Below the pieces are notes generated by a model. It was not told where the DNA came from. It saw only the letters and a list, made by a program, of their open reading frames with translations, and did not search any database. Shown here piece by piece: positions 1-64,000 of a DNA stretch of 64,000 bases. The DNA comes from Halothiobacillus sp. 15-55-196 (GTDB lineage: Bacteria; Pseudomonadota; Gammaproteobacteria; Halothiobacillales; Halothiobacillaceae): NCBI GenBank assembly GCA_002282715.1, contig NCKC01000007.1, forward strand, positions 1 to 64,000, written 5' to 3'. Numbering within the stretch: the stretch's first letter is position 1; each line of letters starts with the position of its first letter. The position numbers and the translations under genes were made by a program.

Positions 1-918
1 CACCTCGCCATCGAAACAGCTTCCCCCTATATCGGTCGATTTGCACCGACGCCTTCGGGCGCATTGCATCTGGGTTCTCTGGTAGCCGCACTCGGCAGTT
101 ATCTCGATGCGCGTGCGCACAAAGGGGTGTGGAAAGTACGGATTGACGATCTGGACGAGCAACGGTGCCTGCCGGCAACAACCGAGCAAATCATCACCCA
201 ACTCTCGGCACATGGGCTGGTGCCCGATGGAGAAATTGTCCGGCAGCGAACCAGACATGATATCTACACGGAGGCGTTGAACCGATTGGCGGATATCGCA
301 CTCACCTACCGCTGCATCTGCACGCGCAAACAGCTCCGTGATGCCGTAAAAAACGGGCGGGCCAGTGAAGGTCTCGCCGGCCCCATTTATCCGGGCACGT
401 GCCGGGAACGCGCTGTTGCCAAACACGAAATGGCAGGCATTCGATTTATCGTGCCCATAGAGACCATCCAATTCACCGATCGCTTTCTGGGGCAGATAGA
501 ACAATCATTATCCACAACCATCGGTGACCCGATTTTGCGGCGGTCGGACGATGTTTTTGCCTATCACCTGGCCGAAGTCGTCGACAACCGAATGATGGGC
601 ATCACCCACGTGGTGCGCGGCGCCGATCTCTCACCGCTCACACCACTTCACATCGCCCTGCATCGAGCACTATACCCGGATACGCCTCCGCCAGTGTACG
701 GTCACTTGCCGCTTGTGCTGGGCAGCAATGGACTTAAACTCAGCAAGACCAATCTCGCGCCTGCATTGGATAGTCGCCGTGCGCGAGAGAACCTCATGGC
801 GGCCGCTGTACACCTTGGGCTGAAAACACCGACAGGACAAAACGGCATTGAGGTCATGCTCGCAGATTGGACCGAACAATGGGCGAAGCAGTACCTGAAA
901 ACAGCTAATTCCCGTTAA
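1..918 (+). CDS. gluQ: Glutamyl-Q tRNA(Asp) synthetase, 5' end cut by window
   Basis: This enzyme activates glutamate and attaches it to the queuosine base in the anticodon of tRNA-Asp. The reading frame is open from base 1, so only a few N-terminal residues lie outside. The class I signature PTPSGALHLGSL is encoded at about 49-84 and the KMSKS-like loop LKLSKTN near 733-753. A zinc-site pattern, CIC followed by YPGTC, lies in between as in this family. The protein has no anticodon-binding domain, which separates it from the longer glutamyl-tRNA synthetase. A TTG at 64 lies inside the HIGH-like motif and cannot be the real start. Confidence 0.93.
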   Translation, partial: HLAIETASPYIGRFAPTPSGALHLGSLVAALGSYLDARAHKGVWKVRIDDLDEQRCLPATTEQIITQLSAHGLVPDGEIVRQRTRHDIYTEALNRLADIALTYRCICTRKQLRDAVKNGRASEGLAGPIYPGTCRERAVAKHEMAGIRFIVPIETIQFTDRFLGQIEQSLSTTIGDPILRRSDDVFAYHLAEVVDNRMMGITHVVRGADLSPLTPLHIALHRALYPDTPPPVYGHLPLVLGSNGLKLSKTNLAPALDSRRARENLMAAAVHLGLKTPTGQNGIEVMLADWTEQWAKQYLKTANSR

Positions 919-934
919 ACATTCCGAAGCCAAA

Positions 935-1402
935 TTATGGGCTTTCTTCTAAAGGCCACTCAACAATATGTTCCGGCCAGTCACCCTCATCGAGTCCATC
1001 GACGTGCCGCGCTCGCCCAATAACCGAAAAGCCCGCCGATCGAGCGGAATCAGCCCGGCCGGTTTTCAACGGATGCCATTCGGGCAAATCACGCCCTTCG
1101 GCCAATCGGCGATAAGCACAGGTCGCCGGCAACCAATGAAATTCATCCAGATCCTCGGGTTTGAGCCAGACACAGGTGGGCACTCTTTCATGTCGATTCT
1201 GATAGTCACCGCAACGGCAGGTGTTCAAATCCAGCAAATCGCAAGCCAGATCGGTGTAATACACCGTGACTTCGCTATCGTCTTCATCGGAAATTTTTTG
1301 CAGGCAGCACTTCGCGCAACCATCGCAGAGCGACTCCCACTCTTCGGTTGTCATTTCAGACAAACGTTTACTCAGCCAGAACGGCTTCTCATGTTCAGTC
1401 AT
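935..1402 (-). CDS. YcgN-type cysteine-cluster protein (UPF0260)
   Basis: A 155-residue cytoplasmic protein rich in clustered cysteines: CDGCAKCC near residue 27, then LACDLL, TCRCGD and VPTCVWL. This is the pattern of the YcgN/UPF0260 (CxxCxxCC) family, which probably binds a metal or Fe-S centre; its function is not established. It begins 9 nt after the stop of a small lipoprotein gene on the same strand and probably shares its transcript. It converges with gluQ. Length and cysteine spacing match the family, so the family assignment is firm and the function is open. Confidence 0.85.
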   Translation of the reverse strand: MTEHEKPFWLSKRLSEMTTEEWESLCDGCAKCCLQKISDEDDSEVTVYYTDLACDLLDLNTCRCGDYQNRHERVPTCVWLKPEDLDEFHWLPATCAYRRLAEGRDLPEWHPLKTGRADSARSAGFSVIGRARHVDGLDEGDWPEHIVEWPLEESP

Positions 1403-1411
1403 TCGGGTGCC

Positions 1412-1642
1412 CTATTGCTGCTCTGCTTGCTTGAGGCGCTGATCATGCAACTTCTGGGCGGCATCAATCTGCCGCTTGGCCGAATCCAGATCCTGCTTGG
1501 CCGCCTTGGCCGCTTGCGCCTCGGCGGCGGCATTGGTGGCGGCATTGGTGGCGGTGCCGCCCGCGCCACATCCCGACACGAGGAGCGCAAAGAAGACAAG
1601 CACGCCTCCTGCCAGCACCAACCATGGTTTTTTCAGATACAT
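1412..1642 (-). CDS. Small Ala/Lys/Gln-rich lipoprotein
   Basis: A 76-residue protein starting MYLKKPW. A hydrophobic stretch ends in a lipobox, LLVSGC, with cysteine near residue 25. The mature part is short, alanine-rich and charged with heptad-like spacing (QDLDSAKRQIDAAQKLHDQR), suggesting a helical lipoprotein at the cell envelope. An ATG at 1660 and a further upstream start at 1693 extend the frame, but the signal sequence fits best from 1642. I do not recognise a specific family. Confidence 0.6.
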   Translation of the reverse strand: MYLKKPWLVLAGGVLVFFALLVSGCGAGGTATNAATNAAAEAQAAKAAKQDLDSAKRQIDAAQKLHDQRLKQAEQQ

Positions 1643-1800
1643 TGTCCCATCCATTATCATCGCCCTCCGGCCACCTAAATAAATCTGGATCATTGTGACT
1701 CTACTTCGTTATCGAGTTCAATGACCCACAGCCTGCAATTTAAACAACGGTGTAGGTTTGAGTTAGAATCCGCGCTCACGATTTTCCGGAGCAGAACCTC

Positions 1801-2514
1801 ATGGGCAGAGCCTACCAGAACCGCAAAGAATCCATGGCCAAAACGGCCGATGCCAAAGCCAAGGTCTATAGCAAGTATGGCCGCGAGATTTACGTCGTCG
1901 CCAAAACCGGTGGCACCGATCCCAACGGCAATCTGGCGCTGCGCAGCATGATCGAACGCGCGAAAAAGGATCAGGTACCCGCCCACGTCATCGAAAAGGC
2001 CATTGATAAAGCCAAGGGCGGTTTCGGCGAAGACTACGCTCCGGCACGTTATGAAGGGTTCGGCCCCGGTGGCGTCGTGGTTCTGGTCGATTGCCTCACC
2101 GACAACCCCAATCGCACGATCGGCGACGTGCGCAACTGTTTCACCAAAACCAAGACCAAACTCGGCACGCCGGGCACGGTCATGCACCAGTTCGATCACG
2201 CCGCCATTTTCTCGTTCAATGGCGAAGAAAATGCCGTGCTCGAAGCCCTGCTGATGGATGATGTCGATGTCACCGATATCGAAAGCGAAGATGGCAAGGT
2301 GACCGTGTTCGTGCCGAACACCGAATATAACAAAGCCCGTCAAGCTTTGATCAACACCTTTGGTGAAATTGACTTCGATGTGGACGAGATTCAGTTTGTG
2401 CCCAAAACTTCAACGCCAATCAGCGGTGACGATGTTGCTACCATGGATAAATTGCTGGATATGCTCAACGACGTGGAAGATGTGCAGAGCGTTTATCACG
2501 ACGCGGTGTATTGA
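1801..2514 (+). CDS. YebC/PmpR-family protein, YeeN type
   Basis: A 237-residue member of the YebC (UPF0082/TACO1) family. These proteins have been described as transcriptional regulators and, more recently, as translation factors that help ribosomes through difficult stretches. The N-terminus [14 protein letters not shown], the motif [20 protein letters not shown] and [10 protein letters not shown] are diagnostic. The N-terminus resembles E. coli YeeN rather than YebC, which usually starts with MAGHSKW. The gene stands alone on the plus strand, followed by a terminator shared with convergent acnB. Confidence 0.9.
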
Positions 2515-2574
2515 TTATTCTTCAAGGGCGACAAGAACGTTGGCTCGCCATCAATCCAGCACGAATCAGAAACC

Positions 2575-2606
2575 AAAAACCCGGAGCATCAAACCCCGGT
2601 TTTTTT
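2575..2606. terminator. Probable terminator between yeeN-type gene and acnB
   Basis: AAAACC-C-GG pairs with CC-C-GGTTTT across a 9-nt loop with one C/C mismatch, followed by seven Ts on the plus strand. The A-run on the other side could let it also stop minus-strand acnB transcripts. The imperfect stem limits confidence. Confidence 0.5.
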
Positions 2607-2629
2607 AATGATCCAGCACTGATGTGCCG

Positions 2630-5212
2630 TTACATCATGACCACCGGAATATCCTTGATCATTTGCAAACCTTTAATGGCCTCTTGCTGATATTCCGCAA
2701 TCTCGTTGAAATTGAGATAGCGATAAATATCGTCGGCCAAAGGTTTGAGGCCGGCGACCTGCGCCTGATATTCCTCGTTGGTCGGCAGGCGGCCCAGCAA
2801 GGCGGCCACCGCTGATAGCTCGGCCGAGGCGAGATAGACATTGGCATCTTTGCCCATGCGATTCGGGAAGTTGCGAGTGGAGGTGGAAACCACCGTAGCA
2901 CCATCGGCAACGCGGGCCTGGTTACCCATACACAAAGAACAACCCGGCATTTCGACGCGCGCACCGGCCTTCCCAAAGATGCTGTAATAACCTTCTTCGG
3001 TGAGCTGATGCTCATCCATGCGGGTGGGCGGTGCAATCCATAACCGCGTGGGCACGGTACCGCCATTGGCTTCCAGCACTTTCCCGGCTGCACGGTAGTG
3101 GCCGATATTGGTCATGCAGGAACCAATAAACACTTCATCGATGTGGGTACCCTGCACTTCGGACAATGGCTTGATATCGTCCGGATCGTTCGGGCAGGCC
3201 AGCAAGGGTTCGGTGATGGTTGCCAGATCGATTTCGATGATTTCGGCGTATTCGGCATCGGCATCGGGTTCGAGCAACTCAGGGCGTGCAAGCCACTGCT
3301 CCATCGCTTCGATACGACGCGCGAGCGTGCGCTTGTCTTCGTATCCGTTGGCGATCATCCACTGCAACAAGGTGATGTTGCTGGTCAAAAACTCAATGAT
3401 GGGCGCTTTGTCGAGCCGAACGGTGCAACCATTGGCCGAGCGTTCGGCCGAGGCATCGGCAAATTCGAACGCTTGTTCAACCTTGAGATTCGGCAAGCCT
3501 TCGATTTCCAGCACGCGGCCGTTGAAAACATTTTTCTTGCCTTTCTTTTCCACCGTCATCAAGCCGCGCTGAATCGCGACATAGGGTATCGCGTTCACCA
3601 GATCACGCAGGGTGATACCCGGCTGCATTTCACCCTTGAAACGCACCAGAACGGATTCGGGCATATCAAGCGGCATGACGCCCAGCGCAGCGGCAAAGGC
3701 CACCAACCCCGAACCGGCCGGGAAGGAAATACCGATGGGGAAACGGGTGTGGGAATCGCCCCCGGTGCCGACGGTATCCGGCAGAATCATGCGATTGAGC
3801 CAGCTATGAATCACGCCATCGCCTGGGCGCAGGGAAACGCCGCCGCGGGTGCTGATGAATTGCGGCAGTTCGTGCTGCAACGCGATGTCGACCGGCTTCG
3901 GATAGGCTGCGGTGTGGCAGAACGATTGCATGACGAGATCGGCGGAAAAGCCGAGGCAGGCCAATTCTTTGAGCTCATCGCGGGTCATGGCGCCGGTGGT
4001 GTCCTGACTGCCCACGGTCGCCATGCGCGGCTCGCAATACGTGCCGGGTCGCACACCTTCGACGCCACAGGCCCGACCGACCATTTTCTGCGCCAGGGTG
4101 AATCCCTTGCCGGTGTCTTTGGGTTGAATCGGGCGGCGGAACACGTCGAACGAAGGCAGGTTCAAGGCGGCACGCGCCCGATCGGTCAGCGCGCGACCAA
4201 TGATCAGCATGATCCGGCCACCGGCCCGAACTTCATCTGGCAAGGTTGTCGGCTTTATTTGGAAGGTTTCGATGACCTTGCCCTCTTTGAGCAACTCACC
4301 GGCGTAGGGGCGGATGGTCACGATATCCCCTGTTTCCAGTTGATCCACATTCACTTCGATGGGCAAGGCGCCCGAATCTTCAGCCGTATTGAAGAAAATC
4401 GGCGCGATCTTGCTGCCCAGAATCACGCCACCGGTTCGCTTGTTGGGTACGTACGGGATATCGCGGCCCATCGCCCACTGCACGGAGTTGATGGCCGATT
4501 TGCGTGAGGAACCTGTGCCGACCACATCCCCAACATAAGCGACCGGATGGCCTTTTTCCTTCAAGCTGACGATAGTACTCAGGCCATCAGCCATTTTGCT
4601 GTTGAGCATCGCAAGCGCATGCAAGGGAATATCCGGACGGCTCCAGGCATCTTGCGCGGGCGAGAGATCATCGGTGTTGGTTTCGCCCGGCACCTTGAAC
4701 ACCGTGACGGTGATTTCTTCGGCCAGAGCGGGTTTGTTCAGGAACCACTCGGCGGCCGCCCAGGATTCAATCACGGCTTTGGCGCGGGTATTCCCCGCCC
4801 GCATTTTGTCTTCCACATCACGGAAGGCATCGTAGATCAATACGGTGCCTTTGAGCGCCGCCGCCGCCGCGTCGCCCACCACATCATCGTCCAGCATCGC
4901 CACGAGTGGATCGATGTTGTAACCACCGATCATGGTGCCAAGCCATTTGACCGCCTGCACCCGATCAATCAAGGGTGAACTGGCCTTACCGTTCGCGACA
5001 TCGGCCAGAAAAGCTGCCTTCATATAGGCGGCCTGATCGACCCCCGGTGGCACGCATTCGGTCAACAGGTGCAACAGAAACGCCGGATCCTCCCCGGCCG
5101 GTGGATTTTTGATCAGCTCGATCAGATCGGCCGTCTGCTCGACCGTTAGCGCTTTGGGTGGAATCCCCTGCTGCTCTCGTTCTTGTTGATGGGTGCGATA
5201 GGCTTCAAGCAT
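2630..5212 (-). CDS. acnB: Bifunctional aconitate hydratase 2 / 2-methylisocitrate dehydratase
   Basis: Aconitase B interconverts citrate and isocitrate in the TCA and glyoxylate cycles through a [4Fe-4S] cluster. The 860-residue length is typical of AcnB. The N-terminal HEAT-like domain starts [22 protein letters not shown], and the fused swivel domain follows ([15 protein letters not shown]). Cluster ligands are visible in [12 protein letters not shown] and [12 protein letters not shown] near the C-terminus. The ATG at 5212 has GAGGAAA seven nt upstream. nudF ends 25 nt before, on the same strand, and may be co-transcribed. Confidence 0.97.
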
Positions 5213-5237
5213 GACAGTTTCCTCAATAAGTACAAAT

Positions 5238-5828
5238 TCAGGGCGCGCAAAATTGCGTTATGTGCCGATCAAGCCATTGCAGGGCAATGATCGGGGCCGC
5301 GGAACAAATGATGCCGGAATCGATACGGGCCAAGGCTTCATCCAAAGACATGGTATGCAGCTTGATGTCCTCGTGCTCTTCCGGCAAACCAAAAAATGTT
5401 TCGGTCGGAACGGCATCGATCAGGGCAAGAAACAAATAGATGCTCTCTGTGGTGCCTCCGGGGCTGACCCAATAGCGCGTGATCGGTATCAGTTTCAGGG
5501 GCTCAAGACCGGATTCTTCTGACATTTCACGTCGGGCAACAGATTCTACCGATTCATTCGCCTCGATCATGCCCGCCACAATTTCAGTCAGCCAGGGTCC
5601 GCCCGGCGCATCGAACGCACCGGGTCGAAACTGTTCAATCATCACGACTTCACGTCGTTTGGGATCAAAGGGAAGAACAGCCACTGCGTGACCACGCTCG
5701 AATATCTCCCGACTGATTTGTGGCGACCAGCTACCGTCATAGCGCTCGAAGCGAAGACGGTAGCGGTTCAACGCGAAAAAACCACGGTACAAAGGTTCTA
5801 TATTCAGTAATTCGTACTGCATCTTCAT
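5238..5828 (-). CDS. nudF: ADP-ribose pyrophosphatase (Nudix hydrolase)
   Basis: A 196-residue Nudix enzyme that hydrolyses ADP-ribose to AMP and ribose 5-phosphate. The Nudix box (G-x5-E-x7-REuxEExGu) reads [23 protein letters not shown] near residue 85-107. The following text ([21 protein letters not shown]) matches the NudF/YffH group. Two in-frame ATGs at 5828 and 5822 are possible starts, with CAGG just upstream. It is divergent from the hypothetical gene at 5919. Confidence 0.9.
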
Positions 5829-5918
5829 CCTGATTGGTTAATGATGTGACCGGGCAGGTTATGCTAACCGAAGTTCATAGGGCTATTACGGCCAAACGGG
5901 AAAAGCAGAAGGTACCCC

Positions 5919-6218
5919 ATGTCCCCATCCTTGATTCAGATACTCGAACCCCTGATCGGTAGCACGCTGACGATTGGCCACCGCCGCGGAACGGTGATTG
6001 ATATCCTAGAAGACCCCCCTTCACTGGTCATGAGCAGCCCCGAAGCGCCTGAAGAAATTCGTCTCGATCATCTGGGAAGGCCTCAAGAAACCAGCGTACC
6101 CAGCTGGACCGTGAGCCTGTTCAGCGAATCCGGAAACGTCCTGCATCCGGATTTACAAAGACAACTCCATCCTGATCTCGCAATCCGGGCGCACGATTTT
6201 CTTAATAACAAAGATTAG
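5919..6218 (+). CDS. Hypothetical protein, 99 residues
   Basis: A small soluble protein without signal peptide or membrane segment. It starts MSPSLIQILEPLIGSTLTIGHRRG and has a compact beta-rich look (GSTLTIGHRRGTVIDILEDPPSLVM) that could be an SH3-like or Hfq-like small barrel; that is only an impression. AAGG precedes the ATG by about six nt. Its last codons overlap the end of the convergent HDOD gene by 4 nt. I do not recognise the family. Confidence 0.55.
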   Translation: MSPSLIQILEPLIGSTLTIGHRRGTVIDILEDPPSLVMSSPEAPEEIRLDHLGRPQETSVPSWTVSLFSESGNVLHPDLQRQLHPDLAIRAHDFLNNKD

Positions 6219-7030
6219 AAACCCGCGCTAAGTGCTCGAATTGCATCATCAATTTCCTGGTCAATCAAACTCACACTCAAATCGAGACCCAGTTTTTCAG
6301 CGGCAGGAATGGGCTTGCCATCCGGTGTTTCGGTCAACCCTTTGGCCTGCGCGATTGCCGCGATGACCACGTCGGCATGATTGGCCGAACCCTCGTGCGC
6401 ATAATTGAGATTATTCGCTTCTCGCACCACGTCTTCATAAATCGGCGGGAAATCCCAGGCTTGAACGATCTTGGCACCCAACCGTGGTTGCAGGCTCATG
6501 ACCAGTTCGTTCAACATGGCCGGGGCCTCCTGTAGCTTGGGAATATCTTCAGCCACCACAATCACCGGGATCCCCCCTACGCCGTGGAGCAACCCGGCCA
6601 ACAACGCCTGGTCGACGTCGAGCTTGGTGTACTCCCTGGCAATACGGTGGGACAAAGCCGCGATCTGGGCAGAGAAAGACCAATGTTCCTGCATCGCCTT
6701 CTTGATCACGGCATGATTCGCCTTGAAAAGCTGTTGGGTGGATAACGATACGATCAACTGACTGACTGTGCGCATACCAAGGCGCGTAATTACCTGGTGC
6801 AAGCCGTTAATCTTCTGTACGCCACGGTACATTGCGCTGTTGGCGACCTGAATCAGGCGTGCGGCAATGGCAGGATCCTGTGCGACCACATCCACCAGAT
6901 CCTGAATCGTGCTGTCCGGTTGCTCCGCCACACGCCGTGAGCGAATTGCGACATCAGGCAGTACGGGAAGCGCAATGCCCTTCTCCATGATTTTATTGAT
7001 GATGGCCTGTTCCAAAGCAGGATTAACCAT
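6215..7030 (-). CDS. HDOD-domain signalling protein
   Basis: A 271-residue protein consisting essentially of one HDOD domain, an HD-phosphohydrolase-related fold usually lacking full catalytic residues and found in signalling proteins. Typical text includes VVAQDPAIAARLIQVANSAMYRG (near residue 48), VITRLGMRTVSQLIVSLS and ALLAGLLHGVGGIPVIV. No output or receiver domain is attached, so a partner is likely. The ATG at 7030 has AGGAG six nt upstream. A more degenerate HDOD-like gene lies at 39488. Confidence 0.85.
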   Translation of the reverse strand: MVNPALEQAIINKIMEKGIALPVLPDVAIRSRRVAEQPDSTIQDLVDVVAQDPAIAARLIQVANSAMYRGVQKINGLHQVITRLGMRTVSQLIVSLSTQQLFKANHAVIKKAMQEHWSFSAQIAALSHRIAREYTKLDVDQALLAGLLHGVGGIPVIVVAEDIPKLQEAPAMLNELVMSLQPRLGAKIVQAWDFPPIYEDVVREANNLNYAHEGSANHADVVIAAIAQAKGLTETPDGKPIPAAEKLGLDLSVSLIDQEIDDAIRALSAGF

Positions 7031-7118
7031 TTGAAGCTCCTTGTTATAACTGGCGGCACATGCACGTCAGCAACCAGTCATTCACTGCTGGGGTCTTTTG
7101 GCCAAAACATAAAAACTA

Positions 7119-8783
7119 TCAGGCCAGTCGGGTGTATTTGATCCGTTTGGGTTGATCGGCATCCGAGCCCAACCGCTTGTGCCGATCCGCTTCGTAATCC
7201 TGGAAGTTCCCCTGGAAGAACACCACGGAGCCATCGTCCTCGAAGGCGAGGATATGTGTCGCAATTCGATCAAGGAACCAGCGGTCATGCGAAATGACCA
7301 GCGCGGAGCCCGGAAAATCGAGAATCGCCTGCTCCAACGCCCGCAGGGTTTCGATATCGAGGTCGTTTGTCGGTTCATCGAGCAGCAGCACGTTGCCACC
7401 GGACTTGAGCAACTTGGCCAGATGCACGCGATTGCGCTCACCACCGGACAAGTCCTTCATGAACTTCTGCTGATCCTGGCCCTTGAAGTTGAAGCGGCCA
7501 AGATAGGCACGCGAAGGCATCTCGTACTTGCCGACCGTGATGTTGTCGTAACCGCCGGAAATCTCTTCCCAGACAGTCTTGTTGTTTTCAAGATCGTCGC
7601 GACCCTGCGCCACGTAGGAAATCTGTACCGATTCGCCGATGGAGATTTCACCGGCGTCCGGTTTCTCCTCGCCAATCAGCATCTTGAATAGCGTGGATTT
7701 ACCCACGCCATTGGGGCCGATGATCCCGACGATCCCGCCCTTGGGCACTGAGAACGACAAACCTTGATACAACACACGATCACCGAACTGTTTGGTCAGA
7801 TTGGTAACGTCGATCACCTTGTCGCCCAGGCGAGGTCCCGGCGGAATGTAAATCTCGTTGGTTTCCGAACGCTTCTGGAATTCTTCGGATTGAAGCTCCT
7901 CGAATCGGGCCAGACGCGCCTTGGATTTGGCCTGACGCCCCTTGGGATTCTGCCGGACCCACTCCAGTTCCTGCTCCATCGCCTTGCGCTTGGCCGATTC
8001 GGTTTTCTCTTCCTGTGCCAGACGCTTTTCCTTGCTGTCGAGCCACTCGGAGTAATTCCCCTCGAACGGAATACCCTGACCACGGTCGAGTTCGAGAATC
8101 CAGCCGGCCACGTTATCCAGGAAGTATCGATCGTGGGTTACGGCCACTACGGTACCGTTGAACTCCTGCAGAAAACGCTCAAGCCAGGCAACGGATTCCG
8201 CATCCAGGTGGTTGGTTGGTTCATCGAGAATCAACATATCCGGGTTGGAAAGCAGTAAACGGCAAAGTGCCACACGACGGCGCTCACCGCCGGAGAGTTT
8301 GGTGACATCCGCATCCCAAGGCGGTAGACGCAGCGCATCGGCAGCGATTTCGAGTTTGCGATCGAGATCCCAGCCACCGGCAGCATCGATTTTGTCTTGC
8401 AATTCCGCTTGTTCGGCCAGCAAAGCATCAAAGTCGGCGTCCGGGTTGGCAAACTCATTGCTTATCTCATTGAAGCGCTCAAGCAACCGCGCCGTTTCAC
8501 CCGCGCCATCCATGACATTGCCACGCACGTCCTTGGCCGGGTCGAGATCAGGCTCCTGCTTGAGATAGCCAATTTGAATACCGGGTTGAGGACGTGCTTC
8601 ACCGATGATGTCCTTGTCGACTCCGGCCATGATGCGCAGCAGAGTAGACTTGCCCGCACCGTTATAACCCAATACGCCGATTTTGGCGCCAGGGAAGAAA
8701 TTGAGGTAAATGTCTTTGAGAATAAATTTTTTCGGAGGGACGAGTTTGCCGACCCCATTCATGGTGAAGATATATTGCGCCAT
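7119..8783 (-). CDS. ettA: Energy-dependent translational throttle protein EttA
   Basis: An ABC-F ATPase that binds the ribosomal E site and gates the first elongation steps according to the ATP/ADP ratio. From the ATG at 8783 ([19 protein letters not shown]) it is 555 residues, the usual EttA length. It has two ABC domains (Walker [10 protein letters not shown] and GPNGVGKST; signatures LSGGERRRV and LSGGERNRV) and no membrane segments. The linker with arm region ([18 protein letters not shown]) fits EttA. An upstream in-frame start at 8825 would add residues not typical of EttA. It is divergent from the VWA gene, 58 bp away. Confidence 0.95.
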
Positions 8784-8841
8784 ACGACCTTGGGTTTTGA
8801 GAGTAAAATGTGCGGGTATTATCAATCAGATCGAGGTAAGG

Positions 8842-10719
8842 ATGCCAGTACCACCGACAAGCCCGTTCATCAGAAAGCATGCATCCACCCTTTGGGGACT
8901 TCTTATTCTGCTGATTACCGGGCTGATTTGCGCTCCCGTTCTGGCAGCCACTCCGCCTGAACTGCATGTATTGATCGACGTTTCCGGCAGCATGAAACAA
9001 ACGGACCCGCAAAATTTAAGACGCCCCGCCTTGCGCTTACTGGGCGATTTGCTGCCACCTTCCGCACAAATTGGCATCTGGTTTTTTGGGAACGAGATCA
9101 GCCCCATGCTAAAAACTGCCCGTGCTGATCCAAAGGTAAAGGAACGCGTCCGACAAACCGCCAAAAAAATCCGTTCCAACGAACCCTTTACCGATATTCC
9201 CGCCGCACTGACCGCGGCTGCAGCCACCTGGAACGATGGCACGGACCGTAACATTCTGCTGCTGTCCGATGGCATGGTTGATATCTCACCGGACAAGTCC
9301 ATCAATGTTCGAGCACAGGCAGCGCTTTTGCAGAAACTTGTGCCACAACTTCGAGCCGAACATATTCGCGTGCACACGATCGCCCTGTCCAAGGATGCCG
9401 ACAGTAAGCTGCTTTCCCAGATTGCGGCCGACACAGGCGGCATTTTTGTCGAAGCCGATTCGGCCGACGCATTGCAACGCGCTTTTCTCAAGATATTCGA
9501 AGCGGCTGCGCCCCGAGATGGCCTGCCGCTGAAAGACAACAAGTTTCTGGTGGATAGCGCCGTCAAAGAACTGACAATCCTCGCGTTCAGAGACAACCCG
9601 GAAGAACAGACCAAACTCAAGCTACCCAACGGTCAAATCGTTGACGTCCAAGGCAGCAAATCCAAAACGGGTTGGCGTTGGGACGACAGTGGTGGCCGTG
9701 ACCTGGTCACCATCGAAAATCCGCCTACGGGGGCGTGGCAGATTATCGGCGCACTCGATCCGGACAACCGGGCGCTGATCATCACCGATCTCAAACTTCG
9801 TCTGACATCCTTGCCGACCCGCATCTATCCCGGAGAACGGATCGATGGCGCGTTGATGCTGACCAATCATGATCAACCGATTACCAAACCCGCCTTAACA
9901 CAAACCATCAAGGCGACGATTGACGAACAAAAAGGAAGCGAACTTATCACCTCATTCAAACTCAATGATCAAGGCGCAGACCCGGACATCATCGGTGGTG
10001 ATGGCAGATTCAACTATCAACTTCATCTGATTGATCCAGCAGGTATTTACAGCCTGGTCGCCACAGCGAGCAGCCCGACCTTCCAGCGTGATTGGCGCCA
10101 GAATTTTGCCATGGCGCCGCTGCCACCAGTGCAACTAAAAATCGTTTCATCCGAAGTCGAAGTCCCACCAGCCGCAAATGCGGATGGTACGGCGGGACAC
10201 CCCACCCAACCCGGCAAAAAGACCCTGCGCCAGATTCAAGTCACTCAGGATCCCACGGTGCTCGAACCCAAAACAGCCAAAATAATCGGGCAATGGCAGT
10301 GCGAACGGACCCATTCCGAAGGGCAGCATTCAAATAAACCCCAAACAAACAAAATTGTCGCGCCAATACCTATCGAATGGAATCTGACGCGCACCACCAT
10401 GATGTTCCCTACGCCTGATGAAACAACGGCTGACTGTGTCCTCAACGCCGTGCTTAAAGCAAAACTGACGACACACAGGGAGATCGACCTTGTGCTTGAA
10501 CCATTCAAACTTGCCGCCCTACCACCCACCGAGGCACAACCCAAACAGTCTGAACCTGTCGAACAGGCGCAAGAAGGTGCTTCGGGTAAGATCAACTGGA
10601 TGCTCATTATCGTTATCAATGTCATAACCCTGCTTCTGATCGGGCTGGGTATATGGCTTTGGCAACAAAAGGTGAAACACACACACCGCCAACTGCTCAA
10701 AGAGGCACAATCAGTATGA
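8842..10719 (+). CDS. Secreted/membrane-anchored von Willebrand A protein
   Basis: A 625-residue envelope protein. The ATG at 8842 (MPVPPTSPF) follows GAGGTAAGG. A signal peptide ends at about PVLAA (residue 36). A VWA domain follows directly, with a complete-looking MIDAS start DVSGS at 46-50, later TDIPAAL and LLLSDGM. The middle has beta-sandwich character (YPGERIDGALMLTN; GGDGRFNYQLHLIDPAGIY). One transmembrane helix (MLIIVINVITLLLIGLGIW) near residue 585 is followed by a short basic tail. The layout resembles gammaproteobacterial VWA proteins of unknown role, possibly the TIGR03503 group. The stop overlaps the next start (ATGA), so both products are probably made together. Confidence 0.85.
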   Translation: MPVPPTSPFIRKHASTLWGLLILLITGLICAPVLAATPPELHVLIDVSGSMKQTDPQNLRRPALRLLGDLLPPSAQIGIWFFGNEISPMLKTARADPKVKERVRQTAKKIRSNEPFTDIPAALTAAAATWNDGTDRNILLLSDGMVDISPDKSINVRAQAALLQKLVPQLRAEHIRVHTIALSKDADSKLLSQIAADTGGIFVEADSADALQRAFLKIFEAAAPRDGLPLKDNKFLVDSAVKELTILAFRDNPEEQTKLKLPNGQIVDVQGSKSKTGWRWDDSGGRDLVTIENPPTGAWQIIGALDPDNRALIITDLKLRLTSLPTRIYPGERIDGALMLTNHDQPITKPALTQTIKATIDEQKGSELITSFKLNDQGADPDIIGGDGRFNYQLHLIDPAGIYSLVATASSPTFQRDWRQNFAMAPLPPVQLKIVSSEVEVPPAANADGTAGHPTQPGKKTLRQIQVTQDPTVLEPKTAKIIGQWQCERTHSEGQHSNKPQTNKIVAPIPIEWNLTRTTMMFPTPDETTADCVLNAVLKAKLTTHREIDLVLEPFKLAALPPTEAQPKQSEPVEQAQEGASGKINWMLIIVINVITLLLIGLGIWLWQQKVKHTHRQLLKEAQSV

Positions 10720-11930
10720 CAATCACAGCCGCCACACACGGTTTGTTCACCGAGAACTGGGCCATTCTGGCAACGGAAGCTGCTGCGGTTTTATTGATTC
10801 TGGTGCTGACCATTGGTTTAATCAGCTGGCTTGGTCGCCGCAAACGGATCAATGCGGCCCGGGCGCTTCTCGATGAACGGGATGATTTGGCAGAAACTGC
10901 CACCGAAACCTTTCATACCCATGTTCAGGCGCTGGCAACCGGTAAGACTCTGACCCCCGATGAGCTAGACGATTACGAGCAGCGTAGCCTGCAACTAATC
11001 AACGAACTGGTGGAACCCTGGCTCGAACCGTCAGCAGAAAACTTGCGCGATGCCGTACGTCAAATTATGACGATACGACATAACGACCTGCACCAGATTG
11101 CGGCCATATTCCGCCAGCAGCAGGTGGCTGAACCTATTTCCGACAATTCGGCAAATGCACCACAAATTCAGCAGTTACAAAGCGAGCTCGCGGCCAGCCA
11201 GAAAGCCGAAGCCGAACGCTCGGCACAACTTGCTGAAGCATTGAAATCGGTCAGCATTATTGTCGGTGAATACGGACGTAAATTCGGTGTCGAAGCCGAT
11301 TATCGCGTGCCACAGATCTTGCGTGCGCTGATTTATCTTCAATCCATTGATAAGGGCATGAATCAGCAGGAAGCGGTTGATGCCGCCGATGCCAGCATGA
11401 ACAGTGGCATTGATGTGTTCGAAGAGGAAAATCTGGCTGACACAAATGTCAAAGCCACCCCTTCAACAGCTGCCCCCGATCCCGTATTACCGTCAGCCCC
11501 GGAACCCAAGCCGTCCCCCAAGGCCCCTGAGCGTGAACCTCAAATTGCAGGCATCACTGCAAGCACAGCCCAAACGGAAATTAAAAAATATACGGCATCC
11601 ACGAAGGAAACCACAACCAGTCCAGAGAAACAACTGGAAGAACAAAAGGTTGTTGATCTTGCTGAAACCAGCCGCGAACCAAAATCAGATGAGATTAAAT
11701 CTGTCGAAAAGGTTAGCATAGAAGAACAAGAAGCCACAGAAGAACAAATAGATTTGGATGCGGTTGAGCTTCCGGAAAAATCGCCAATCAACACGGAGTT
11801 CAACCTTGATCTGGATGACATCGATGCGCTTCTGGACGCAGAAATCAGCCGCCAGCAGGAAAAGGTGGCCACACCAACCCCATTGCCAAATCAGGATGAC
11901 GACGAGCTCGATTTAAGCAAAAAACCTTAA
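10716..11930 (+). CDS. Membrane-anchored coiled-coil protein, partner of VWA protein
   Basis: A 404-residue protein starting at the ATG that overlaps the VWA stop. One N-terminal membrane helix (WAILATEAAAVLLILVLTIGLISW) is followed by a basic stop (GRRKR), placing the rest in the cytoplasm. Helical regions include a probable coiled coil (QIQQLQSELAASQKAEAERSAQ) and a small conserved-looking unit (GEYGRKFGVEADYRVPQILRA). The last 150 residues are low-complexity Pro/Lys/Glu-rich and end in an acidic segment (NLDLDDIDALLDAEI) reminiscent of FimV-like tails. The family is not recognised. The stop codon lies at the edge of a repeat hairpin. Confidence 0.75.
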   Translation: MTITAATHGLFTENWAILATEAAAVLLILVLTIGLISWLGRRKRINAARALLDERDDLAETATETFHTHVQALATGKTLTPDELDDYEQRSLQLINELVEPWLEPSAENLRDAVRQIMTIRHNDLHQIAAIFRQQQVAEPISDNSANAPQIQQLQSELAASQKAEAERSAQLAEALKSVSIIVGEYGRKFGVEADYRVPQILRALIYLQSIDKGMNQQEAVDAADASMNSGIDVFEEENLADTNVKATPSTAAPDPVLPSAPEPKPSPKAPEREPQIAGITASTAQTEIKKYTASTKETTTSPEKQLEEQKVVDLAETSREPKSDEIKSVEKVSIEEQEATEEQIDLDAVELPEKSPINTEFNLDLDDIDALLDAEISRQQEKVATPTPLPNQDDDELDLSKKP

Positions 11931-11961
11931 GGAATCTCTGAAGTAATCAGAGGTTACTTAA
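11927..11961. repeat. Family B terminal-repeat hairpin at a stop codon
   Basis: TTAAGGAATCTCTGA and TCAGAGGTTACTTAA form an inverted repeat with 15-nt arms, two mismatches and a 5-nt loop. The first arm contains the TAA stop of the preceding gene. The arms resemble the element ends at 55007 and 57220 (AGGGAACCTCTGATT, AGGGAAGCGCTGATT). It could be a remnant in which only the two ends survive, or a hairpin stabilising the 3' end of the transcript. There is no T-run, so it is not a classical terminator. Confidence 0.55.
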
Positions 11962-12045
11962 CATCAGAATCACCCCATCATGGAACTCAATAGGCTCTTG
12001 ACGTCTAAAATAGATAGGCAGGTAACTAAATAAAGGCACCATCTC

Positions 12046-12714
12046 ATGTTCGATCATCACCTTCACAGATCCAGACAACTGCGACTAATCCCGTTCTGGG
12101 CCAGTATGCTCTTAACACTTTTCCTTTTTAATGCGCCAGTGAATGCACAGACGCCTACCGCAGCACAAGATCGGGTGGTCGCCCAAAACCTGATGAACGA
12201 TCTTGTCGATTCCAGCTGGATTAAGGATGGCAACGGGTCAAAAATTGTCTATCTGTTTTTCGATCCGAACTGCCCCTATTGTCATCATGTGTTCGATTCG
12301 TTGATGAAGATTCGTAAAGAAATGCCCGACCTGCAATTTCGTTGGATACCTTTGGGCATGCTGGGCAGCAATTCTTCGGCCAAGGCGGCTGCCATTATTC
12401 AGGCACCCGATCCGCTCAAGGCGTTTATGACGAATGAGAAGAATTATGGTTTTCTCAATTCGGATACCGGTGGCGGCATCGCACCCGCCAAACAGGTGGA
12501 TGCAGCATCGAAAACCATCCTGGATGAAAACCTTTCGATTTTGCAGGGACAGAATTTGTACGGGATTCCCGTTGTTGTGTTTCAAGCCGATGATGGCAAA
12601 CCCTTCTACTTTTCAGGACAGCGCAGTGAGGCTCAGTTAAGGGAAATTCTGGCGCATGTGGACGCTGGCAGCTTTGGTGGCGGGCAACCAATCAAAGGTC
12701 AGCAGAATAAATAG
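12046..12714 (+). CDS. DsbG/DsbC-like periplasmic thiol:disulfide protein
   Basis: A 222-residue exported thioredoxin-fold protein. The signal peptide ends at about PVNAQ (residue 34). The active site CPYC is at 76-79 in the context FFDPNCPYCHH, and the cis-proline loop is GIPVVVF. These match DsbC/DsbG, which isomerise disulfides or keep cysteines reduced in the periplasm. The segment between signal peptide and active site (about 40 residues) is shorter than the DsbC/G dimerisation domain, so it may be monomeric. A strong terminator follows. Confidence 0.85.
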   Translation: MFDHHLHRSRQLRLIPFWASMLLTLFLFNAPVNAQTPTAAQDRVVAQNLMNDLVDSSWIKDGNGSKIVYLFFDPNCPYCHHVFDSLMKIRKEMPDLQFRWIPLGMLGSNSSAKAAAIIQAPDPLKAFMTNEKNYGFLNSDTGGGIAPAKQVDAASKTILDENLSILQGQNLYGIPVVVFQADDGKPFYFSGQRSEAQLREILAHVDAGSFGGGQPIKGQQNK

Positions 12715-12738
12715 TTGGATTCGTTTCAGTTACTTCAA

Positions 12739-12767
12739 AAAAAAGCCCGAATTGATCGGGCTTTTTT
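12739..12767. terminator. Strong bidirectional intrinsic terminator
   Basis: A perfect 12-bp stem (AAAAAAGCCCGA / TCGGGCTTTTTT) with a 5-nt loop has A-runs and T-runs on both sides. It lies between two convergent genes, the DsbG-like gene and the peroxiredoxin, and can end both transcripts. Confidence 0.92.
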
Positions 12768-12813
12768 ACGTTATGTCACGTTACATGCTGTGACACTTCA
12801 TTCATGAATGAAA

Positions 12814-13458
12814 TCAGAGAGACTTTTTGCAGAAGTACCAGTCAACACATTCGTACTCACCGCTATTCATACGTGCTTCGGCTTCTTGGGCCGTTGCCGG
12901 TGGTGGCACGATGACCTTGTCGCCTGGCTGCCAGCCTTCAGGAGTGGCTACGCCATGCTTGGTTGAGGTTTGCAACGCTTTTACCAGACGAAGAATTTCC
13001 GGAATCGAACGACCGTTACTCATCGGGTAGTAAAGCATGGCGCGCAAAACGCCTTCCGGATCGATCACAAACGTGGCACGAACCGCTTGAGTGTCGGAAG
13101 CACCCGGGTGAACCATGCCGAACATGCTGGCGACGTTCATCGAAAGATCGGCAATGATCGGGAAGGTAATTTCCACGCCAAATTTCTCTTTGATGTTGCG
13201 CTCCCAGGCAATGTGAGAGTAATTGCTATCAATCGACAGGCCCAACAAATCGCAGTTGATCGCATTGAAATCAGGCGCGGCTTTAGCAAACGCCATGAAT
13301 TCAGTGGAGCAAACCGGGGTAAAATCCGCCGGGTGTGAGAACAAAACCAGCCACTTGCCTTCGTAATCTTTGAGGGTTTTACGACCGTGGGTTGTGGGGG
13401 CGTCAAACTCAGGTGCGCGTTCGTTCAAACGGGGTAATGAAATGGAAACATCACTCAT
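12814..13458 (-). CDS. Peroxiredoxin, Prx6/archaeal-type
   Basis: A 214-residue thiol peroxidase that reduces H2O2 and organic peroxides. The peroxidatic cysteine is C50 in HPADFTPVCSTEF. The C-terminus YECVDWYFCKKSL carries two more cysteines (C204 and C210), as in the archaeal-type Prx6 subgroup where such residues resolve the disulfide; the resolving role here is inferred. The ATG at 13458 has CAGGAGAA upstream, and a longer frame to 13503 has no support. An OxyR-type site lies about 115 nt upstream. Confidence 0.93.
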   Translation of the reverse strand: MSDVSISLPRLNERAPEFDAPTTHGRKTLKDYEGKWLVLFSHPADFTPVCSTEFMAFAKAAPDFNAINCDLLGLSIDSNYSHIAWERNIKEKFGVEITFPIIADLSMNVASMFGMVHPGASDTQAVRATFVIDPEGVLRAMLYYPMSNGRSIPEILRLVKALQTSTKHGVATPEGWQPGDKVIVPPPATAQEAEARMNSGEYECVDWYFCKKSL

Positions 13459-13572
13459 GGTCAATTCTCCTGGTTGGTCGATACATTGAGTCAAACGATT
13501 CATTGCCAGATGACATCGTTCTACAGCCGTGCTGTGGAATTAAATTTACCAATGGAAGATAAATAAATAAAA

Positions 13573-13609
13573 TGAAATCTCCCTATCAAATCGATAGATT
13601 TAAACTATC
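13573..13609. promoter_or_regulatory. Probable OxyR binding site for the peroxiredoxin
   Basis: The OxyR consensus is ATAGntnnnanCTAT-N7-ATAGntnnnanCTAT. The promoter-distal module (13595-13609) matches it exactly (ATAGATTTAAACTAT). Seven nt away, CTAT at 13584-13587 supplies the inner half of the second module; its outer half is poor. Three of four contacts at exact spacing upstream of a peroxide-reducing enzyme make regulation by OxyR likely. The rest of this 190-bp gap is AT-rich without genes. Confidence 0.65.
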
Positions 13610-13652
13610 TATCTTTGCAAACCGATTAAAACATAACTGTCTTTCAGAGTGA

Positions 13653-14711
13653 TTACACGATCATTGGTTCCGTTTTTAATCGCACGGCGAAATGTTTCCA
13701 GACATCCGCTTCGATTGCTTCGGCCAGTTGCAGGAGTTGCTTGCCATCGGCACCACCTCGATTAATCAGTACCAGGGCATGACGATCATAAACGCCTGCG
13801 GCACCAAATAAGCGCCCGCGCCAACCCGCTTGTTCAATCAGCCACCCGGCGGAAAGCTTGACGGAATCGGGATCATCCAGTGCATAGAGCGGTACATCGG
13901 GCCAATTGGCCTTCAGCTTGTTTGCGTGCTGCTTAGATACAATGGGATTGTGAAAAAAACTCCCCAAACTTCCGGGGAGCCATTGGCGCCAATCGGGGAG
14001 TTTTTTTCGTCGTACTCGGGTCACGATTTCGGCCATATCACTGGCAACAAGTGAAGATATGGGCTTTTTTTCCGACTTTGAATATGCCTCGGCCTCATCG
14101 ACCAAACCTGGATAAGCAAAATTCGGCCAATCAGCCGGCGGCCTTTTGTGCAAACGAACCCACACACGCAGGACCAACCATCGATTCGGTTCCGACTTGA
14201 ACCGGCTGTTGCGATAGCTTAATTGGCATTGTTCGGCCGACCAGCGAAGTGGTGCCTGTTTCTGGCGATCCCATAGCTCGACAGAATCAAGCACATCGGA
14301 CAACTGCATACCGTAGGCGCCGACGTTCTGTATCGGCGCTGCGCCAACCGTGCCCGGAATTTCGGCAAGACGCTCAAGCCCATACAAGCCCTGTTCTGCG
14401 GTCAGACGAACCCAATCATCGAGGCCCAGTCCCGCCTCTGCGAACACCAATACCGTCTCACCCTCGTCAACGAATCCATGATCAGCGGCTTTGATAGCTA
14501 CGGCTTTATCGATGCGATCCGTGACAAACAGGATGTTGCTGCCTCCGCCTACGACCAGCGTTTGGGGATCGGCAAGCCATTCCTCACGCAACCTGGGATT
14601 GGCCAAGGCGCGCTCGATATGGTCGATTTGTAGGAATTGATCCGCGCAGGCATTAACCCGCATGGTATTGCCAACGGGTACATCGTTACGAAGATTAAAT
14701 CCCGAATTCAC
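13653..14711 (-). CDS. murB: UDP-N-acetylenolpyruvoylglucosamine reductase
   Basis: MurB is the FAD enzyme that makes UDP-N-acetylmuramate for peptidoglycan. The 352-residue length and the C-terminal extension (SAGWLIEQAGWRGRLFG...) fit the type I E. coli-like form. Seen are the FAD-binding segment LVVGGGSNILFV, GTVGAAPIQNVGAYGMQ and the catalytic-region text YRNSRFK. The start is GTG at 14711 with AGGG seven nt upstream. It lies 18 nt after the heptosyltransferase-like gene on the same strand. Confidence 0.95.
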   Translation of the reverse strand: MNSGFNLRNDVPVGNTMRVNACADQFLQIDHIERALANPRLREEWLADPQTLVVGGGSNILFVTDRIDKAVAIKAADHGFVDEGETVLVFAEAGLGLDDWVRLTAEQGLYGLERLAEIPGTVGAAPIQNVGAYGMQLSDVLDSVELWDRQKQAPLRWSAEQCQLSYRNSRFKSEPNRWLVLRVWVRLHKRPPADWPNFAYPGLVDEAEAYSKSEKKPISSLVASDMAEIVTRVRRKKLPDWRQWLPGSLGSFFHNPIVSKQHANKLKANWPDVPLYALDDPDSVKLSAGWLIEQAGWRGRLFGAAGVYDRHALVLINRGGADGKQLLQLAEAIEADVWKHFAVRLKTEPMIV

Positions 14712-14729
14712 AAAAACACCCTATTTGCT

Positions 14730-15671
14730 TTATTTCTCATCGGCAACAGCTTTGGCTTGGCGTTCCAGCACCTGAATAATGGATTCGACAACGATATTGG
14801 GCTGATTGAATGGTGGGTGATCCAAATTGATCATCTGCTGGGTGGCCCAACGGGTCGAGATAACGCCGATACTGCTCGCCGAATCAGCGGGACACAAGCA
14901 AAGCCCCGGTCGGCCAAGCGCAGCGGCAAGCCAAGCACTGGCGTTCAGCCCAGTCAAAATATAATGCGCCGTTGCAATTTTCGACCAGTTTTTAAGCAAT
15001 CGCTGAGCCGAATTAAACGCATGTTCTTCTTCAAGATAAATCACTCGTAATGGCGTCTCATCGATTCGATCTCTAAATTGCTGAAATAATTCAGAATCCC
15101 ATGGCAGAGAACGCACATCGACAGTTAAATCAGCCTCTGTATTGCCTTCTGCCTGATTTGCCTCAACGGGGGAGGTCAACAAACCGTAGTTGGGCGCAAG
15201 ATCATGGAGGGAGTAGTTCAGGGCTGCTGCAAACAAAACCCGTATAGCCTGGAGCGGGTGCAGCTCGGGTGGAAGCGGAAATACCGACGAATAATCGTTG
15301 TCTCGACGGGGTTGCGATAGATCGGCGATACCAACCCGACGGCAATTTACAAGGCGTGTGAATGCGCGTGTTTGCACTGTGCCGAACGGGTCAATCATGA
15401 CATCCGGTGTGGGGATCAAATCTGCACAGGCCAACTTGACCCCACGCCGTACCGACCAACCAGAAGGATGCCAACGCGGCAGAGTCAATCCCTTCTCATC
15501 CATCACCACGTTACCGGTTACGGCCGGGTGCGCCCTGATGCACTGAGTGATCTCAGGCGTACCGGCGATCGTAATCTTCAAACCCGGAATCGCATCTTGC
15601 GCGTCCGTAAACGCGGCCCAAACGGGCAAACTACGCAGGGGATCGGAATCTAAACAAACTAAAATATGCAT
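14730..15671 (-). CDS. Glycosyltransferase family 9 (heptosyltransferase-like)
   Basis: A 313-residue cytoplasmic GT-B protein resembling LPS heptosyltransferase I (WaaC/RfaC). The N-terminus MHILVCLDSDPLRSLPVWAAF, the central MIDPFGTVQTRAFTRLVNCRRVGI and a C-terminal nucleotide-sugar region (ILTGLNASAWLAAALGRPGLCL) show the fold. Similarity seems modest: the usual PGS(R)...KRW motif is not clear, so the sugar it transfers is uncertain. Its ATG has AGG immediately adjacent, too close for an ideal ribosome-binding site. Confidence 0.65.
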   Translation of the reverse strand: MHILVCLDSDPLRSLPVWAAFTDAQDAIPGLKITIAGTPEITQCIRAHPAVTGNVVMDEKGLTLPRWHPSGWSVRRGVKLACADLIPTPDVMIDPFGTVQTRAFTRLVNCRRVGIADLSQPRRDNDYSSVFPLPPELHPLQAIRVLFAAALNYSLHDLAPNYGLLTSPVEANQAEGNTEADLTVDVRSLPWDSELFQQFRDRIDETPLRVIYLEEEHAFNSAQRLLKNWSKIATAHYILTGLNASAWLAAALGRPGLCLCPADSASSIGVISTRWATQQMINLDHPPFNQPNIVVESIIQVLERQAKAVADEK

Positions 15672-15845
15672 CCTTCAAACACCGTCCATCACGGGCCGAA
15701 TGCTGAGTACGGGTTTTGCAGTGGAATCCATCCATCACCTTTCACATCGCCACAACGGCCTTTTATCGAGTCCTCATGCTAAACTTCGCGGCCCGGTTTT
15801 CCTAGACATTTATCCTGGACTATTATCTCGGAACTTTTGCGTTTT

Positions 15846-17903
15846 ATGACACTTCAAGCCCCTCGTCGCATTCTGGTGACATCTGCCCTGCCCTATGCCA
15901 ATGGCCCCCTTCATCTGGGGCACATCATTGAAACCATCCAGACGGATATCTGGGTGCGTGCACAAAAACTGTTCGGTAATGAATGCCGCTATCTGTGTGC
16001 GGACGATACGCATGGCACGCCCATCATGCTCAAGGCGCAACAGGAAGGCATTACGCCCGAAGAGCTCATTACGCGCATAGGCAATAGCCACAAGGCCGAT
16101 TTTGCCGATTTCATGATTGGCTTCGACATATTTCACAGCACCCATTCCGAAGAAAACCGGCGCATGGCCAGTGAAATATTCCAGCGGCTCGACGCTCGTG
16201 GTTTGATCAGTCGTAAAACCATCAAGCAAGCCTATGATCCGGAAAAGCAAATGTTCCTGCCCGACCGATTCATCAAGGGCGAATGCCCCAAATGCGGCGC
16301 GGCCGATCAATACGGCGACAACTGCGAAAAATGCGGCGCGACTTATAGCCCGACCGACCTGAAGAACCCGCGCTCTGTGCTTTCCGGTGCGACACCCGTC
16401 GAACGCGATTCCGAACACTATTTCTTCGACCTGCCGAAAATGGAAGATCAGCTCAAACAGTGGCTGAGCGAGGATCGGGTACAGCCCGCCATCCGCGCCA
16501 AGTTACAGGAATGGTTCGATAACGGCCTGCAGGCCTGGGATATTTCACGCGATGCACCCTATTTCGGTTTTGAAATTCCCGGCGCACCCGGCAAATTCTT
16601 TTATGTGTGGCTGGATGCGCCCATCGGCTATATCGGGGCCTTCCTTAAACTGGCCGAATCGACAGGGCTTGATTTCGACGAGTACTGGGGCGAGAACGCC
16701 CAAAACGAATTGATCCATTTCATTGGCAAAGATATCGCCTACTTCCACACGCTGTTCTGGCCCGCCATGCTCATGGGCGCCGGATTGCGTACGCCGACAG
16801 CGGTGTATGCGCATGGCTTTTTGACCCTCAACGGCGAAAAAATGAGCAAATCGCGCGGCACGTTCATCCAGGCCCGCACCTACCTAGACCACCTCGACCC
16901 ACAGGCCTTGCGCTACTATTTCGCAGCCAAACTAAGCAGTGGAATCGACGACATCGATCTCTCGCTCGAAGATTTCCGGCTGCGTGTCAACTCGGATCTG
17001 GTCGGCAAGGTCGTCAATATTGCCAGCCGTTGCGCCGGTTTCATTCACAAGCAGTTCAATAGTGAGTTGAGTGCCGAACTCGCCCACAGCGTGCTCCACG
17101 AACAACTCGTGGCCGCCGCCGAATCCATCAAGACACGCTACGAGCGCCGTGAAACCGGCCAGGCCATGCGTGAGATCATGGCTTTGGCTGATCTCGTAAA
17201 TCAATACATCGATGAACAAAAACCTTGGGCCATGGCCAAGTCGCCCGAAACACCTGCCGCCGTTCAAGGTGTGTGTACCGATGGCTTGAATGCCTTTCGC
17301 ATCTTGATGACCTACCTCACGCCCGTCCTGCCGGCCATGAGTGCCAAAGCGGCGCAATTCCTGAACCTGACTGAATTCCGTTGGGGCGATCTTGCGCGCC
17401 CGATGGTTGGACATAAGATCAACGCCTTTGAACCGCTGATGACGCGCATCGAACAAGCCGCGACGGATGCCCTGCTCAAAGCAACACGAGAAGAGGCCCA
17501 AGCCATGAGTCAAGCGAATCCTGCACCAATCCTGGAAGAAAAAACCCTAGGCGCTGAAATCGAACCGATTGCGGAAGAAATCACCATCGATCAATTCTTA
17601 GCCGTGGATTTACGTGTGGCACGCATAGTCAATGCAGAGCATGTAGAAGGTGCCGCGAAATTGTTGCGCTTAACACTTGATATTGGCGAAGGCAAAACCC
17701 GGCAAGTCTTCGCCGGCATCAAGTCGGCCTATGATCCGGCCGCCCTCGTTGGCCGCCATACCGTCATGGTTGCCAACCTCAAACCCCGCCAGATGAAATT
17801 CGGCTTGTCGGAAGGCATGGTACTGGCCGCAGGTGACGGCAAAGGCGGACTATTCATCTTGTCACCCGACGAAGGTGCCACCGCAGGTATGGGTGTTAAG
17901 TAG
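15846..17903 (+). CDS. metG: Methionyl-tRNA synthetase
   Basis: A 685-residue class I synthetase that charges tRNA-Met. The HIGH motif is HLGH (residues 22-25), and KMSKS lies near residue 331 ([11 protein letters not shown]). A zinc knuckle with two CxxC pairs (CPKCG...CEKCG) sits near residue 147. The C-terminus carries the EMAP/Trbp111 tRNA-binding dimerisation domain ([20 protein letters not shown]). The ATG at 15846 is preferred over an in-frame TTG at 15837. Confidence 0.97.
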
Positions 17904-17969
17904 GTTGTAACGCCGTAATCGGCTAACAAAAAACCGAAAAATGGCATTTTTTTGGAAAGAGCGAAACCG

Positions 17970-18185
17970 CTAATTCTTGCTTTTATCTGGCTTCGATTCC
18001 GACTGGGCTTCATCGGTTGAATGATGATGTGTCGGGATACGAGGATCATCGTCATCCATCAAAATACGGTGCGCAGGGCCTTCCAAATCTTCGTATTGGT
18101 TATTCTTGATCGCCCAGAATGCAGCCCATACCAAGATACCGGCAATCACCATACTCAACGGTACAAATAAATATAAAACAGTCAT
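17970..18185 (-). CDS. ccoS: cbb3-type cytochrome oxidase maturation protein CcoS
   Basis: A 71-residue single-span membrane protein starting MTVLYLFVPLSMVIAGI. CcoS is needed for cofactor insertion into cbb3-type oxidase. The motif FWAIKNNQYEDLEGPAHRIL is diagnostic. The acidic DDDDPRIP and the His/Asp-rich tail are also usual. The gene is separate from any ccoNOQP or ccoGHI genes in this window. The ribosome-binding sequence AGAGG, seven nt before the ATG, lies inside a 13-mer identical to one end of a family B repeat. Confidence 0.88.
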   Translation of the reverse strand: MTVLYLFVPLSMVIAGILVWAAFWAIKNNQYEDLEGPAHRILMDDDDPRIPTHHHSTDEAQSESKPDKSKN

Positions 18186-18186
18186 C

Positions 18187-18199
18187 AGGGAACCTCTGA
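18187..18199. repeat. Single family B repeat end upstream of ccoS
   Basis: AGGGAACCTCTGA here is identical to the start of the composite repeat at 55007. Read on the minus strand it places AGAGG seven nt before the ccoS ATG. Only one end is present, so it is a remnant or a chance match. Confidence 0.35.
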
Positions 18200-18280
18200 A
18201 CACAACCACGGCAATAAATTGTGCTTACTGCCTGCTTTTGAGTTTGAGCCTACGCTAAAAAGACAAGTTCCGCATCCTGG

Positions 18281-18308
18281 AAACAAAAAGCCTGCAGCAA
18301 GCAGGCTT
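18281..18308 (-). terminator. Intrinsic terminator downstream of htpX
   Basis: On the minus strand AAGCCTGC-ttgct-GCAGGCTT forms a perfect 8-bp stem followed by TTTTTGTTT. It lies 55 nt past the htpX stop. Confidence 0.8.
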
Positions 18309-18362
18309 AAGCCATTACAGTGCTAGGATCGGCCCGAACTACCCGAAGATCGTAATCCGTTA

Positions 18363-19292
18363 TTACTGCACCGTACCGGCACGTGCTCCGAAGCCAGAGG
18401 ATTGCCCGTGACGCAAGGCCGCAATGCGCTCATCAAGGGGCGGATGAGACATGAACAAACGACCGAGCGAACCACGGTGGCCAGAAATACCGAACGCAGT
18501 CATCTGAGCTGGCAACTGTGCAGGCATGTCGTAATTCAACTTCAGCCGCTCCAATGCAGCAATCATCTTCTGACGACCAGCAAAGCGAGCACCCGCCTCG
18601 TCTGCACGGAACTCACGCTGGCGGGAGAACCACATCACGATGATGCTGGCCAAAATCCCGAAGATGATTTCAGCCACGATGGTGGTCACATAAAAGCCGA
18701 TACCCGGTCCATCGCCCTGATTCTTGAGCAAAACGCGATCGACAAAATAACCGACGATGCGCGCAAAGAAGATAACGAACGTGTTCACCACGCCTTGAAT
18801 GAGCGTCAAGGTAATCATGTCGCCATTGGCTACGTGGCCAATCTCATGGCCCAATACGGCTTCGGCCTCGTCTCGAGTCATATTGGCAAGCAAGCCGGTG
18901 GATACCGCGACCAGCGCGTTGTTTCTGCTCGCACCCGTGGCAAATGCATTGATCTCCGGTGAGTCATAAATCGCGACTTCCGGCATGCCGATTCCAGCCA
19001 TCTTGGCTTGGCGTTCAACGGTTTGCAGCAACCAGCGTTCGGCTTCGTTTCGGGGCTGTTCGATCACTTCGGCGCCTACGCTGCGTTTGGCCATCCACTT
19101 GGACATCAGCAGGGAAATCAGGGAGCCACCGAAGCCGAATACAGCAGCCAGTACAAGTGTGGAGCCATAATTGATGCCAGTCTTATCCATTGTCACGCCA
19201 AGGCCGAACACCTTGGAGATGACAAACCAGGCGACGGACAGGACCACCATAACGGCCAGGTTGGTCAGTAAAAACAGAATAATTCGTTTCAT
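18363..19292 (-). CDS. htpX: Membrane zinc protease HtpX
   Basis: A 309-residue inner-membrane metalloprotease that degrades misfolded membrane proteins. Two N-terminal helices ([37 protein letters not shown]) precede the zinc motif HEIGH in [14 protein letters not shown]. Two more hydrophobic segments follow ([26 protein letters not shown]), then the third ligand region [12 protein letters not shown]. It stands alone with its own terminator. Confidence 0.96.
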
Positions 19293-19463
19293 GGCAGGAA
19301 TTCGTTCTCCAAAAGGTTAAAGCAATTCCGGTTCTTTCAGAACCTAGTGCTTATGATCAAGACTCTAACTTAAAGTTTGGTTCATTTGATTTTTTTCAAG
19401 TAGCTTTGCATATCATCTCCTGGCACAACATCTCAAGGCGTGGGCGCAAGTGCTCCTATGGCC

Positions 19464-19874
19464 TCAAGACAATCGCCCGGTTTTCAGATAGACAACCAAT
19501 CGGGCCTCCTGCAGAAGATCAGTCAGTGTTTGTCGCTCATGTCGCGGCACGGAGAATAGAGGAAGGTTTTTCAGCAGGGTTACATTTTGCACCAGATCCA
19601 GATAATCGGCGCTCGACATATATGCCGGGGCAACCGTCAAGGCGGAATCCAGCATGTGATTCGCGCGATCGAAACGCCAGCTCAACCAGAGCATGCCGAT
19701 AGCATATTCGGCCAACAACCGCTGATCTTCGCGCCGACCCGCCGCCGCGCGCAGAAGTTCGGCTTCACTGACATTCGGCATTTTTGATTCCGCTTGCTGT
19801 AAAAACAAGCGTAACTGTCGCTCAAATTGCGGATCGATTTCGAACTTGATCGGCAAAATCAGCTCTTCGTCCAT
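19464..19874 (-). CDS. Hypothetical protein, 136 residues
   Basis: A soluble, mainly helical protein starting MDEELILPIKFEIDPQFERQLRLFL. Its middle (AEYAIGMLWLSWRFDRANHMLDSALTV) resembles a single tetratricopeptide-like helical pair. There is no signal peptide or recognised catalytic motif, and no good ribosome-binding site is visible before the ATG at 19874. The 171-bp gap before htpX holds no clear feature. Function unknown. Confidence 0.5.
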   Translation of the reverse strand: MDEELILPIKFEIDPQFERQLRLFLQQAESKMPNVSEAELLRAAAGRREDQRLLAEYAIGMLWLSWRFDRANHMLDSALTVAPAYMSSADYLDLVQNVTLLKNLPLFSVPRHERQTLTDLLQEARLVVYLKTGRLS

Positions 19875-19957
19875 AAGAAGGCCGCTCTGTTATGAATAGC
19901 GGCTCAGTTTAGCGCCATCTTGCGGAAGATCGATAAACATCTGGCTCTTTGCGCGAT

Positions 19958-20791
19958 TCAGGCGGCCTGACGCGTTTTTACTAAATCAAGCACACCATCC
20001 TGTTTTCGCTGAATGAAATGCCGGACATAACGACGTTGAAGATTCGCCCGTGCCAACCATATAAAAACATCAGCCGTATTGAAATCCTCATCCCAGAACG
20101 GTTCACCGCCGATCTGTGCACCAAGACGAAGATATGCCTTCAATAAAGGGGGCATACGAACATCTTGTGCGCTTGATGCATTATCATCTTTCTTGGGGGG
20201 AAGCATTCGCAGAGAATTGACCCGTAAAGCATCCGGCGTGAGATGCCGACCACGTAATTGATCCATGATGAGATTGGCCTGAATGCCGCCATCTTCCAGA
20301 GAAATGCTCGCGCATCCCATCAGATACATGAACCGGTTGTTTTCCATGAATTGCGCCAAGCCAGACCAAAGACAGCCGATGGTGGCGCCATTTCGATAAG
20401 CCGGATCGACACAGGTTCGACCGATTTCCATCACACGGCCTTCCACAGCATTTAAGCGGGAGAGATCAAACTCTCTGGCAGAATAGTATCCTCCGGCAAC
20501 CTGAGCCTGGGTATCCGTAAGAATGCGTGTACACGCCACCGCTTCGCCGGAATCCAAATCCCGCACCAGCATGTGGTGGCAATAGTCATCAAAATGATCG
20601 CTTTCCAGCCCCAATGGCAGGGCACAGTCGATTTTTGCACCCAATTCTTCAACAAAAACCCGATAGCGCAGACGAAAGCAGGCATCGATCTGCTCTTGAT
20701 TCAGCGCCAACTCGACTTGTAGTCGGCGATCTGAGTCAACTTTGTTTTTTTGCCCTTTGGTTGAAGACGCTTTGTTGCAATCCAAATCCAT
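19958..20791 (-). CDS. GNAT-type acyltransferase, OlsB-like
   Basis: A 277-residue protein of the OlsB/putative-hemolysin group related to autoinducer synthases and GNAT enzymes. These use acyl-ACP to make lyso-ornithine lipid or related lipids. Typical text includes CFRLRYRVFVEELGA near residue 40, VMEIGRTCVDPAYRNGATIGCLWSGL and the tail GEPFWDEDFNTADVFIWL. The ATG at 20791 has AGGTG nine nt upstream; a GTG at 20803 is the alternative. No olsA-type partner is adjacent, so the lipid made is uncertain. Confidence 0.75.
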   Translation of the reverse strand: MDLDCNKASSTKGQKNKVDSDRRLQVELALNQEQIDACFRLRYRVFVEELGAKIDCALPLGLESDHFDDYCHHMLVRDLDSGEAVACTRILTDTQAQVAGGYYSAREFDLSRLNAVEGRVMEIGRTCVDPAYRNGATIGCLWSGLAQFMENNRFMYLMGCASISLEDGGIQANLIMDQLRGRHLTPDALRVNSLRMLPPKKDDNASSAQDVRMPPLLKAYLRLGAQIGGEPFWDEDFNTADVFIWLARANLQRRYVRHFIQRKQDGVLDLVKTRQAA

Positions 20792-20989
20792 GACACACCA
20801 CACCTAGATTGATATGTAATGAAATTTAATCAGCGGATATGTCATTACCGTGTTCGGTCTATTTCGCAACAATGACAAAAACGTGAAATTTTGATGAACG
20901 CACGAGAGGGAATTTGAGCGATCCGATTGCGGCCCGCACGCGGTCACGGCAAACTGGGTGCCATTTCAACGCCAAGTGATCACGCCCTT

Positions 20990-22033
20990 ATGAATCTTTA
21001 TCCATTGATTCGCGCCCTGCTGTTCCGATTCGAACCAGAAACGGCTCACCGACTGACATTTGCCCTGCTTGATCTGGCGGCCAAAACCCCGTGGTGCGCC
21101 TACGCGCGCGCAAAGGTGCCCTCAAGTCCGATAGACGTCATGGGGTTGACCTTCCCTAACCGCATCGGTCTGGCGGCCGGGCTCGACAAGAACGGCGATC
21201 ATATCGATGCCCTCTCATGCCTCGGGTTCGGATTTATCGAAATCGGCACCGTCACCCCACGCGCCCAACCCGGTAACCCGCGACCACGGTTGTTCCGGCT
21301 GCCCGATGCCGAGGCGCTGATCAACCGCATGGGATTCAACAACGATGGCCTTAAAACTTTTCTCGACAATGTTCAAAATCGAACCAGCAAAGGCATTCTG
21401 GGCCTGAACATCGGCAAGAATTTCGATACCCCGATTGAGCGGGCGCTCGATGACTATTTGATCGGACTCAGAGAAGTCCATCGTTTCGCCGACTACGTCA
21501 CGATCAATATTTCATCCCCGAACACAAAAAATTTGCGCCAGTTGCAAGCTGCGGATCAGTTCGGCCCCTTGCTCGCAGCATTGAAGAAACAAAAGTACGA
21601 ACTCGATCAGAAAAACGACCGTCAAGTCCCGATCGTGGTGAAAATCGCGCCCGATCTGAGCGGTGAGGAAATCGAATCCATGGCCCGACTTTTACTTGAT
21701 GAAGGCATGGATGGCGTGATCGCCACCAACACCACCATCGATCGCGCCATGGTGGCGGGCCTACCGCATGCCGACGAGGCGGGTGGATTGAGTGGCCGGC
21801 CGGTTCGCAAGGCCTCGACCGAGGTCATCCGCCAGCTTCGCGCCACGCTGCCTGCCGATTTTCCCATTATTGGCGTCGGTGGTATCGATAGCGCCGCTGC
21901 GGCGCTGGAGAAGATCGAGGCCGGCGCGGACCTGCTGCAACTCTATACGGGGTTCATTTACCGCGGGCCGGGGCTGATTGGTGAAATTGCACAGGCTTTG
22001 GCTTCAGCGGATCGGGACCGCAGTACTAAATAG
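20990..22033 (+). CDS. pyrD: Dihydroorotate dehydrogenase (quinone), class 2
   Basis: An inner-membrane-associated FMN enzyme that oxidises dihydroorotate to orotate in pyrimidine synthesis and passes electrons to quinone. From the ATG at 20990 (MNLYPLIRALLFRFEPETAH) it has 347 residues, including the N-terminal helical extension that marks class 2. FMN and substrate motifs include GLAAGLDKNGD, IGTVTPRAQPGNPRPRLFRL and VNISSPNTKNLR-type text (TINISSPNTKNLRQLQ). It converges on moeB with 4 nt between stops. Confidence 0.96.
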   Translation: MNLYPLIRALLFRFEPETAHRLTFALLDLAAKTPWCAYARAKVPSSPIDVMGLTFPNRIGLAAGLDKNGDHIDALSCLGFGFIEIGTVTPRAQPGNPRPRLFRLPDAEALINRMGFNNDGLKTFLDNVQNRTSKGILGLNIGKNFDTPIERALDDYLIGLREVHRFADYVTINISSPNTKNLRQLQAADQFGPLLAALKKQKYELDQKNDRQVPIVVKIAPDLSGEEIESMARLLLDEGMDGVIATNTTIDRAMVAGLPHADEAGGLSGRPVRKASTEVIRQLRATLPADFPIIGVGGIDSAAAALEKIEAGADLLQLYTGFIYRGPGLIGEIAQALASADRDRSTK

Positions 22034-22037
22034 TGAA

Positions 22038-22799
22038 TTATTGGGCAGGGGCGGATCGATTTTTACAAACAGGGCAATCCGGATCACGGCGGTACCGAAT
22101 CGTCCTAAACTCGGCCCGCTTGAGATCGAACAGGGCGAGTCGCCCAACCAGGGTGTCACCAAAGCCAGCCAGTATCTTGATGGTCTCACTGGCCTGCAGG
22201 CTACCAATCATACCGACCAGCGGCGAAAGCACGCCCGTTTCACTGCAACGCAGCGCATCCTCTCCTTCTTCCTGATACAAACAGCGGTAGCAAGGCGATT
22301 CGGGCAGTCGCGTATCGAACACGGTCACCTGCCCTTCCAAACGGATCGCCGCTCCAGAAACCAGCGGTTTTTGAGCATCAACACAGGCCGCATTGAGTGC
22401 AAAACGCAGTGCGAAATTATCCGAACAATCACAAACCAGATCGACATCAGCCAGCAATTCCGGCAGGTTCTCTTTTGTAAGCTTGTTGTGAACAAGCCTA
22501 AGTTTTATATCCGGATTGATAGCGGCAATTCGCCGAGCCGCTGAATCGATCTTAAGTAAGCCCACAGAAGCGGTGTCGTGAATCACCTGTCGCTGCAGGT
22601 TGCTCAAGTCAACCGTATCAAAATCGGCCAGCACCAATTCGCCCACGCCCGCAGCCGCAAGATACAAGGATACGGGTGAACCCAAGCCGCCCAAGCCAGC
22701 TATCAATACCCGGGCGCCACGAATACGCTCTTGCCCCTCATAGTCGATTTCAGGCAGCATGATGTGGCGGCTGTAGCGCAGTAATTGCTCGTCGTTCAT
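22038..22799 (-). CDS. moeB: Molybdopterin-synthase adenylyltransferase MoeB / HesA family
   Basis: A 253-residue E1-like enzyme that adenylates the C-terminus of a sulfur-carrier protein (MoaD, or ThiS-like). Seen are RYSRHIMLPEIDYEGQERI at the N-terminus, the ATP site GLGGLGSPVSLYLAAAGVG, the DCSDNFALR region and two CxxC zinc pairs (CYRC...CPVC). No molybdopterin genes are adjacent, so a ThiF-like role is possible. It is the last gene of the hemA-prfA-prmC cluster, as in many gammaproteobacteria. Confidence 0.9.
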   Translation of the reverse strand: MNDEQLLRYSRHIMLPEIDYEGQERIRGARVLIAGLGGLGSPVSLYLAAAGVGELVLADFDTVDLSNLQRQVIHDTASVGLLKIDSAARRIAAINPDIKLRLVHNKLTKENLPELLADVDLVCDCSDNFALRFALNAACVDAQKPLVSGAAIRLEGQVTVFDTRLPESPCYRCLYQEEGEDALRCSETGVLSPLVGMIGSLQASETIKILAGFGDTLVGRLALFDLKRAEFRTIRYRRDPDCPVCKNRSAPAQ

Positions 22800-22834
22800 T
22801 TATAGTTTCAAAAGTTTAACGGAATTGAGTGGGC

Positions 22835-23257
22835 TTAAAGGTAATGCTGCCAAGGATCATCGCCACGCTCTGTTGAGCCTTGGTGACGAGAGAAACGCTG
22901 GCACGCGGAAAGCTGCTCCGCTGTTGGCTTGAATGCCTGATTAGGCATGGGGCAGTTTCCCAAACCCATGGCTTCGCGCTGATTCTCTTCTGAATATTCG
23001 ATGAGCGCGACTTTGAGCTTGTTCATCAGGGAAGCATCCAGATGAAAGCCCGAGAGTTGTAGATGGCGCCGCAAAACTTTGAGGCAGATCATCTGCAAGT
23101 CATATTCAACCCACATGCAGGCGGGGTTTTTGGGTTGTGCATCTTGCACACCGTCCAGATGAACGGCAAATGCGCAGGCTCCCGCCGCCTGATCCCCGTT
23201 GTGATGAGGCCCGCGAAAATTGATCTCACGATGTTTGATTCGTTCGGAACTGTCCAT
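22835..23257 (-). CDS. Hypothetical protein, 140 residues
   Basis: A soluble protein starting MDSSERIKHREINFRGPHH. The ATG at 23257 has AGGAG six nt upstream; a second ATG at 23260 is nearly equal. It carries cysteines in GACAFAVH, PACMWVEYD and GNCPMPNQAF and ends with QHYL. It lies between prmC and moeB on the same strand, 35 nt before moeB, and is probably transcribed with them or from its own start. I do not recognise a family. Confidence 0.5.
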   Translation of the reverse strand: MDSSERIKHREINFRGPHHNGDQAAGACAFAVHLDGVQDAQPKNPACMWVEYDLQMICLKVLRRHLQLSGFHLDASLMNKLKVALIEYSEENQREAMGLGNCPMPNQAFKPTAEQLSACQRFSRHQGSTERGDDPWQHYL

Positions 23258-23428
23258 CATCCACTCCTGCGCCCCGGAAATATTATGGGGGTGCGCTGCA
23301 CACATAAGTTCAGATTAACGTAATTTGAGTGTTTTGTGCGCTACAAGTAACAGTACAAGTGGCAGGATGCCGAACTTTAATGACGGAAAGTATCCACCAC
23401 GTTGGCATTAACCAATAGAAAACTCGAC

Positions 23429-24298
23429 TCAAACTCTCTGTGCAGCGGTGTTTCGCACTTGACCGGCAAGATCGGTTTGGTGCGAAATAGTCTGGAACCC
23501 CTTTTGAGCCAGACACTCAGCTACGGCATTTGCCTGATCGTAGCCGTGTTCGAACAGAATCCAGCCGCTCGGCTTCAACCGGGTTGACGCCTGCGCGATG
23601 ATCTGTCGGTAATCGGCCATCCCCTCATCGTCCGCAACCAGCGCGGTTTGTGGCTCAAAACGCAGGTCACCGATAGTGAGATGAGGATCATCCGGGCGGA
23701 TATACGGTGGATTGCTGACAATCACGTCCAGGCTCTCCGGTTTAAACATCCCCACCCATGAACCTTGAAGCCACCTGATCGGCAAAGCCGCGTCGGGTCG
23801 CAATCGGCGTTCGTTTTCACGCGCAACTAATAAAGCGTCACGACTCAGATCACAACCGAAAACCTGTGTCTGCGGACGCTCAATGGCCAGACTAATGGCA
23901 AGCACGCCAGAGCCGGTACCGAGATCAGCGACGGTAAACGCCTGTTGCGGAGGAATCTTTTCCAGCGCCCACTCCAGAAGGTGTTCGGTTTCAGGGCGAG
24001 GAATCAACGTGGCGGGCGTAACCAAGAATTCATGGCGCCAGAACGGTTTGAATCCCGTGATATAGGCAACAGGTTCACCAGCCGCACGGCGCTCGAACGC
24101 TCTCCGCAATCGCGCAGCCGTAGCTGACGGCAATGGTCGATCCGGTTCCATCAGTTGACGGGCTCGATCAAGACCCGCCAATTGTGTGACCATGCTGCGG
24201 ATATCGACCATCGCATCGGCATCACCGCCGAGCAAGCATCTAGCTTCGTCGATCAATTCGGCAAGCGGCGTTCCTAGTTCGTAGGTCATTTGAACCAC
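23429..24298 (-). CDS. prmC: Release factor glutamine methyltransferase
   Basis: PrmC (HemK) methylates the glutamine of the GGQ motif in release factors RF1 and RF2. The 289-residue protein has an N-terminal helical domain, a SAM-binding motif VADLGTGSGVLAISLA and the catalytic NPPY in VIVSNPPYIRPDDPH. It follows prfA by 8 nt, the usual order with its own substrate gene. A 170-bp stretch with no clear signals separates it from the next gene. Confidence 0.96.
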   Translation of the reverse strand: MVQMTYELGTPLAELIDEARCLLGGDADAMVDIRSMVTQLAGLDRARQLMEPDRPLPSATAARLRRAFERRAAGEPVAYITGFKPFWRHEFLVTPATLIPRPETEHLLEWALEKIPPQQAFTVADLGTGSGVLAISLAIERPQTQVFGCDLSRDALLVARENERRLRPDAALPIRWLQGSWVGMFKPESLDVIVSNPPYIRPDDPHLTIGDLRFEPQTALVADDEGMADYRQIIAQASTRLKPSGWILFEHGYDQANAVAECLAQKGFQTISHQTDLAGQVRNTAAQRV

Positions 24299-24306
24299 AC
24301 TATCAA

Positions 24307-25401
24307 TCAGAGCGGCGCCTGAGCCAGCGCCGCCAGTTGGTCGGCCTGATCGGTCTGTCGTAATGGGTGAATGATGGGATCAAGATCACCCAACAGCACA
24401 CGATCGAGCTGGTATAGCGTCAGATTGATGCGGTGATCGGTCACACGACCCTGCGGGAAGTTATAGGTGCGAATACGTTCGGAACGGTCGCCCGATCCCA
24501 CGAGTGCCTTGCGCGTGGCCGCTTGTTCCGCATGAGCTTTCTGCCGCTCGGCATCAGCCAGTCGTGCGGCCAGTACACTCAAAGCACGGGCTTTGTTTTT
24601 GTGCTGTGATCGCTCATCCTGACATTCCACCACCATCCCGGTCGGCAGGTGGGTCACGCGAATCGCCGAGTCGGTTTTATTGATGTGCTGCCCGCCAGCG
24701 CCCGAAGCGCGAAACGTATCGATTCTCAAGGTAGAAGGATCGAGCGTGATGGCCTCCGATTCCGGCACGACCGGCATCACGGCGACCGTGGCAGCGGAGG
24801 TATGAACGCGGCCTTGGGTTTCCGTGGTCGGCACACGCTGTACGCGGTGCGCACCGGATTCGAACTTAAGCGCTGCGTACACACCATCGCCGCTGATCTG
24901 GGCGATGACTTCGCGGTATCCACCATGCTCTCCCGGTTGTTCGGAAAGAATTTCGGTACGCCAGCCTTGGGCATCGGCGTATTTCAGATACATGCGCAAC
25001 AAATCGCCCGCGAAGATGGCGGCTTCATCCCCTCCGGTACCGGCTCGAATTTCAAGGATGACATCACCATCATCGGCCGGATCATGCGGCAACAGATGAA
25101 CCTTGAGCGCTTCATCCAGCGTTTCAATTTCAGTCTGCAATTCCTTCATTTCTTCGAGAGCCAGTGCGGCTATCTCGCGATCAGGCTCCTTGCTCATGTG
25201 TTCGGCTGCCAGCAAATCGGCTTTCGCCTTTTGATAGCGATCGAGCACCACAACGAGATCGTGCAGACGCGCGTGCTCTTTCGACAGGCTGCGGAATCGA
25301 TCCTGATTGTTGATTACCTCCGGATCGGACAACAACGCATTGAGTTCGTCATACCGTTCGGACAGGGCGAATAACCGATTCAACAGAGCAGATGGGAGCA
25401 T
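24307..25401 (-). CDS. prfA: Peptide chain release factor 1
   Basis: RF1 terminates translation at UAA and UAG. The 364-residue protein has the GGQ motif in [18 protein letters not shown] near residue 234. The tripeptide anticodon region reads [12 protein letters not shown], which contains the P-x-T pattern expected of RF1. The gene lies between hemA (78 nt upstream) and prmC on the minus strand. Confidence 0.97.
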
Positions 25402-25478
25402 GGAGCATTCAACAAGAGAGGGGAGAACGAAATCCCGACAAGCAGGATGAAGGATTAAAAATCGAAGATACGACCCGG

Positions 25479-26744
25479 CTAAGACGACGGGGAATCGCCA
25501 CCCAGACCGAGTACGTTCTGAACCGCATGAACGGCGGTCAAATCACCCGTAGCGCAGGCTTCACGCAGCACGACGGTGGGGTGATGAATGAGCCGATTGG
25601 TCAGGGTGTGCGCCAGGTAATCTAGGGTTTCCTCGGGAGATTTGCCCGCCGCCAGCAATGCCTTCGCCCTGAACAGAACATCATCCCGGCTTTGCTCTGA
25701 TTGGCGTCGATAGGACTTGATCAGTTCCGCGCCCGTCTGCAATTGCACCCATTCGAGGAAATGACCAACTTGCAGGCTGATGATTTCTTCCGCCTGTTCC
25801 GCTGCGGCGGCACGGGATTTTTGACCTTCATCGATGACAGTTTTTAGATCATCGACGGTATACAGGTACACATCCTGCAAATCGCTCACTTGCGGTTCGA
25901 TATCACGAGGAACAGCAATATCCACCATAAAAATCGGGCGGCGCTTACGCTGTTTTAATGCCTGCTCTACCGCCCCTTTACCCAACACGGGTAGTGGGCT
26001 GGCGGTTGAGGAAATAACCACATCGGCTTTATGCAAATGAGCAGGAATGTCGGTGAGACCGATAGCGAGCCCGCCAAACTGTTCAGCCAAGTGGTGGGCT
26101 CGGTCGATGGATCGGTTGGCCACAATGACTTGCTTGAGCCCACTGCCCTGAAGATGACGGGCGCACAGTTCGATTGTTTCGCCTGCGCCAATCAAAAGGG
26201 CAGTCTTTTGGGATAGATCACCGAAAATCTGCTTGGCGAGACTCACGGCAGCAAATGCCACGGATACCGGGCTGGCGCCAATCTGTGTATCTGTACGTAC
26301 CTGCTTTGCCACCGAGAACGTGTGCTGGAATAACCGACTCAAAACAGGCCCCAATGCCTGAGCGTCTTGAGCGATGGTGAAGGCATCCTTGATCTGGCCA
26401 AGAATTTGCGGTTCACCCAGGACCATGGAGTCCAAACCGCAGGCAACGCGCATCAGGTGTCGAATGGCCAGTTCATCGCGATGGTCGTACACGTACGGGG
26501 CGATGGCTTCCGGCGGCAACTTGTGAAACGCAGCCAGCCATTCCACCAGATTTTCACGCACACATTCCGAACGGGTATAGATTTCCGTCCGATTACAGGT
26601 AGAAACGATGGCCGCTTCCTTCGCCCCACAACCATGAATCAGCCCCTCAAGCGCAGACGACATGCGCTCCGGCCCGAAGGCGATGCGCTCACGCACATCC
26701 ACCGGGGCCGTTTTATGATTCAAACCAAACGCAATGAGTGACAT
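25479..26744 (-). CDS. hemA: Glutamyl-tRNA reductase
   Basis: HemA reduces glutamyl-tRNA to glutamate-1-semialdehyde, the first step of tetrapyrrole synthesis. The 421-residue protein starts [21 protein letters not shown]. The catalytic cysteine lies in [11 protein letters not shown] and the NADPH-binding domain has [16 protein letters not shown]. It is the first gene of the hemA-prfA-prmC block. No ribosome-binding sequence is visible before its ATG, and a TATAAT lies only nine nt upstream. Confidence 0.97.
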
Positions 26745-26752
26745 AGTTGCGA

Positions 26753-26758
26753 ATTATA
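26753..26758 (-). promoter_or_regulatory. hemA: Possible -10 element just upstream of hemA
   Basis: TATAAT on the minus strand ends nine nt before the hemA ATG. With usual spacing, transcription would begin at or within a few bases of the start codon. No Shine-Dalgarno sequence is visible, so a leaderless transcript is possible. The matching -35 is not clear, so this is tentative. Confidence 0.35.
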
Positions 26759-26854
26759 GCCTGTCGGAGTCGTATTGAGCAGCCGCACGATACAGCAAGC
26801 CAGCGATTATATAAGTAAACACTGAAATATGACCGGGAAAATTTGCATGGTTAA

Positions 26855-27703
26855 TTATTTCCGACCCAAGTCATTCAAGGGTAGGCGCTGCCGATTGCGG
26901 TATTGCGGCCAGTAGCGCAACGAAGCCCAGAATAGTGCGACCAGACCCAATGCAGCGACCGACCAATTGGCCCATTGGCCCAAGGGATAACCGGCATTGA
27001 ACCAGGGCGAAGATAGTGCACAGATTGCGGTAACAACGATGCCCGCGGGTAGCGGCCATCGCGCATGATTCAGACTTGACCATCGATTCAACCAAAGCTG
27101 CGCCAACATGACAGAAATTAAACCAATAACTGCCCCCGCCAGCACGTCGGTCGGCCAATGCACGCCCACCGCCATTCGAGAGACACCCAGCACCGCGGCT
27201 GCGAGCAGCACCAAAGCAGACCATCCGACCGATAAACGAAGGCCGACAATCAATAGTCCAGCCAGCGTGAACGCAGTAACGGCATGGCCTGAGGGGAAAC
27301 TACCGTGATCGAGCCTGTGCCCGATGAGATGCATCGCGTCCGCTGCCAGAACGGCGGGCGGTCGAGGCACATCGAGAATCGGTTTTATCGAGTGGGTGAT
27401 GGCGGTCGCAATAAGTGCGGAAAGCAGCAGCAATGCACCGAGGCGCGGTCGCCAGAGCATAAACGGCAACAACAAGCCCAGAGCCAGATAAGTGTCGGCC
27501 ATAGCGGTCATCCCCGACCAGAAACCTGGCGCCAAAGGCCCGAGATTATTGAACGCATGGAAGATGGCCACACGGGCACCCGGTAGAGCCTCAACAAGAA
27601 TCAAGGCCAACGATGCCGTCATACTGAAACCACAGGCCAGACGAACACCCGGCAATTGAGAAAAGTTCATGTTCGAAGACACGTGGTGTTTTGACAGGTT
27701 CAT
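26855..27703 (-). CDS. PAP2-family membrane phosphatase
   Basis: A 282-residue membrane protein with about six hydrophobic segments and the three PAP2 signatures: KPILDVPRPP, PSGHAV, and SRMAVGVHWPTDVLAG. These enzymes remove phosphate from lipid phosphates such as undecaprenyl pyrophosphate, phosphatidate or lipid A. The ATG overlaps the stop of the preceding glycosyltransferase (ATGA), so the two are translationally coupled. A role in recycling a lipid carrier used by that transferase is an inference. Confidence 0.85.
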   Translation of the reverse strand: MNLSKHHVSSNMNFSQLPGVRLACGFSMTASLALILVEALPGARVAIFHAFNNLGPLAPGFWSGMTAMADTYLALGLLLPFMLWRPRLGALLLLSALIATAITHSIKPILDVPRPPAVLAADAMHLIGHRLDHGSFPSGHAVTAFTLAGLLIVGLRLSVGWSALVLLAAAVLGVSRMAVGVHWPTDVLAGAVIGLISVMLAQLWLNRWSSLNHARWPLPAGIVVTAICALSSPWFNAGYPLGQWANWSVAALGLVALFWASLRYWPQYRNRQRLPLNDLGRK

Positions 27704-28806
27704 CGTGCAGGCTCATCAGGTTGTGACTTCGATTGACACCAATTGGCATCCTCAAGTTCAGTCAGAGCCGACGGGCGCACATGATAGGACTTCACTTCCT
27801 TCGATTCGTAATACGTGCGCGAGAGCATTTCCGAAAGCACGCCCGTGGTCAGAATCTGAACCGCAATCAACACCAGCATGATGCCGACCATGAATAATGG
27901 CCGATCACCAATTTGCTCGCCCATTATTTTCAAAACCAGAAGATAGGCCAGAACCAGACCCCCCAGCGTGCCGAACCCCATACCCAGCATCCCGAAAAAA
28001 TGCGCAGGGCGGGCAGAAAAACGCATAAAGAAATACACGGAAATCAGATCGATGATGACCCTGAACGTGCGTGACAAACCATATTTTGACGTACCGGCCG
28101 TGCGCGCATGATGCGCAACCACTTCCTCCTGAATCCGACTTGGCGAGGTTTGCGTTGCCAACCAGGCAGGGATGAAACGATGCATCTCACCGTACAGACG
28201 GACACCTTTAATGATTTCGGCACGAAACACTTTCAGGCTGCAACCGTAATCATGCAGCGTGACGCCCGTAATTCGTCGAATCAATCGATTGGCAATTTTG
28301 GAAGGGACTTTGCGCAGCCAGAGGTTATCCTGCCGGTTCTTGCGCCAGCCAGCCACCAAGTCAAGGTCTTCACGCAACAGGCGATCCACCATGCGCGGAA
28401 TATCGATGGGATCATTTTGCAAGTCGCCATCCAGGGTAGCGATCACCTCCCCACGGGCAAAGTCGATACCCGCCTGCATGGCCGCCGTCTGGCCGAAGTT
28501 GCGCGCCAGAGGGACCAATCGCACATGCGAACCATACTCTGCCCTACCCTGCTCGATCATTTTCACGGTGCGATCACTCGAGCCATCATCCACCAGCAGC
28601 AATTCCCATGGTGCGGTGTAGTTCGCCAAGGCCTCATGCACACGCTTGATTAACGGCGCGATATTTTCCTGCTCATTAAATACGGGGATCACCAGGGACA
28701 GACTGGCTGATTGATGAGCTTTCGACGCAGGCGAATCCACTGGCGCAGAGCCCATTGGCTCTGTAGTGTTCGGAGTGGAAGACTTTGGGGATTCTGCGTG
28801 CGGCAT
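27700..28806 (-). CDS. Polyprenyl-phosphate glycosyltransferase (GT2, ArnC/DPM-like)
   Basis: A 368-residue family 2 glycosyltransferase with two C-terminal membrane helices (FFGMLGMGFGTLGGLVLAYL; PLFMVGIMLVLIAVQIL). The catalytic domain shows LVIPVFNEQENI, LLLVDDGSSDRTV, ATLDGDLQNDP and VSKxxNRL-like text (VPSKIANRLIRRITG). This arrangement fits enzymes that load a sugar on undecaprenyl phosphate at the inner membrane. The first 30 residues are a Ser/Pro-rich polar extension. It is coupled to the PAP2 gene. Confidence 0.88.
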   Translation of the reverse strand: MPHAESPKSSTPNTTEPMGSAPVDSPASKAHQSASLSLVIPVFNEQENIAPLIKRVHEALANYTAPWELLLVDDGSSDRTVKMIEQGRAEYGSHVRLVPLARNFGQTAAMQAGIDFARGEVIATLDGDLQNDPIDIPRMVDRLLREDLDLVAGWRKNRQDNLWLRKVPSKIANRLIRRITGVTLHDYGCSLKVFRAEIIKGVRLYGEMHRFIPAWLATQTSPSRIQEEVVAHHARTAGTSKYGLSRTFRVIIDLISVYFFMRFSARPAHFFGMLGMGFGTLGGLVLAYLLVLKIMGEQIGDRPLFMVGIMLVLIAVQILTTGVLSEMLSRTYYESKEVKSYHVRPSALTELEDANWCQSKSQPDEPAR

Positions 28807-28950
28807 GAGCGAATATCCTGAACGGAGCCGTTAAATGCGGTCCGAAAATAGTGGTCTTTAGACAAAAGGTGGCTGATTTTAAGCCATTTCGAGCTTAAAT
28901 GCGTCCTTGGGAAGCTAAGACGGCTGCATGCGACAAATTAGTGAACCGAA

Positions 28951-29121
28951 GGGCACTTCGAAATACCCGTGATTCGTCATTCCCACGAAAGCGGGAACCC
29001 AGAAAAATCAAGGCACTGGATTCCCACCTGCGCGGGGATGACGGCTTCAGTTGCATCGTGCAGCAGCGCGGTGAGGGTGGATTGCCGCCTACACGGGAAT
29101 GACTGGTTTTTCAAGCTTCCC
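28951..29121. repeat. Family A mobile repeat (copy 1, 171 bp) with 4-bp target duplication
   Basis: The element runs from GGGCACTTCGAAATACCCGT to CAAGCTTCCC and is flanked by CGAA on both sides (28947-28950 and 29122-29125). Its ends are imperfect inverted repeats. The interior holds palindromic modules of the type ATTCCC...GGGAAT. It is homologous, in inverted orientation, to the copy at 44253 and has about 61 extra bases caused by a repeated internal module. Its right end forms the last ten codons of the membrane thioredoxin gene. The preceding 140 bp (28807-28946) shows nothing further. Confidence 0.85.
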
Positions 29122-29592
29122 CGAAGATGTATCAACCGGAACAATCTCGGGCCATGTCAACTGCAAGCGCTGCAACAAACGAGACAAGGGGGTAATGCCG
29201 ACAAACACCTCCACTATTTGACCATTTCGAACAAGCAGCATCGTCGGCGTTCCCATAATGCGCAGCGTTTGTGCTAGCTCTCTATGCTCCAGCACCGATA
29301 AGCAAAAGACCCTACCCGGATATCGTTCAGCGATATTTGCCAGAGCCGGAGCCATTTTGCGACACGCACCACAATTTGGCGCATCGAAAGCTACCAGAAC
29401 ATTCATATCCGAACGATCTTCAAACGAATTTACCGAATGGTCGGATCCTTCCGTGGACTGACAGGCATGCACTAATTGCTCAGGTACCGTTTGCCCCCGC
29501 ATTGATTTTGCTCGCCGCACCACCAACCACTGCCCCAAAAGGATCAAGAGCACCAAGGCAAACAATACAGCGGGGACGGTCATATCGGGCAT
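29089..29592 (-). CDS. Membrane-anchored thioredoxin-like protein
   Basis: A 167-residue protein with an N-terminal helix (VPAVLFALVLLILLGQWLVV) and a thioredoxin fold. The active site is CGAC in FDAPNCGACRKMAP, and the cis-proline is in MGTPTMLLVRNG. Because CGAC differs from the usual CGPC, its redox potential may differ. The last ten residues (GKLEKPVIPV) come from an inserted repeat. Without the insert the protein would end VDTSSVH. It may donate electrons to or assist cytochrome maturation, but that is inference. Confidence 0.82.
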   Translation of the reverse strand: MPDMTVPAVLFALVLLILLGQWLVVRRAKSMRGQTVPEQLVHACQSTEGSDHSVNSFEDRSDMNVLVAFDAPNCGACRKMAPALANIAERYPGRVFCLSVLEHRELAQTLRIMGTPTMLLVRNGQIVEVFVGITPLSRLLQRLQLTWPEIVPVDTSSGKLEKPVIPV

Positions 29593-29751
29593 GGTCTTGT
29601 ATCCGTGTGTTATCGAATCAGTTTTGCTCGCAGCGGCCTATCGGTGGGCAGGAAACGACATATGCAAGCAGTCAGAACGTAGAATAATACAGAACCAAAT
29701 CCATCAGCCACGGTCTCGTTTATTACTCGACAACCCGCCATGAGGCATGAC

Positions 29752-30642
29752 ATGCGTTTTAACCATTCTAACAAATCATCAATCGCCGGCCTGATTGAAC
29801 TGCTCTCACAAGTGGAAAGCAAGCGCAAACAGGGCTTCAGAGAAAAGCCGGATGCGCGCGCTCTGGCCCAGCGATGGCACCCAGAAACGGGTTTCAAAGT
29901 CATTCACCATCCTGCGCTGATCCCGGTTGAAGAACTTCTCCATCGAGAGAAACAGCTTGAACAGATCGAACGAAATACACGCCTGTTTCTGAGTGGCAGG
30001 CCAGCCAATCATGTGCTCCTTTGGGGTGCTCGCGGAACTGGAAAGAGTTCGATCATCCGAGCAATCCTCACCCGTCACGGAGGGAAAGAGCTGGGCATGA
30101 TCGAACTGGATCGGGGAGGTCTGGCGGCTCTGGGCGTTCTGATTCAAATCTTGGGCGATCAGGATCGAAAATACATTCTATTCATTGATGATCTGTCGTT
30201 TGAAGCGAACGATGCCAGTTACAAGGGCTTGAAAGCCTTGCTGGATGGCTCCCTGATGGCACCACCGGATAACGTGCTTGTCTACGCCAGCTCCAACCGC
30301 AGGCACCTGCTCCCGGAATCCATGCAGGACAATCTCGCCGCGCAAGTGGTTGAAGGCGAGCTTCACGAAGGCGATGCGATCGACGAGAAAGTGTCATTAT
30401 CAGAGCGGTTTGGGTTATGGCTGGCATTCCATCCTTTCAATCAAGATCAATATCTCGATATCGTGCGGGCGCAGATCGAAACCTTCGAGGCAGCGTCACC
30501 GGAACAAACCCGCGAAATCCGTGATGAAACGAATTGGCGAAAAGAAGCGCTGATGTTCGCCCGCCTGCGCGGGTCACGAAGTGGACGCGTTGCACAACAG
30601 TTCGTGCGTTACTGGCTCGCAGAAAAACTGACAGACATTTGA
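29752..30642 (+). CDS. DUF815-family AAA+ ATPase
   Basis: A 296-residue P-loop ATPase. Walker A is GARGTGKSS near residue 92 and Walker B is YILFIDDLSF. The text LKALLDGSLMAPPDNVLVYASSNRRHLLPE with a sensor-1-like asparagine is characteristic of DUF815. The C-terminus has a helical lid (RLRGSRSGRVAQQFVRYW). Its function is not established. ATG at 29752 has GAGG six nt upstream; ATG at 29740 is an alternative. It is a single gene, divergent from the thioredoxin gene. Confidence 0.85.
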   Translation: MRFNHSNKSSIAGLIELLSQVESKRKQGFREKPDARALAQRWHPETGFKVIHHPALIPVEELLHREKQLEQIERNTRLFLSGRPANHVLLWGARGTGKSSIIRAILTRHGGKELGMIELDRGGLAALGVLIQILGDQDRKYILFIDDLSFEANDASYKGLKALLDGSLMAPPDNVLVYASSNRRHLLPESMQDNLAAQVVEGELHEGDAIDEKVSLSERFGLWLAFHPFNQDQYLDIVRAQIETFEAASPEQTREIRDETNWRKEALMFARLRGSRSGRVAQQFVRYWLAEKLTDI

Positions 30643-30790
30643 GCACAACAGATAAACCCATCTTTAAATGACAAAAGAATGAAACAAAAGTTATCTAATT
30701 AACAACACCTTCGGTTCATTTCAAACCTCAGGGTGAAAAACTGCTTGTAATTGATGACTTTTGCTTTAATGTCAGTATTGTGTTTATCAA

Positions 30791-30873
30791 GGCGCAAATA
30801 ATTGCGCCCCACCATAAACACCCGAAGGGTGCGTTTTAGTGCTATACAAACCCTTTGGTTGAAACGATAGCAC
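30791..30873 (+). promoter_or_regulatory. Structured 5' leader of the RRM gene
   Basis: Three consecutive stem-loops precede the RRM gene: GGCGCAA-ataa-TTGCGCC (30791-30808), CACCC-gaa-GGGTG followed by cgTTTT (30819-30837), and GTGCTAT/ATAGCAC (30839-30873). The start codon is 23 nt further. The arrangement could be a cold-responsive or autoregulatory leader; the second hairpin resembles a weak attenuator. The function is inferred from position only. Confidence 0.4.
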
Positions 30874-30895
30874 GTGTACGAGAGTATTTTTTCCG

Positions 30896-31192
30896 ATGAT
30901 TAATATCTATGTTGGCAACCTGTCCTATCAATCTGGCGATGCAGACGTTCGTTCTGCTTTCGAAGCTTTCGGCGAAGTTAAATCCGCCAAAGTAATCCAA
31001 GACATGGCGACAGGTCGCTCTAAGGGTTTCGCGTTTGTTGAAATGGCAGACAAAGCTGCTGGCATGACTGCCATCGAGCAACTGGACAATACCGACCTGA
31101 ACGGTCGCAACATTCGTGTCAACGAAGCCCGTCCTCGCGAGCGTACCAATGATCGCGGCGGCGATCGTGGTGAATTCCGTTCACGCCACTAA
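30896..31192 (+). CDS. RNA-binding protein with one RRM domain
   Basis: A 98-residue protein: one RNA recognition motif plus an Arg/Gly-rich tail (RPRERTNDRGGDRGEFRSRH). RNP2 is IYVGNLSY at residues 4-11 and RNP1 is KGFAFVEM near 43-50. Similar small RRM proteins in bacteria bind RNA and are often cold- or stress-induced. The gene is monocistronic, with a structured leader and its own terminator. Confidence 0.93.
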   Translation: MINIYVGNLSYQSGDADVRSAFEAFGEVKSAKVIQDMATGRSKGFAFVEMADKAAGMTAIEQLDNTDLNGRNIRVNEARPRERTNDRGGDRGEFRSRH

Positions 31193-31279
31193 GCCTAAAA
31201 CCTTTTAGGTAATACGCTTAGATACAGTACGAGCCATCGGTTTACCGCCCTTGGCTCTGGTATGAATCAGAATTTACAG

Positions 31280-31303
31280 AAGACTCGGAAGGGTCTTTTT
31301 TTT
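31280..31303 (+). terminator. Intrinsic terminator of the RRM gene
   Basis: AAGACTC-ggaa-GGGTCTT forms a 7-bp stem with one G/U pair and runs into eight or more Ts. It lies about 88 nt after the stop codon. Confidence 0.85.
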
Positions 31304-31342
31304 CGCCTGCAATTTAGGAAACCCGAAGCTTAACCACATCTG

Positions 31343-32104
31343 TCAGCGGTCAGAATCTTGCAAAACCGGCAAATGATATAGATACATATCAAAATGTTGT
31401 GCGGGTACGAGACGACTCTCCTCTATTCCCGGCACCGAAAATGCCAAACTGAGTAACACAGCATTTGCCTTCATCTCGCGTCCCGCCTTTCTCCAGACCT
31501 GAAGCATGGGTTCCGGAGACAAGAATGCGAATACCACATCGTACGGCGACCAATCCATTTTCCAGAAATCGCCAAAATGAATCGTGCAATTGCTTTGCTT
31601 GCGGCTGCGCCAGCGTGCGATCAGGTACAACACCGGCGCACTTTCAATCCCGACGAATTGCGCATCAGGCAGCGCTTGTGACAATCGAAGCAATAAACGG
31701 CCATCACCACAACCGATATCCAGCAAGGAGTGGTGTTTTTCCTGAAGCATGAAATCGGCAAGAACGCGACTGACCATGGCATCAGAACGGTAGAGTGGAA
31801 TTCGATTGAAAATGGCATTCCACTGCAAAGCCATCAAAATCACAGCGGCAACGAGAAACCAAACTGGATTAATCGTTAATGAAAGCAATGCAGCCAGTGG
31901 CATAGCAAGCAGTACAGGACGCCACCAAGAAGGAAGTAGCCGCCAACCGAAAGTCATCGCCAGTACGCCTGCCACGATGGCAGCCAACCACAATGGCAGA
32001 TGTGGCAAACCCTTATCACGAAGTAAATAAAGCAGACCAGCGGTAATGGCGACACCAAGGCTCAATACAATCAAGGCGAGAACAAAGCCGAGTAAGCGAG
32101 GCAT
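31343..32104 (-). CDS. Membrane-anchored SAM-dependent methyltransferase
   Basis: A 253-residue protein. About 95 N-terminal residues form four hydrophobic segments (FVLALIVLSLGVAITAGLLYL; LWLAAIVAGVLAMTFGW; LAMPLAALLSLTINPVWFLV). A class I methyltransferase domain follows: SLLDIGCGDGRLLLRLSQ (motif I), VGIESAPVLYLIARW and WSPYDVVFAFLSPEPM. The substrate is unknown. It lies 9 nt after motB on the same strand and may be carried on the mot transcript, without evidence of a motility role. Confidence 0.75.
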   Translation of the reverse strand: MPRLLGFVLALIVLSLGVAITAGLLYLLRDKGLPHLPLWLAAIVAGVLAMTFGWRLLPSWWRPVLLAMPLAALLSLTINPVWFLVAAVILMALQWNAIFNRIPLYRSDAMVSRVLADFMLQEKHHSLLDIGCGDGRLLLRLSQALPDAQFVGIESAPVLYLIARWRSRKQSNCTIHFGDFWKMDWSPYDVVFAFLSPEPMLQVWRKAGREMKANAVLLSLAFSVPGIEESRLVPAQHFDMYLYHLPVLQDSDR

Positions 32105-32113
32105 TGGGGCAGA

Positions 32114-33190
32114 TTATGGTTTGGCTGTTGCAGGCTGAGCGGGCGCTGGGGGCACAATACCGGGATTGGTGATCGTGCCTGTTATTCCCTCGATCGTTGT
32201 TTCAGGCGTGCTTGTTGTCGGCGTAGCCGGGGTTTGAATAAGATCGGCAGGTGCTGTCGTTGCGGAAGCGTTGGATTCTGGTTTATCCGTGGTTTTATCC
32301 GCACCGAAATCCATGGGGTGCAGAACACGTTCAGCGGCGCTGTCGTTCATGACGATGATTGAAATCCGTCGATTCCGTGGATCGGCTGGATCCGATGGAA
32401 TGAATGGCAAGGCGGCCGCCATGCCGACGACACGTAACATTTTCGACTCATCGTAACCATCCTGAACCAACTCGCGCCGGGCGGCATTGGCACGATCCGC
32501 CGAAAGTTCCCAGTTGGTACGATCCACACCGTTGTAGGGAAGCGAATCGGTATGGCCGGTGATACTCAGACGATTCGGCAACTTGTTGATGACCGGCGCT
32601 AGTTTTTTCAGAATCTCGGCGGCATAGGGTTCAAGTCGAGACGAACTGATCTTGAACATGGGGCGATTGGCTTGATCGATGATCTGGATGCGCAATCCAT
32701 CCCGAGTCATGTCCAGTTTGATCTGATCTTTGTAAGCCTTGAGGGCTGGATCGACATTGATCAGGGACTCGAGCTCTTTTTTCAGATTTTCGATCCGTTT
32801 CTTGTCTTCTTCCTCAATTTTCTTCCGTGCCTCTTCCTCGGTCATCTTCTTCTGATCGGTCTCGATCTTCGCCGGGGGCTCGCTCCCATTGCGGACCTGC
32901 CCTTCTTTGCGCGTCAGATCCTCACCACCTGCATTGATCAGACTGACAGACATACCGGAGCTCGGGCCACCTTCCAAGGTTACCTTAACCGGATTATTGA
33001 AGTAATCCGCGATGCCTTTGAGTTTAACTTCACCAACCGAACCCAACAGCCACATCAACAGGAAGAAGGCCATCATCGCAGTCACGAAGTCGGCGTAGGC
33101 AATCTTCCACGCCACACCATGATGGCCGCCATGACCTTTGTTGACCTTCTTGATGATGATCGGTTTGGATTGATCCGGCTGTTCGGCCAT
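32114..33190 (-). CDS. motB: Flagellar motor stator protein MotB
   Basis: A 358-residue stator subunit with one helix containing the proton-binding aspartate (AYADFVTAMMAFFLLMWLLG) and an OmpA-like peptidoglycan-binding domain (LSITGHTDSLPYNG, NWELSADRANAARRELV). A long charged region (about residues 100-150, KMTEEEARKKIEEEDKKR) may be a coiled plug or linker. The C-terminus is Pro/Thr-rich. No other flagellar genes are in the window. It follows motA by 39 nt. Confidence 0.93.
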   Translation of the reverse strand: MAEQPDQSKPIIIKKVNKGHGGHHGVAWKIAYADFVTAMMAFFLLMWLLGSVGEVKLKGIADYFNNPVKVTLEGGPSSGMSVSLINAGGEDLTRKEGQVRNGSEPPAKIETDQKKMTEEEARKKIEEEDKKRIENLKKELESLINVDPALKAYKDQIKLDMTRDGLRIQIIDQANRPMFKISSSRLEPYAAEILKKLAPVINKLPNRLSITGHTDSLPYNGVDRTNWELSADRANAARRELVQDGYDESKMLRVVGMAAALPFIPSDPADPRNRRISIIVMNDSAAERVLHPMDFGADKTTDKPESNASATTAPADLIQTPATPTTSTPETTIEGITGTITNPGIVPPAPAQPATAKP

Positions 33191-33229
33191 CAGAATGATC
33201 TCGAAGAGAAATGAGCGGGCATCGGTACG

Positions 33230-34081
33230 TTATTTTTTCTTGAGGAACTCTTCGAGCTCCTGGAAGCCGGGGCGATCAGAAGAAAAGAGCACCTTGCGGC
33301 CAAATTCGGCGGCTACTTGAGGCGGGTAACCATTCATAAAGGCAATCATTGCCGCCTTGATGCTCTGGTAGTACTTGGTGGAATCGTTAACCTTGTGCTC
33401 AAGATTGGCTGCAACGGGCGCTACCAAGCCATACGATACCAGAATACCCAGGAAGGTACCCACCAATGCAGCCGCAATGAGCCCGCCGAGCACGGCAGGT
33501 GGCTCGGCAACTGATTCCATGGTGTGCACCACGCCCAAAACCGCGGCAACAATACCGAACGCTGGCAGACCATCGGCAATTTTCGCGATATTAGTACCGG
33601 GCAGCGAAGCCTCCTGGTGGTGCGTGTCGATATCGATATCCATAAGGTTATCGATCTGATGCACATCAAGCGTGCTCGACACCATCAGTCGCAAGTAATC
33701 GGTAATGAAATCCAATGCATGGTGATCGGCCAATACGCTGGGTGCTTCCTTAAAGAGCGCACTATTCTGCGGATCCTCGATGTCTTCCTCAATGGCCATC
33801 AAACCTTCTTTACGCGCACGGGTGAAGATGTGATAAAGCAAGGCCAACGTCTCCATGTACAGGGCTTTTTTGTATTTTGACCCCTTGAGCGCTGTCGCGA
33901 AACCGCCCATCGTCGCCTTCATGGTTTTACCGGAATTGCCTGCAACGAAGGCGGCCAGAGCAGCACCGATGATGATGATGTATTCAACGGGTTGTACCAG
34001 CACGATGAGGTGGCCGCCTGCAAGCGCAAAACCACCCAGCACGGCACCAAACAACAAGACCCATCCAATGATTACGTTCAT
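33230..34081 (-). CDS. motA: Flagellar motor stator protein MotA
   Basis: A 283-residue inner-membrane protein with four hydrophobic segments (VIIGWVLLFGAVLGGFALAGG; IIIIGAALAAFVAG; GIVAAVLGVVHTM; LIAAALVGTFLGILVSYGLV). With MotB it forms the proton channel that drives flagellar rotation. Text such as ARKEGLMAIEEDIEDP and the cytoplasmic loop are characteristic. It lies 64 nt downstream of pepN on the same strand. Confidence 0.94.
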   Translation of the reverse strand: MNVIIGWVLLFGAVLGGFALAGGHLIVLVQPVEYIIIIGAALAAFVAGNSGKTMKATMGGFATALKGSKYKKALYMETLALLYHIFTRARKEGLMAIEEDIEDPQNSALFKEAPSVLADHHALDFITDYLRLMVSSTLDVHQIDNLMDIDIDTHHQEASLPGTNIAKIADGLPAFGIVAAVLGVVHTMESVAEPPAVLGGLIAAALVGTFLGILVSYGLVAPVAANLEHKVNDSTKYYQSIKAAMIAFMNGYPPQVAAEFGRKVLFSSDRPGFQELEEFLKKK

Positions 34082-34145
34082 GCTTTTCCTGTCTTTAACC
34101 GTGCGGCTGATCGCGCCGCATACCGGTTGTGTTCATCCAATTGAG

Positions 34146-36776
34146 TCAATGACCCAGCGCTTTTCCGGTAATTTCCGCCAGATCGGCTGAGCAATCCGGT
34201 CGATCATGGATTTTTTTCAATGCCGCACGCATCAACGCCGCACGATTACCGTCAAAACGTTTCCACGTATTGAATACCGAAGCCATCCGCGCTGCAATCT
34301 GCGGATTCATGGCATCGAGCTCGATGATGCGATCTGCCAACCATTGGTAACCCGAGCCACTACTATCGTGGAAACGCAACGGATTGATTCGCGCAAAACT
34401 ACCAATCAGGGCACGAACTCGATTTGGGTTCTTGATGGAGAACGTTGGATGTTCCATCAAGCCCTGCACGCGAGCCAATGCATCCTCATCACTGCGTTGC
34501 GCCTGTAGCGCAAACCACTTATCCATGACCAGCGGATCATGCCGCCAACGCGCCTCGAACGCCGTCAACACGTGCTCAAACTCGGCAGAATCGCTCACGC
34601 TCAAAGCAACTAAGGCGTTAAAGGATTCGGTCATGTTATCGGCACGTTCAAATTGTTCTTTAGCCAATTGTGTCCATGCCGAGCGTTTCAAGCTACACAG
34701 ATAGGATAAAACCTGTCGCCGCAACTGCCGCTGGCCTGCCGCGCGGGATTCGAAGCGGTACACGCCATCCTGAGCGTGGCTTTGATAAATCAACTGCAAC
34801 GTCGACTCCCATTCCGCTGCCAGTTGCTGACGCAGCCGCGCACGCTCATGGTGTATCCATTCGACGGGCGTGTCGTGATCAAACTGATCAGCCAGATAAT
34901 TCTCGCTGGGTAATGCGATGCACTCAGCCACGAACATCGGATCCTGAACCGCCTCAAGCAATAACTGCCCGAACGCCTTCGAGAGATCTTCGGGCAAGGC
35001 ATCTTCACCGACCGAACCGACATCCATAGCCATTCTGATACGGCCCAACAGGCAACGCTGGATACGTCGCTGGAAAGCATCCCAGCGGTTGAATGCATCG
35101 GTATCGGCACGGCTCAGCACGCCAAGCGCCTCATCGGAATAATCGTACTGAACCTCCACCGGCGCGGTGAAGCCACGATTGAGTGAAGGCACGAGCAAAT
35201 CGGCGTGTTTTTTCTCGATCGAAAACGTCCAGGACTGGGACAATTGTTCGACAATCAAGATGTGCTCAGCCTTGCCATCGAGCAATACGGGTTGCCCCGC
35301 CTCGTCAAACAAGGCAAAACCAAAGGGCAGCATGTAGGAGTGCCCTTTGGCAGACTCTGGCACCATCTGCTCGATATTCAGAATGTATTGGCCTTCAAGG
35401 TATTCATCGCGAACAAGCAGTTTGGGCGTACCCGCCACGTCGTACCACTGCCGGAATTTGGCCAGATCGAGATCACTGACTTCGGCCATGCAGGAAACAA
35501 AATCCTCGATGGTGACTGCCTGACCGTCAAAACGCTCAAAATACAGATCCGTACCCTGACGGAAGGTGTCTGCACCCAGCAAATTGCGCAGCATCCGCAC
35601 CACTTCCGCGCCCTTGTTATATACCGTTGAAGTATAGAAGTTGTTGATTTCACGATAGGCTTTGGGCTGCACCGGATGCGCCTGCGGCCCCGCATCCTCG
35701 GCGAACTGAACTTGCCGCAGTAAATTGACATCGGCGATACGCTTGACAGCGCGCGAACCCATATCGGCAGAGAACTCCTGATCGCGGAACACGGTGAAGC
35801 CTTCCTTGAGTGAAAGCTGGAACCAGTCCCGACAGGTGACGCGATTACCCGACCAGTTATGGAAATATTCGTGCGCAACCACGGACTCGATTCCGGCGTA
35901 ATCGCCATCGGTGGCGGTATCCGGCTTGGCCAGAACGTAACGCGAGTTGAAGACATTCAACCCCTTGTTTTCCATCGCGCCCATATTGAAGTCGTCAACA
36001 GCCACAATGTTGAAGACATCAAGGTCGTATTCGCGACCATAAACCTGCTCATCCCAACGCATCGCATGCTTGAGCGACGCCATGGCATGGTCGCAGCGGT
36101 CGGCATTATGCGCCTCGACATAAATACCCAGTTCAACGGTTTTGCCCGACTGAGTGACGAATTCATCCGTGATCCGTGTCAGATTACCGGCCACCAGCGC
36201 GAACAGATAAGACGGCTTGGGGTGCGGATCCACCCAGCGTGCCATGTGCTTGCCATCGGCGCATTTTTCAGTGGCGACGGGATTACCGTTCGACAACAGA
36301 ATGGGGTAAAGATCGGCTTCGGCGATCAAGGTCACGGTGTAACGGGAAAGCACATCCGGACGGTCAATAAAATAGGTGATTCGGCGGAAGCCCTCTGGCT
36401 CGCATTGGGTGCAGAAATTCCCAGCCGATTGGTACAGTCCCTCCAAAGCCGTATTGGAAGCAGGATCAATCCGGTTTTCGATCACGACGTGGGCTTCATC
36501 CAGGACATCGGGAATGGTGAGCGTCGTCTCGGTTAGAACATATTGATTTTCCGTCAGCGCACGTCCATCGACCTGCACGCTCAGCAGTGCCATGTGCTCA
36601 CCATTGAGCACCAACGCACGATCATGGGCGCCATTGCGATGGATTTTCATCTGCGAGCGCACATGGGTCTGGCTAGGCGAGAGATCAAACGTCAAATCGA
36701 CCGTATCAATCAAAAAATCCGGCGGGGTGTAGTCTTCAAGGCGAATTTCAACAGCGGATTGCTCGGCAGAGGGCAT
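34146..36776 (-). CDS. pepN: Aminopeptidase N
   Basis: An 876-residue M1 zinc aminopeptidase that removes N-terminal residues from peptides in the cytoplasm. The substrate-recognition motif GAMEN (FNMGAMENKGLNVFN) and zinc site HEYFHNWSGNRVTCRDW with a downstream glutamate (LKEG) are present near residue 270-325. Length and C-terminal helical domain fit E. coli-type PepN. Confidence 0.97.
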   Translation of the reverse strand: MPSAEQSAVEIRLEDYTPPDFLIDTVDLTFDLSPSQTHVRSQMKIHRNGAHDRALVLNGEHMALLSVQVDGRALTENQYVLTETTLTIPDVLDEAHVVIENRIDPASNTALEGLYQSAGNFCTQCEPEGFRRITYFIDRPDVLSRYTVTLIAEADLYPILLSNGNPVATEKCADGKHMARWVDPHPKPSYLFALVAGNLTRITDEFVTQSGKTVELGIYVEAHNADRCDHAMASLKHAMRWDEQVYGREYDLDVFNIVAVDDFNMGAMENKGLNVFNSRYVLAKPDTATDGDYAGIESVVAHEYFHNWSGNRVTCRDWFQLSLKEGFTVFRDQEFSADMGSRAVKRIADVNLLRQVQFAEDAGPQAHPVQPKAYREINNFYTSTVYNKGAEVVRMLRNLLGADTFRQGTDLYFERFDGQAVTIEDFVSCMAEVSDLDLAKFRQWYDVAGTPKLLVRDEYLEGQYILNIEQMVPESAKGHSYMLPFGFALFDEAGQPVLLDGKAEHILIVEQLSQSWTFSIEKKHADLLVPSLNRGFTAPVEVQYDYSDEALGVLSRADTDAFNRWDAFQRRIQRCLLGRIRMAMDVGSVGEDALPEDLSKAFGQLLLEAVQDPMFVAECIALPSENYLADQFDHDTPVEWIHHERARLRQQLAAEWESTLQLIYQSHAQDGVYRFESRAAGQRQLRRQVLSYLCSLKRSAWTQLAKEQFERADNMTESFNALVALSVSDSAEFEHVLTAFEARWRHDPLVMDKWFALQAQRSDEDALARVQGLMEHPTFSIKNPNRVRALIGSFARINPLRFHDSSGSGYQWLADRIIELDAMNPQIAARMASVFNTWKRFDGNRAALMRAALKKIHDRPDCSADLAEITGKALGH

Positions 36777-37154
36777 AAAAAGTTCCAGCAGAGATTGAAT
36801 TAAAATCGAATAAAAGAACCCATGGTCTGACGCTCAGGTTCTTTGGCTCACCAGACGTGCCACCAGCTCCGAAGACCGAGGTCATCAGTACACAAGACGC
36901 GACAGTCACCAGAAGTAACATAGCACCCACGTCGTGCAAGGCTTGCTCGAGAGTATAAACGCAATAAACACTCGAAATGCAACCAACCAATCACAATTCC
37001 AACAACCCGGCCTTCATTCAGTGCCGTGCCTCTGAAGATCATGTTCAAGCAGGCCCAAAACAAGCCCTTGAATACATCTCAGCATCATTACTGTTTCGTT
37101 AAGGCAGAGCATTGAACCTTACGGCATAATGTCGGCTCGTTTGTGGAGGAAATC
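36777..37154. other. Intergenic region pepN-rdgC (378 bp)
   Basis: This gap between divergent genes holds no convincing gene. An 8-bp inverted repeat, AAAGAACC/GGTTCTTT, lies at 36813-36844 with a 16-nt loop. On the minus strand it is followed by TTATT and could act as a weak terminator or attenuator before pepN. The rdgC ribosome-binding site GGAGG lies just before its ATG. A minus-strand frame at 36748-36990 with a hydrophobic stretch overlaps the pepN start and is not supported. Confidence 0.5.
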
Positions 37155-39474
<2,320 letters not shown>

Positions 39475-39487
39475 CCGATACGCCGCC

Positions 39488-40879
39488 ATGACGCTACCCG
39501 CCGACTGGATCGCCCATCTCCAACAGACACCACTACCCGTGCGCGCTGAAGTGCATCGACAGTTGACGGCGTTGCTGCAACGGGATGAAATCGATCAGGG
39601 CGAGTTGGTGGGGTGGCTGCGACGCGACCCAGGTGCCTGTGGTTTTGTCATGGGGTCTGCCGCCCGGGTACAACGGGCAAAGCAACGTGATGCGCCGCAC
39701 AGTCTGGATCATGCATTGTCTTTGCTGGGTGACACGTGGAGCCGGCAACAGATTCCCAAATTACCCATCCTTGAAGAAACCATTACGGACGAACTGCAAT
39801 TGGCAGGTTATCTCGTCGCCGTTGCACGTAGTCTGCATGCCGCGCGCCACGCAGAAAGCTGGTTGGTCGAACTGCGTGACACCAGCTACGAAATCGTGGT
39901 GGTAGCCACCCTGCTCCATAATTTTATTGAGTTGGCTTTGTGGCGCGACGCGCCTGAATTGATGCGCCTGGCCTTGACTCAGGTTCGGGACAACAAGATC
40001 AGCACACTGGGGCACGCCATTAAGTCTGCTTTGCAAACCGAAGGCATAACACTGAATTTATTAGAAAAATCACTCAACGATTTCTATTACTTGCCTACAC
40101 AGTTATTTGAGGATGAAGCCGCCACACCCATTCTCGCGCGTCAACATCAAACCATCGTACTTTTGGCTAGACGCATCAGCTTTTTCAGTGAGATGGGTTG
40201 GTATCACCCGCAAATCATTGCAACACAAAAGGAAATTTCCGATTTACTGAAACGTGACTGCGCGGCAACTGATCAATTAATTCATCAAGTTGCGGTGCAA
40301 ACCGCACGTGAATTCGAGCCCATGGGCTTTTACAGCACCGCAGCACTGTTGATCGATAGTGCTTCGGTACCAAGGCACTGGCCGCTCCCCGCGCAATACG
40401 GACTGCAGCCAAACACACAAGAACAGGCTCTGCTTAACTTCTCACGCCGAGCAACATCGCAGGCACTCACGCCGAACAATCTCATCAAGTCCCTCATGTC
40501 GTGTTTGATCGAGGATTTGAAACTGGTTGAATTCATCATTCTCAGCAGAACGTCTTCTGCTCTCAATCTTCAGGTCAATGTCAACAAACGGGGGTCGGGT
40601 TCAGCCATACCCAAAGAAGTCACTCTGGCAGAAAACCCTCTGCTTGCCCGACTAATGACCGGGATGAAAGGTTTGGTTATTTCGAGGGAAAACCGTTACA
40701 AGTTAAAGCCTCTGCTTGATGTGAACGGCCACATGTTGATTGAAAAGGATTGTTTTTTGCAGTCTTTGAGCATCAAAAACGAGCCATTCGTCCTGATTGT
40801 AATCGACACACGTTCAGAAGAGGATATCGCGCCAATTCGGGCATTGATGACGCATCTTCAGACATTCTGGCAATTTTGA
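39488..40879 (+). CDS. Degenerate HDOD-like protein
   Basis: A 463-residue soluble protein starting 13 nt after purB. Its first 200 residues have the layout of an HDOD domain (LVGWLRRDPGACGFVMGSAARV, SLDHALSLLGDTWSRQQI, VVVATLLHNFIELALW), but the sequence is far from consensus. The C-terminal 130 residues (LMSCLIEDLKLVEFIILSRTSS...) have a GAF-like look, ending in FVLIVIDTRSEEDIAPI. No catalytic HD pair is visible. The role is unknown, probably signalling. It converges on queG with 8 nt between. Confidence 0.6.
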   Translation: MTLPADWIAHLQQTPLPVRAEVHRQLTALLQRDEIDQGELVGWLRRDPGACGFVMGSAARVQRAKQRDAPHSLDHALSLLGDTWSRQQIPKLPILEETITDELQLAGYLVAVARSLHAARHAESWLVELRDTSYEIVVVATLLHNFIELALWRDAPELMRLALTQVRDNKISTLGHAIKSALQTEGITLNLLEKSLNDFYYLPTQLFEDEAATPILARQHQTIVLLARRISFFSEMGWYHPQIIATQKEISDLLKRDCAATDQLIHQVAVQTAREFEPMGFYSTAALLIDSASVPRHWPLPAQYGLQPNTQEQALLNFSRRATSQALTPNNLIKSLMSCLIEDLKLVEFIILSRTSSALNLQVNVNKRGSGSAIPKEVTLAENPLLARLMTGMKGLVISRENRYKLKPLLDVNGHMLIEKDCFLQSLSIKNEPFVLIVIDTRSEEDIAPIRALMTHLQTFWQF

Positions 40880-40887
40880 GGCAATCC

Positions 40888-41943
40888 TTACCGCTGGGCC
40901 AATGCCCATTGGATGTGCCGATCCAGTTGATCACTCACCTGCCCGTATCGTGCCTGCAACGCCTCTATGGCCGGTGTATTGTCCGGTTGATTACGCAACA
41001 GATTCCCCAGGGCCACGGCCACATTACGCAACCAGAGCTGCCAGCCGATCCGACGGATCGCCATGCCTTCGGTTTTGTGCAAAAAGGTCCGCTCATCCCA
41101 CAGAAATAATTCAATCAGACCCGGTGCATCCAGACCGTGGCGCGCACGAAAATCGGCATCGGCCGCTACACGGGCAAATCGATTCCAGGGGCAAACCAGC
41201 TGGCAGTCATCACAGCCGTAAATCCGATTCCCCATAGCAGGGCGCAATTCCTGCGGGATGTCGTCTTTGGATTCAATCGTGAGATAGGAGATGCACCGGC
41301 GGGCATCGACCACCCCGTCAGCGACGATGGCTTGTGTCGGGCATACGGTAATGCAGGCGGTACACGATCCACAGTGGGATTCAACCGGCTCATCGAGCGG
41401 CAAATCGAAGTCGATGAACAACTCCCCCAGAAAAAACCAGGAACCTGCCTGCCGGTTTAAAATCAGGGAATGCTTGCCCTTCCAGCCGATGCCTGCTTTC
41501 TCGGCTAAACCAGTCTCATAAACCGGCGCCGAATCCACAAAAGCACGAAAACCGAACGGGCCGATTGCATCTGTAATTCGTTCAGCGAGTTTTTGCAGGT
41601 TCGACCGCAACACCTTGTGATAATCGCGCCCCAGCGCATAACGGGAAACATAACCCAGTTCGGAATCATGCAGCACATCACGGGGGCCACGCGCATCAGG
41701 TGGCAGGTAATTTTTGCGCACGCAAAGAATACGCAACGTTTTGGGCACTAATTCATGCGGCCGCAATCGGGTTAAACCGTATTTGGCCATATAGTCCATC
41801 GTGCCGTGATAATTTTGTTCAATCCATTGAATAAAGCCTGCTTCATACCGGGATAAATCCGTATCGGTCACGCGCAGATCATCAAAGTCAAACTCAATGG
41901 CCCAATCTTTGATTTGCGCTTTGAGTTCAACCGGATCAAACAC
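40888..41943 (-). CDS. queG: Epoxyqueuosine reductase
   Basis: QueG reduces epoxyqueuosine to queuosine in tRNA using cobalamin and two [4Fe-4S] clusters. The 351-residue protein has CGSCTACITVCPTQAI and CDDCQLVCPWNRFA as cluster ligands, and the conserved FVDSAPVYETGLAEKAGIGW with the catalytic aspartate. The window also has gluQ, which modifies queuosine-containing tRNA-Asp. crcB is 12 nt upstream. Confidence 0.96.
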   Translation of the reverse strand: MFDPVELKAQIKDWAIEFDFDDLRVTDTDLSRYEAGFIQWIEQNYHGTMDYMAKYGLTRLRPHELVPKTLRILCVRKNYLPPDARGPRDVLHDSELGYVSRYALGRDYHKVLRSNLQKLAERITDAIGPFGFRAFVDSAPVYETGLAEKAGIGWKGKHSLILNRQAGSWFFLGELFIDFDLPLDEPVESHCGSCTACITVCPTQAIVADGVVDARRCISYLTIESKDDIPQELRPAMGNRIYGCDDCQLVCPWNRFARVAADADFRARHGLDAPGLIELFLWDERTFLHKTEGMAIRRIGWQLWLRNVAVALGNLLRNQPDNTPAIEALQARYGQVSDQLDRHIQWALAQR

Positions 41944-41955
41944 CGAGCCACTCCA

Positions 41956-42330
41956 TCAGATGCGTTCAGCCAAAAGCATTCCGCCTCGAGCGGCCGCAAT
42001 GCAGACAACCACGGTCAAGACAATATAGAGACTCGCCATCATCCATTGATCTCGTTCGATAAGCGTTAATGAGTCAATCGAGAAAGTTGACATGGTGGTA
42101 AACGCACCCAAAAAACCCGTCAAAATCGCGACACGATACTCAGGGGCAATATGAAATTTCTGCAGTAAGTACACCCCCAGAAAGCCCATCAACGCCGAAC
42201 CCAGGACGTTCACGGTAAGCGTGCCGTAAGGAAATGCCCGCCCAAGATGTTGGGTTATCCAGTTGATCATCGCAAAACGCGCAATGGCACCAAACGAACC
42301 GGCCAAAGCGATCAACAAATAAATTCTCAT
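41956..42330 (-). CDS. crcB: Fluoride ion channel CrcB/Fluc
   Basis: A 124-residue four-helix membrane protein that exports fluoride as a dual-topology dimer. Conserved text includes GAIARF, FPYGTLTVNVLGSALMGF and GFLGAFTTMSTFSIDSL. No fluoride riboswitch pattern was found upstream. It probably shares a transcript with queG. Confidence 0.93.
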   Translation of the reverse strand: MRIYLLIALAGSFGAIARFAMINWITQHLGRAFPYGTLTVNVLGSALMGFLGVYLLQKFHIAPEYRVAILTGFLGAFTTMSTFSIDSLTLIERDQWMMASLYIVLTVVVCIAAARGGMLLAERI

Positions 42331-42497
42331 TGGTTTTCCTTAATATCAATCGATTATTAACAGAAATATTCGTCATGCGACATTTTAGGCTTCAAATAAT
42401 CAGCATTCAATTAAATTCTAAAGAACGGATTTCGTTGACTTCATTGAATTTAATTGTTAATTCTGCGCATCTTAGCAAAAACACAACGAGGTTCGTC

Positions 42498-43181
42498 ATG
42501 GTCAATAAAACTATATTAATGACCTTTCTGTCGGTGAGCCTAGCCTCATCCGTTCTAGGCTCATCCACGTGCATAGCCGCAGAACAGTCTAAATTGCGTG
42601 TCAACATCACAACGGATTTACCATCAATCACCGTGATTGATCATGGAAAATCGGTGGTCATCATGCGCAACCAGAATCCCGACCATACGGTTGACCCTGA
42701 TTATGCGAAAACCAGCCGGGATTGCCCACCCTTTTGCATTCAACCCATGCAGCTTTTGCCGGGCGTGCACACGATTGGCGAATTGGAAATGCTGCAATTC
42801 CTGAAGAAAAGGGCCGAAGGAGATAAATCAATCGAAATCATTGATTCACGCACACCAGACTGGTACCGCAAAGGGACAATTCCAAGTGCTGTGAATATTC
42901 CCTGGACTCAAATTTATCGTGGTTCATCTACCTACGAACCGCTTGTCGTCGAGTCTTTGTTGACGGATACATTCAACGCGAAGGTCCAGGACGGGATATG
43001 GGACTTCAGAGGTGCCAAGACACTCGTCCTGTTCTGCAATGGTCCTTGGTGCGGACAATCGCCCACCAATATCAAGGAGCTGGTCAGCATGGGCTACCCC
43101 GCCGACAAGATCTATTGGTATCGCGGCGGAATGCAGTCGTGGAGCAATCTGGGCTTGACGACAGTCCAGCCACCTCAATAA
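42498..43181 (+). CDS. Exported rhodanese-domain protein
   Basis: A 227-residue protein. The ATG at 42498 begins a signal peptide (MVNKTILMTFLSVSLASSVLGSSTCIAA). A rhodanese domain with active-site cysteine in LVLFCNGPWCGQSP follows, together with IIDSRTPDWYRKGTIPSAVNIPW. Extra cysteines lie in RDCPPFCIQP. Such periplasmic rhodaneses handle sulfane sulfur or act in redox relay; the substrate is unknown. The frame extends upstream to 42330, but those residues do not form a signal and the leader there is AT-rich with no other feature. Confidence 0.85.
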   Translation: MVNKTILMTFLSVSLASSVLGSSTCIAAEQSKLRVNITTDLPSITVIDHGKSVVIMRNQNPDHTVDPDYAKTSRDCPPFCIQPMQLLPGVHTIGELEMLQFLKKRAEGDKSIEIIDSRTPDWYRKGTIPSAVNIPWTQIYRGSSTYEPLVVESLLTDTFNAKVQDGIWDFRGAKTLVLFCNGPWCGQSPTNIKELVSMGYPADKIYWYRGGMQSWSNLGLTTVQPPQ

Positions 43182-43211
43182 TTCAGAGAATCGATGGAAT
43201 CACACCGAAAA

Positions 43212-44102
43212 CTACACCTTGGCCCGTGAGTCGAATCGGGCCCGTATCTCACCTATCAAACATGCGCCCGCCAAGCCAGACGCGAATCCCGCATCGAAAA
43301 CCAGATGGATGTCCGCCTCGTCGGCAACGGTATCGGCCATTTGCAAAATGCTTAAATCTGGATGACTTGAAAGCAGTGTTTCAGGAAGCCAAGCAAAACC
43401 CAGCCCTGATTCGATCAAGTCAATCGCCGTGTGTAAATGATCAACCGTAAAGCGCTGCTCGGCAGATAGCCAGCTTCCATTGGCTAGACGACTCGGTGCC
43501 GAATCTCGAATCACGATTTGCCTATATCGGCGCAAATCCGCCTCGGTAACCTGCCCCACCTCGGCACCAGCGTGGGTTACGAGCGGGTGCGTACGTGCCG
43601 CGCAGGGGACCAGCCTCAGGCGATCCAAGGCAAGAGCAGGCATCCCAGTCACCATTTGGGTGCCAAGATACAAACCTACGGTTCCCTCCAGCATCATCGC
43701 CGGGCCACCGCCGAGAATGGTCTCAAAGAGCTCGATGCGGGTTTGTGGATAGGACTCAGCCACGATCGAAAAAACATCGGCAATCAGTGCCAATGGAATA
43801 ATTTGATCGATGGCCACACAAAGTACTGGCTCCACACCCTGTGCCAATTGGGTAGCCAATGCCTGAGCGCCATCGAGATCACGCAGCACCGGACGCATTC
43901 GGCAAGACAGCAGTTGACCGATCTCGGTGAGTACCAGCCGTCGCCCATGATAGGTCACCAAGGACAAGCCGATCTGAGATTCAAGTTGTTTGATGGCGTG
44001 GCTGAGCGTGGATGGCGTCCGGTGGAAATGATCTGCCGCCGCCTGCAATCCGCCGTAATCGATCACCCCGATCAGCCAACGCCAAGGGCGCAGATCATCC
44101 AT
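43212..44102 (-). CDS. LysR-family transcriptional regulator
   Basis: A 296-residue regulator from MDDLRPWRWLIGVIDYG. The helix-turn-helix segment is GGLQAAADHFHRTPSTLSHAIKQLESQIG. The effector domain starts near residue 90. The ATG at 44102 has GAGG five nt upstream; the frame to 44159 would run through operator-like palindromes. It is divergent from yceI-pirin-nitroreductase and probably controls them. Confidence 0.9.
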   Translation of the reverse strand: MDDLRPWRWLIGVIDYGGLQAAADHFHRTPSTLSHAIKQLESQIGLSLVTYHGRRLVLTEIGQLLSCRMRPVLRDLDGAQALATQLAQGVEPVLCVAIDQIIPLALIADVFSIVAESYPQTRIELFETILGGGPAMMLEGTVGLYLGTQMVTGMPALALDRLRLVPCAARTHPLVTHAGAEVGQVTEADLRRYRQIVIRDSAPSRLANGSWLSAEQRFTVDHLHTAIDLIESGLGFAWLPETLLSSHPDLSILQMADTVADEADIHLVFDAGFASGLAGACLIGEIRARFDSRAKV

Positions 44103-44113
44103 AACCACCTCAT

Positions 44114-44148
44114 TTCGATATATTCGAAGTATTTTTGAAATTAATTTC
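44114..44148. promoter_or_regulatory. Two operator-like palindromes between LysR gene and yceI
   Basis: TTCGATATATTCGAA (44114-44128) has 5-bp arms around TATAT. GAAATTAATTTC (44137-44148) is a perfect 12-bp palindrome. They lie 12-46 nt upstream of the LysR start and about 64-98 nt upstream of yceI, a usual place for a LysR-type site controlling both directions. Specific recognition by this LysR is inferred. Confidence 0.45.
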
Positions 44149-44211
44149 GATATTAACAAAAAAATACCTGAGTAAAATCCGGAGGATCAAACAACAAGCG
44201 AGGGACTCATC

Positions 44212-45003
44212 ATGTATACCGCCTCTCTAATACCGACATGGTCAAGAGTTAAGGGAAGCTCGAAAAACCCGTCATTGCCGCGTAGGCGGGAATCCAGCGA
44301 CTTGATTTTTCTGGGTTCCCGCATTCGCGGGAACGACGAATCACGGGTATTTCAAGGTGCCCTTAAATCCACCACCCGGTCAATGGCTACACTGGCACTG
44401 ATTGCAGCAATGTTTGGTGCTGCATCCAATGTGTTTGCGCAAGGGCAATATCAACCACTAAACGATAATGCGGATGGACAGTATCAAATCGATCCGGATC
44501 ACTCTCAGGTGTTTTTTACGCTTGGACATGTCGGCATCGCACCATTTACCGGACGGTTCAACAAAATCAGTGGCCACTACACCATCGATAGCAAGCATCC
44601 GGGCAAAAACAAGGCTGAGATCAGCATTTCGGTCGACAGCATCGATACCAACCTGGCCTTGCGCAATGAACACTTGCTCAGCAAGGAGTTCTTCGATGCC
44701 AAGAACTATCCTGAGATCACCTTCACCAGCACAAGCTTTGTGCCGAACAAGCAGGGTGGCGGCAATCTGCATGGGCTCATGAGTTTTCACGGTGTGACTC
44801 GCCCGGAAGTATTTCATGTCGAAAAGGTCGGTGCCGGGGAAGTGGCTTATCTGCCCAAGCCTTGGGGTGGCTATCTGAGCGGTTTTGTTGCCACAACCAC
44901 GATCAAGCGTAGCGATTTCGGCCTGATGGCGTATCTCCCGCAAGGCCTTTCTAACGACGTTCACATCACCGTCAATATCGAAGGAATTCGAGCCAAGCCG
45001 TAA
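44212..45003 (+). CDS. YceI-family periplasmic protein with repeat-derived N-terminal insert
   Basis: YceI proteins are lipocalin-like periplasmic proteins that bind isoprenoid-type lipids. The mature domain is complete (YQIDPDHSQVFFTLGHVGIA, ISVDSIDTNLALRNEHLLSKEFFD). The ATG at 44212 has GAGGG seven nt upstream. Residues 14-51 (starting KGSSKNP, ending QGAL) are encoded by an inserted family A repeat, which places the hydrophobic signal core (MATLALIAAMFGAASNVFA, from residue 58) far from the start. Removing the 114 nt restores MYTASLIPTWSRV joined to KSTTRS and a normal signal peptide. An ATG at 44383 could serve instead but has no ribosome-binding site. Confidence 0.88.
   Translation: MYTASLIPTWSRVKGSSKNPSLPRRRESSDLIFLGSRIRGNDESRVFQGALKSTTRSMATLALIAAMFGAASNVFAQGQYQPLNDNADGQYQIDPDHSQVFFTLGHVGIAPFTGRFNKISGHYTIDSKHPGKNKAEISISVDSIDTNLALRNEHLLSKEFFDAKNYPEITFTSTSFVPNKQGGGNLHGLMSFHGVTRPEVFHVEKVGAGEVAYLPKPWGGYLSGFVATTTIKRSDFGLMAYLPQGLSNDVHITVNIEGIRAKP
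44253..44362. repeat. Family A mobile repeat (copy 2, 110 bp) in yceI, TTAA target duplication
   Basis: The element begins GGGAAGCTCGAAAAACCCGT and ends CAAGGTGCCC. It is flanked by TTAA at 44249-44252 and 44363-44366. Its ends are imperfect inverted repeats (GAAA and ACCCGT in the same relative places), and internal modules (TGCCGCGTAGGCGGGAAT; TTCCCGCATTCGCGGGAA) are palindromic. Element plus duplication is 114 bp and has no stop codon in the yceI frame. Its reverse complement aligns almost end to end with copy 1. Confidence 0.88.
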
Positions 45004-45056
45004 CCGGGCTCACTTAGCAACAAATTCGCGACACACAACATTAAGCAGGAGTTTTC

Positions 45057-45914
45057 ATGAACACATTCCACATTCGATATGCCAAACCCACCGAAGATGG
45101 TGCTGGCGTTAAAATTCGCCGCATCAGTGAATTTACCGGCAGGATCGATCCGTTTTTGATGGTGGATGAGCTTAAATCCAGCATCAAGGACGACTACATC
45201 GGTGGATTCCCACCGCACCCGCACCGAGGTTTCGAGACACTCACCTATCTGCTGCATGGCGGGCTTTCCCATCGTGACTCTGAAGGTCATCAGGGCGGTG
45301 TGAGTCGTGGTGGCGCTCAATGGATGCGTGCGGGTAGTGGCATTGTTCACTCGGAAATGCCGACAACCGACAGTGATGGTTTGCATGGTTTTCAGGTGTG
45401 GATCAACCTGCCGGCCTCACTCAAGATGAGTACGCCGACTTATCGGGACGTTCAGGCAAGCGAAATCCCGCAAGTCACCTTCACGGGCGGAGAAGCCCGC
45501 CTGATTGCCGATCGCTGGCAGTTCAACGAGATCAGCGGTGAGGGGGCGATGACCACATTGGGTGACGGTGCCGGTATGGCTGATGTAAGCCTTGATGCGA
45601 ACGCAACAGTCGAAGTAAAACTGCCCGAGGGCTATCGATTGATAGCGTATGTCTATAACGGTGCTGTATCGGCTTCACGACAGGATGCCGTTATTCAAGG
45701 CAAGGCAGAAAACGGTGGTTTGATGGTGTTCGACAGGGACGATCAGACCGTAAGACTGCACAGTGAAACGGCAAGTGGAGTGCTGCTGCTATCCGGCAAG
45801 CCGCTCGACGAGCCCATCGCGCATCGTGGTCCGTTCGTCATGAACACGGCTGCCGAACTTCAGCAAGCCATGCTCGATTATCAATCCGGCGCCATGGGGC
45901 GGCTTGATCGCTGA
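45057..45914 (+). CDS. Pirin-family bicupin protein
   Basis: A 285-residue protein of two cupin domains. The pirin metal site is in FPPHPHRGFETLTYLL and the following SEGHQGGVSRGGAQWMRAGSGIVHSEM. Bacterial pirins can act as quercetinases or redox-sensing regulators; the substrate here is unknown. AGGAG precedes the ATG. It follows yceI by 53 nt in a three-gene unit with the nitroreductase. Confidence 0.93.
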   Translation: MNTFHIRYAKPTEDGAGVKIRRISEFTGRIDPFLMVDELKSSIKDDYIGGFPPHPHRGFETLTYLLHGGLSHRDSEGHQGGVSRGGAQWMRAGSGIVHSEMPTTDSDGLHGFQVWINLPASLKMSTPTYRDVQASEIPQVTFTGGEARLIADRWQFNEISGEGAMTTLGDGAGMADVSLDANATVEVKLPEGYRLIAYVYNGAVSASRQDAVIQGKAENGGLMVFDRDDQTVRLHSETASGVLLLSGKPLDEPIAHRGPFVMNTAAELQQAMLDYQSGAMGRLDR

Positions 45915-45980
45915 GCCCGCGACCAAGATAAAAAAATCAACAACATCCGTACACACAAACCAGACTGAGGATAAACGAAT

Positions 45981-46622
45981 ATGGATACACTAACCGCCAT
46001 ACACCAACGCTTTTCAGCCAATCGATTCGATCAGAATCGTCCCGTTTCGGCCGAACTGCTCGATCAGTTGATTGACGCCGCCCGTCAAGCGCCCAGTGCA
46101 TTCAATATGCAACAGACCAGATTCTTTGCTGTTCAGGACCTGGAAGCGCGCAAGGTACTGCGCACGATTGCCTACAATCAGGCTAAGGTTGAAGAAGCAC
46201 CGCTGGTTATCGTGGTACTGGGTGATTTGAACGCACACGAGCAGTTCGAGGAAGTCGCCAATGCAGACAGGCAGGCTGGGATTTACGATCAAGGGTTGGC
46301 CGAATACTTCACCAACGCGGTGAGAACCGGCTATGCGGACGCGTCACGAGCACATGACGAAGCCATTCGCTCCGGCGCGCTCGCTGCCATGAATCTTATG
46401 AACGCGGCGACATCGCTTGGGTTGGTAACCGGCCCGATGATCGGATTCGATCAGGATAAATTTCGTGAAACTTTCCTCATTTCGGAACGTTATCTGCCCA
46501 TCATCATGATTACCGTCGGTTACAACGCCCCTGGCAATTGGCCACACAAGACGCGTCATCCGGTTGAAAAATTGCTTGAGCGTAATGGTCGGCCCGGAGA
46601 GAAAAACGCTTTTTCTGCATAA
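45981..46622 (+). CDS. Nitroreductase-family flavoprotein
   Basis: A 213-residue FMN-dependent oxidoreductase. The N-terminal RFSANRFDQNRPVSAELLDQLIDAARQAPSAFNMQQTRFF is the FMN-binding region, and the C-terminus (PIIMITVGYNAPGNWPHKTRHPVEKL) is typical. It probably reduces quinones or nitroaromatics with NAD(P)H. GAGG precedes the ATG. It is the third gene of the LysR-adjacent unit. Confidence 0.92.
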   Translation: MDTLTAIHQRFSANRFDQNRPVSAELLDQLIDAARQAPSAFNMQQTRFFAVQDLEARKVLRTIAYNQAKVEEAPLVIVVLGDLNAHEQFEEVANADRQAGIYDQGLAEYFTNAVRTGYADASRAHDEAIRSGALAAMNLMNAATSLGLVTGPMIGFDQDKFRETFLISERYLPIIMITVGYNAPGNWPHKTRHPVEKLLERNGRPGEKNAFSA

Positions 46623-46987
46623 ATGGCCTTGCCGTTCGGACTTAATCAACCTTGATCTGCTTGCCAACTCAATGGAGATTGTGCTTGGCAATCATGAGTA
46701 CCTGAACCCGATTGGCCTCATCAATCGGCAATCGACACCACAAAAAAATGAAGCGGTCTCGCTAATCTTCACAGCGAACCGTTCCATCGGTCGTACAACC
46801 ACCCATAAACGCCCTTTATTCAGGGTAACGGAGATCAGGTGATGAAATAAATATCCTAATTTTATCATTACCTTGAGACGCTTTTTGCTTTGTAAACTTT
46901 TGGTTACACTTGATTAACCAAAAGTTCCTGTTTTTGATATGCGGTCCATCCTAAACTTGCTACGTACCCCAAGCAGGAGAACGCAGC
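46623..46987. other. Intergenic region (365 bp) before small envelope genes
   Basis: No convincing gene is present. A short frame overlapping the nitroreductase end lacks coding character. The right half is AT-rich. It holds a small hairpin, CCCT-ttattc-AGGG, near 46813-46826, and the strong 12-bp inverted repeat annotated at 46895-46926. Confidence 0.5.
46895..46926. promoter_or_regulatory. Perfect 12-bp inverted repeat upstream of the small Trp/His-rich proteins
   Basis: AACTTTTGGTTA and TAACCAAAAGTT are separated by 8 nt and lie 62 nt before the ATG at 46988. As DNA it could be an operator. As RNA it forms a hairpin followed by CCTGTTTTTG, so it could also end a transcript from upstream. 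Confidence 0.5.
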
Positions 46988-47329
46988 ATGAATACATTGC
47001 CCCTCATCCGTCATTCACTCGCCCTGAGACGGGCCGCGCTGCTCGGCATGATTGGCATCACGGTAGGATTGGGTGGCTGTGCGGTTTATCCCGCAGGTTA
47101 CGGTTATGGCTACACCAGCGAAACTGTCGTTACCGGCCCGGTGGTTCGTTACGCAGCCCCCCCACCACGCGTTGCGGTGGGTATCGCGCCGTTCTCAGGT
47201 GCGCTCTGGGTCCCCGGCAACCGGGTGTGGGGTGATGGATGGTATTCGCATCGTGGCTACTGGGCGCGCCCGCCACATCCGCGTGCAGACTGGGGGCACG
47301 GACGCAGACATCGTGATCACGACGACTGA
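46988..47329 (+). CDS. Small lipoprotein with Trp-rich repeat
   Basis: A 113-residue lipoprotein. A signal sequence ends in the lipobox GLGGC near residue 31. The mature part has Tyr/Gly-rich text (YPAGYGYGYTSE), then APFSGALWVPGNRVWGDGW and YSHRGYWARPP, and ends in an Arg/His/Asp tail. The W-rich unit resembles YXWGXW-type repeats in envelope proteins. The next gene shares the unit. AGGAG precedes the ATG. Confidence 0.75.
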   Translation: MNTLPLIRHSLALRRAALLGMIGITVGLGGCAVYPAGYGYGYTSETVVTGPVVRYAAPPPRVAVGIAPFSGALWVPGNRVWGDGWYSHRGYWARPPHPRADWGHGRRHRDHDD

Positions 47330-47401
47330 CACCGGCGTGATGGACGCTGGCATTGATTGCCCAACACCTCTGTGCACTCAATCAACAGGAAGGAGATCAA
47401 A

Positions 47402-47848
47402 ATGAACCAAGCACACAATCAAAATAAAACATCGGTACAGCGTTTACGCAAAATCGGGCTCATGGCCGGTTTTCTGCTCGGCGGCCTTGGCTTCAGTGGC
47501 TATGCCGCAGCAGCCCCGGCTGAGATCGTGCTGGCACCGGGTTATTCGGCTGGTATCTTTATTGGGATCAATCAAGGTCGACCGATGCCACCGCCCCGTC
47601 ATGAAATAATCGGACGAGCACCATTCCACGGTGCCTTATGGGTTCCGGGGCACTGGGAATGGCGCAATCGCTGGGTATGGTATCGAGGTGAGTGGAGGCA
47701 TCGTCATCACCACTATCGTGAGCGGGTCTACTGGGCGCCACGGTATCCGATGTACCGCGAGGATCGGGACGATGAAGGGTACGATGGCCGTCGCCATGAA
47801 CATGGCCCCGGCCAGTATGATGATGATCGACGCGACTACCGTCACTGA
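47402..47848 (+). CDS. Small exported Trp/His-rich protein
   Basis: A 148-residue exported protein with signal peptide ending near AAAAPAEIV (residue 38). The mature part has APFHGALWVPGHWEWRNRWVWYRGEW followed by His/Tyr/Arg-rich stretches (RHRHHHYRER) and a DD/RR tail. It is evidently a paralogue of the preceding lipoprotein but without a lipobox. AGGAG precedes the ATG at 47402. Function unknown; the His clusters could bind metal. Confidence 0.75.
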   Translation: MNQAHNQNKTSVQRLRKIGLMAGFLLGGLGFSGYAAAAPAEIVLAPGYSAGIFIGINQGRPMPPPRHEIIGRAPFHGALWVPGHWEWRNRWVWYRGEWRHRHHHYRERVYWAPRYPMYREDRDDEGYDGRRHEHGPGQYDDDRRDYRH

Positions 47849-47910
47849 TTTATCTCGAAACAATCCGCAAGACTGAACCACATCAAGCAAAAACCGGACT
47901 AAACTCCGCT

Positions 47911-47941
47911 GCGACGTTTTAGAAACACAAACCGACGTCGC
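47911..47941. promoter_or_regulatory. Inverted repeat upstream of the efflux operon
   Basis: GCGACGT and ACGTCGC are separated by 17 nt and end 50 nt before the TolC-family start. It is a candidate operator for the tripartite pump, but no regulator gene is adjacent. Confidence 0.3.
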
Positions 47942-47990
47942 TACGGAAAATTATTTTTACCACCTTATCCGGCAACAAAAGGAAATTTTC

Positions 47991-49577
47991 TTGCGCAATC
48001 GGCCCGCGATATTTTCACCAGACAAGCAACCGCCGAGTGTCAAAAGTGCGATTTTGGGCTTGGCCATTGCATTTGGCTCGCTTGGTTTTTCGAACGTTTA
48101 CGCGAATTGGTTTGATGATCCCTTCGGAGTGAACACCAAATTGCCCACGCACCCGGGTAAAGAGGCCGCGCAACTGGCGGATTTCTATACCATTCCCGCC
48201 CCGAAGACCGTTCAGAAGCAACAGGTAGACACAAGGCACGAATATTCACTTGCCGAACTGACCGCGCTTGCCCTGTCAAACAATCCAAAGACCCACTCGG
48301 CGTGGGCCAGTTTGCGTGCGCAAGCGGCAAGCGTGGGTATTTCTGAAGCGGCCTGGCTGCCCAAATTGACGTTGAACGCCACGGCACAAGAATCTCAACT
48401 GACCACATCCACCGGTTTTAGTATCCCGACTCAGCGGGTATTCGCGCCCAACCTGAGCTTGTCCTGGTTGCTGTACGATTTCGGCCAGCGCGAAGCAGGG
48501 ATTGCAGCCACAAAAGCCGGTCTTGTGGCCGCGCGATTCGCCAATGACCAAACGCTGCAAACCGTACTGGCCAATGTTGCCACGGCCTATTACCAATCGT
48601 TAGCGGATCAGGTGCTGGTCGAACTCGACAAACAATCGGTGAAAACGGCCCAGAAGGCACTGGATGCGGCTCAAGCCAGATACCGCTCCGGGCAGGCCAC
48701 CATCAGTGATTTGTATCAGGCAAAAGCCGCACTGGCCCAGGCCGAAGGAGCGCTGGCAACGGCTGAACAGACCCGACGCCAGAACGAGGGGGCTCTGGCC
48801 AGTGCCGTCGGCTTGCCTGTCGATACACAGTTAAGACTCGCCCCATTGCAAACCCGCATCGATCCCAAGCTCGATGCAAATGTAAAATCACTGCTGCAAC
48901 AGGCGATTGCACAAAATCCGAGCTTGCAGAATGCGCAGGCACAGGTGGCGCAGGCCCGAGCCACGCTCGATCAAACCGAAAGAGCCGGCATGCCCAGTAT
49001 TTCACTGGGCGCCAATCAAGGCCTGCGCTTCCAGCAGAGCCTGGGCCGGACCCAAACCAACAGCATCGGCTTAACGCTCTCCGTGCCGCTGTTCACCGGT
49101 TTTGACCAGCACTATCAAACAGCTCAGGCGCGCGCCAAGCTGGCTGAAGCCGAAGCCAACCGCGACACAATCTACCAATCGACCGAGCTGGCGGTGTGGC
49201 AAGGCTATTACGCCTTCCGTGGCGCAGTGGTTGCGATTCCCAGCGCACGTGTCCAGGTTGAAAATGCGAGCGAGGCGCTCAAGGCGGTGCAGGCACAATA
49301 CAAGGTCGGTTACGCCACGATTCAGGATCTTTTGACAGCTCAGTCCACACTGGCAACGGCCGAAGTCACGCTCGCCCAGAACGCATTGAATGCCTACACC
49401 GCGCTCGCCAAACTCGGCGCCGCCATTGGCCAGCTCGGCACACCCATGTTCTCGGAACACAGCCTGCTTGATCCGACGACAGCAGCCGTCAGTGAAAGCG
49501 CCGCACCGACCGATCATCAGCCCGATCTCGCTCCGACATCACATTTGCATGTTCAAAAGGAACAGCCTCAGCCATGA
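47991..49577 (+). CDS. TolC-family outer-membrane efflux protein
   Basis: A 528-residue outer-membrane channel subunit. The start is a TTG at 47991 with AAGGA eight nt upstream. The signal peptide ends near NVYAN. Two TolC repeats are visible (LTALALSNNPKTHSAWASLRAQ...; LLQQAIAQNPSLQNAQAQVAQA), with long helices and AARYRSGQATISDLYQAKAAL-type text. It forms one operon with the adaptor and RND genes. The C-terminal 40 residues are polar and variable. Confidence 0.93.
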   Translation: MRNRPAIFSPDKQPPSVKSAILGLAIAFGSLGFSNVYANWFDDPFGVNTKLPTHPGKEAAQLADFYTIPAPKTVQKQQVDTRHEYSLAELTALALSNNPKTHSAWASLRAQAASVGISEAAWLPKLTLNATAQESQLTTSTGFSIPTQRVFAPNLSLSWLLYDFGQREAGIAATKAGLVAARFANDQTLQTVLANVATAYYQSLADQVLVELDKQSVKTAQKALDAAQARYRSGQATISDLYQAKAALAQAEGALATAEQTRRQNEGALASAVGLPVDTQLRLAPLQTRIDPKLDANVKSLLQQAIAQNPSLQNAQAQVAQARATLDQTERAGMPSISLGANQGLRFQQSLGRTQTNSIGLTLSVPLFTGFDQHYQTAQARAKLAEAEANRDTIYQSTELAVWQGYYAFRGAVVAIPSARVQVENASEALKAVQAQYKVGYATIQDLLTAQSTLATAEVTLAQNALNAYTALAKLGAAIGQLGTPMFSEHSLLDPTTAAVSESAAPTDHQPDLAPTSHLHVQKEQPQP

Positions 49578-50887
49578 CTATGCGCCGCCGACCCAAACCG
49601 CAAGCAGAGCCCATCCGTCGCCCGATGATCGGAAACAAGAGCCGCCTCCTGAATATCTTCGCCGTACTGTCCATTCTGGCCTTGGGTGGCTGCCAGAATC
49701 AGACAGCAACGGATAAATCAGCCGGGAAGGAAAAAGCCAAAACGGAGAAACCCGCATCAGGAATGCCGGGGATGATGATCACGAAAGTGACCGTCATCAC
49801 GCCCAGCGTACGAACGGTACCCATCACCATGACCGCGGCGGGCACGTTAGCCAGCCCGAACGCCGTCACTCTGACGCCGCAGGTCAGTGGCACCATTGAT
49901 GCTGTGCACGTGCAATCCGGTCAACAGGTTGAAAAGGGTGATCTGCTCTTCTCGCTCGATGCACAACCCTTCGAAACGGCGCTGCTTTCTGCTCGGGCCA
50001 AACTCGAAGGCGACCGCGCCCAGGCGCGCTATGCCGCCCAGCAGGTCAAGCAACTCAAGCCCTTGGTCGAAAAGGAGTACGTCACGCGTCAGTCGTACGA
50101 TCAGGCCGTCGCCACGGCCATGGCCGCCAACGCACTGATCGCTCAGGATGAGGCCGCCATTCAGACAGCGCAAATCAACCTCGGCTACACCAAGATCCGG
50201 GCGCCGATTACCGGACGACTGGGGGAAATTTCGCTCCAACCCGGCAATCTCGTCGTCGCCAATAACACCGCACTGTCGACCCTCGTTTCCAATCGTGAAC
50301 TGCTGGTGAATTTCAGCCTGCCGCAATCGGTCTTGCAAGCACTCCGCAAGGAATGGCCGGGGCTGGGTCAAACCAAACCGGGAGAGAAAAGCGTTCCGCC
50401 GCCCACCGTCGAGGTTCTGGATGAAAACGCCGATCTCGTACTCGGCAAGGGGCACTTGAGCTTCATCGACAACAGCATCAGCGCCGGTACCGGTACCATC
50501 CGCCTGCAGGGGTTGATCGACAACCGCGACGGTTTACTCTGGCCCGGTCAGTTCGTGACGGCACGCCTTACATTGGGTCAAATCCACGATGCGCAGGTTT
50601 TGCCCGCGGCTGCCGTACAAATTGGCGACCAAGGCATGTTTGTCTATCTGTACAAAGACGGTAAAGTCGAAATGCAGACGGTTTCCCCAGCCAGGAACAC
50701 GTCGAACGAAGCCGCCCTGCCCGCAGGCAGCCTGCCCGCCGATGCAAAAGTAATCTATCCCTTACCCGGCCGCATCGCACCCGGTATGCCGGTCGCGCTT
50801 GAAAAGACGAGCAATAAGAAAGCCCAGAGTTCTGAGCACTTAAAAGCGGAATCATCAGCGCATTCAGGTAGTTCGCGCAATGAGTAA
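49574..50887 (+). CDS. RND efflux periplasmic adaptor (lipoprotein)
   Basis: A 437-residue membrane-fusion protein joining the inner-membrane pump to the TolC-type channel. The lipobox is ALGGC near residue 39. The biotinyl-lipoyl-like halves (TPQVSGTIDAVHVQSGQQVEKGDLLFSLD; LGYTKIRAPITGRLGEISLQPGNLV) surround a helical hairpin. The start ATG overlaps the TolC stop (ATGA), so they are translationally coupled. Confidence 0.94.
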   Translation: MTMRRRPKPQAEPIRRPMIGNKSRLLNIFAVLSILALGGCQNQTATDKSAGKEKAKTEKPASGMPGMMITKVTVITPSVRTVPITMTAAGTLASPNAVTLTPQVSGTIDAVHVQSGQQVEKGDLLFSLDAQPFETALLSARAKLEGDRAQARYAAQQVKQLKPLVEKEYVTRQSYDQAVATAMAANALIAQDEAAIQTAQINLGYTKIRAPITGRLGEISLQPGNLVVANNTALSTLVSNRELLVNFSLPQSVLQALRKEWPGLGQTKPGEKSVPPPTVEVLDENADLVLGKGHLSFIDNSISAGTGTIRLQGLIDNRDGLLWPGQFVTARLTLGQIHDAQVLPAAAVQIGDQGMFVYLYKDGKVEMQTVSPARNTSNEAALPAGSLPADAKVIYPLPGRIAPGMPVALEKTSNKKAQSSEHLKAESSAHSGSSRNE

Positions 50888-53800
50888 CGCAATCGGCAAC
50901 CTGGCTGCGCCGTTCATTCGGCGCCCGGTCATGACGACCGTGCTCTTTGCTGCGTTGATACTGTTTGGCGTGTTTGCCTGGCGGGCATTGCCGGTCGCCA
51001 TGCTGCCGAATGTCGCATTCCCGACGGTCTCGGTTTCCGCCAGCCTGCCCGGTGCCAGTGCCGAGCTCATGGCCAGTGCCGTCGCTTCGCCGATGGAACA
51101 GGCGTTTTCGGGGATTCCCGGTCTGCTGTCCGTCAACTCGGTCAACAGCACGGGCACGACCCGCATAACCCTGCAATTCGATTTGAGTCGCGACATCAAT
51201 GCCGCCACGCAGGACACGCAAGCTGCGGTCACACAGGCGTCGCGCTTCTTCCCCAGCACGATGACCCAACAGCCGACCGTGCGGCAACAGAATCCGACCA
51301 GTAGCCCCATCGTCTTTATAGGTTTGTCCGCCCCCGACATGCCGCTGTACCAACTCGATGCCTTTGCCGAACAGCAACTGGCTGTGAAGCTACAGTCCAT
51401 TCCGGGCGTTTCGGAAGTACGGGTGTTCGGTGGTCAAACCTACGCCGTGCGGCTACTTTTGAACCCTTATGCCATGCAGGCGCGCAATCTTTCCCTGACC
51501 AATCTGGTCGGTGCAATCGACAGCAAGAATGCGAATCTGCCGCAGGGCACCCTGCAAAGCCCGAGCCGTTCATACAACCTCAAGGTCGATGGCCAGTTGA
51601 CCAACGCGGCACAATTCAACAAGCTCATCGTGGCCTACAACAACGGCGCACCGGTCAAACTCAACCAGCTGGGGTACGCGGTGGATGGCGTACAGCAGAA
51701 CACGCGTGCCACCTGGATCAACAATGAGCGCGGCATCATTCTCGCCATTGTTCGTCAGCCCGATAGCAATACCGTCGATATCGCCAAGGCAATCCGGGAC
51801 GCGCTACCCAAACTCAATGCGACGCTACCGGGCGGCGCCAAGATGCAGATCATCTACGATAAATCCACCTATGTGCAGGCAGCTGTCGATGAAGTGGAAT
51901 TCACCCTGGTTCTGGCGAGTCTGCTGGTCGCCGCGGTGATCTGGCTGTTCCTCGGTCAATGGCGACAAACGCTCATCGCAGTGATTTCCATTCCGATCTC
52001 GATTCTGGGCACATTTGCCGTCATGCATCTGCTCGGCTTCAGCCTGAACATCCTGACGCTGTTGGCGCTGACACTCGCGGTTGGTTTTGTTGTGGATGAT
52101 GCGGTCGTCATGCTCGAAAACATCTCCCGCCACCGCGAAATGGGCAAAAGCCCGATGCAGGCTGCACTGATCGGCAGCCGGGAAATCGGCTTCACGATTC
52201 TGTCGATGACGCTCTCGCTGGCGGCCGTGTTCCTGCCGCTGATCCTGATGGGCGGCCTGCTCGGAAGATTGTTCCTCGAATTCGGCGCCACGATCGGTAT
52301 CGTGATTCTCATGTCAGGGCTGGTGGCCCTCTCGCTCACGCCCATGTTGCTGGCCCGAATGCGCGAGCAGAAGCAAACCGGCTCCACCGTTTCGCCACAA
52401 CCGGGGCTGTTTGGCCGCAGTTTCAACGCACTCACCCGGGCTTATGTCCGCTCGTTGCGCTGGTCGCTGAAGTTTCGCTGGTTGATTCTGCTCGCGGCGG
52501 CCGGTTCGCTTGCGGGTGCCGTCTTTTTCTTCCAGCATCTTGAAAAGGCGTTCATACCCAATTCGGATACCGGCATGGTGATGGGCTTGTTGAGCTATCC
52601 GGAAGGGATCAGCTTCGATCAGCTCAAAGATCAGCAACAGCTTATTTCCAGGGAATTGCAGAAAAACCCCGCGGTATTGACCGTCATGTCGAATGCCGGT
52701 CAGGGCGGCGCAGGCGGTGGCGGCAGCAATGTCGGTTTTATGATGATCCAGCTCAAACCGGCCAGCGAACGCGCGCCATTGAACACGGTTATTCAGGAAT
52801 TCCGCAAAACCATGGCGAAGCTCTCCGATCGTCTGGGGTCGACGCGCGCCTTCTTCATCGAGCCACCTGCCATTCAAATCGGTGCGCTTTCCTCGAATTC
52901 GAACTACCAGTTTGTTCTGCAATCAACCAATCAGGATCAGCTCAATGAGGCCGCACAGGCATTCCTACCCTATCTGCGTGCCGTTCCCGGTGTAACGAGT
53001 GTCGATTCCAGCCTGCAAATCCGCAACCCGCAAATCAACGTGGATATCCTGCGTGAACGCGCCGCCGCTCTTGGCGTTACCCCAAGCGCGCTCGAACAGA
53101 CGCTGAATCTGGCGTTTGGCGGCACCCAGGTCAGTACGATTTATGGCGCGAGCAACCAGTACCAAGTCATCGCTGAACTGGCGCCGCAGTATCAGAATGA
53201 CATCTCCGCGCTGGACGCCATCAGCGTACCCGGCAGCAATAACACGCTAGTCCCCTTGAGCGCGGTGGCACGCTTTTCCACTGGCGTCGGGCCGCTGTCC
53301 ATCACCCATTACGGTCAACTGCCGTCGATCACCCTGTCGTTCGATCTCAAACCCGGCTATTCGCTCGATCAGGTCAGCCGGGCCATTGAACAAACCGCAT
53401 TGGAACATCTGCCCCAGAATGTCAGCGGCCAGTTCGCCGGTTCCGCGCAGGCATTCCAGGATTCGCTCAAGACGCTACCGTTATTGCTCGGTGCCACCAT
53501 TCTTGTGATCTACGTCATCCTTGCGATCCTGTATGAACACTTCATTCACCCGCTCACCATCCTGACCGCCCTACCCCTGGCCGGCTTCGGTGCACTGGCT
53601 TCGCTGTATCTGTTCAACCAGCCGCTCGATGTATTCAGCTTTGTCGGCATCATCATGCTGGTGGGGTTGGTGAAGAAGAACGGCATCATCATGCTGGATT
53701 TCGCCATCCAACGACGACGAGAAGGCGAAAGCGCGATTGATGCGATGGTTGATGCCTGTACCGTGCGTTTCCGGCCGATCATGATGACCACACTCGCCGC

Positions 53801-54038
53801 CATTCTGGGCACCCTGCCCATTGCCGTCGGTTTCGGAGCACAGGCAGAAGCGCATCAGGCGCTAGGAATTGCCGTTGTCGGTGGCTTGGTGTTTTCCCAG
53901 TTATTGACGCTGTACGTCACTCCGGCGTTCTACGTGGTGGCCGAAGGGCTGACTGGACGGGAAAAGAAAAGTACTGAGGAAGAATCGACCGTAGTCGGTC
54001 AGGCCCTGACTGATCAGGCCCGAACTAATCAAGAATAA
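50880..54038 (+). CDS. RND-family multidrug efflux inner-membrane pump
   Basis: A 1052-residue HAE1-type transporter with two halves of one plus five membrane helices and large periplasmic loops. It begins AAPFIRRPVMTTVLFAALILFGV. The proton-relay segment LTLALAVGFVVDDAVVMLENISRH carries the paired aspartates. Drug-pathway text includes FAVMHLLGFSLNILTLLAL. It uses protons to expel substrates through the adaptor and TolC channel. The start overlaps the adaptor end by 8 nt, and its 3' end overlaps convergent ubiA by 10 nt. Substrate unknown. Confidence 0.95.
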   Translation: MSNAIGNLAAPFIRRPVMTTVLFAALILFGVFAWRALPVAMLPNVAFPTVSVSASLPGASAELMASAVASPMEQAFSGIPGLLSVNSVNSTGTTRITLQFDLSRDINAATQDTQAAVTQASRFFPSTMTQQPTVRQQNPTSSPIVFIGLSAPDMPLYQLDAFAEQQLAVKLQSIPGVSEVRVFGGQTYAVRLLLNPYAMQARNLSLTNLVGAIDSKNANLPQGTLQSPSRSYNLKVDGQLTNAAQFNKLIVAYNNGAPVKLNQLGYAVDGVQQNTRATWINNERGIILAIVRQPDSNTVDIAKAIRDALPKLNATLPGGAKMQIIYDKSTYVQAAVDEVEFTLVLASLLVAAVIWLFLGQWRQTLIAVISIPISILGTFAVMHLLGFSLNILTLLALTLAVGFVVDDAVVMLENISRHREMGKSPMQAALIGSREIGFTILSMTLSLAAVFLPLILMGGLLGRLFLEFGATIGIVILMSGLVALSLTPMLLARMREQKQTGSTVSPQPGLFGRSFNALTRAYVRSLRWSLKFRWLILLAAAGSLAGAVFFFQHLEKAFIPNSDTGMVMGLLSYPEGISFDQLKDQQQLISRELQKNPAVLTVMSNAGQGGAGGGGSNVGFMMIQLKPASERAPLNTVIQEFRKTMAKLSDRLGSTRAFFIEPPAIQIGALSSNSNYQFVLQSTNQDQLNEAAQAFLPYLRAVPGVTSVDSSLQIRNPQINVDILRERAAALGVTPSALEQTLNLAFGGTQVSTIYGASNQYQVIAELAPQYQNDISALDAISVPGSNNTLVPLSAVARFSTGVGPLSITHYGQLPSITLSFDLKPGYSLDQVSRAIEQTALEHLPQNVSGQFAGSAQAFQDSLKTLPLLLGATILVIYVILAILYEHFIHPLTILTALPLAGFGALASLYLFNQPLDVFSFVGIIMLVGLVKKNGIIMLDFAIQRRREGESAIDAMVDACTVRFRPIMMTTLAAILGTLPIAVGFGAQAEAHQALGIAVVGGLVFSQLLTLYVTPAFYVVAEGLTGREKKSTEEESTVVGQALTDQARTNQE

Positions 54039-54901
54039 GCCAACAGCAAGGCGATCATCACCAGTGCGCCGAATACGTTATTCCGCAGAAAGGCACGAAC
54101 GCAATGCGCGGGGTCGCGGTCCCGGGCGGAATACACAATCCATACCGCACTGACGGCGGCGAGCAACAGCGCCATGAACGGGATCAGACCGAATCCCTGA
54201 ATCACGCCGATCAGGATCAGGGTCGCCAGTGTGGCAACATACAGCGCGCTCACGATCAGCAAGTCGAAGCGACCGAACAGCACGGCGGTCGATTTCACGC
54301 CCACCTTCAGATCGTCCTCCCGATCGGCCATCGCATACAGCGTGTCGTAGGCCACCGTCCAGAACATATTGGCGATGAACAGCAACCAGCCAACCATGGG
54401 AACCGTTCCCGTCTGAGCGGCAAACGCCATCGGTATGGCCCAGCCGAATGCCATGCCGAGTTGAACCTGCGGCAAGTGGTGAAAGCGTTTACCAAAGGGA
54501 TAGGTTGCCGCCAGAATTAATGCCACGATCGAAAGCAGAATCGTCGTGGTATTGAGTTGCAGCACCAGAACCAACCCCACCAGTGACAGGAACACGAATA
54601 CACCAACCGCCTCACTCGGCCGGATCAGCCCGGCCGCCAAAGGGCGGTTTTTCGTGCGTGCCACATGCCCATCGACATGTCTATCGGCGTAATCATTGAT
54701 GGCACAACCGGCCGACCGCATTACCACCACGCCCAAGGTAAAGATCACGAGCAGACGCCAATCGGGCACGCCGCCTGCCGCCAGCCACAGGGCCCACCAC
54801 GTCGGCCACAGCAAGAGATAAATGCCGATCGGGCGATTTAGGCGTGTCAGCGCGATGTACAGCGGCAGACGATCCCGGATGAGTTGCAGAAAATGAGTCA
54901 A
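54029..54901 (-). CDS. ubiA: 4-hydroxybenzoate polyprenyltransferase
   Basis: UbiA joins the polyprenyl tail to 4-hydroxybenzoate in ubiquinone synthesis at the inner membrane. The 290-residue protein has about eight hydrophobic segments and both prenyl-diphosphate motifs: CAINDYADRHVDGHV and YDTLYAMADREDDLKVG. It starts MTHFLQLIRDRLPLYIALTRLNRPIG. No ubiC is adjacent. Confidence 0.95.
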   Translation of the reverse strand: MTHFLQLIRDRLPLYIALTRLNRPIGIYLLLWPTWWALWLAAGGVPDWRLLVIFTLGVVVMRSAGCAINDYADRHVDGHVARTKNRPLAAGLIRPSEAVGVFVFLSLVGLVLVLQLNTTTILLSIVALILAATYPFGKRFHHLPQVQLGMAFGWAIPMAFAAQTGTVPMVGWLLFIANMFWTVAYDTLYAMADREDDLKVGVKSTAVLFGRFDLLIVSALYVATLATLILIGVIQGFGLIPFMALLLAAVSAVWIVYSARDRDPAHCVRAFLRNNVFGALVMIALLLAYS

Positions 54902-54957
54902 GGCGACCTCTGAGTGTGGATAGCCAATCAGACCGGACAGGCAGAAGGCGAGGGTAT

Positions 54958-55008
54958 CTTAGAAGCGCTGATTTATTCCAAGGATGGAATAAATCAGCAT
55001 TTACTTAG
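54958..55008. repeat. Family B solo hairpin (minimal element)
   Basis: GCTGATTTATTCC and GGAATAAATCAGC form a perfect 13-bp stem around a 5-nt centre (aagga/t), bounded on each side by CTTAG. The two ends match those of the 123-bp element at 57220, so this is probably an internal-deletion form. It lies in the 288-bp gap between the YqcI/YcgG-like gene and ubiA. Confidence 0.7.
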
Positions 55009-55202
55009 GGAACCTCTGATTGAATCCTTCGTGGCCGAGACGGGCTTTTGAGGGATGAGTCGCAAGGCGCGGCGCGAAACGGGCTTGCGCCAGCTTAATG
55101 CGAAGCAGGCGCAAGCCCGCGTTAATGGTTATTCCATTCGTGAGCGGCGCAACACGGCGGGCTTACGCCAGCTCCGCGTAAAATCGCCCTCAAAAGCCTG
55201 TC
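55007..55202. repeat. Composite repeat with nested palindromes
   Basis: It starts AGGGAACCTCTGATTGAATCC directly after the solo hairpin. GACGGGCTTTTGAGGG (55039-55054) pairs with CCCTCAAAAGCCTGTC (55187-55202) with one mismatch in 16. Inside, CGGGCTTGCGCC (55080-55091) pairs perfectly with GGCGCAAGCCCG (55108-55119). The right arm contains the stop codon and final residues of the minus-strand gene at 55190. No coding sequence is seen inside. Confidence 0.6.
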
Positions 55203-56425
55203 CCATGCGGGTTGCCGCCCAAAAGCCGCAACACTTCGTTATCGGCCTTGGCATCGTAGCGTAAACTACGACCTGCGGCCTCTGCCTCGTTTTGCGGCCA
55301 CCACGCGACCGGTGGGTCTTTCGGATTCATTGGGCGTAGGTAACGCGCGCTTTCTGCGAGCTTGTTTTCATTGTCATAGTCCATGCCATGTTTGTTGAAG
55401 CTGGACAGAATCCGTTCACGGGAAATAGCCTCCATCTCGCCGATCAACCCCGGGTGATGCCGCAGGACAAAATCGGGCTGGAAGAAAAAATAGGTCTGAT
55501 CGAACCCGTGCGGATAACGCGGGTGATCCGGTGGGTAGCAAGTGCCGAATGTGGTCAAAAACATGGATTCACCGGCCCAGTCGAATTTCCAGCCCGGCTT
55601 GCCCGGCTCGCCTTCAAGGCAGTGGGAACGCGCCGGGTCGATGCCGTTGAGCACCGCCAGTAACCGGGCCGTGGTGCGGGCAAGTTCGTCGATACTGGAA
55701 CTGAACGACGCGGGCATACGAAACGCAAAGCCTTTGAATTTCTCCTTGCGCGCGATGGTCATGAAACGGAACAGGCCTTGAGCGAAACGGGCGGCGTTCT
55801 GCTCGAATGTTTCGTCACCACGCCAGTTGTCCGCACCCCAGTATTTGCCTGAGGGCGCAAAAATACAGTGTGTTTTTTCAATGGCCGTGATGAATTCGAG
55901 ATGCGTCGGCGAGAATACCGGCTCGTAAGCCAAAGGGTTACGGGCACGAGATTTCAACAAGGCCAACACCGATGGCGCGCCCCAGGCCGATTCCAACACA
56001 CCCAGATGTTCCGGTTGGTTCACGGCAATCCAGGCAAACAATTCATTGGTCAGCAACTGAACAGAAGCGTCTTCTGTTTCCGGCAAGCGAGGCGCCGTCT
56101 CGATTCGGGCGTAAAAGTTCAGTGTTATGCGCAAGGCTGCAAGCCATTCGGGCAAGCGCTGCAGCGGGAACGCTTCGCGGTGCTCGTCATTACGGCAGGT
56201 TTTCAGGAATTTTTCAGGCTGAACATAATAGCGGTGAGCCGTCAGCAAGGTTATATAGGAAAGCAGCGCCTGGTCGGCTGCATCGGCAAGGCGGTTCGAC
56301 GCCCAGCGGCCTAAGAGGAGATCCAGCAGGAATAAGGTGCCGACATCGTCCAGCTCTGTTCCCTCCGATCGGGCGAACGCATCGGCCGCCCGCCGGCCAA
56401 GTACGAATATTTTCATTAAATTCAT
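55190..56425 (-). CDS. YqcI/YcgG-like protein
   Basis: A 411-residue soluble protein from the ATG at 56425 (MNLMKIFVLGRRAADAFARSE). The C-terminal half resembles the YqcI/YcgG family of unknown function (FAPSGKYWGADNW, AFRMPASFSSSIDELARTT, CYPPDHPRYPHGFDQTYFFFQPDFVL). The N-terminal 190 residues are helical and unrecognised. Frame extension upstream to 56770 overlaps scpB and has no support. The gene follows scpB with about 104 nt between. Its last codons lie in a repeat arm, so the C-terminus may be altered. Confidence 0.6.
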   Translation of the reverse strand: MNLMKIFVLGRRAADAFARSEGTELDDVGTLFLLDLLLGRWASNRLADAADQALLSYITLLTAHRYYVQPEKFLKTCRNDEHREAFPLQRLPEWLAALRITLNFYARIETAPRLPETEDASVQLLTNELFAWIAVNQPEHLGVLESAWGAPSVLALLKSRARNPLAYEPVFSPTHLEFITAIEKTHCIFAPSGKYWGADNWRGDETFEQNAARFAQGLFRFMTIARKEKFKGFAFRMPASFSSSIDELARTTARLLAVLNGIDPARSHCLEGEPGKPGWKFDWAGESMFLTTFGTCYPPDHPRYPHGFDQTYFFFQPDFVLRHHPGLIGEMEAISRERILSSFNKHGMDYDNENKLAESARYLRPMNPKDPPVAWWPQNEAEAAGRSLRYDAKADNEVLRLLGGNPHGTGF

Positions 56426-56529
56426 GGGTATCTTCTCTGCAAATCTGCACGAAAGGTACCGTAATTCCTCCGTCAGGACAAAGTTTTGCCGCTCGATTTG
56501 CGGACATGACCAAGGCAGAGTCGAGGCTG

Positions 56530-57114
56530 TTACACATCCATCGTGCCTTGGTGCACGTAGTCGTCGAATGCCGGCAGGGACGCCAGAGAATCGAGGCCGA
56601 AATCCTGAAGAAACTGTGCCGTGGTACCCAATAGTTCCGGTTTGCCCGGTGTGTCCTTGTGGCCGACCGACCGGATCCAGCCACGCTCGACCAAGGTACG
56701 GATGATCTGCGGATTGACGCTCACACCGCGCACGGCTTCGATTTCTCCGCGGGTAATGGGCTGCCGCCATGCGATCAGCGCCAAAGTTTCCAATACGGCA
56801 CGTGAATAGCGGCTGGTCCGTGGCGCTTCGCTGCGGGCGAGGTAAGGCGCGATCTGATCATTGGCGAGCAATCGCCAGCTCGATACACCGGCCACTTCGC
56901 GGCGTTCAAGATCAATGAACGGATGCGCATCGTACCGGGCTTGCAACCGCGCCAACGCTTCGCTCAAAGTGGCAACTGGTGTCTCGGAACCGATCATCCG
57001 TTGTAGATCCGCCAGACTCAAGGGCGCATCGCTGGCCAGCAGCAAGGCCTCGATCAGCGCTTCCAGCGCGGCTTGTTTTCCCGCATCCGGCGCCAATGTC
57101 AGTTCCTGATTCAA
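56530..57114 (-). CDS. scpB: Segregation and condensation protein B
   Basis: ScpB is a winged-helix partner of the SMC-ScpA condensin. Text EALIEALLLASDAPLSLADLQRMIG, RYSRAVLETLALIAWRQPITRGEIEAVRGVSVNPQIIRTLVERGWI and GTTAQFLQDFGLDSL is characteristic. I place the start at TTG 57114 (reading LNQELTLAPDAGKQ, 194 residues) with AGGA nine nt upstream. A TTG at 57213 is possible but would sit next to a Zur-type operator. scpA is not in the window, although the two are usually adjacent. Confidence 0.88.
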   Translation of the reverse strand: MNQELTLAPDAGKQAALEALIEALLLASDAPLSLADLQRMIGSETPVATLSEALARLQARYDAHPFIDLERREVAGVSSWRLLANDQIAPYLARSEAPRTSRYSRAVLETLALIAWRQPITRGEIEAVRGVSVNPQIIRTLVERGWIRSVGHKDTPGKPELLGTTAQFLQDFGLDSLASLPAFDDYVHQGTMDV

Positions 57115-57197
57115 TGTTCCGCTTCCTGATCGTGTATGGGTTTCACCCTGGTTTTCACTTTGGCCAAGAATATATGCACTTTGTGTGCTGATAAATA

Positions 57198-57212
57198 CGT
57201 TATAATGTACCA
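57198..57212. promoter_or_regulatory. Probable Zur operator and -10 of the znu operon
   Basis: CGTTATAATGTACCA matches 12 of 15 positions of the gammaproteobacterial Zur core TGTTATAATATAACA as I remember it. TACGTTATAATGTA is nearly a perfect palindrome. TATAAT at 57201-57206 can be the plus-strand -10 hexamer; no good -35 is visible. Its position upstream of a zinc-uptake operon supports zinc-dependent repression. Confidence 0.6.
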
Positions 57213-57219
57213 AAATATT

Positions 57220-57352
57220 CTTAGGGAAGCGCTGATTTATTCAGTGCTTCCCGCTTGGGGCAGGATGCCCCAACACGAACAAAGACGTAAGTCTTTGATT
57301 CGTGAGAGCCATCGCGGGCGTGTACCGCGAGAATAAATCAGCATTTACTTAG
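57220..57352. repeat. Family B element in the znuA leader, cloverleaf-like
   Basis: CTTAG occurs at both edges (57220-57224, 57348-57352). GCTGATTTATTC (57231-57242) and GAATAAATCAGC (57331-57342) form a perfect 12-bp outer stem. Inside are three hairpins: TTGGGGC/GCCCCAA (57255-57273), a CACGAA...AAAGAC-gtaa-GTCTTT...TTCGTG stem (57274-57304), and TCGCGG/CCGCGA (57312-57330). It lies between the Zur-type site and the znuA start. Confidence 0.75.
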
Positions 57353-57395
57353 AGCCTTCGCTCCGTTCCCTCAATCATCTAACAAAGAGTTTGCC

Positions 57396-58277
57396 ATGCG
57401 TCTTTTCTTTGCACCGTTTCAGATTGCATTGTTACTGATTCTCAACCTGGCTGCGGCTTCGGTCTGGGCGGCAACACCCATCGACGTGGCTGTCAGCATT
57501 CCACCCCAAAAATATTTCGTGCAGATGATCGGGGGTGATCATGTGACCGTCGAGGTTCTGGTCCCCGCCAATGCCGAGCCGGAAACCTACGAACCCACGC
57601 CACGCCAGATTGCCGATCTTTCCAAGGCCGATCTGTACATGGAAATCGGCGTACCGCTCGAACGAGCCTGGTTAGCTCGTTTTACCGCGGCCAACCCGAA
57701 AATGGTTGTGGTAAATACCGCTCGCGGCATCGAGCGGATGCCGATGATTCGGCACGACCATGCTCATGGTGCAGCCAAAGGGTCGGGACTTGATCCGCAT
57801 ATCTGGTTATCGCCGGTATTGGTTCGCATTCAGGCCATGAATATTCGGGATGCGCTGATCAAGGCCGATCCCGCGCACGCCGCCGATTACCTGCAAGGCT
57901 ATGCCAGGCTCGCCCGAAAAATCGACCAGGTCGATAGTGACATTCTCCAGTCTCTGGTCGATCATCCGCTCAAACAGACCCGATTTATCGTATTTCACCC
58001 GGCATTCGGTTATTTCGCCGCAGCCTACGGGTTGACCCAGGTGCCCATCGAAATCGAAGGCAAGGAACCCGGCCCGCGACAACTCGGCGAGCTGATCGAC
58101 TTTGCGAAAAAGAACAACATCAAGGTCGTTTTCATCGAACCTCAATTCGCACAAAAAGCCGCCAAAACCATTGCCGACTCCATCGGTGGCGAGGTGGTAA
58201 CCATCGACCCGTTGCAAGAAGACTGGCCTGCCGGTATGGAAGCGATTGCCACGGCATTGAACAAAGCACTGCGTTAA
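57396..58277 (+). CDS. znuA: Zinc/manganese ABC transporter substrate-binding protein
   Basis: A 293-residue periplasmic metal-binding protein with signal peptide ending near VWAATPI (residue 26). It is a cluster A-I binding protein: VSIPPQKYFVQMIGG, EPETYEPTPRQIADLSKADLYMEIG and LDPHIWLSP supply ligand histidines. A short His-rich loop (RHDHAHG) fits a zinc-uptake protein. The missing long His loop leaves manganese possible, but the Zur-type operator favours zinc. Confidence 0.88.
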   Translation: MRLFFAPFQIALLLILNLAAASVWAATPIDVAVSIPPQKYFVQMIGGDHVTVEVLVPANAEPETYEPTPRQIADLSKADLYMEIGVPLERAWLARFTAANPKMVVVNTARGIERMPMIRHDHAHGAAKGSGLDPHIWLSPVLVRIQAMNIRDALIKADPAHAADYLQGYARLARKIDQVDSDILQSLVDHPLKQTRFIVFHPAFGYFAAAYGLTQVPIEIEGKEPGPRQLGELIDFAKKNNIKVVFIEPQFAQKAAKTIADSIGGEVVTIDPLQEDWPAGMEAIATALNKALR

Positions 58278-58283
58278 CCACAC

Positions 58284-59141
58284 ATGGACTCGCACTCGCA
58301 AAAGGCCATCACGCCGGAGCCGATCATTCAACTGCGTAACGTGGCTTTCGATTTTGAGAACACGCGTGCGCTGAGTGATATCAACATCGACATCGCGCGT
58401 GGTGAATTCATTGCCGTCATCGGGCCCAATGGCGGTGGCAAGACCACGCTGATGCGGTTGATCCTGGGTCTGCTCACGCCGACCGAAGGCGAGGTGCGCA
58501 TCTTTGGCGAACGCCCCGGTGCCAATCCCGACCGCATCGGCTACGTGCCTCAGCACAGTAATACCTCGCCCGGCTTTCCCGCCTCGGTCGAACAGGTAGT
58601 TCTGATGGGACTGGCCCAAGGAAATAGCCTGCTTGGAAAGCGCCGTGGTATCCGCTACACCCGCGAAGAACGTGCACAGGCAGAACACGCCATGCGCCGT
58701 GCAGGTGTGTCGGATCTTGGCAAGCGCCGCTTGAATGAACTGTCTGGCGGCCAGCGCCAGCGCGTTCTGATCGCTCGGGCATTGATTACCCAGCCAGAAT
58801 TGCTGATTCTCGACGAACCGCTCTCGAACATCGACCCATACGGCCGCCAGTGCATCCTCGAAACCCTGACCGGGCTGGATTCGCAAACCACGGTCGTCAT
58901 GGTGAGTCATGATTTGGGCATCACAGCCAACGCGGTGACCGGCATCATTGCGGTGAACCGTTTTGCCCTGGCCTCAAGCGATGCCAAACTGACCCCGGCA
59001 ATGCTCGACCTGATGTACGGCATTCACGAAGCCGGTTGCCCGGTGCACAGCCTGCTGCAACAGATGGTAGAAACCATGCCTGCCGAGAACAAACCCACTG
59101 ACGGCAAGACAGCCTCGGGAAATAGCCATGACACTCACTGA
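58284..59141 (+). CDS. znuC: Zinc ABC transporter ATP-binding protein
   Basis: A 285-residue ABC ATPase. Walker A is GPNGGGKTT, the signature LSGGQRQRVLIARAL, and Walker B LLILDEPLSNID. The tail (PVHSLLQQMVETMPAENKPTDGK) is polar and longer than the usual ZnuC end. It starts 6 nt after znuA and overlaps znuB by 14 nt. Confidence 0.93.
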   Translation: MDSHSQKAITPEPIIQLRNVAFDFENTRALSDINIDIARGEFIAVIGPNGGGKTTLMRLILGLLTPTEGEVRIFGERPGANPDRIGYVPQHSNTSPGFPASVEQVVLMGLAQGNSLLGKRRGIRYTREERAQAEHAMRRAGVSDLGKRRLNELSGGQRQRVLIARALITQPELLILDEPLSNIDPYGRQCILETLTGLDSQTTVVMVSHDLGITANAVTGIIAVNRFALASSDAKLTPAMLDLMYGIHEAGCPVHSLLQQMVETMPAENKPTDGKTASGNSHDTH

Positions 59142-59967
59142 GTTATTGCAGCAAAACTTCATGCAGCATGCCCTGCTGGCCAGCTTGCTGGTGAGCGTCA
59201 CCTGTGGCGTGATCGGTGCACTGGTCGTCGTGAACCGGCTCACGTTCATGGCCGGCGGCATCGCGCACACGGCGTATGGCGGTGTCGGTCTGGCGTTCTT
59301 TCTCGGCGCGCCGGTCCTGCCGACGGCTGGCGCCTTCACCGCAGGCGCGGCCATGCTCCTCGGCACGCTGACACTCAAGAAACGTGAACGAACCGATACC
59401 CTCATCGGTGTGATCTGGGCGGCGGGCATGGCGTTCGGCATCATCATGATCAACCTCACCCCGGGCTACAATGTGGGCCTGATGAGTTATCTGTTCGGCA
59501 GCATCCTCACGGTCCCGGCCAGCGATTTGTGGCTCATGCTCGGCATCGATGTCGTCATCGTCAGCCTCACGCTCTACTTTTACCGCGATATCCTGTCGTT
59601 TTCCTTTGATCCGGATTTCGCCCGCTCCCGCGGCATTCCCGTGCAATGGCTCTACTTCATGATTCTGATCATGGTCGCCGAGGCGGTCGTGATGATGATT
59701 CAGGTCGTCGGCCTGATTCTGGTGATCGCCCTTTTGACCCTGCCGCCCTACCTTGCCGAGCGGCACACCAAGAGTCTGGCCGGATTGATGGTTGGCTCCG
59801 GTATGTGGAGTTTCGTGTTCTGTCTGGGCGGACTCTGGGTCGCCTACCAGTTCGACCTTAGCTCCGGTGCCAGCATCATTGCCACGGCCTGCGCGTTCTA
59901 CCTCGCTGTCGCCGGTGGTCAGAAGCTGTGGAATCTGATGAGCCGTCAGGAAAAAACTGCGGCATAA
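59128..59967 (+). CDS. znuB: Zinc ABC transporter permease
   Basis: A 279-residue inner-membrane permease of the ABC-3 family with about eight hydrophobic segments. Conserved text includes MAGGIAHTAYGGVGLAFFLG, LTPGYNVGLMSYLFGSIL and VVGLILVIALLTLPPYLAERHTKSL. It works with ZnuA and ZnuC to import zinc. Confidence 0.93.
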   Translation: MTLTELLQQNFMQHALLASLLVSVTCGVIGALVVVNRLTFMAGGIAHTAYGGVGLAFFLGAPVLPTAGAFTAGAAMLLGTLTLKKRERTDTLIGVIWAAGMAFGIIMINLTPGYNVGLMSYLFGSILTVPASDLWLMLGIDVVIVSLTLYFYRDILSFSFDPDFARSRGIPVQWLYFMILIMVAEAVVMMIQVVGLILVIALLTLPPYLAERHTKSLAGLMVGSGMWSFVFCLGGLWVAYQFDLSSGASIIATACAFYLAVAGGQKLWNLMSRQEKTAA

Positions 59968-60001
59968 TCGACACTTTCCACTTATCAACCGAGCCATACC
60001 G

Positions 60002-60850
60002 ATGGATTATCGCGCACGCTTTCTGGTCGACCCGCTCAGGAAGCTTTCTCTTGCCGACATCAACCCCGACGACACCGGTGACATCGACAAGGAGAAAGCC
60101 GCCGAACTAACGGCAACCTATCTTCAACGCATGGAAGAGGATCAATTCCTCCTCTATGCCGATGGCCGACAATCACTGCTGGTGGTTTTGCAGGCAATGG
60201 ATGCGGCTGGCAAGGATGGCGTGATCCGCCATGTCTTCAGCGCCATGAACCCCCAGGGCACCCGCGTCCACGGTTTCAAGCAGCCCACGCCACTGGAGGC
60301 CGCGCATGATTTTCTCTGGCGCGCCCATGCCAAGGTGCCGGCGGCTGGCGAAGTGGTGATTTTCAACCGCTCGCACTATGAAGATGTGTTGGTGGTTCGG
60401 GTGCATGATCTGGTGCCGCGAGAAGTCTGGTCACAACGTTACGAAACAATCAATGCCTTCGAGCGGCTGCTCGCGGAAAACGGGACCCGCGTCCTCAAGT
60501 TCTTTTTGCATATCAGTCCCGAGGAACAGCTCGAACGCTTCAAGAAGCGACTGGACGATCCCAGGCGTCACTGGAAAATCAGCGAATCGGACTACTCCGA
60601 ACGCAAGTTCTGGCCGCAATACATCGAAGCCTATGAAGAAGCGCTGGTCAAAACCAGCACACTGACTGCACCGTGGTATGTCATCCCGTCCGATCACAAA
60701 TGGTTCAGGAACCTGGCCGTGTCCCAAATCATCGCCGAAACACTCGAAGAAATGGGCCTGGAACTGCCGCCGACCCGGGTCAATATTGACGAGATCAAGG
60801 CGCATTACCATGCCGCCGTGAAAGCCACCGAAAACAAGAAATCAGACTGA
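60002..60850 (+). CDS. Polyphosphate kinase 2 family (class III-like) phosphotransferase
   Basis: A 282-residue enzyme that transfers phosphate between polyphosphate and nucleotides. Walker A is AMDAAGKDG near residue 64 and a lid and Walker B region follows ([15 protein letters not shown]). Text [20 protein letters not shown] and [19 protein letters not shown] is typical of the group described as using polyphosphate to phosphorylate AMP and ADP. The 3' end overlaps the convergent epimerase by 9 nt. Its ribosome-binding site is weak. Confidence 0.9.
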
Positions 60851-61849
60851 ATAATAGCTGCGATACCAATCCACGAAATTCCGCACGCCCACATCCACCG
60901 GCGTGCTGGGCTGATAGCCAACATCGGCGACCAGATCAGCCACATCCGCAAACGTATCCGGCACATCACCCGGTTGCAGCGGCAACAGGCTCAGTTCCGC
61001 CTTCTTGCCGATCGCCTGCTCGATGCACTCGATATAGGTCAGCAGTTCCACCGGCTGGCTGTTGCCGATGTTATAGACGCGCCACGGTGCTCGGGATGTA
61101 CCCGGATCGGGTTTTGCACCACTCCATGCCGGATTGGGCTCTGCCGTATGATCCAGTGTGCGGATGACCCCTTCGACTATATCGTCGATGTAGGTGAAGT
61201 CCCGCCGGTGCTTGCCGTAATTGAACACATCGATCGGCTCACCCGCGAGGATGGCTTTGGTGAACTTGAACAGGGCCATGTCCGGTCGCCCCCATGGGCC
61301 ATACACCGTAAAGAACCGCAAGCCGGTCGTCGGCAGCTGATAAAGCGATGAATAGGTATGCGCCATCAGCTCGTTGGCCTTCTTGGTTGCTGCATACAGC
61401 GAAAGCGGATGGTCGATGTTGTCATGCACCGAAAAAGGCAACGACTCGTTCGCACCATAGACCGAGCTCGACGAGGCATATACCAGATGCCCGACCTCGG
61501 CGTGGCGACATCCCTCAAGGATATTCACGAACCCGACGAGATTGCTGTCGACATAGGCATGCGGATTTTCGATGGAGTACCGCACGCCGGCCTGTGCCGC
61601 CAGATGCACGACCCGGTCGATCTTCTGTTCGGCGAACAGCCGCTCGATGGCGGGGCGATCACTGATATCCATTTCAATGAACGCAAAGCCCTCATGCGCG
61701 TCCAAACGCGCCAGACGCGCCCTTTTCAGGTTCACATCGTAATAATCGTTGAGGTTATCGATACCCAGTACCGTATCGCCCCGCGCCAACAGACGCAGAG
61801 CCGTGCTTGAACCAATAAATCCGGCCGCTCCGGTGACAAGTACGCGCAT
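60842..61849 (-). CDS. UDP-glucuronate 4-epimerase-like nucleotide-sugar epimerase
   Basis: A 335-residue short-chain dehydrogenase/reductase that inverts C4 of a UDP-sugar. From the ATG at 61849 ([20 protein letters not shown]) it shows the NAD-binding [23 protein letters not shown] typical of UDP-glucuronate 4-epimerases, YASSSSVYG and the catalytic YAATK. AGGGAGG lies before the ATG. No polysaccharide cluster is adjacent, but the product could feed capsule or LPS. The frame to 61942 is not supported. Confidence 0.9.
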
Positions 61850-62078
61850 AACTCCTCCCTGATACCGATTATGTGTCGCGAATTGTAGCGGTTTGCCACG
61901 CATTCTGCCGAACCCATCCACCACCAAAGACGGCAAACCCAAAAAAATGTAAAAATTTGGGCACTATGCACCACCGTATTTGGCGTGGGCATCTTGTCGA
62001 TTTCCATCGAATGGCCCATTCCCCCTAGTAGGGTCCAAGCGACTGTTTCATCGGCCACCCGGCCATTTTGCGCTCAAC

Positions 62079-62087
62079 TTATCCACA
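62079..62087 (+). promoter_or_regulatory. Perfect DnaA box upstream of nrdA
   Basis: TTATCCACA matches the strict DnaA box. It lies 42 nt upstream of the first NrdR box and about 300 nt before nrdA. In E. coli, DnaA binding regulates the nrdAB promoter, so a similar link of dNTP supply to replication initiation is plausible here. Confidence 0.6.
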
Positions 62088-62128
62088 GGCTCTCCTCCGA
62101 ATAGAGCACATCCGCAACGAACTGATAT

Positions 62129-62176
62129 ACACTACATATTGTGCTAATAAATTTTAGAAAGCACTTTAGTTAGTAT
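62129..62176. promoter_or_regulatory. Tandem NrdR boxes at the nrdA promoter
   Basis: The NrdR consensus is roughly acaCwAtATaTwGtgt. Box 1 (62129-62144, ACACTACATATTGTGC) matches 14 of 16. Box 2 (62161-62176, GCACTTTAGTTAGTAT) matches about 11. Start-to-start spacing is 32 bp, three helical turns, as expected for this regulator. TATAAA at 62174 overlaps box 2 and may be the -10. Confidence 0.7.
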
Positions 62177-62379
62177 AAATACCGGTTGACATTCCTCCCT
62201 CGCTGTCCAAAAATCCATCCCATCGAATCACCACGGATCTCGACTGTTGTACGTCTATAGCCGCGCCAGCGCGCAGCACAGTGCGTTTGATCCCCATGAT
62301 TTACAAAAAACACAAGCCAAACCGCCTTAGCCACTGCACCCGCCACCACCCCTAACAATGGACAACCAGGATGGAAAAC

Positions 62380-64000
62380 ATGACAGCAAGCACCGCCACT
62401 GAAACTGCAACCAAATCCACCACCGCGCACAGCGTGCCCACCGCCGTATACTCGACCATTGACACGGCCGCCACCACACCCGGCCAACTGCGGGTCATTC
62501 GTCGCAACGGCAAGGTCACCGCATTCGATGATTCTAAAATCAAGGTAGCCATGACCAAGGCGTTCCTGGCGGTAGAAGGTAATGGTGCTGCGGTTTCCAT
62601 GCGTGTGCATGATCTCGTGAATGCCTTGTCGGATCAGATTTCATCCGCCCTCAAGCGTCGCGCACCGGGTGGCGGCACCGTACATATCGAAGACATTCAG
62701 GATCAGGTCGAACTGGCCCTGATGCGCGAAGGCCACCACAAGGTGGCACGTGCCTACGTGCTTTATCGTGAGCATCAGGCCCAGAAGCGAGCCGCTGAAG
62801 CGCCTGCACAAGCCGCAGCCGAAATCGTTCTGAACGTGACCCACGCCGATGGCACCCGCAGCCCGCTGGATCACGTTCGCCTGAACGCGCTGATCGGCGA
62901 GGCTTGCAGTAATCTGACCGATGTCGATCCCAATGCGGTGCTGCAAGAAACCCTGCGCAACCTGTTTGATGGCGTGCCTGAGAAGGAAGTCAACACCGCA
63001 CTGGTGATGAGTGCGCGCACCCTGATCGAAAAGGACCCGAACTACTCATTCGTCGCGGCCCGCCTGCTGCTCGACGGCATTCGTTCCGAAGCCCTGCGCT
63101 TCACCAAGCAACCCGTGACCGTCTGCACGCAATCCGAACTGTCCGGCCTGTTTGCCGATTACTTCCAGGCGTACATCAATACCGGTATCGAGCACGAACT
63201 GCTCGACCCGACCCTGCGCCAGTACGACCTCAAGCGTCTGACTGCCGCCATCGACACCAGCCGTGACCTGCAATTCACCTACCTCGGCCTGCAAACACTC
63301 TATGACCGCTATTTCCTGCATGAAGGCGGTGTGCGTTTCGAACTGCCGCAAGCCTTCTTCATGCGCGTCGCCATGGGCCTGGCCATCAATGAAATCGACC
63401 GCGAAGCCCATGCGATCGAGTTCTACAAACTGCTGTCCTCGTTCGACTTCATGAGCAGCACGCCGACCCTGTTCAACTCCGGCACCCTGCGTCCGCAACT
63501 GTCTTCCTGCTACCTCACCACGGTACCGGACGACCTGGACGGCATTTTCGCCGCAATCAAGGACAATGCCCTGCTCTCCAAGTTTGCGGGCGGCCTGGGC
63601 AACGACTGGAGCCGCGTCCGTGCCCTGTCCAGCCACATCAAGGGCACCAATGGCAAATCACAGGGTGTCGTGCCCTTCCTGAAGGTCGCCAACGATACCG
63701 CCGTGGCCGTGAACCAGGGCGGCAAGCGCAAGGGCGCCGTGTGTGCTTATCTCGAAACCTGGCATCTGGACATCGAAGAATTCCTCGACCTGCGCAAGAA
63801 CACCGGTGACGATCGTCGCCGTACCCACGACATGAACACCGCCAACTGGGTGCCCGATCTGTTCATGAAGCGCGTAATGGAAGAAGGCGAATGGACCCTC
63901 TTCTCACCGGCCGATTGCCCAGACCTGCACGATCTGACCGGTCTTGCATTCGAAAAGGCCTACACCGCCTACGAAGCCAAGGTTGACCGCGGTGAACTCA
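62380..64000 (+). CDS. nrdA: Ribonucleoside-diphosphate reductase alpha subunit, 3' end cut by window
   Basis: The class Ia large subunit reduces ribonucleotides to deoxyribonucleotides. 540 codons are visible. An N-terminal Thr/Ala-rich extension (residues 1-40) is followed by an ATP-cone (LRVIRRNGKVTAFDDSKIKVAM ... REGHHKVARAYVLYREH) and a second, weaker cone-like segment (RSPLDHVRLNALIGEACSNL). The catalytic barrel begins with SSTPTLFNSGTLRPQLSSCYL, containing one active-site cysteine, and QGGKRKGAVCAYLETWH. The ATG at 62380 has AGG nine nt upstream; ATG at 62371 is in frame. Regulation by NrdR and DnaA is indicated upstream. Confidence 0.93.
   Translation, partial: MTASTATETATKSTTAHSVPTAVYSTIDTAATTPGQLRVIRRNGKVTAFDDSKIKVAMTKAFLAVEGNGAAVSMRVHDLVNALSDQISSALKRRAPGGGTVHIEDIQDQVELALMREGHHKVARAYVLYREHQAQKRAAEAPAQAAAEIVLNVTHADGTRSPLDHVRLNALIGEACSNLTDVDPNAVLQETLRNLFDGVPEKEVNTALVMSARTLIEKDPNYSFVAARLLLDGIRSEALRFTKQPVTVCTQSELSGLFADYFQAYINTGIEHELLDPTLRQYDLKRLTAAIDTSRDLQFTYLGLQTLYDRYFLHEGGVRFELPQAFFMRVAMGLAINEIDREAHAIEFYKLLSSFDFMSSTPTLFNSGTLRPQLSSCYLTTVPDDLDGIFAAIKDNALLSKFAGGLGNDWSRVRALSSHIKGTNGKSQGVVPFLKVANDTAVAVNQGGKRKGAVCAYLETWHLDIEEFLDLRKNTGDDRRRTHDMNTANWVPDLFMKRVMEEGEWTLFSPADCPDLHDLTGLAFEKAYTAYEAKVDRGEL

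Follow-up and report, generated by a model that had tools for sequence, protein, structure and literature searches.

Halothiobacillus sp. 15-55-196 is represented by a draft genome (G000) of 2,297,135 bases in 146 contigs, with an estimated completeness of 99.46%. The window, meaning the whole stretch of 64,000 nucleotides that was analysed, contains an open reading frame whose product matches the YceI family in Pfam (PF04264, E 5.6e-41, 140.8 bits against a cut-off of 23.7); its score against NCBIfam PRK03757 is 133.7 bits, below the cut-off of 232. The first-pass annotation of this DNA had claimed a 110-bp element with GGG...CCC ends, lying between two TTAA copies inside the yceI frame, and this can be read directly at 44249-44366 (Table 1). 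Element and duplication together measure 114 bp, which is exactly 38 codons, and the open reading frame runs through them without a stop, adding residues 14-51 as the annotation had it. When the 114 bp are removed, a protein of 225 residues results, the same length as in the relatives described below. The hydrophobic core of the filled YceI, which had been placed at residue 58, does begin at Met58 in the computed hydropathy profile.

Table 1 Features of the yceI locus and of the candidate source element
Feature	Position	Strand	Remarks
yceI reading frame	44212..45003	+	263 aa with the insertion; no stop through the element
Leader with GAGGGA-type ribosome-binding site 5' of the yceI start	44200..44211	+	read directly; nearly identical in G009, similar in G001
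Left TTAA copy of the 4-bp target duplication	44249..44252		single TTAA in G009 and G001
MITE, 110 bp, GGG...CCC; terminal inverted repeats around two inverted CGTC-type REP units	44253..44362	+	
Right TTAA copy of the 4-bp target duplication	44363..44366		
Signal-peptide core and cleavage region, Met58 to Ala76	44383..44439	+	hydropathy maximum at residue 58
IS5-family insertion sequence copy	L129 997-2273 (G009)		encodes its transposase

Empty yceI sites in related genomes

YceI was searched for in 57 genomes, G000 included. Relatives of some kind are present in 25 of the 57, and close orthologues only in the sister genome G009, a single contig of 2,582,886 bases, and in G001. The mature part of YceI is 99% identical to that of G000 in G009 and 94% in G001, and the next best match among the 57 genomes is 47%. 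Both close orthologues have the same start (ATGTATACCGC...), a length of 225 residues and one TTAA at the insertion point, and the element is absent from both. The comparison with close relatives that the annotation had proposed thus finds single TTAA sites at the matching junction, where a different junction or the lack of a single TTAA would have spoken against an insertion. Without the 114 bp, G000 yceI differs from that of G009 at 23 of 678 nucleotides (18 silent and 5 replacement codons) and from that of G001 at 58 of 678 (35 silent, 19 replacement). Among the genomes compared, the insertion is specific to G000.

Since G000 is a draft of 146 contigs, the insertion might be imagined as an artefact of assembly. 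We consider this very improbable: the yceI copy lies inside a contig of 122,678 bases, it is at most 96% like any other copy among the matches listed, and it has an exact duplication of its own in unique yceI sequence. Comparison with the empty relatives confirms a real insertion of a mobile repeat.

The repeat family and a candidate transposase

The element belongs to a repeat family, with 20 copies in G000, at least 71 in G009 and 2 in G001 in DNA searches; most of the matches listed for other genera cover a REP unit only and not the ends. Exact 4-bp duplications flank 53 of the 93 copies in the three genomes (12 of 20 in G000, 39 of 71 in G009, 2 of 2 in G001). Further copies have duplications with one mismatch (5 in G000, 16 in G009), and two or more mismatches are found at 3 of 20 and 16 of 71 copies, respectively. 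As a control, four-base words at each of two offset positions were compared for the 91 copies of G000 and G009, and none match. The palindrome and the REP dimer inside it move as one 110-bp unit, because the 4-bp duplications flank the whole. Sixteen of the 20 G000 copies share flanking sequence with a G009 copy (L076 and L089 on one side only). The yceI copy is among the four without a flank in common with the G009 copies compared. A second, degraded copy lies in the window itself (28949-29047, strand -), 88% identical over part of its length and without a clean duplication. At positions about 1231-1615 of L117 (G009 514220-517237), element ends are spaced ~92 bp apart in an apparent head-to-tail array.

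The annotation had treated TTAA as the target of the element, and this does not hold. The targets are AT-rich yet varied, and TTAA accounts for only 3 of the 53 exact duplications; TTAA is therefore no special target, and we rejected a TTAA-specific element of the piggyBac type. Judged by the flanks, mobility as a RAYT-mobilised REPIN, which would have a linked RAYT tyrosine transposase and lack a constant duplication, is not favoured either, because the duplication is constant at 4 bp.

By sequence, the element is the Halothiobacillus 'CGTC-1 REP dimer in a palindrome' of Di Nocera et al. 2013 (PMC3733652), who describe CGTC-1 REP dimers in 41-bp palindromes in Halothiobacillus neapolitanus. 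When compared by eye with the palindrome consensus printed there, our element shows the same outer palindrome and the same inverted pair of CGTC-tagged REP units inside it. The consulted passages of that paper treat the palindrome as sequence that holds dimers, and name no target duplication or transposase; unlike in that account, palindrome and dimer here form a single unit that has IS5-like ends and is flanked by 4-bp duplications. In the literature searched, we found no account in which the CGTC-1 repeat duplicates its target, is assigned a transposase or inserts into genes, although the supplement on intragenic REPs of PMC3733652 might contain such cases. One of the Coxiella MITEs described in PMC5896051 contains a GTAG REP.

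The unit has the features of a miniature inverted-repeat transposable element (MITE). It is short and present in many copies, encodes no transposase, has terminal inverted repeats (its two ends are alike at 17 of 20 bases) and makes target site duplications of a constant 4 bp. A related autonomous element is present in the same genomes. A search of G009, G000 and G001 with PF01609 gave seven matches, two of which belong to identical insertion sequences of 1277 bp in G009, with the ends GGGCACCTCGAAAAACC and GGGCACCTCGAATAACCCGA. Their transposase belongs to the IS5 family (NF033581, 307.9 bits against a cut-off of 140, besides the PF01609 match). In G000, 100%-identical ends of this insertion sequence lie at the termini of four contigs (C33, C39, C48 and C84). 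The MITE ends agree with the ends of the insertion sequence at 15-17 of 20 bases, and the best match of the MITE right end elsewhere in it is 13 of 20. The terminal inverted repeats are thus alike in the two elements, but the likeness is confined to the ends, and the insertion sequence, unlike the MITE, carries a transposase. Judging from these ends, a DDE transposase of the IS5 family probably mobilised the MITE in trans.

Matching 4-bp flanks are found at neither of the two full-length G009 copies. In a further genome, G015, the left flank of the insertion sequence ends in AATG and the right flank begins with AATG, on different contigs, which would fit a 4-bp duplication. The flanks at L151, L157 and L162 of G015, where the contigs break inside the insertion sequence, would fit a composite element bordered by AATG on its two outer sides. 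A plasmid collection searched for further full copies gave only a 78%-identical relative from Thauera, which keeps a right end matching the MITE but showed no left end. Additional MITEs of this IS group are perhaps represented by short sequences at L108 3211-3337 (G009) and L135 1248-1335 (G000), whose terminal inverted repeats are similar.

Probable translation through the repeat, and export of YceI

The yceI start at 44212, its leader and a purine-rich site before it are conserved across G000, G009 and G001. In codons 2-19, against an expected silent fraction of 0.28-0.30, we counted 6 silent and 3 replacement changes between G000 and G001 (p 0.024) and 7 and 5 between G009 and G001 (p 0.028), two comparisons that share G001 and are not independent; the third pair, G000 and G009, has 2 and 2 (p 0.34). 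In the predicted fold, the start at 44212 is unpaired with a value of 0.68 with the element and 0.65 without it, and pairing of the start region is much the same. The RNA of the element alone has a predicted fold of -51 kcal/mol, and such a strong fold could slow ribosomes. The conserved upstream start and the codon pattern make translation through the repeat from 44212 likely. The claim that this start is used and the repeat translated is thereby upheld in part: the start with its purine-rich site is conserved and silent changes are favoured in two of three pairs, but the support comes from sequence.

An alternative is that translation starts downstream, at the ATG at 44383 or at a rare start inside the element, in which case the repeat would be a 5' leader and not protein. 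This ATG is kept in all three genomes, and PMC3733652 cautions that the true start may in many cases lie downstream of a REP found at a predicted N-terminus. However, a ribosome-binding motif before the ATG at 44383 is absent by eye, the sequence around this ATG is more paired in the predicted fold (unpaired value 0.40, compared with 0.68 for 44212), a protein started there would have no basic n-region, and the upstream codon pattern favours coding in two of the three pairs. We regard a downstream start as unlikely. We also rejected the idea that the element brings yceI a mobile ribosome-binding site: the motif in this copy is AAGGTG, and 20 nt separate the end of the element from the next in-frame ATG.

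If the repeat is translated, the n-region of the signal peptide is lengthened to 57 residues from 19, with a net charge of +7 in place of +3. The annotation had claimed such a long basic n-region and possibly altered export. The first part stands, conditional on translation, but a changed YceI export is unproven, because the insert lies ahead of the core, which does not differ between the filled allele and the derived empty one, and would be lost in normal cleavage. We see no sign of selection for the inserted peptide: in the yceI frame, each of the four differences between this copy and the family consensus read from the copies changes an amino acid.

The long n-region with its charge of +7 and the strong hairpin in the early coding region could instead mean that the insertion damages yceI, which would be translated with much reduced export or synthesis and be heading for loss; G000 has yceI in a single copy (one match) and hence no second copy of the gene. 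We find this slightly less probable than a downstream start. The remaining frame is intact, and the changes that can be assigned to the G000 branch are 0 replacement and 5 silent (3 replacement and 4 silent changes are ambiguous); the insertion may, though, be too young for damage to have left a trace in this count.

The reading we favour, with a probability of roughly 0.78, is that a MITE inserted into the n-region with the frame kept, and that translation from 44212 yields an extension that is cleaved off and tolerated as a passenger. A non-autonomous 110-bp MITE, moved, as we infer, in trans by the IS5-family enzyme, inserted where yceI encodes the n-region of its signal peptide, and 4 bp were duplicated. 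The frame was kept because 110+4 is divisible by three and no stop lies in frame. Translation would most likely still begin at 44212 and give a precursor with a basic n-region of 57 residues instead of 19. We infer that the extension would then be lost through Sec export and cleavage by signal peptidase. The insertion, which is carried by one genome only (G000), would be tolerated as a passenger and persist, because the extension would be removed and mature YceI left unchanged.

Frame neutrality, other in-frame insertions and precedents

The element consensus is free of stops in three of six frames. Adding 4 to the copy length gives a multiple of three for 14 of the 20 copies in G000, for 34 of the first 40 in G009 and for one of the two in G001. 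The 114-bp footprint and the three stop-free frames make the element largely frame-neutral. A full-length consensus copy inside a gene has about an even chance of an open frame, so the in-frame state is in itself unsurprising and tolerance is what matters.

We scanned 93 joined empty sites for open reading frames of at least 130 codons with more than 10 codons before the junction and more than 20 after it. Sixteen rows cross the junction, nine running through the filled site and seven truncated. Six of the nine open rows, representing four distinct insertions, were confirmed with empty orthologues; the other three (L082, L128 and L052) lack this confirmation and were left out of the count. The orthologue comparison covered the open rows, and the seven truncated rows may include gene-breaking insertions. 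No Pfam match was obtained for L060, L091, L087, L047, L066 or L082. At L054 1460-1915 (G009), an integrase-like frame (PF00589) enters the element and stops 13 codons beyond; it is possibly a broken gene.

Besides yceI, the confirmed insertions comprise three cases. In a tesA-like GDSL esterase, assigned by Pfam (NCBIfam PRK10528 scores 193.7 bits, below the cut-off of 270), the element is common to G000 and G009, and G001 is empty. It follows MKFLWLL, behind a conserved AGGAGG and ATG, and lies 5' of a hydrophobic stretch. In a conserved protein whose phosphoglycerate-mutase-like NCBIfam matches are weak and far below cut-off, the element is present in G009 and G000 in the opposite orientation after MNKLHLSILGLHPEPRF...; the open frame has 469 codons in G009 (filled) against 431 in G001 (empty), and the G000 copy runs off its contig. 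A putative exported protein, with no match in Pfam or NCBIfam and an uncertain start codon, is filled in G009 (385 codons) and empty in G000 and G001 (351 and 346). As we read the sequences, the insertions in yceI, the esterase and the putative exported protein, three of the four, lie just before a hydrophobic signal core; the hydropathy profile was computed for yceI alone.

At L094 (G009, ~1605426-1605537), L084 (G000) and L110 (G009), the right end of the element lies 0-2 nt 5' of the ATG of long frames, with GAGGTG or GAGGTA three or four bases before that end. At these loci the element end may act as a mobile ribosome-binding site.

Fusions of such repeats with proteins are already known from Rickettsia and enterobacteria. 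Rickettsia palindromic elements (RPE) insert in frame into proteins (PMC10969869, PMC2229807). Like the element described here, they are short palindromic repeats with open frames that lie in frame in conserved genes, as shown by empty orthologues for our four insertions, and the insert can be tolerated, as in gmk (PMC2229807). Host and sequence differ, and the target duplication, marked as unknown for RPE in PMC2229807, is clear for the Halothiobacillus element. ERIC, YPAL and NEMIS are likewise MITEs that fuse in frame to proteins, and YPAL is said to supply part of one Yersinia signal peptide (PMC2229807). YPAL thus helps to form a new signal peptide, whereas the Halothiobacillus element would lengthen an existing n-region for which the empty allele is known. 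A 2024 review (PMC10969869) considers similar protein change conceivable in other prokaryotes. To these known fusions yceI adds a well-controlled example. Apparently new, relative to the literature searched, are the nature of the CGTC-1 unit as a transposon that duplicates 4 bp, its IS5-like ends and its repeated presence in what we read as signal-peptide n-regions.

We tentatively propose, as a possibility we hold at somewhat worse than even odds, that the unit is a frame-neutral, protein-coding element for which n-regions are a safe harbour, its 38 residues being translated, tolerated and cut off, and that the CGTC-REP spreads as IS5-family cargo. If so, export signals would lengthen by transposition in a free-living bacterium, and the spread of this REP type would be explained by its carriage between the ends of an IS5-family transposon. 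For a mobile repeat in an exported protein, the yceI locus offers a clean before/after pair: two relatives carry the empty allele, the repeat belongs to a named family, a transposase can be proposed for it, and three other insertions run parallel. It is also a warning to gene callers that such N-termini should not be trimmed automatically. The tolerance of long n-regions, and the puzzle, already in print, of CGTC REPs without a transposase, have now become testable.
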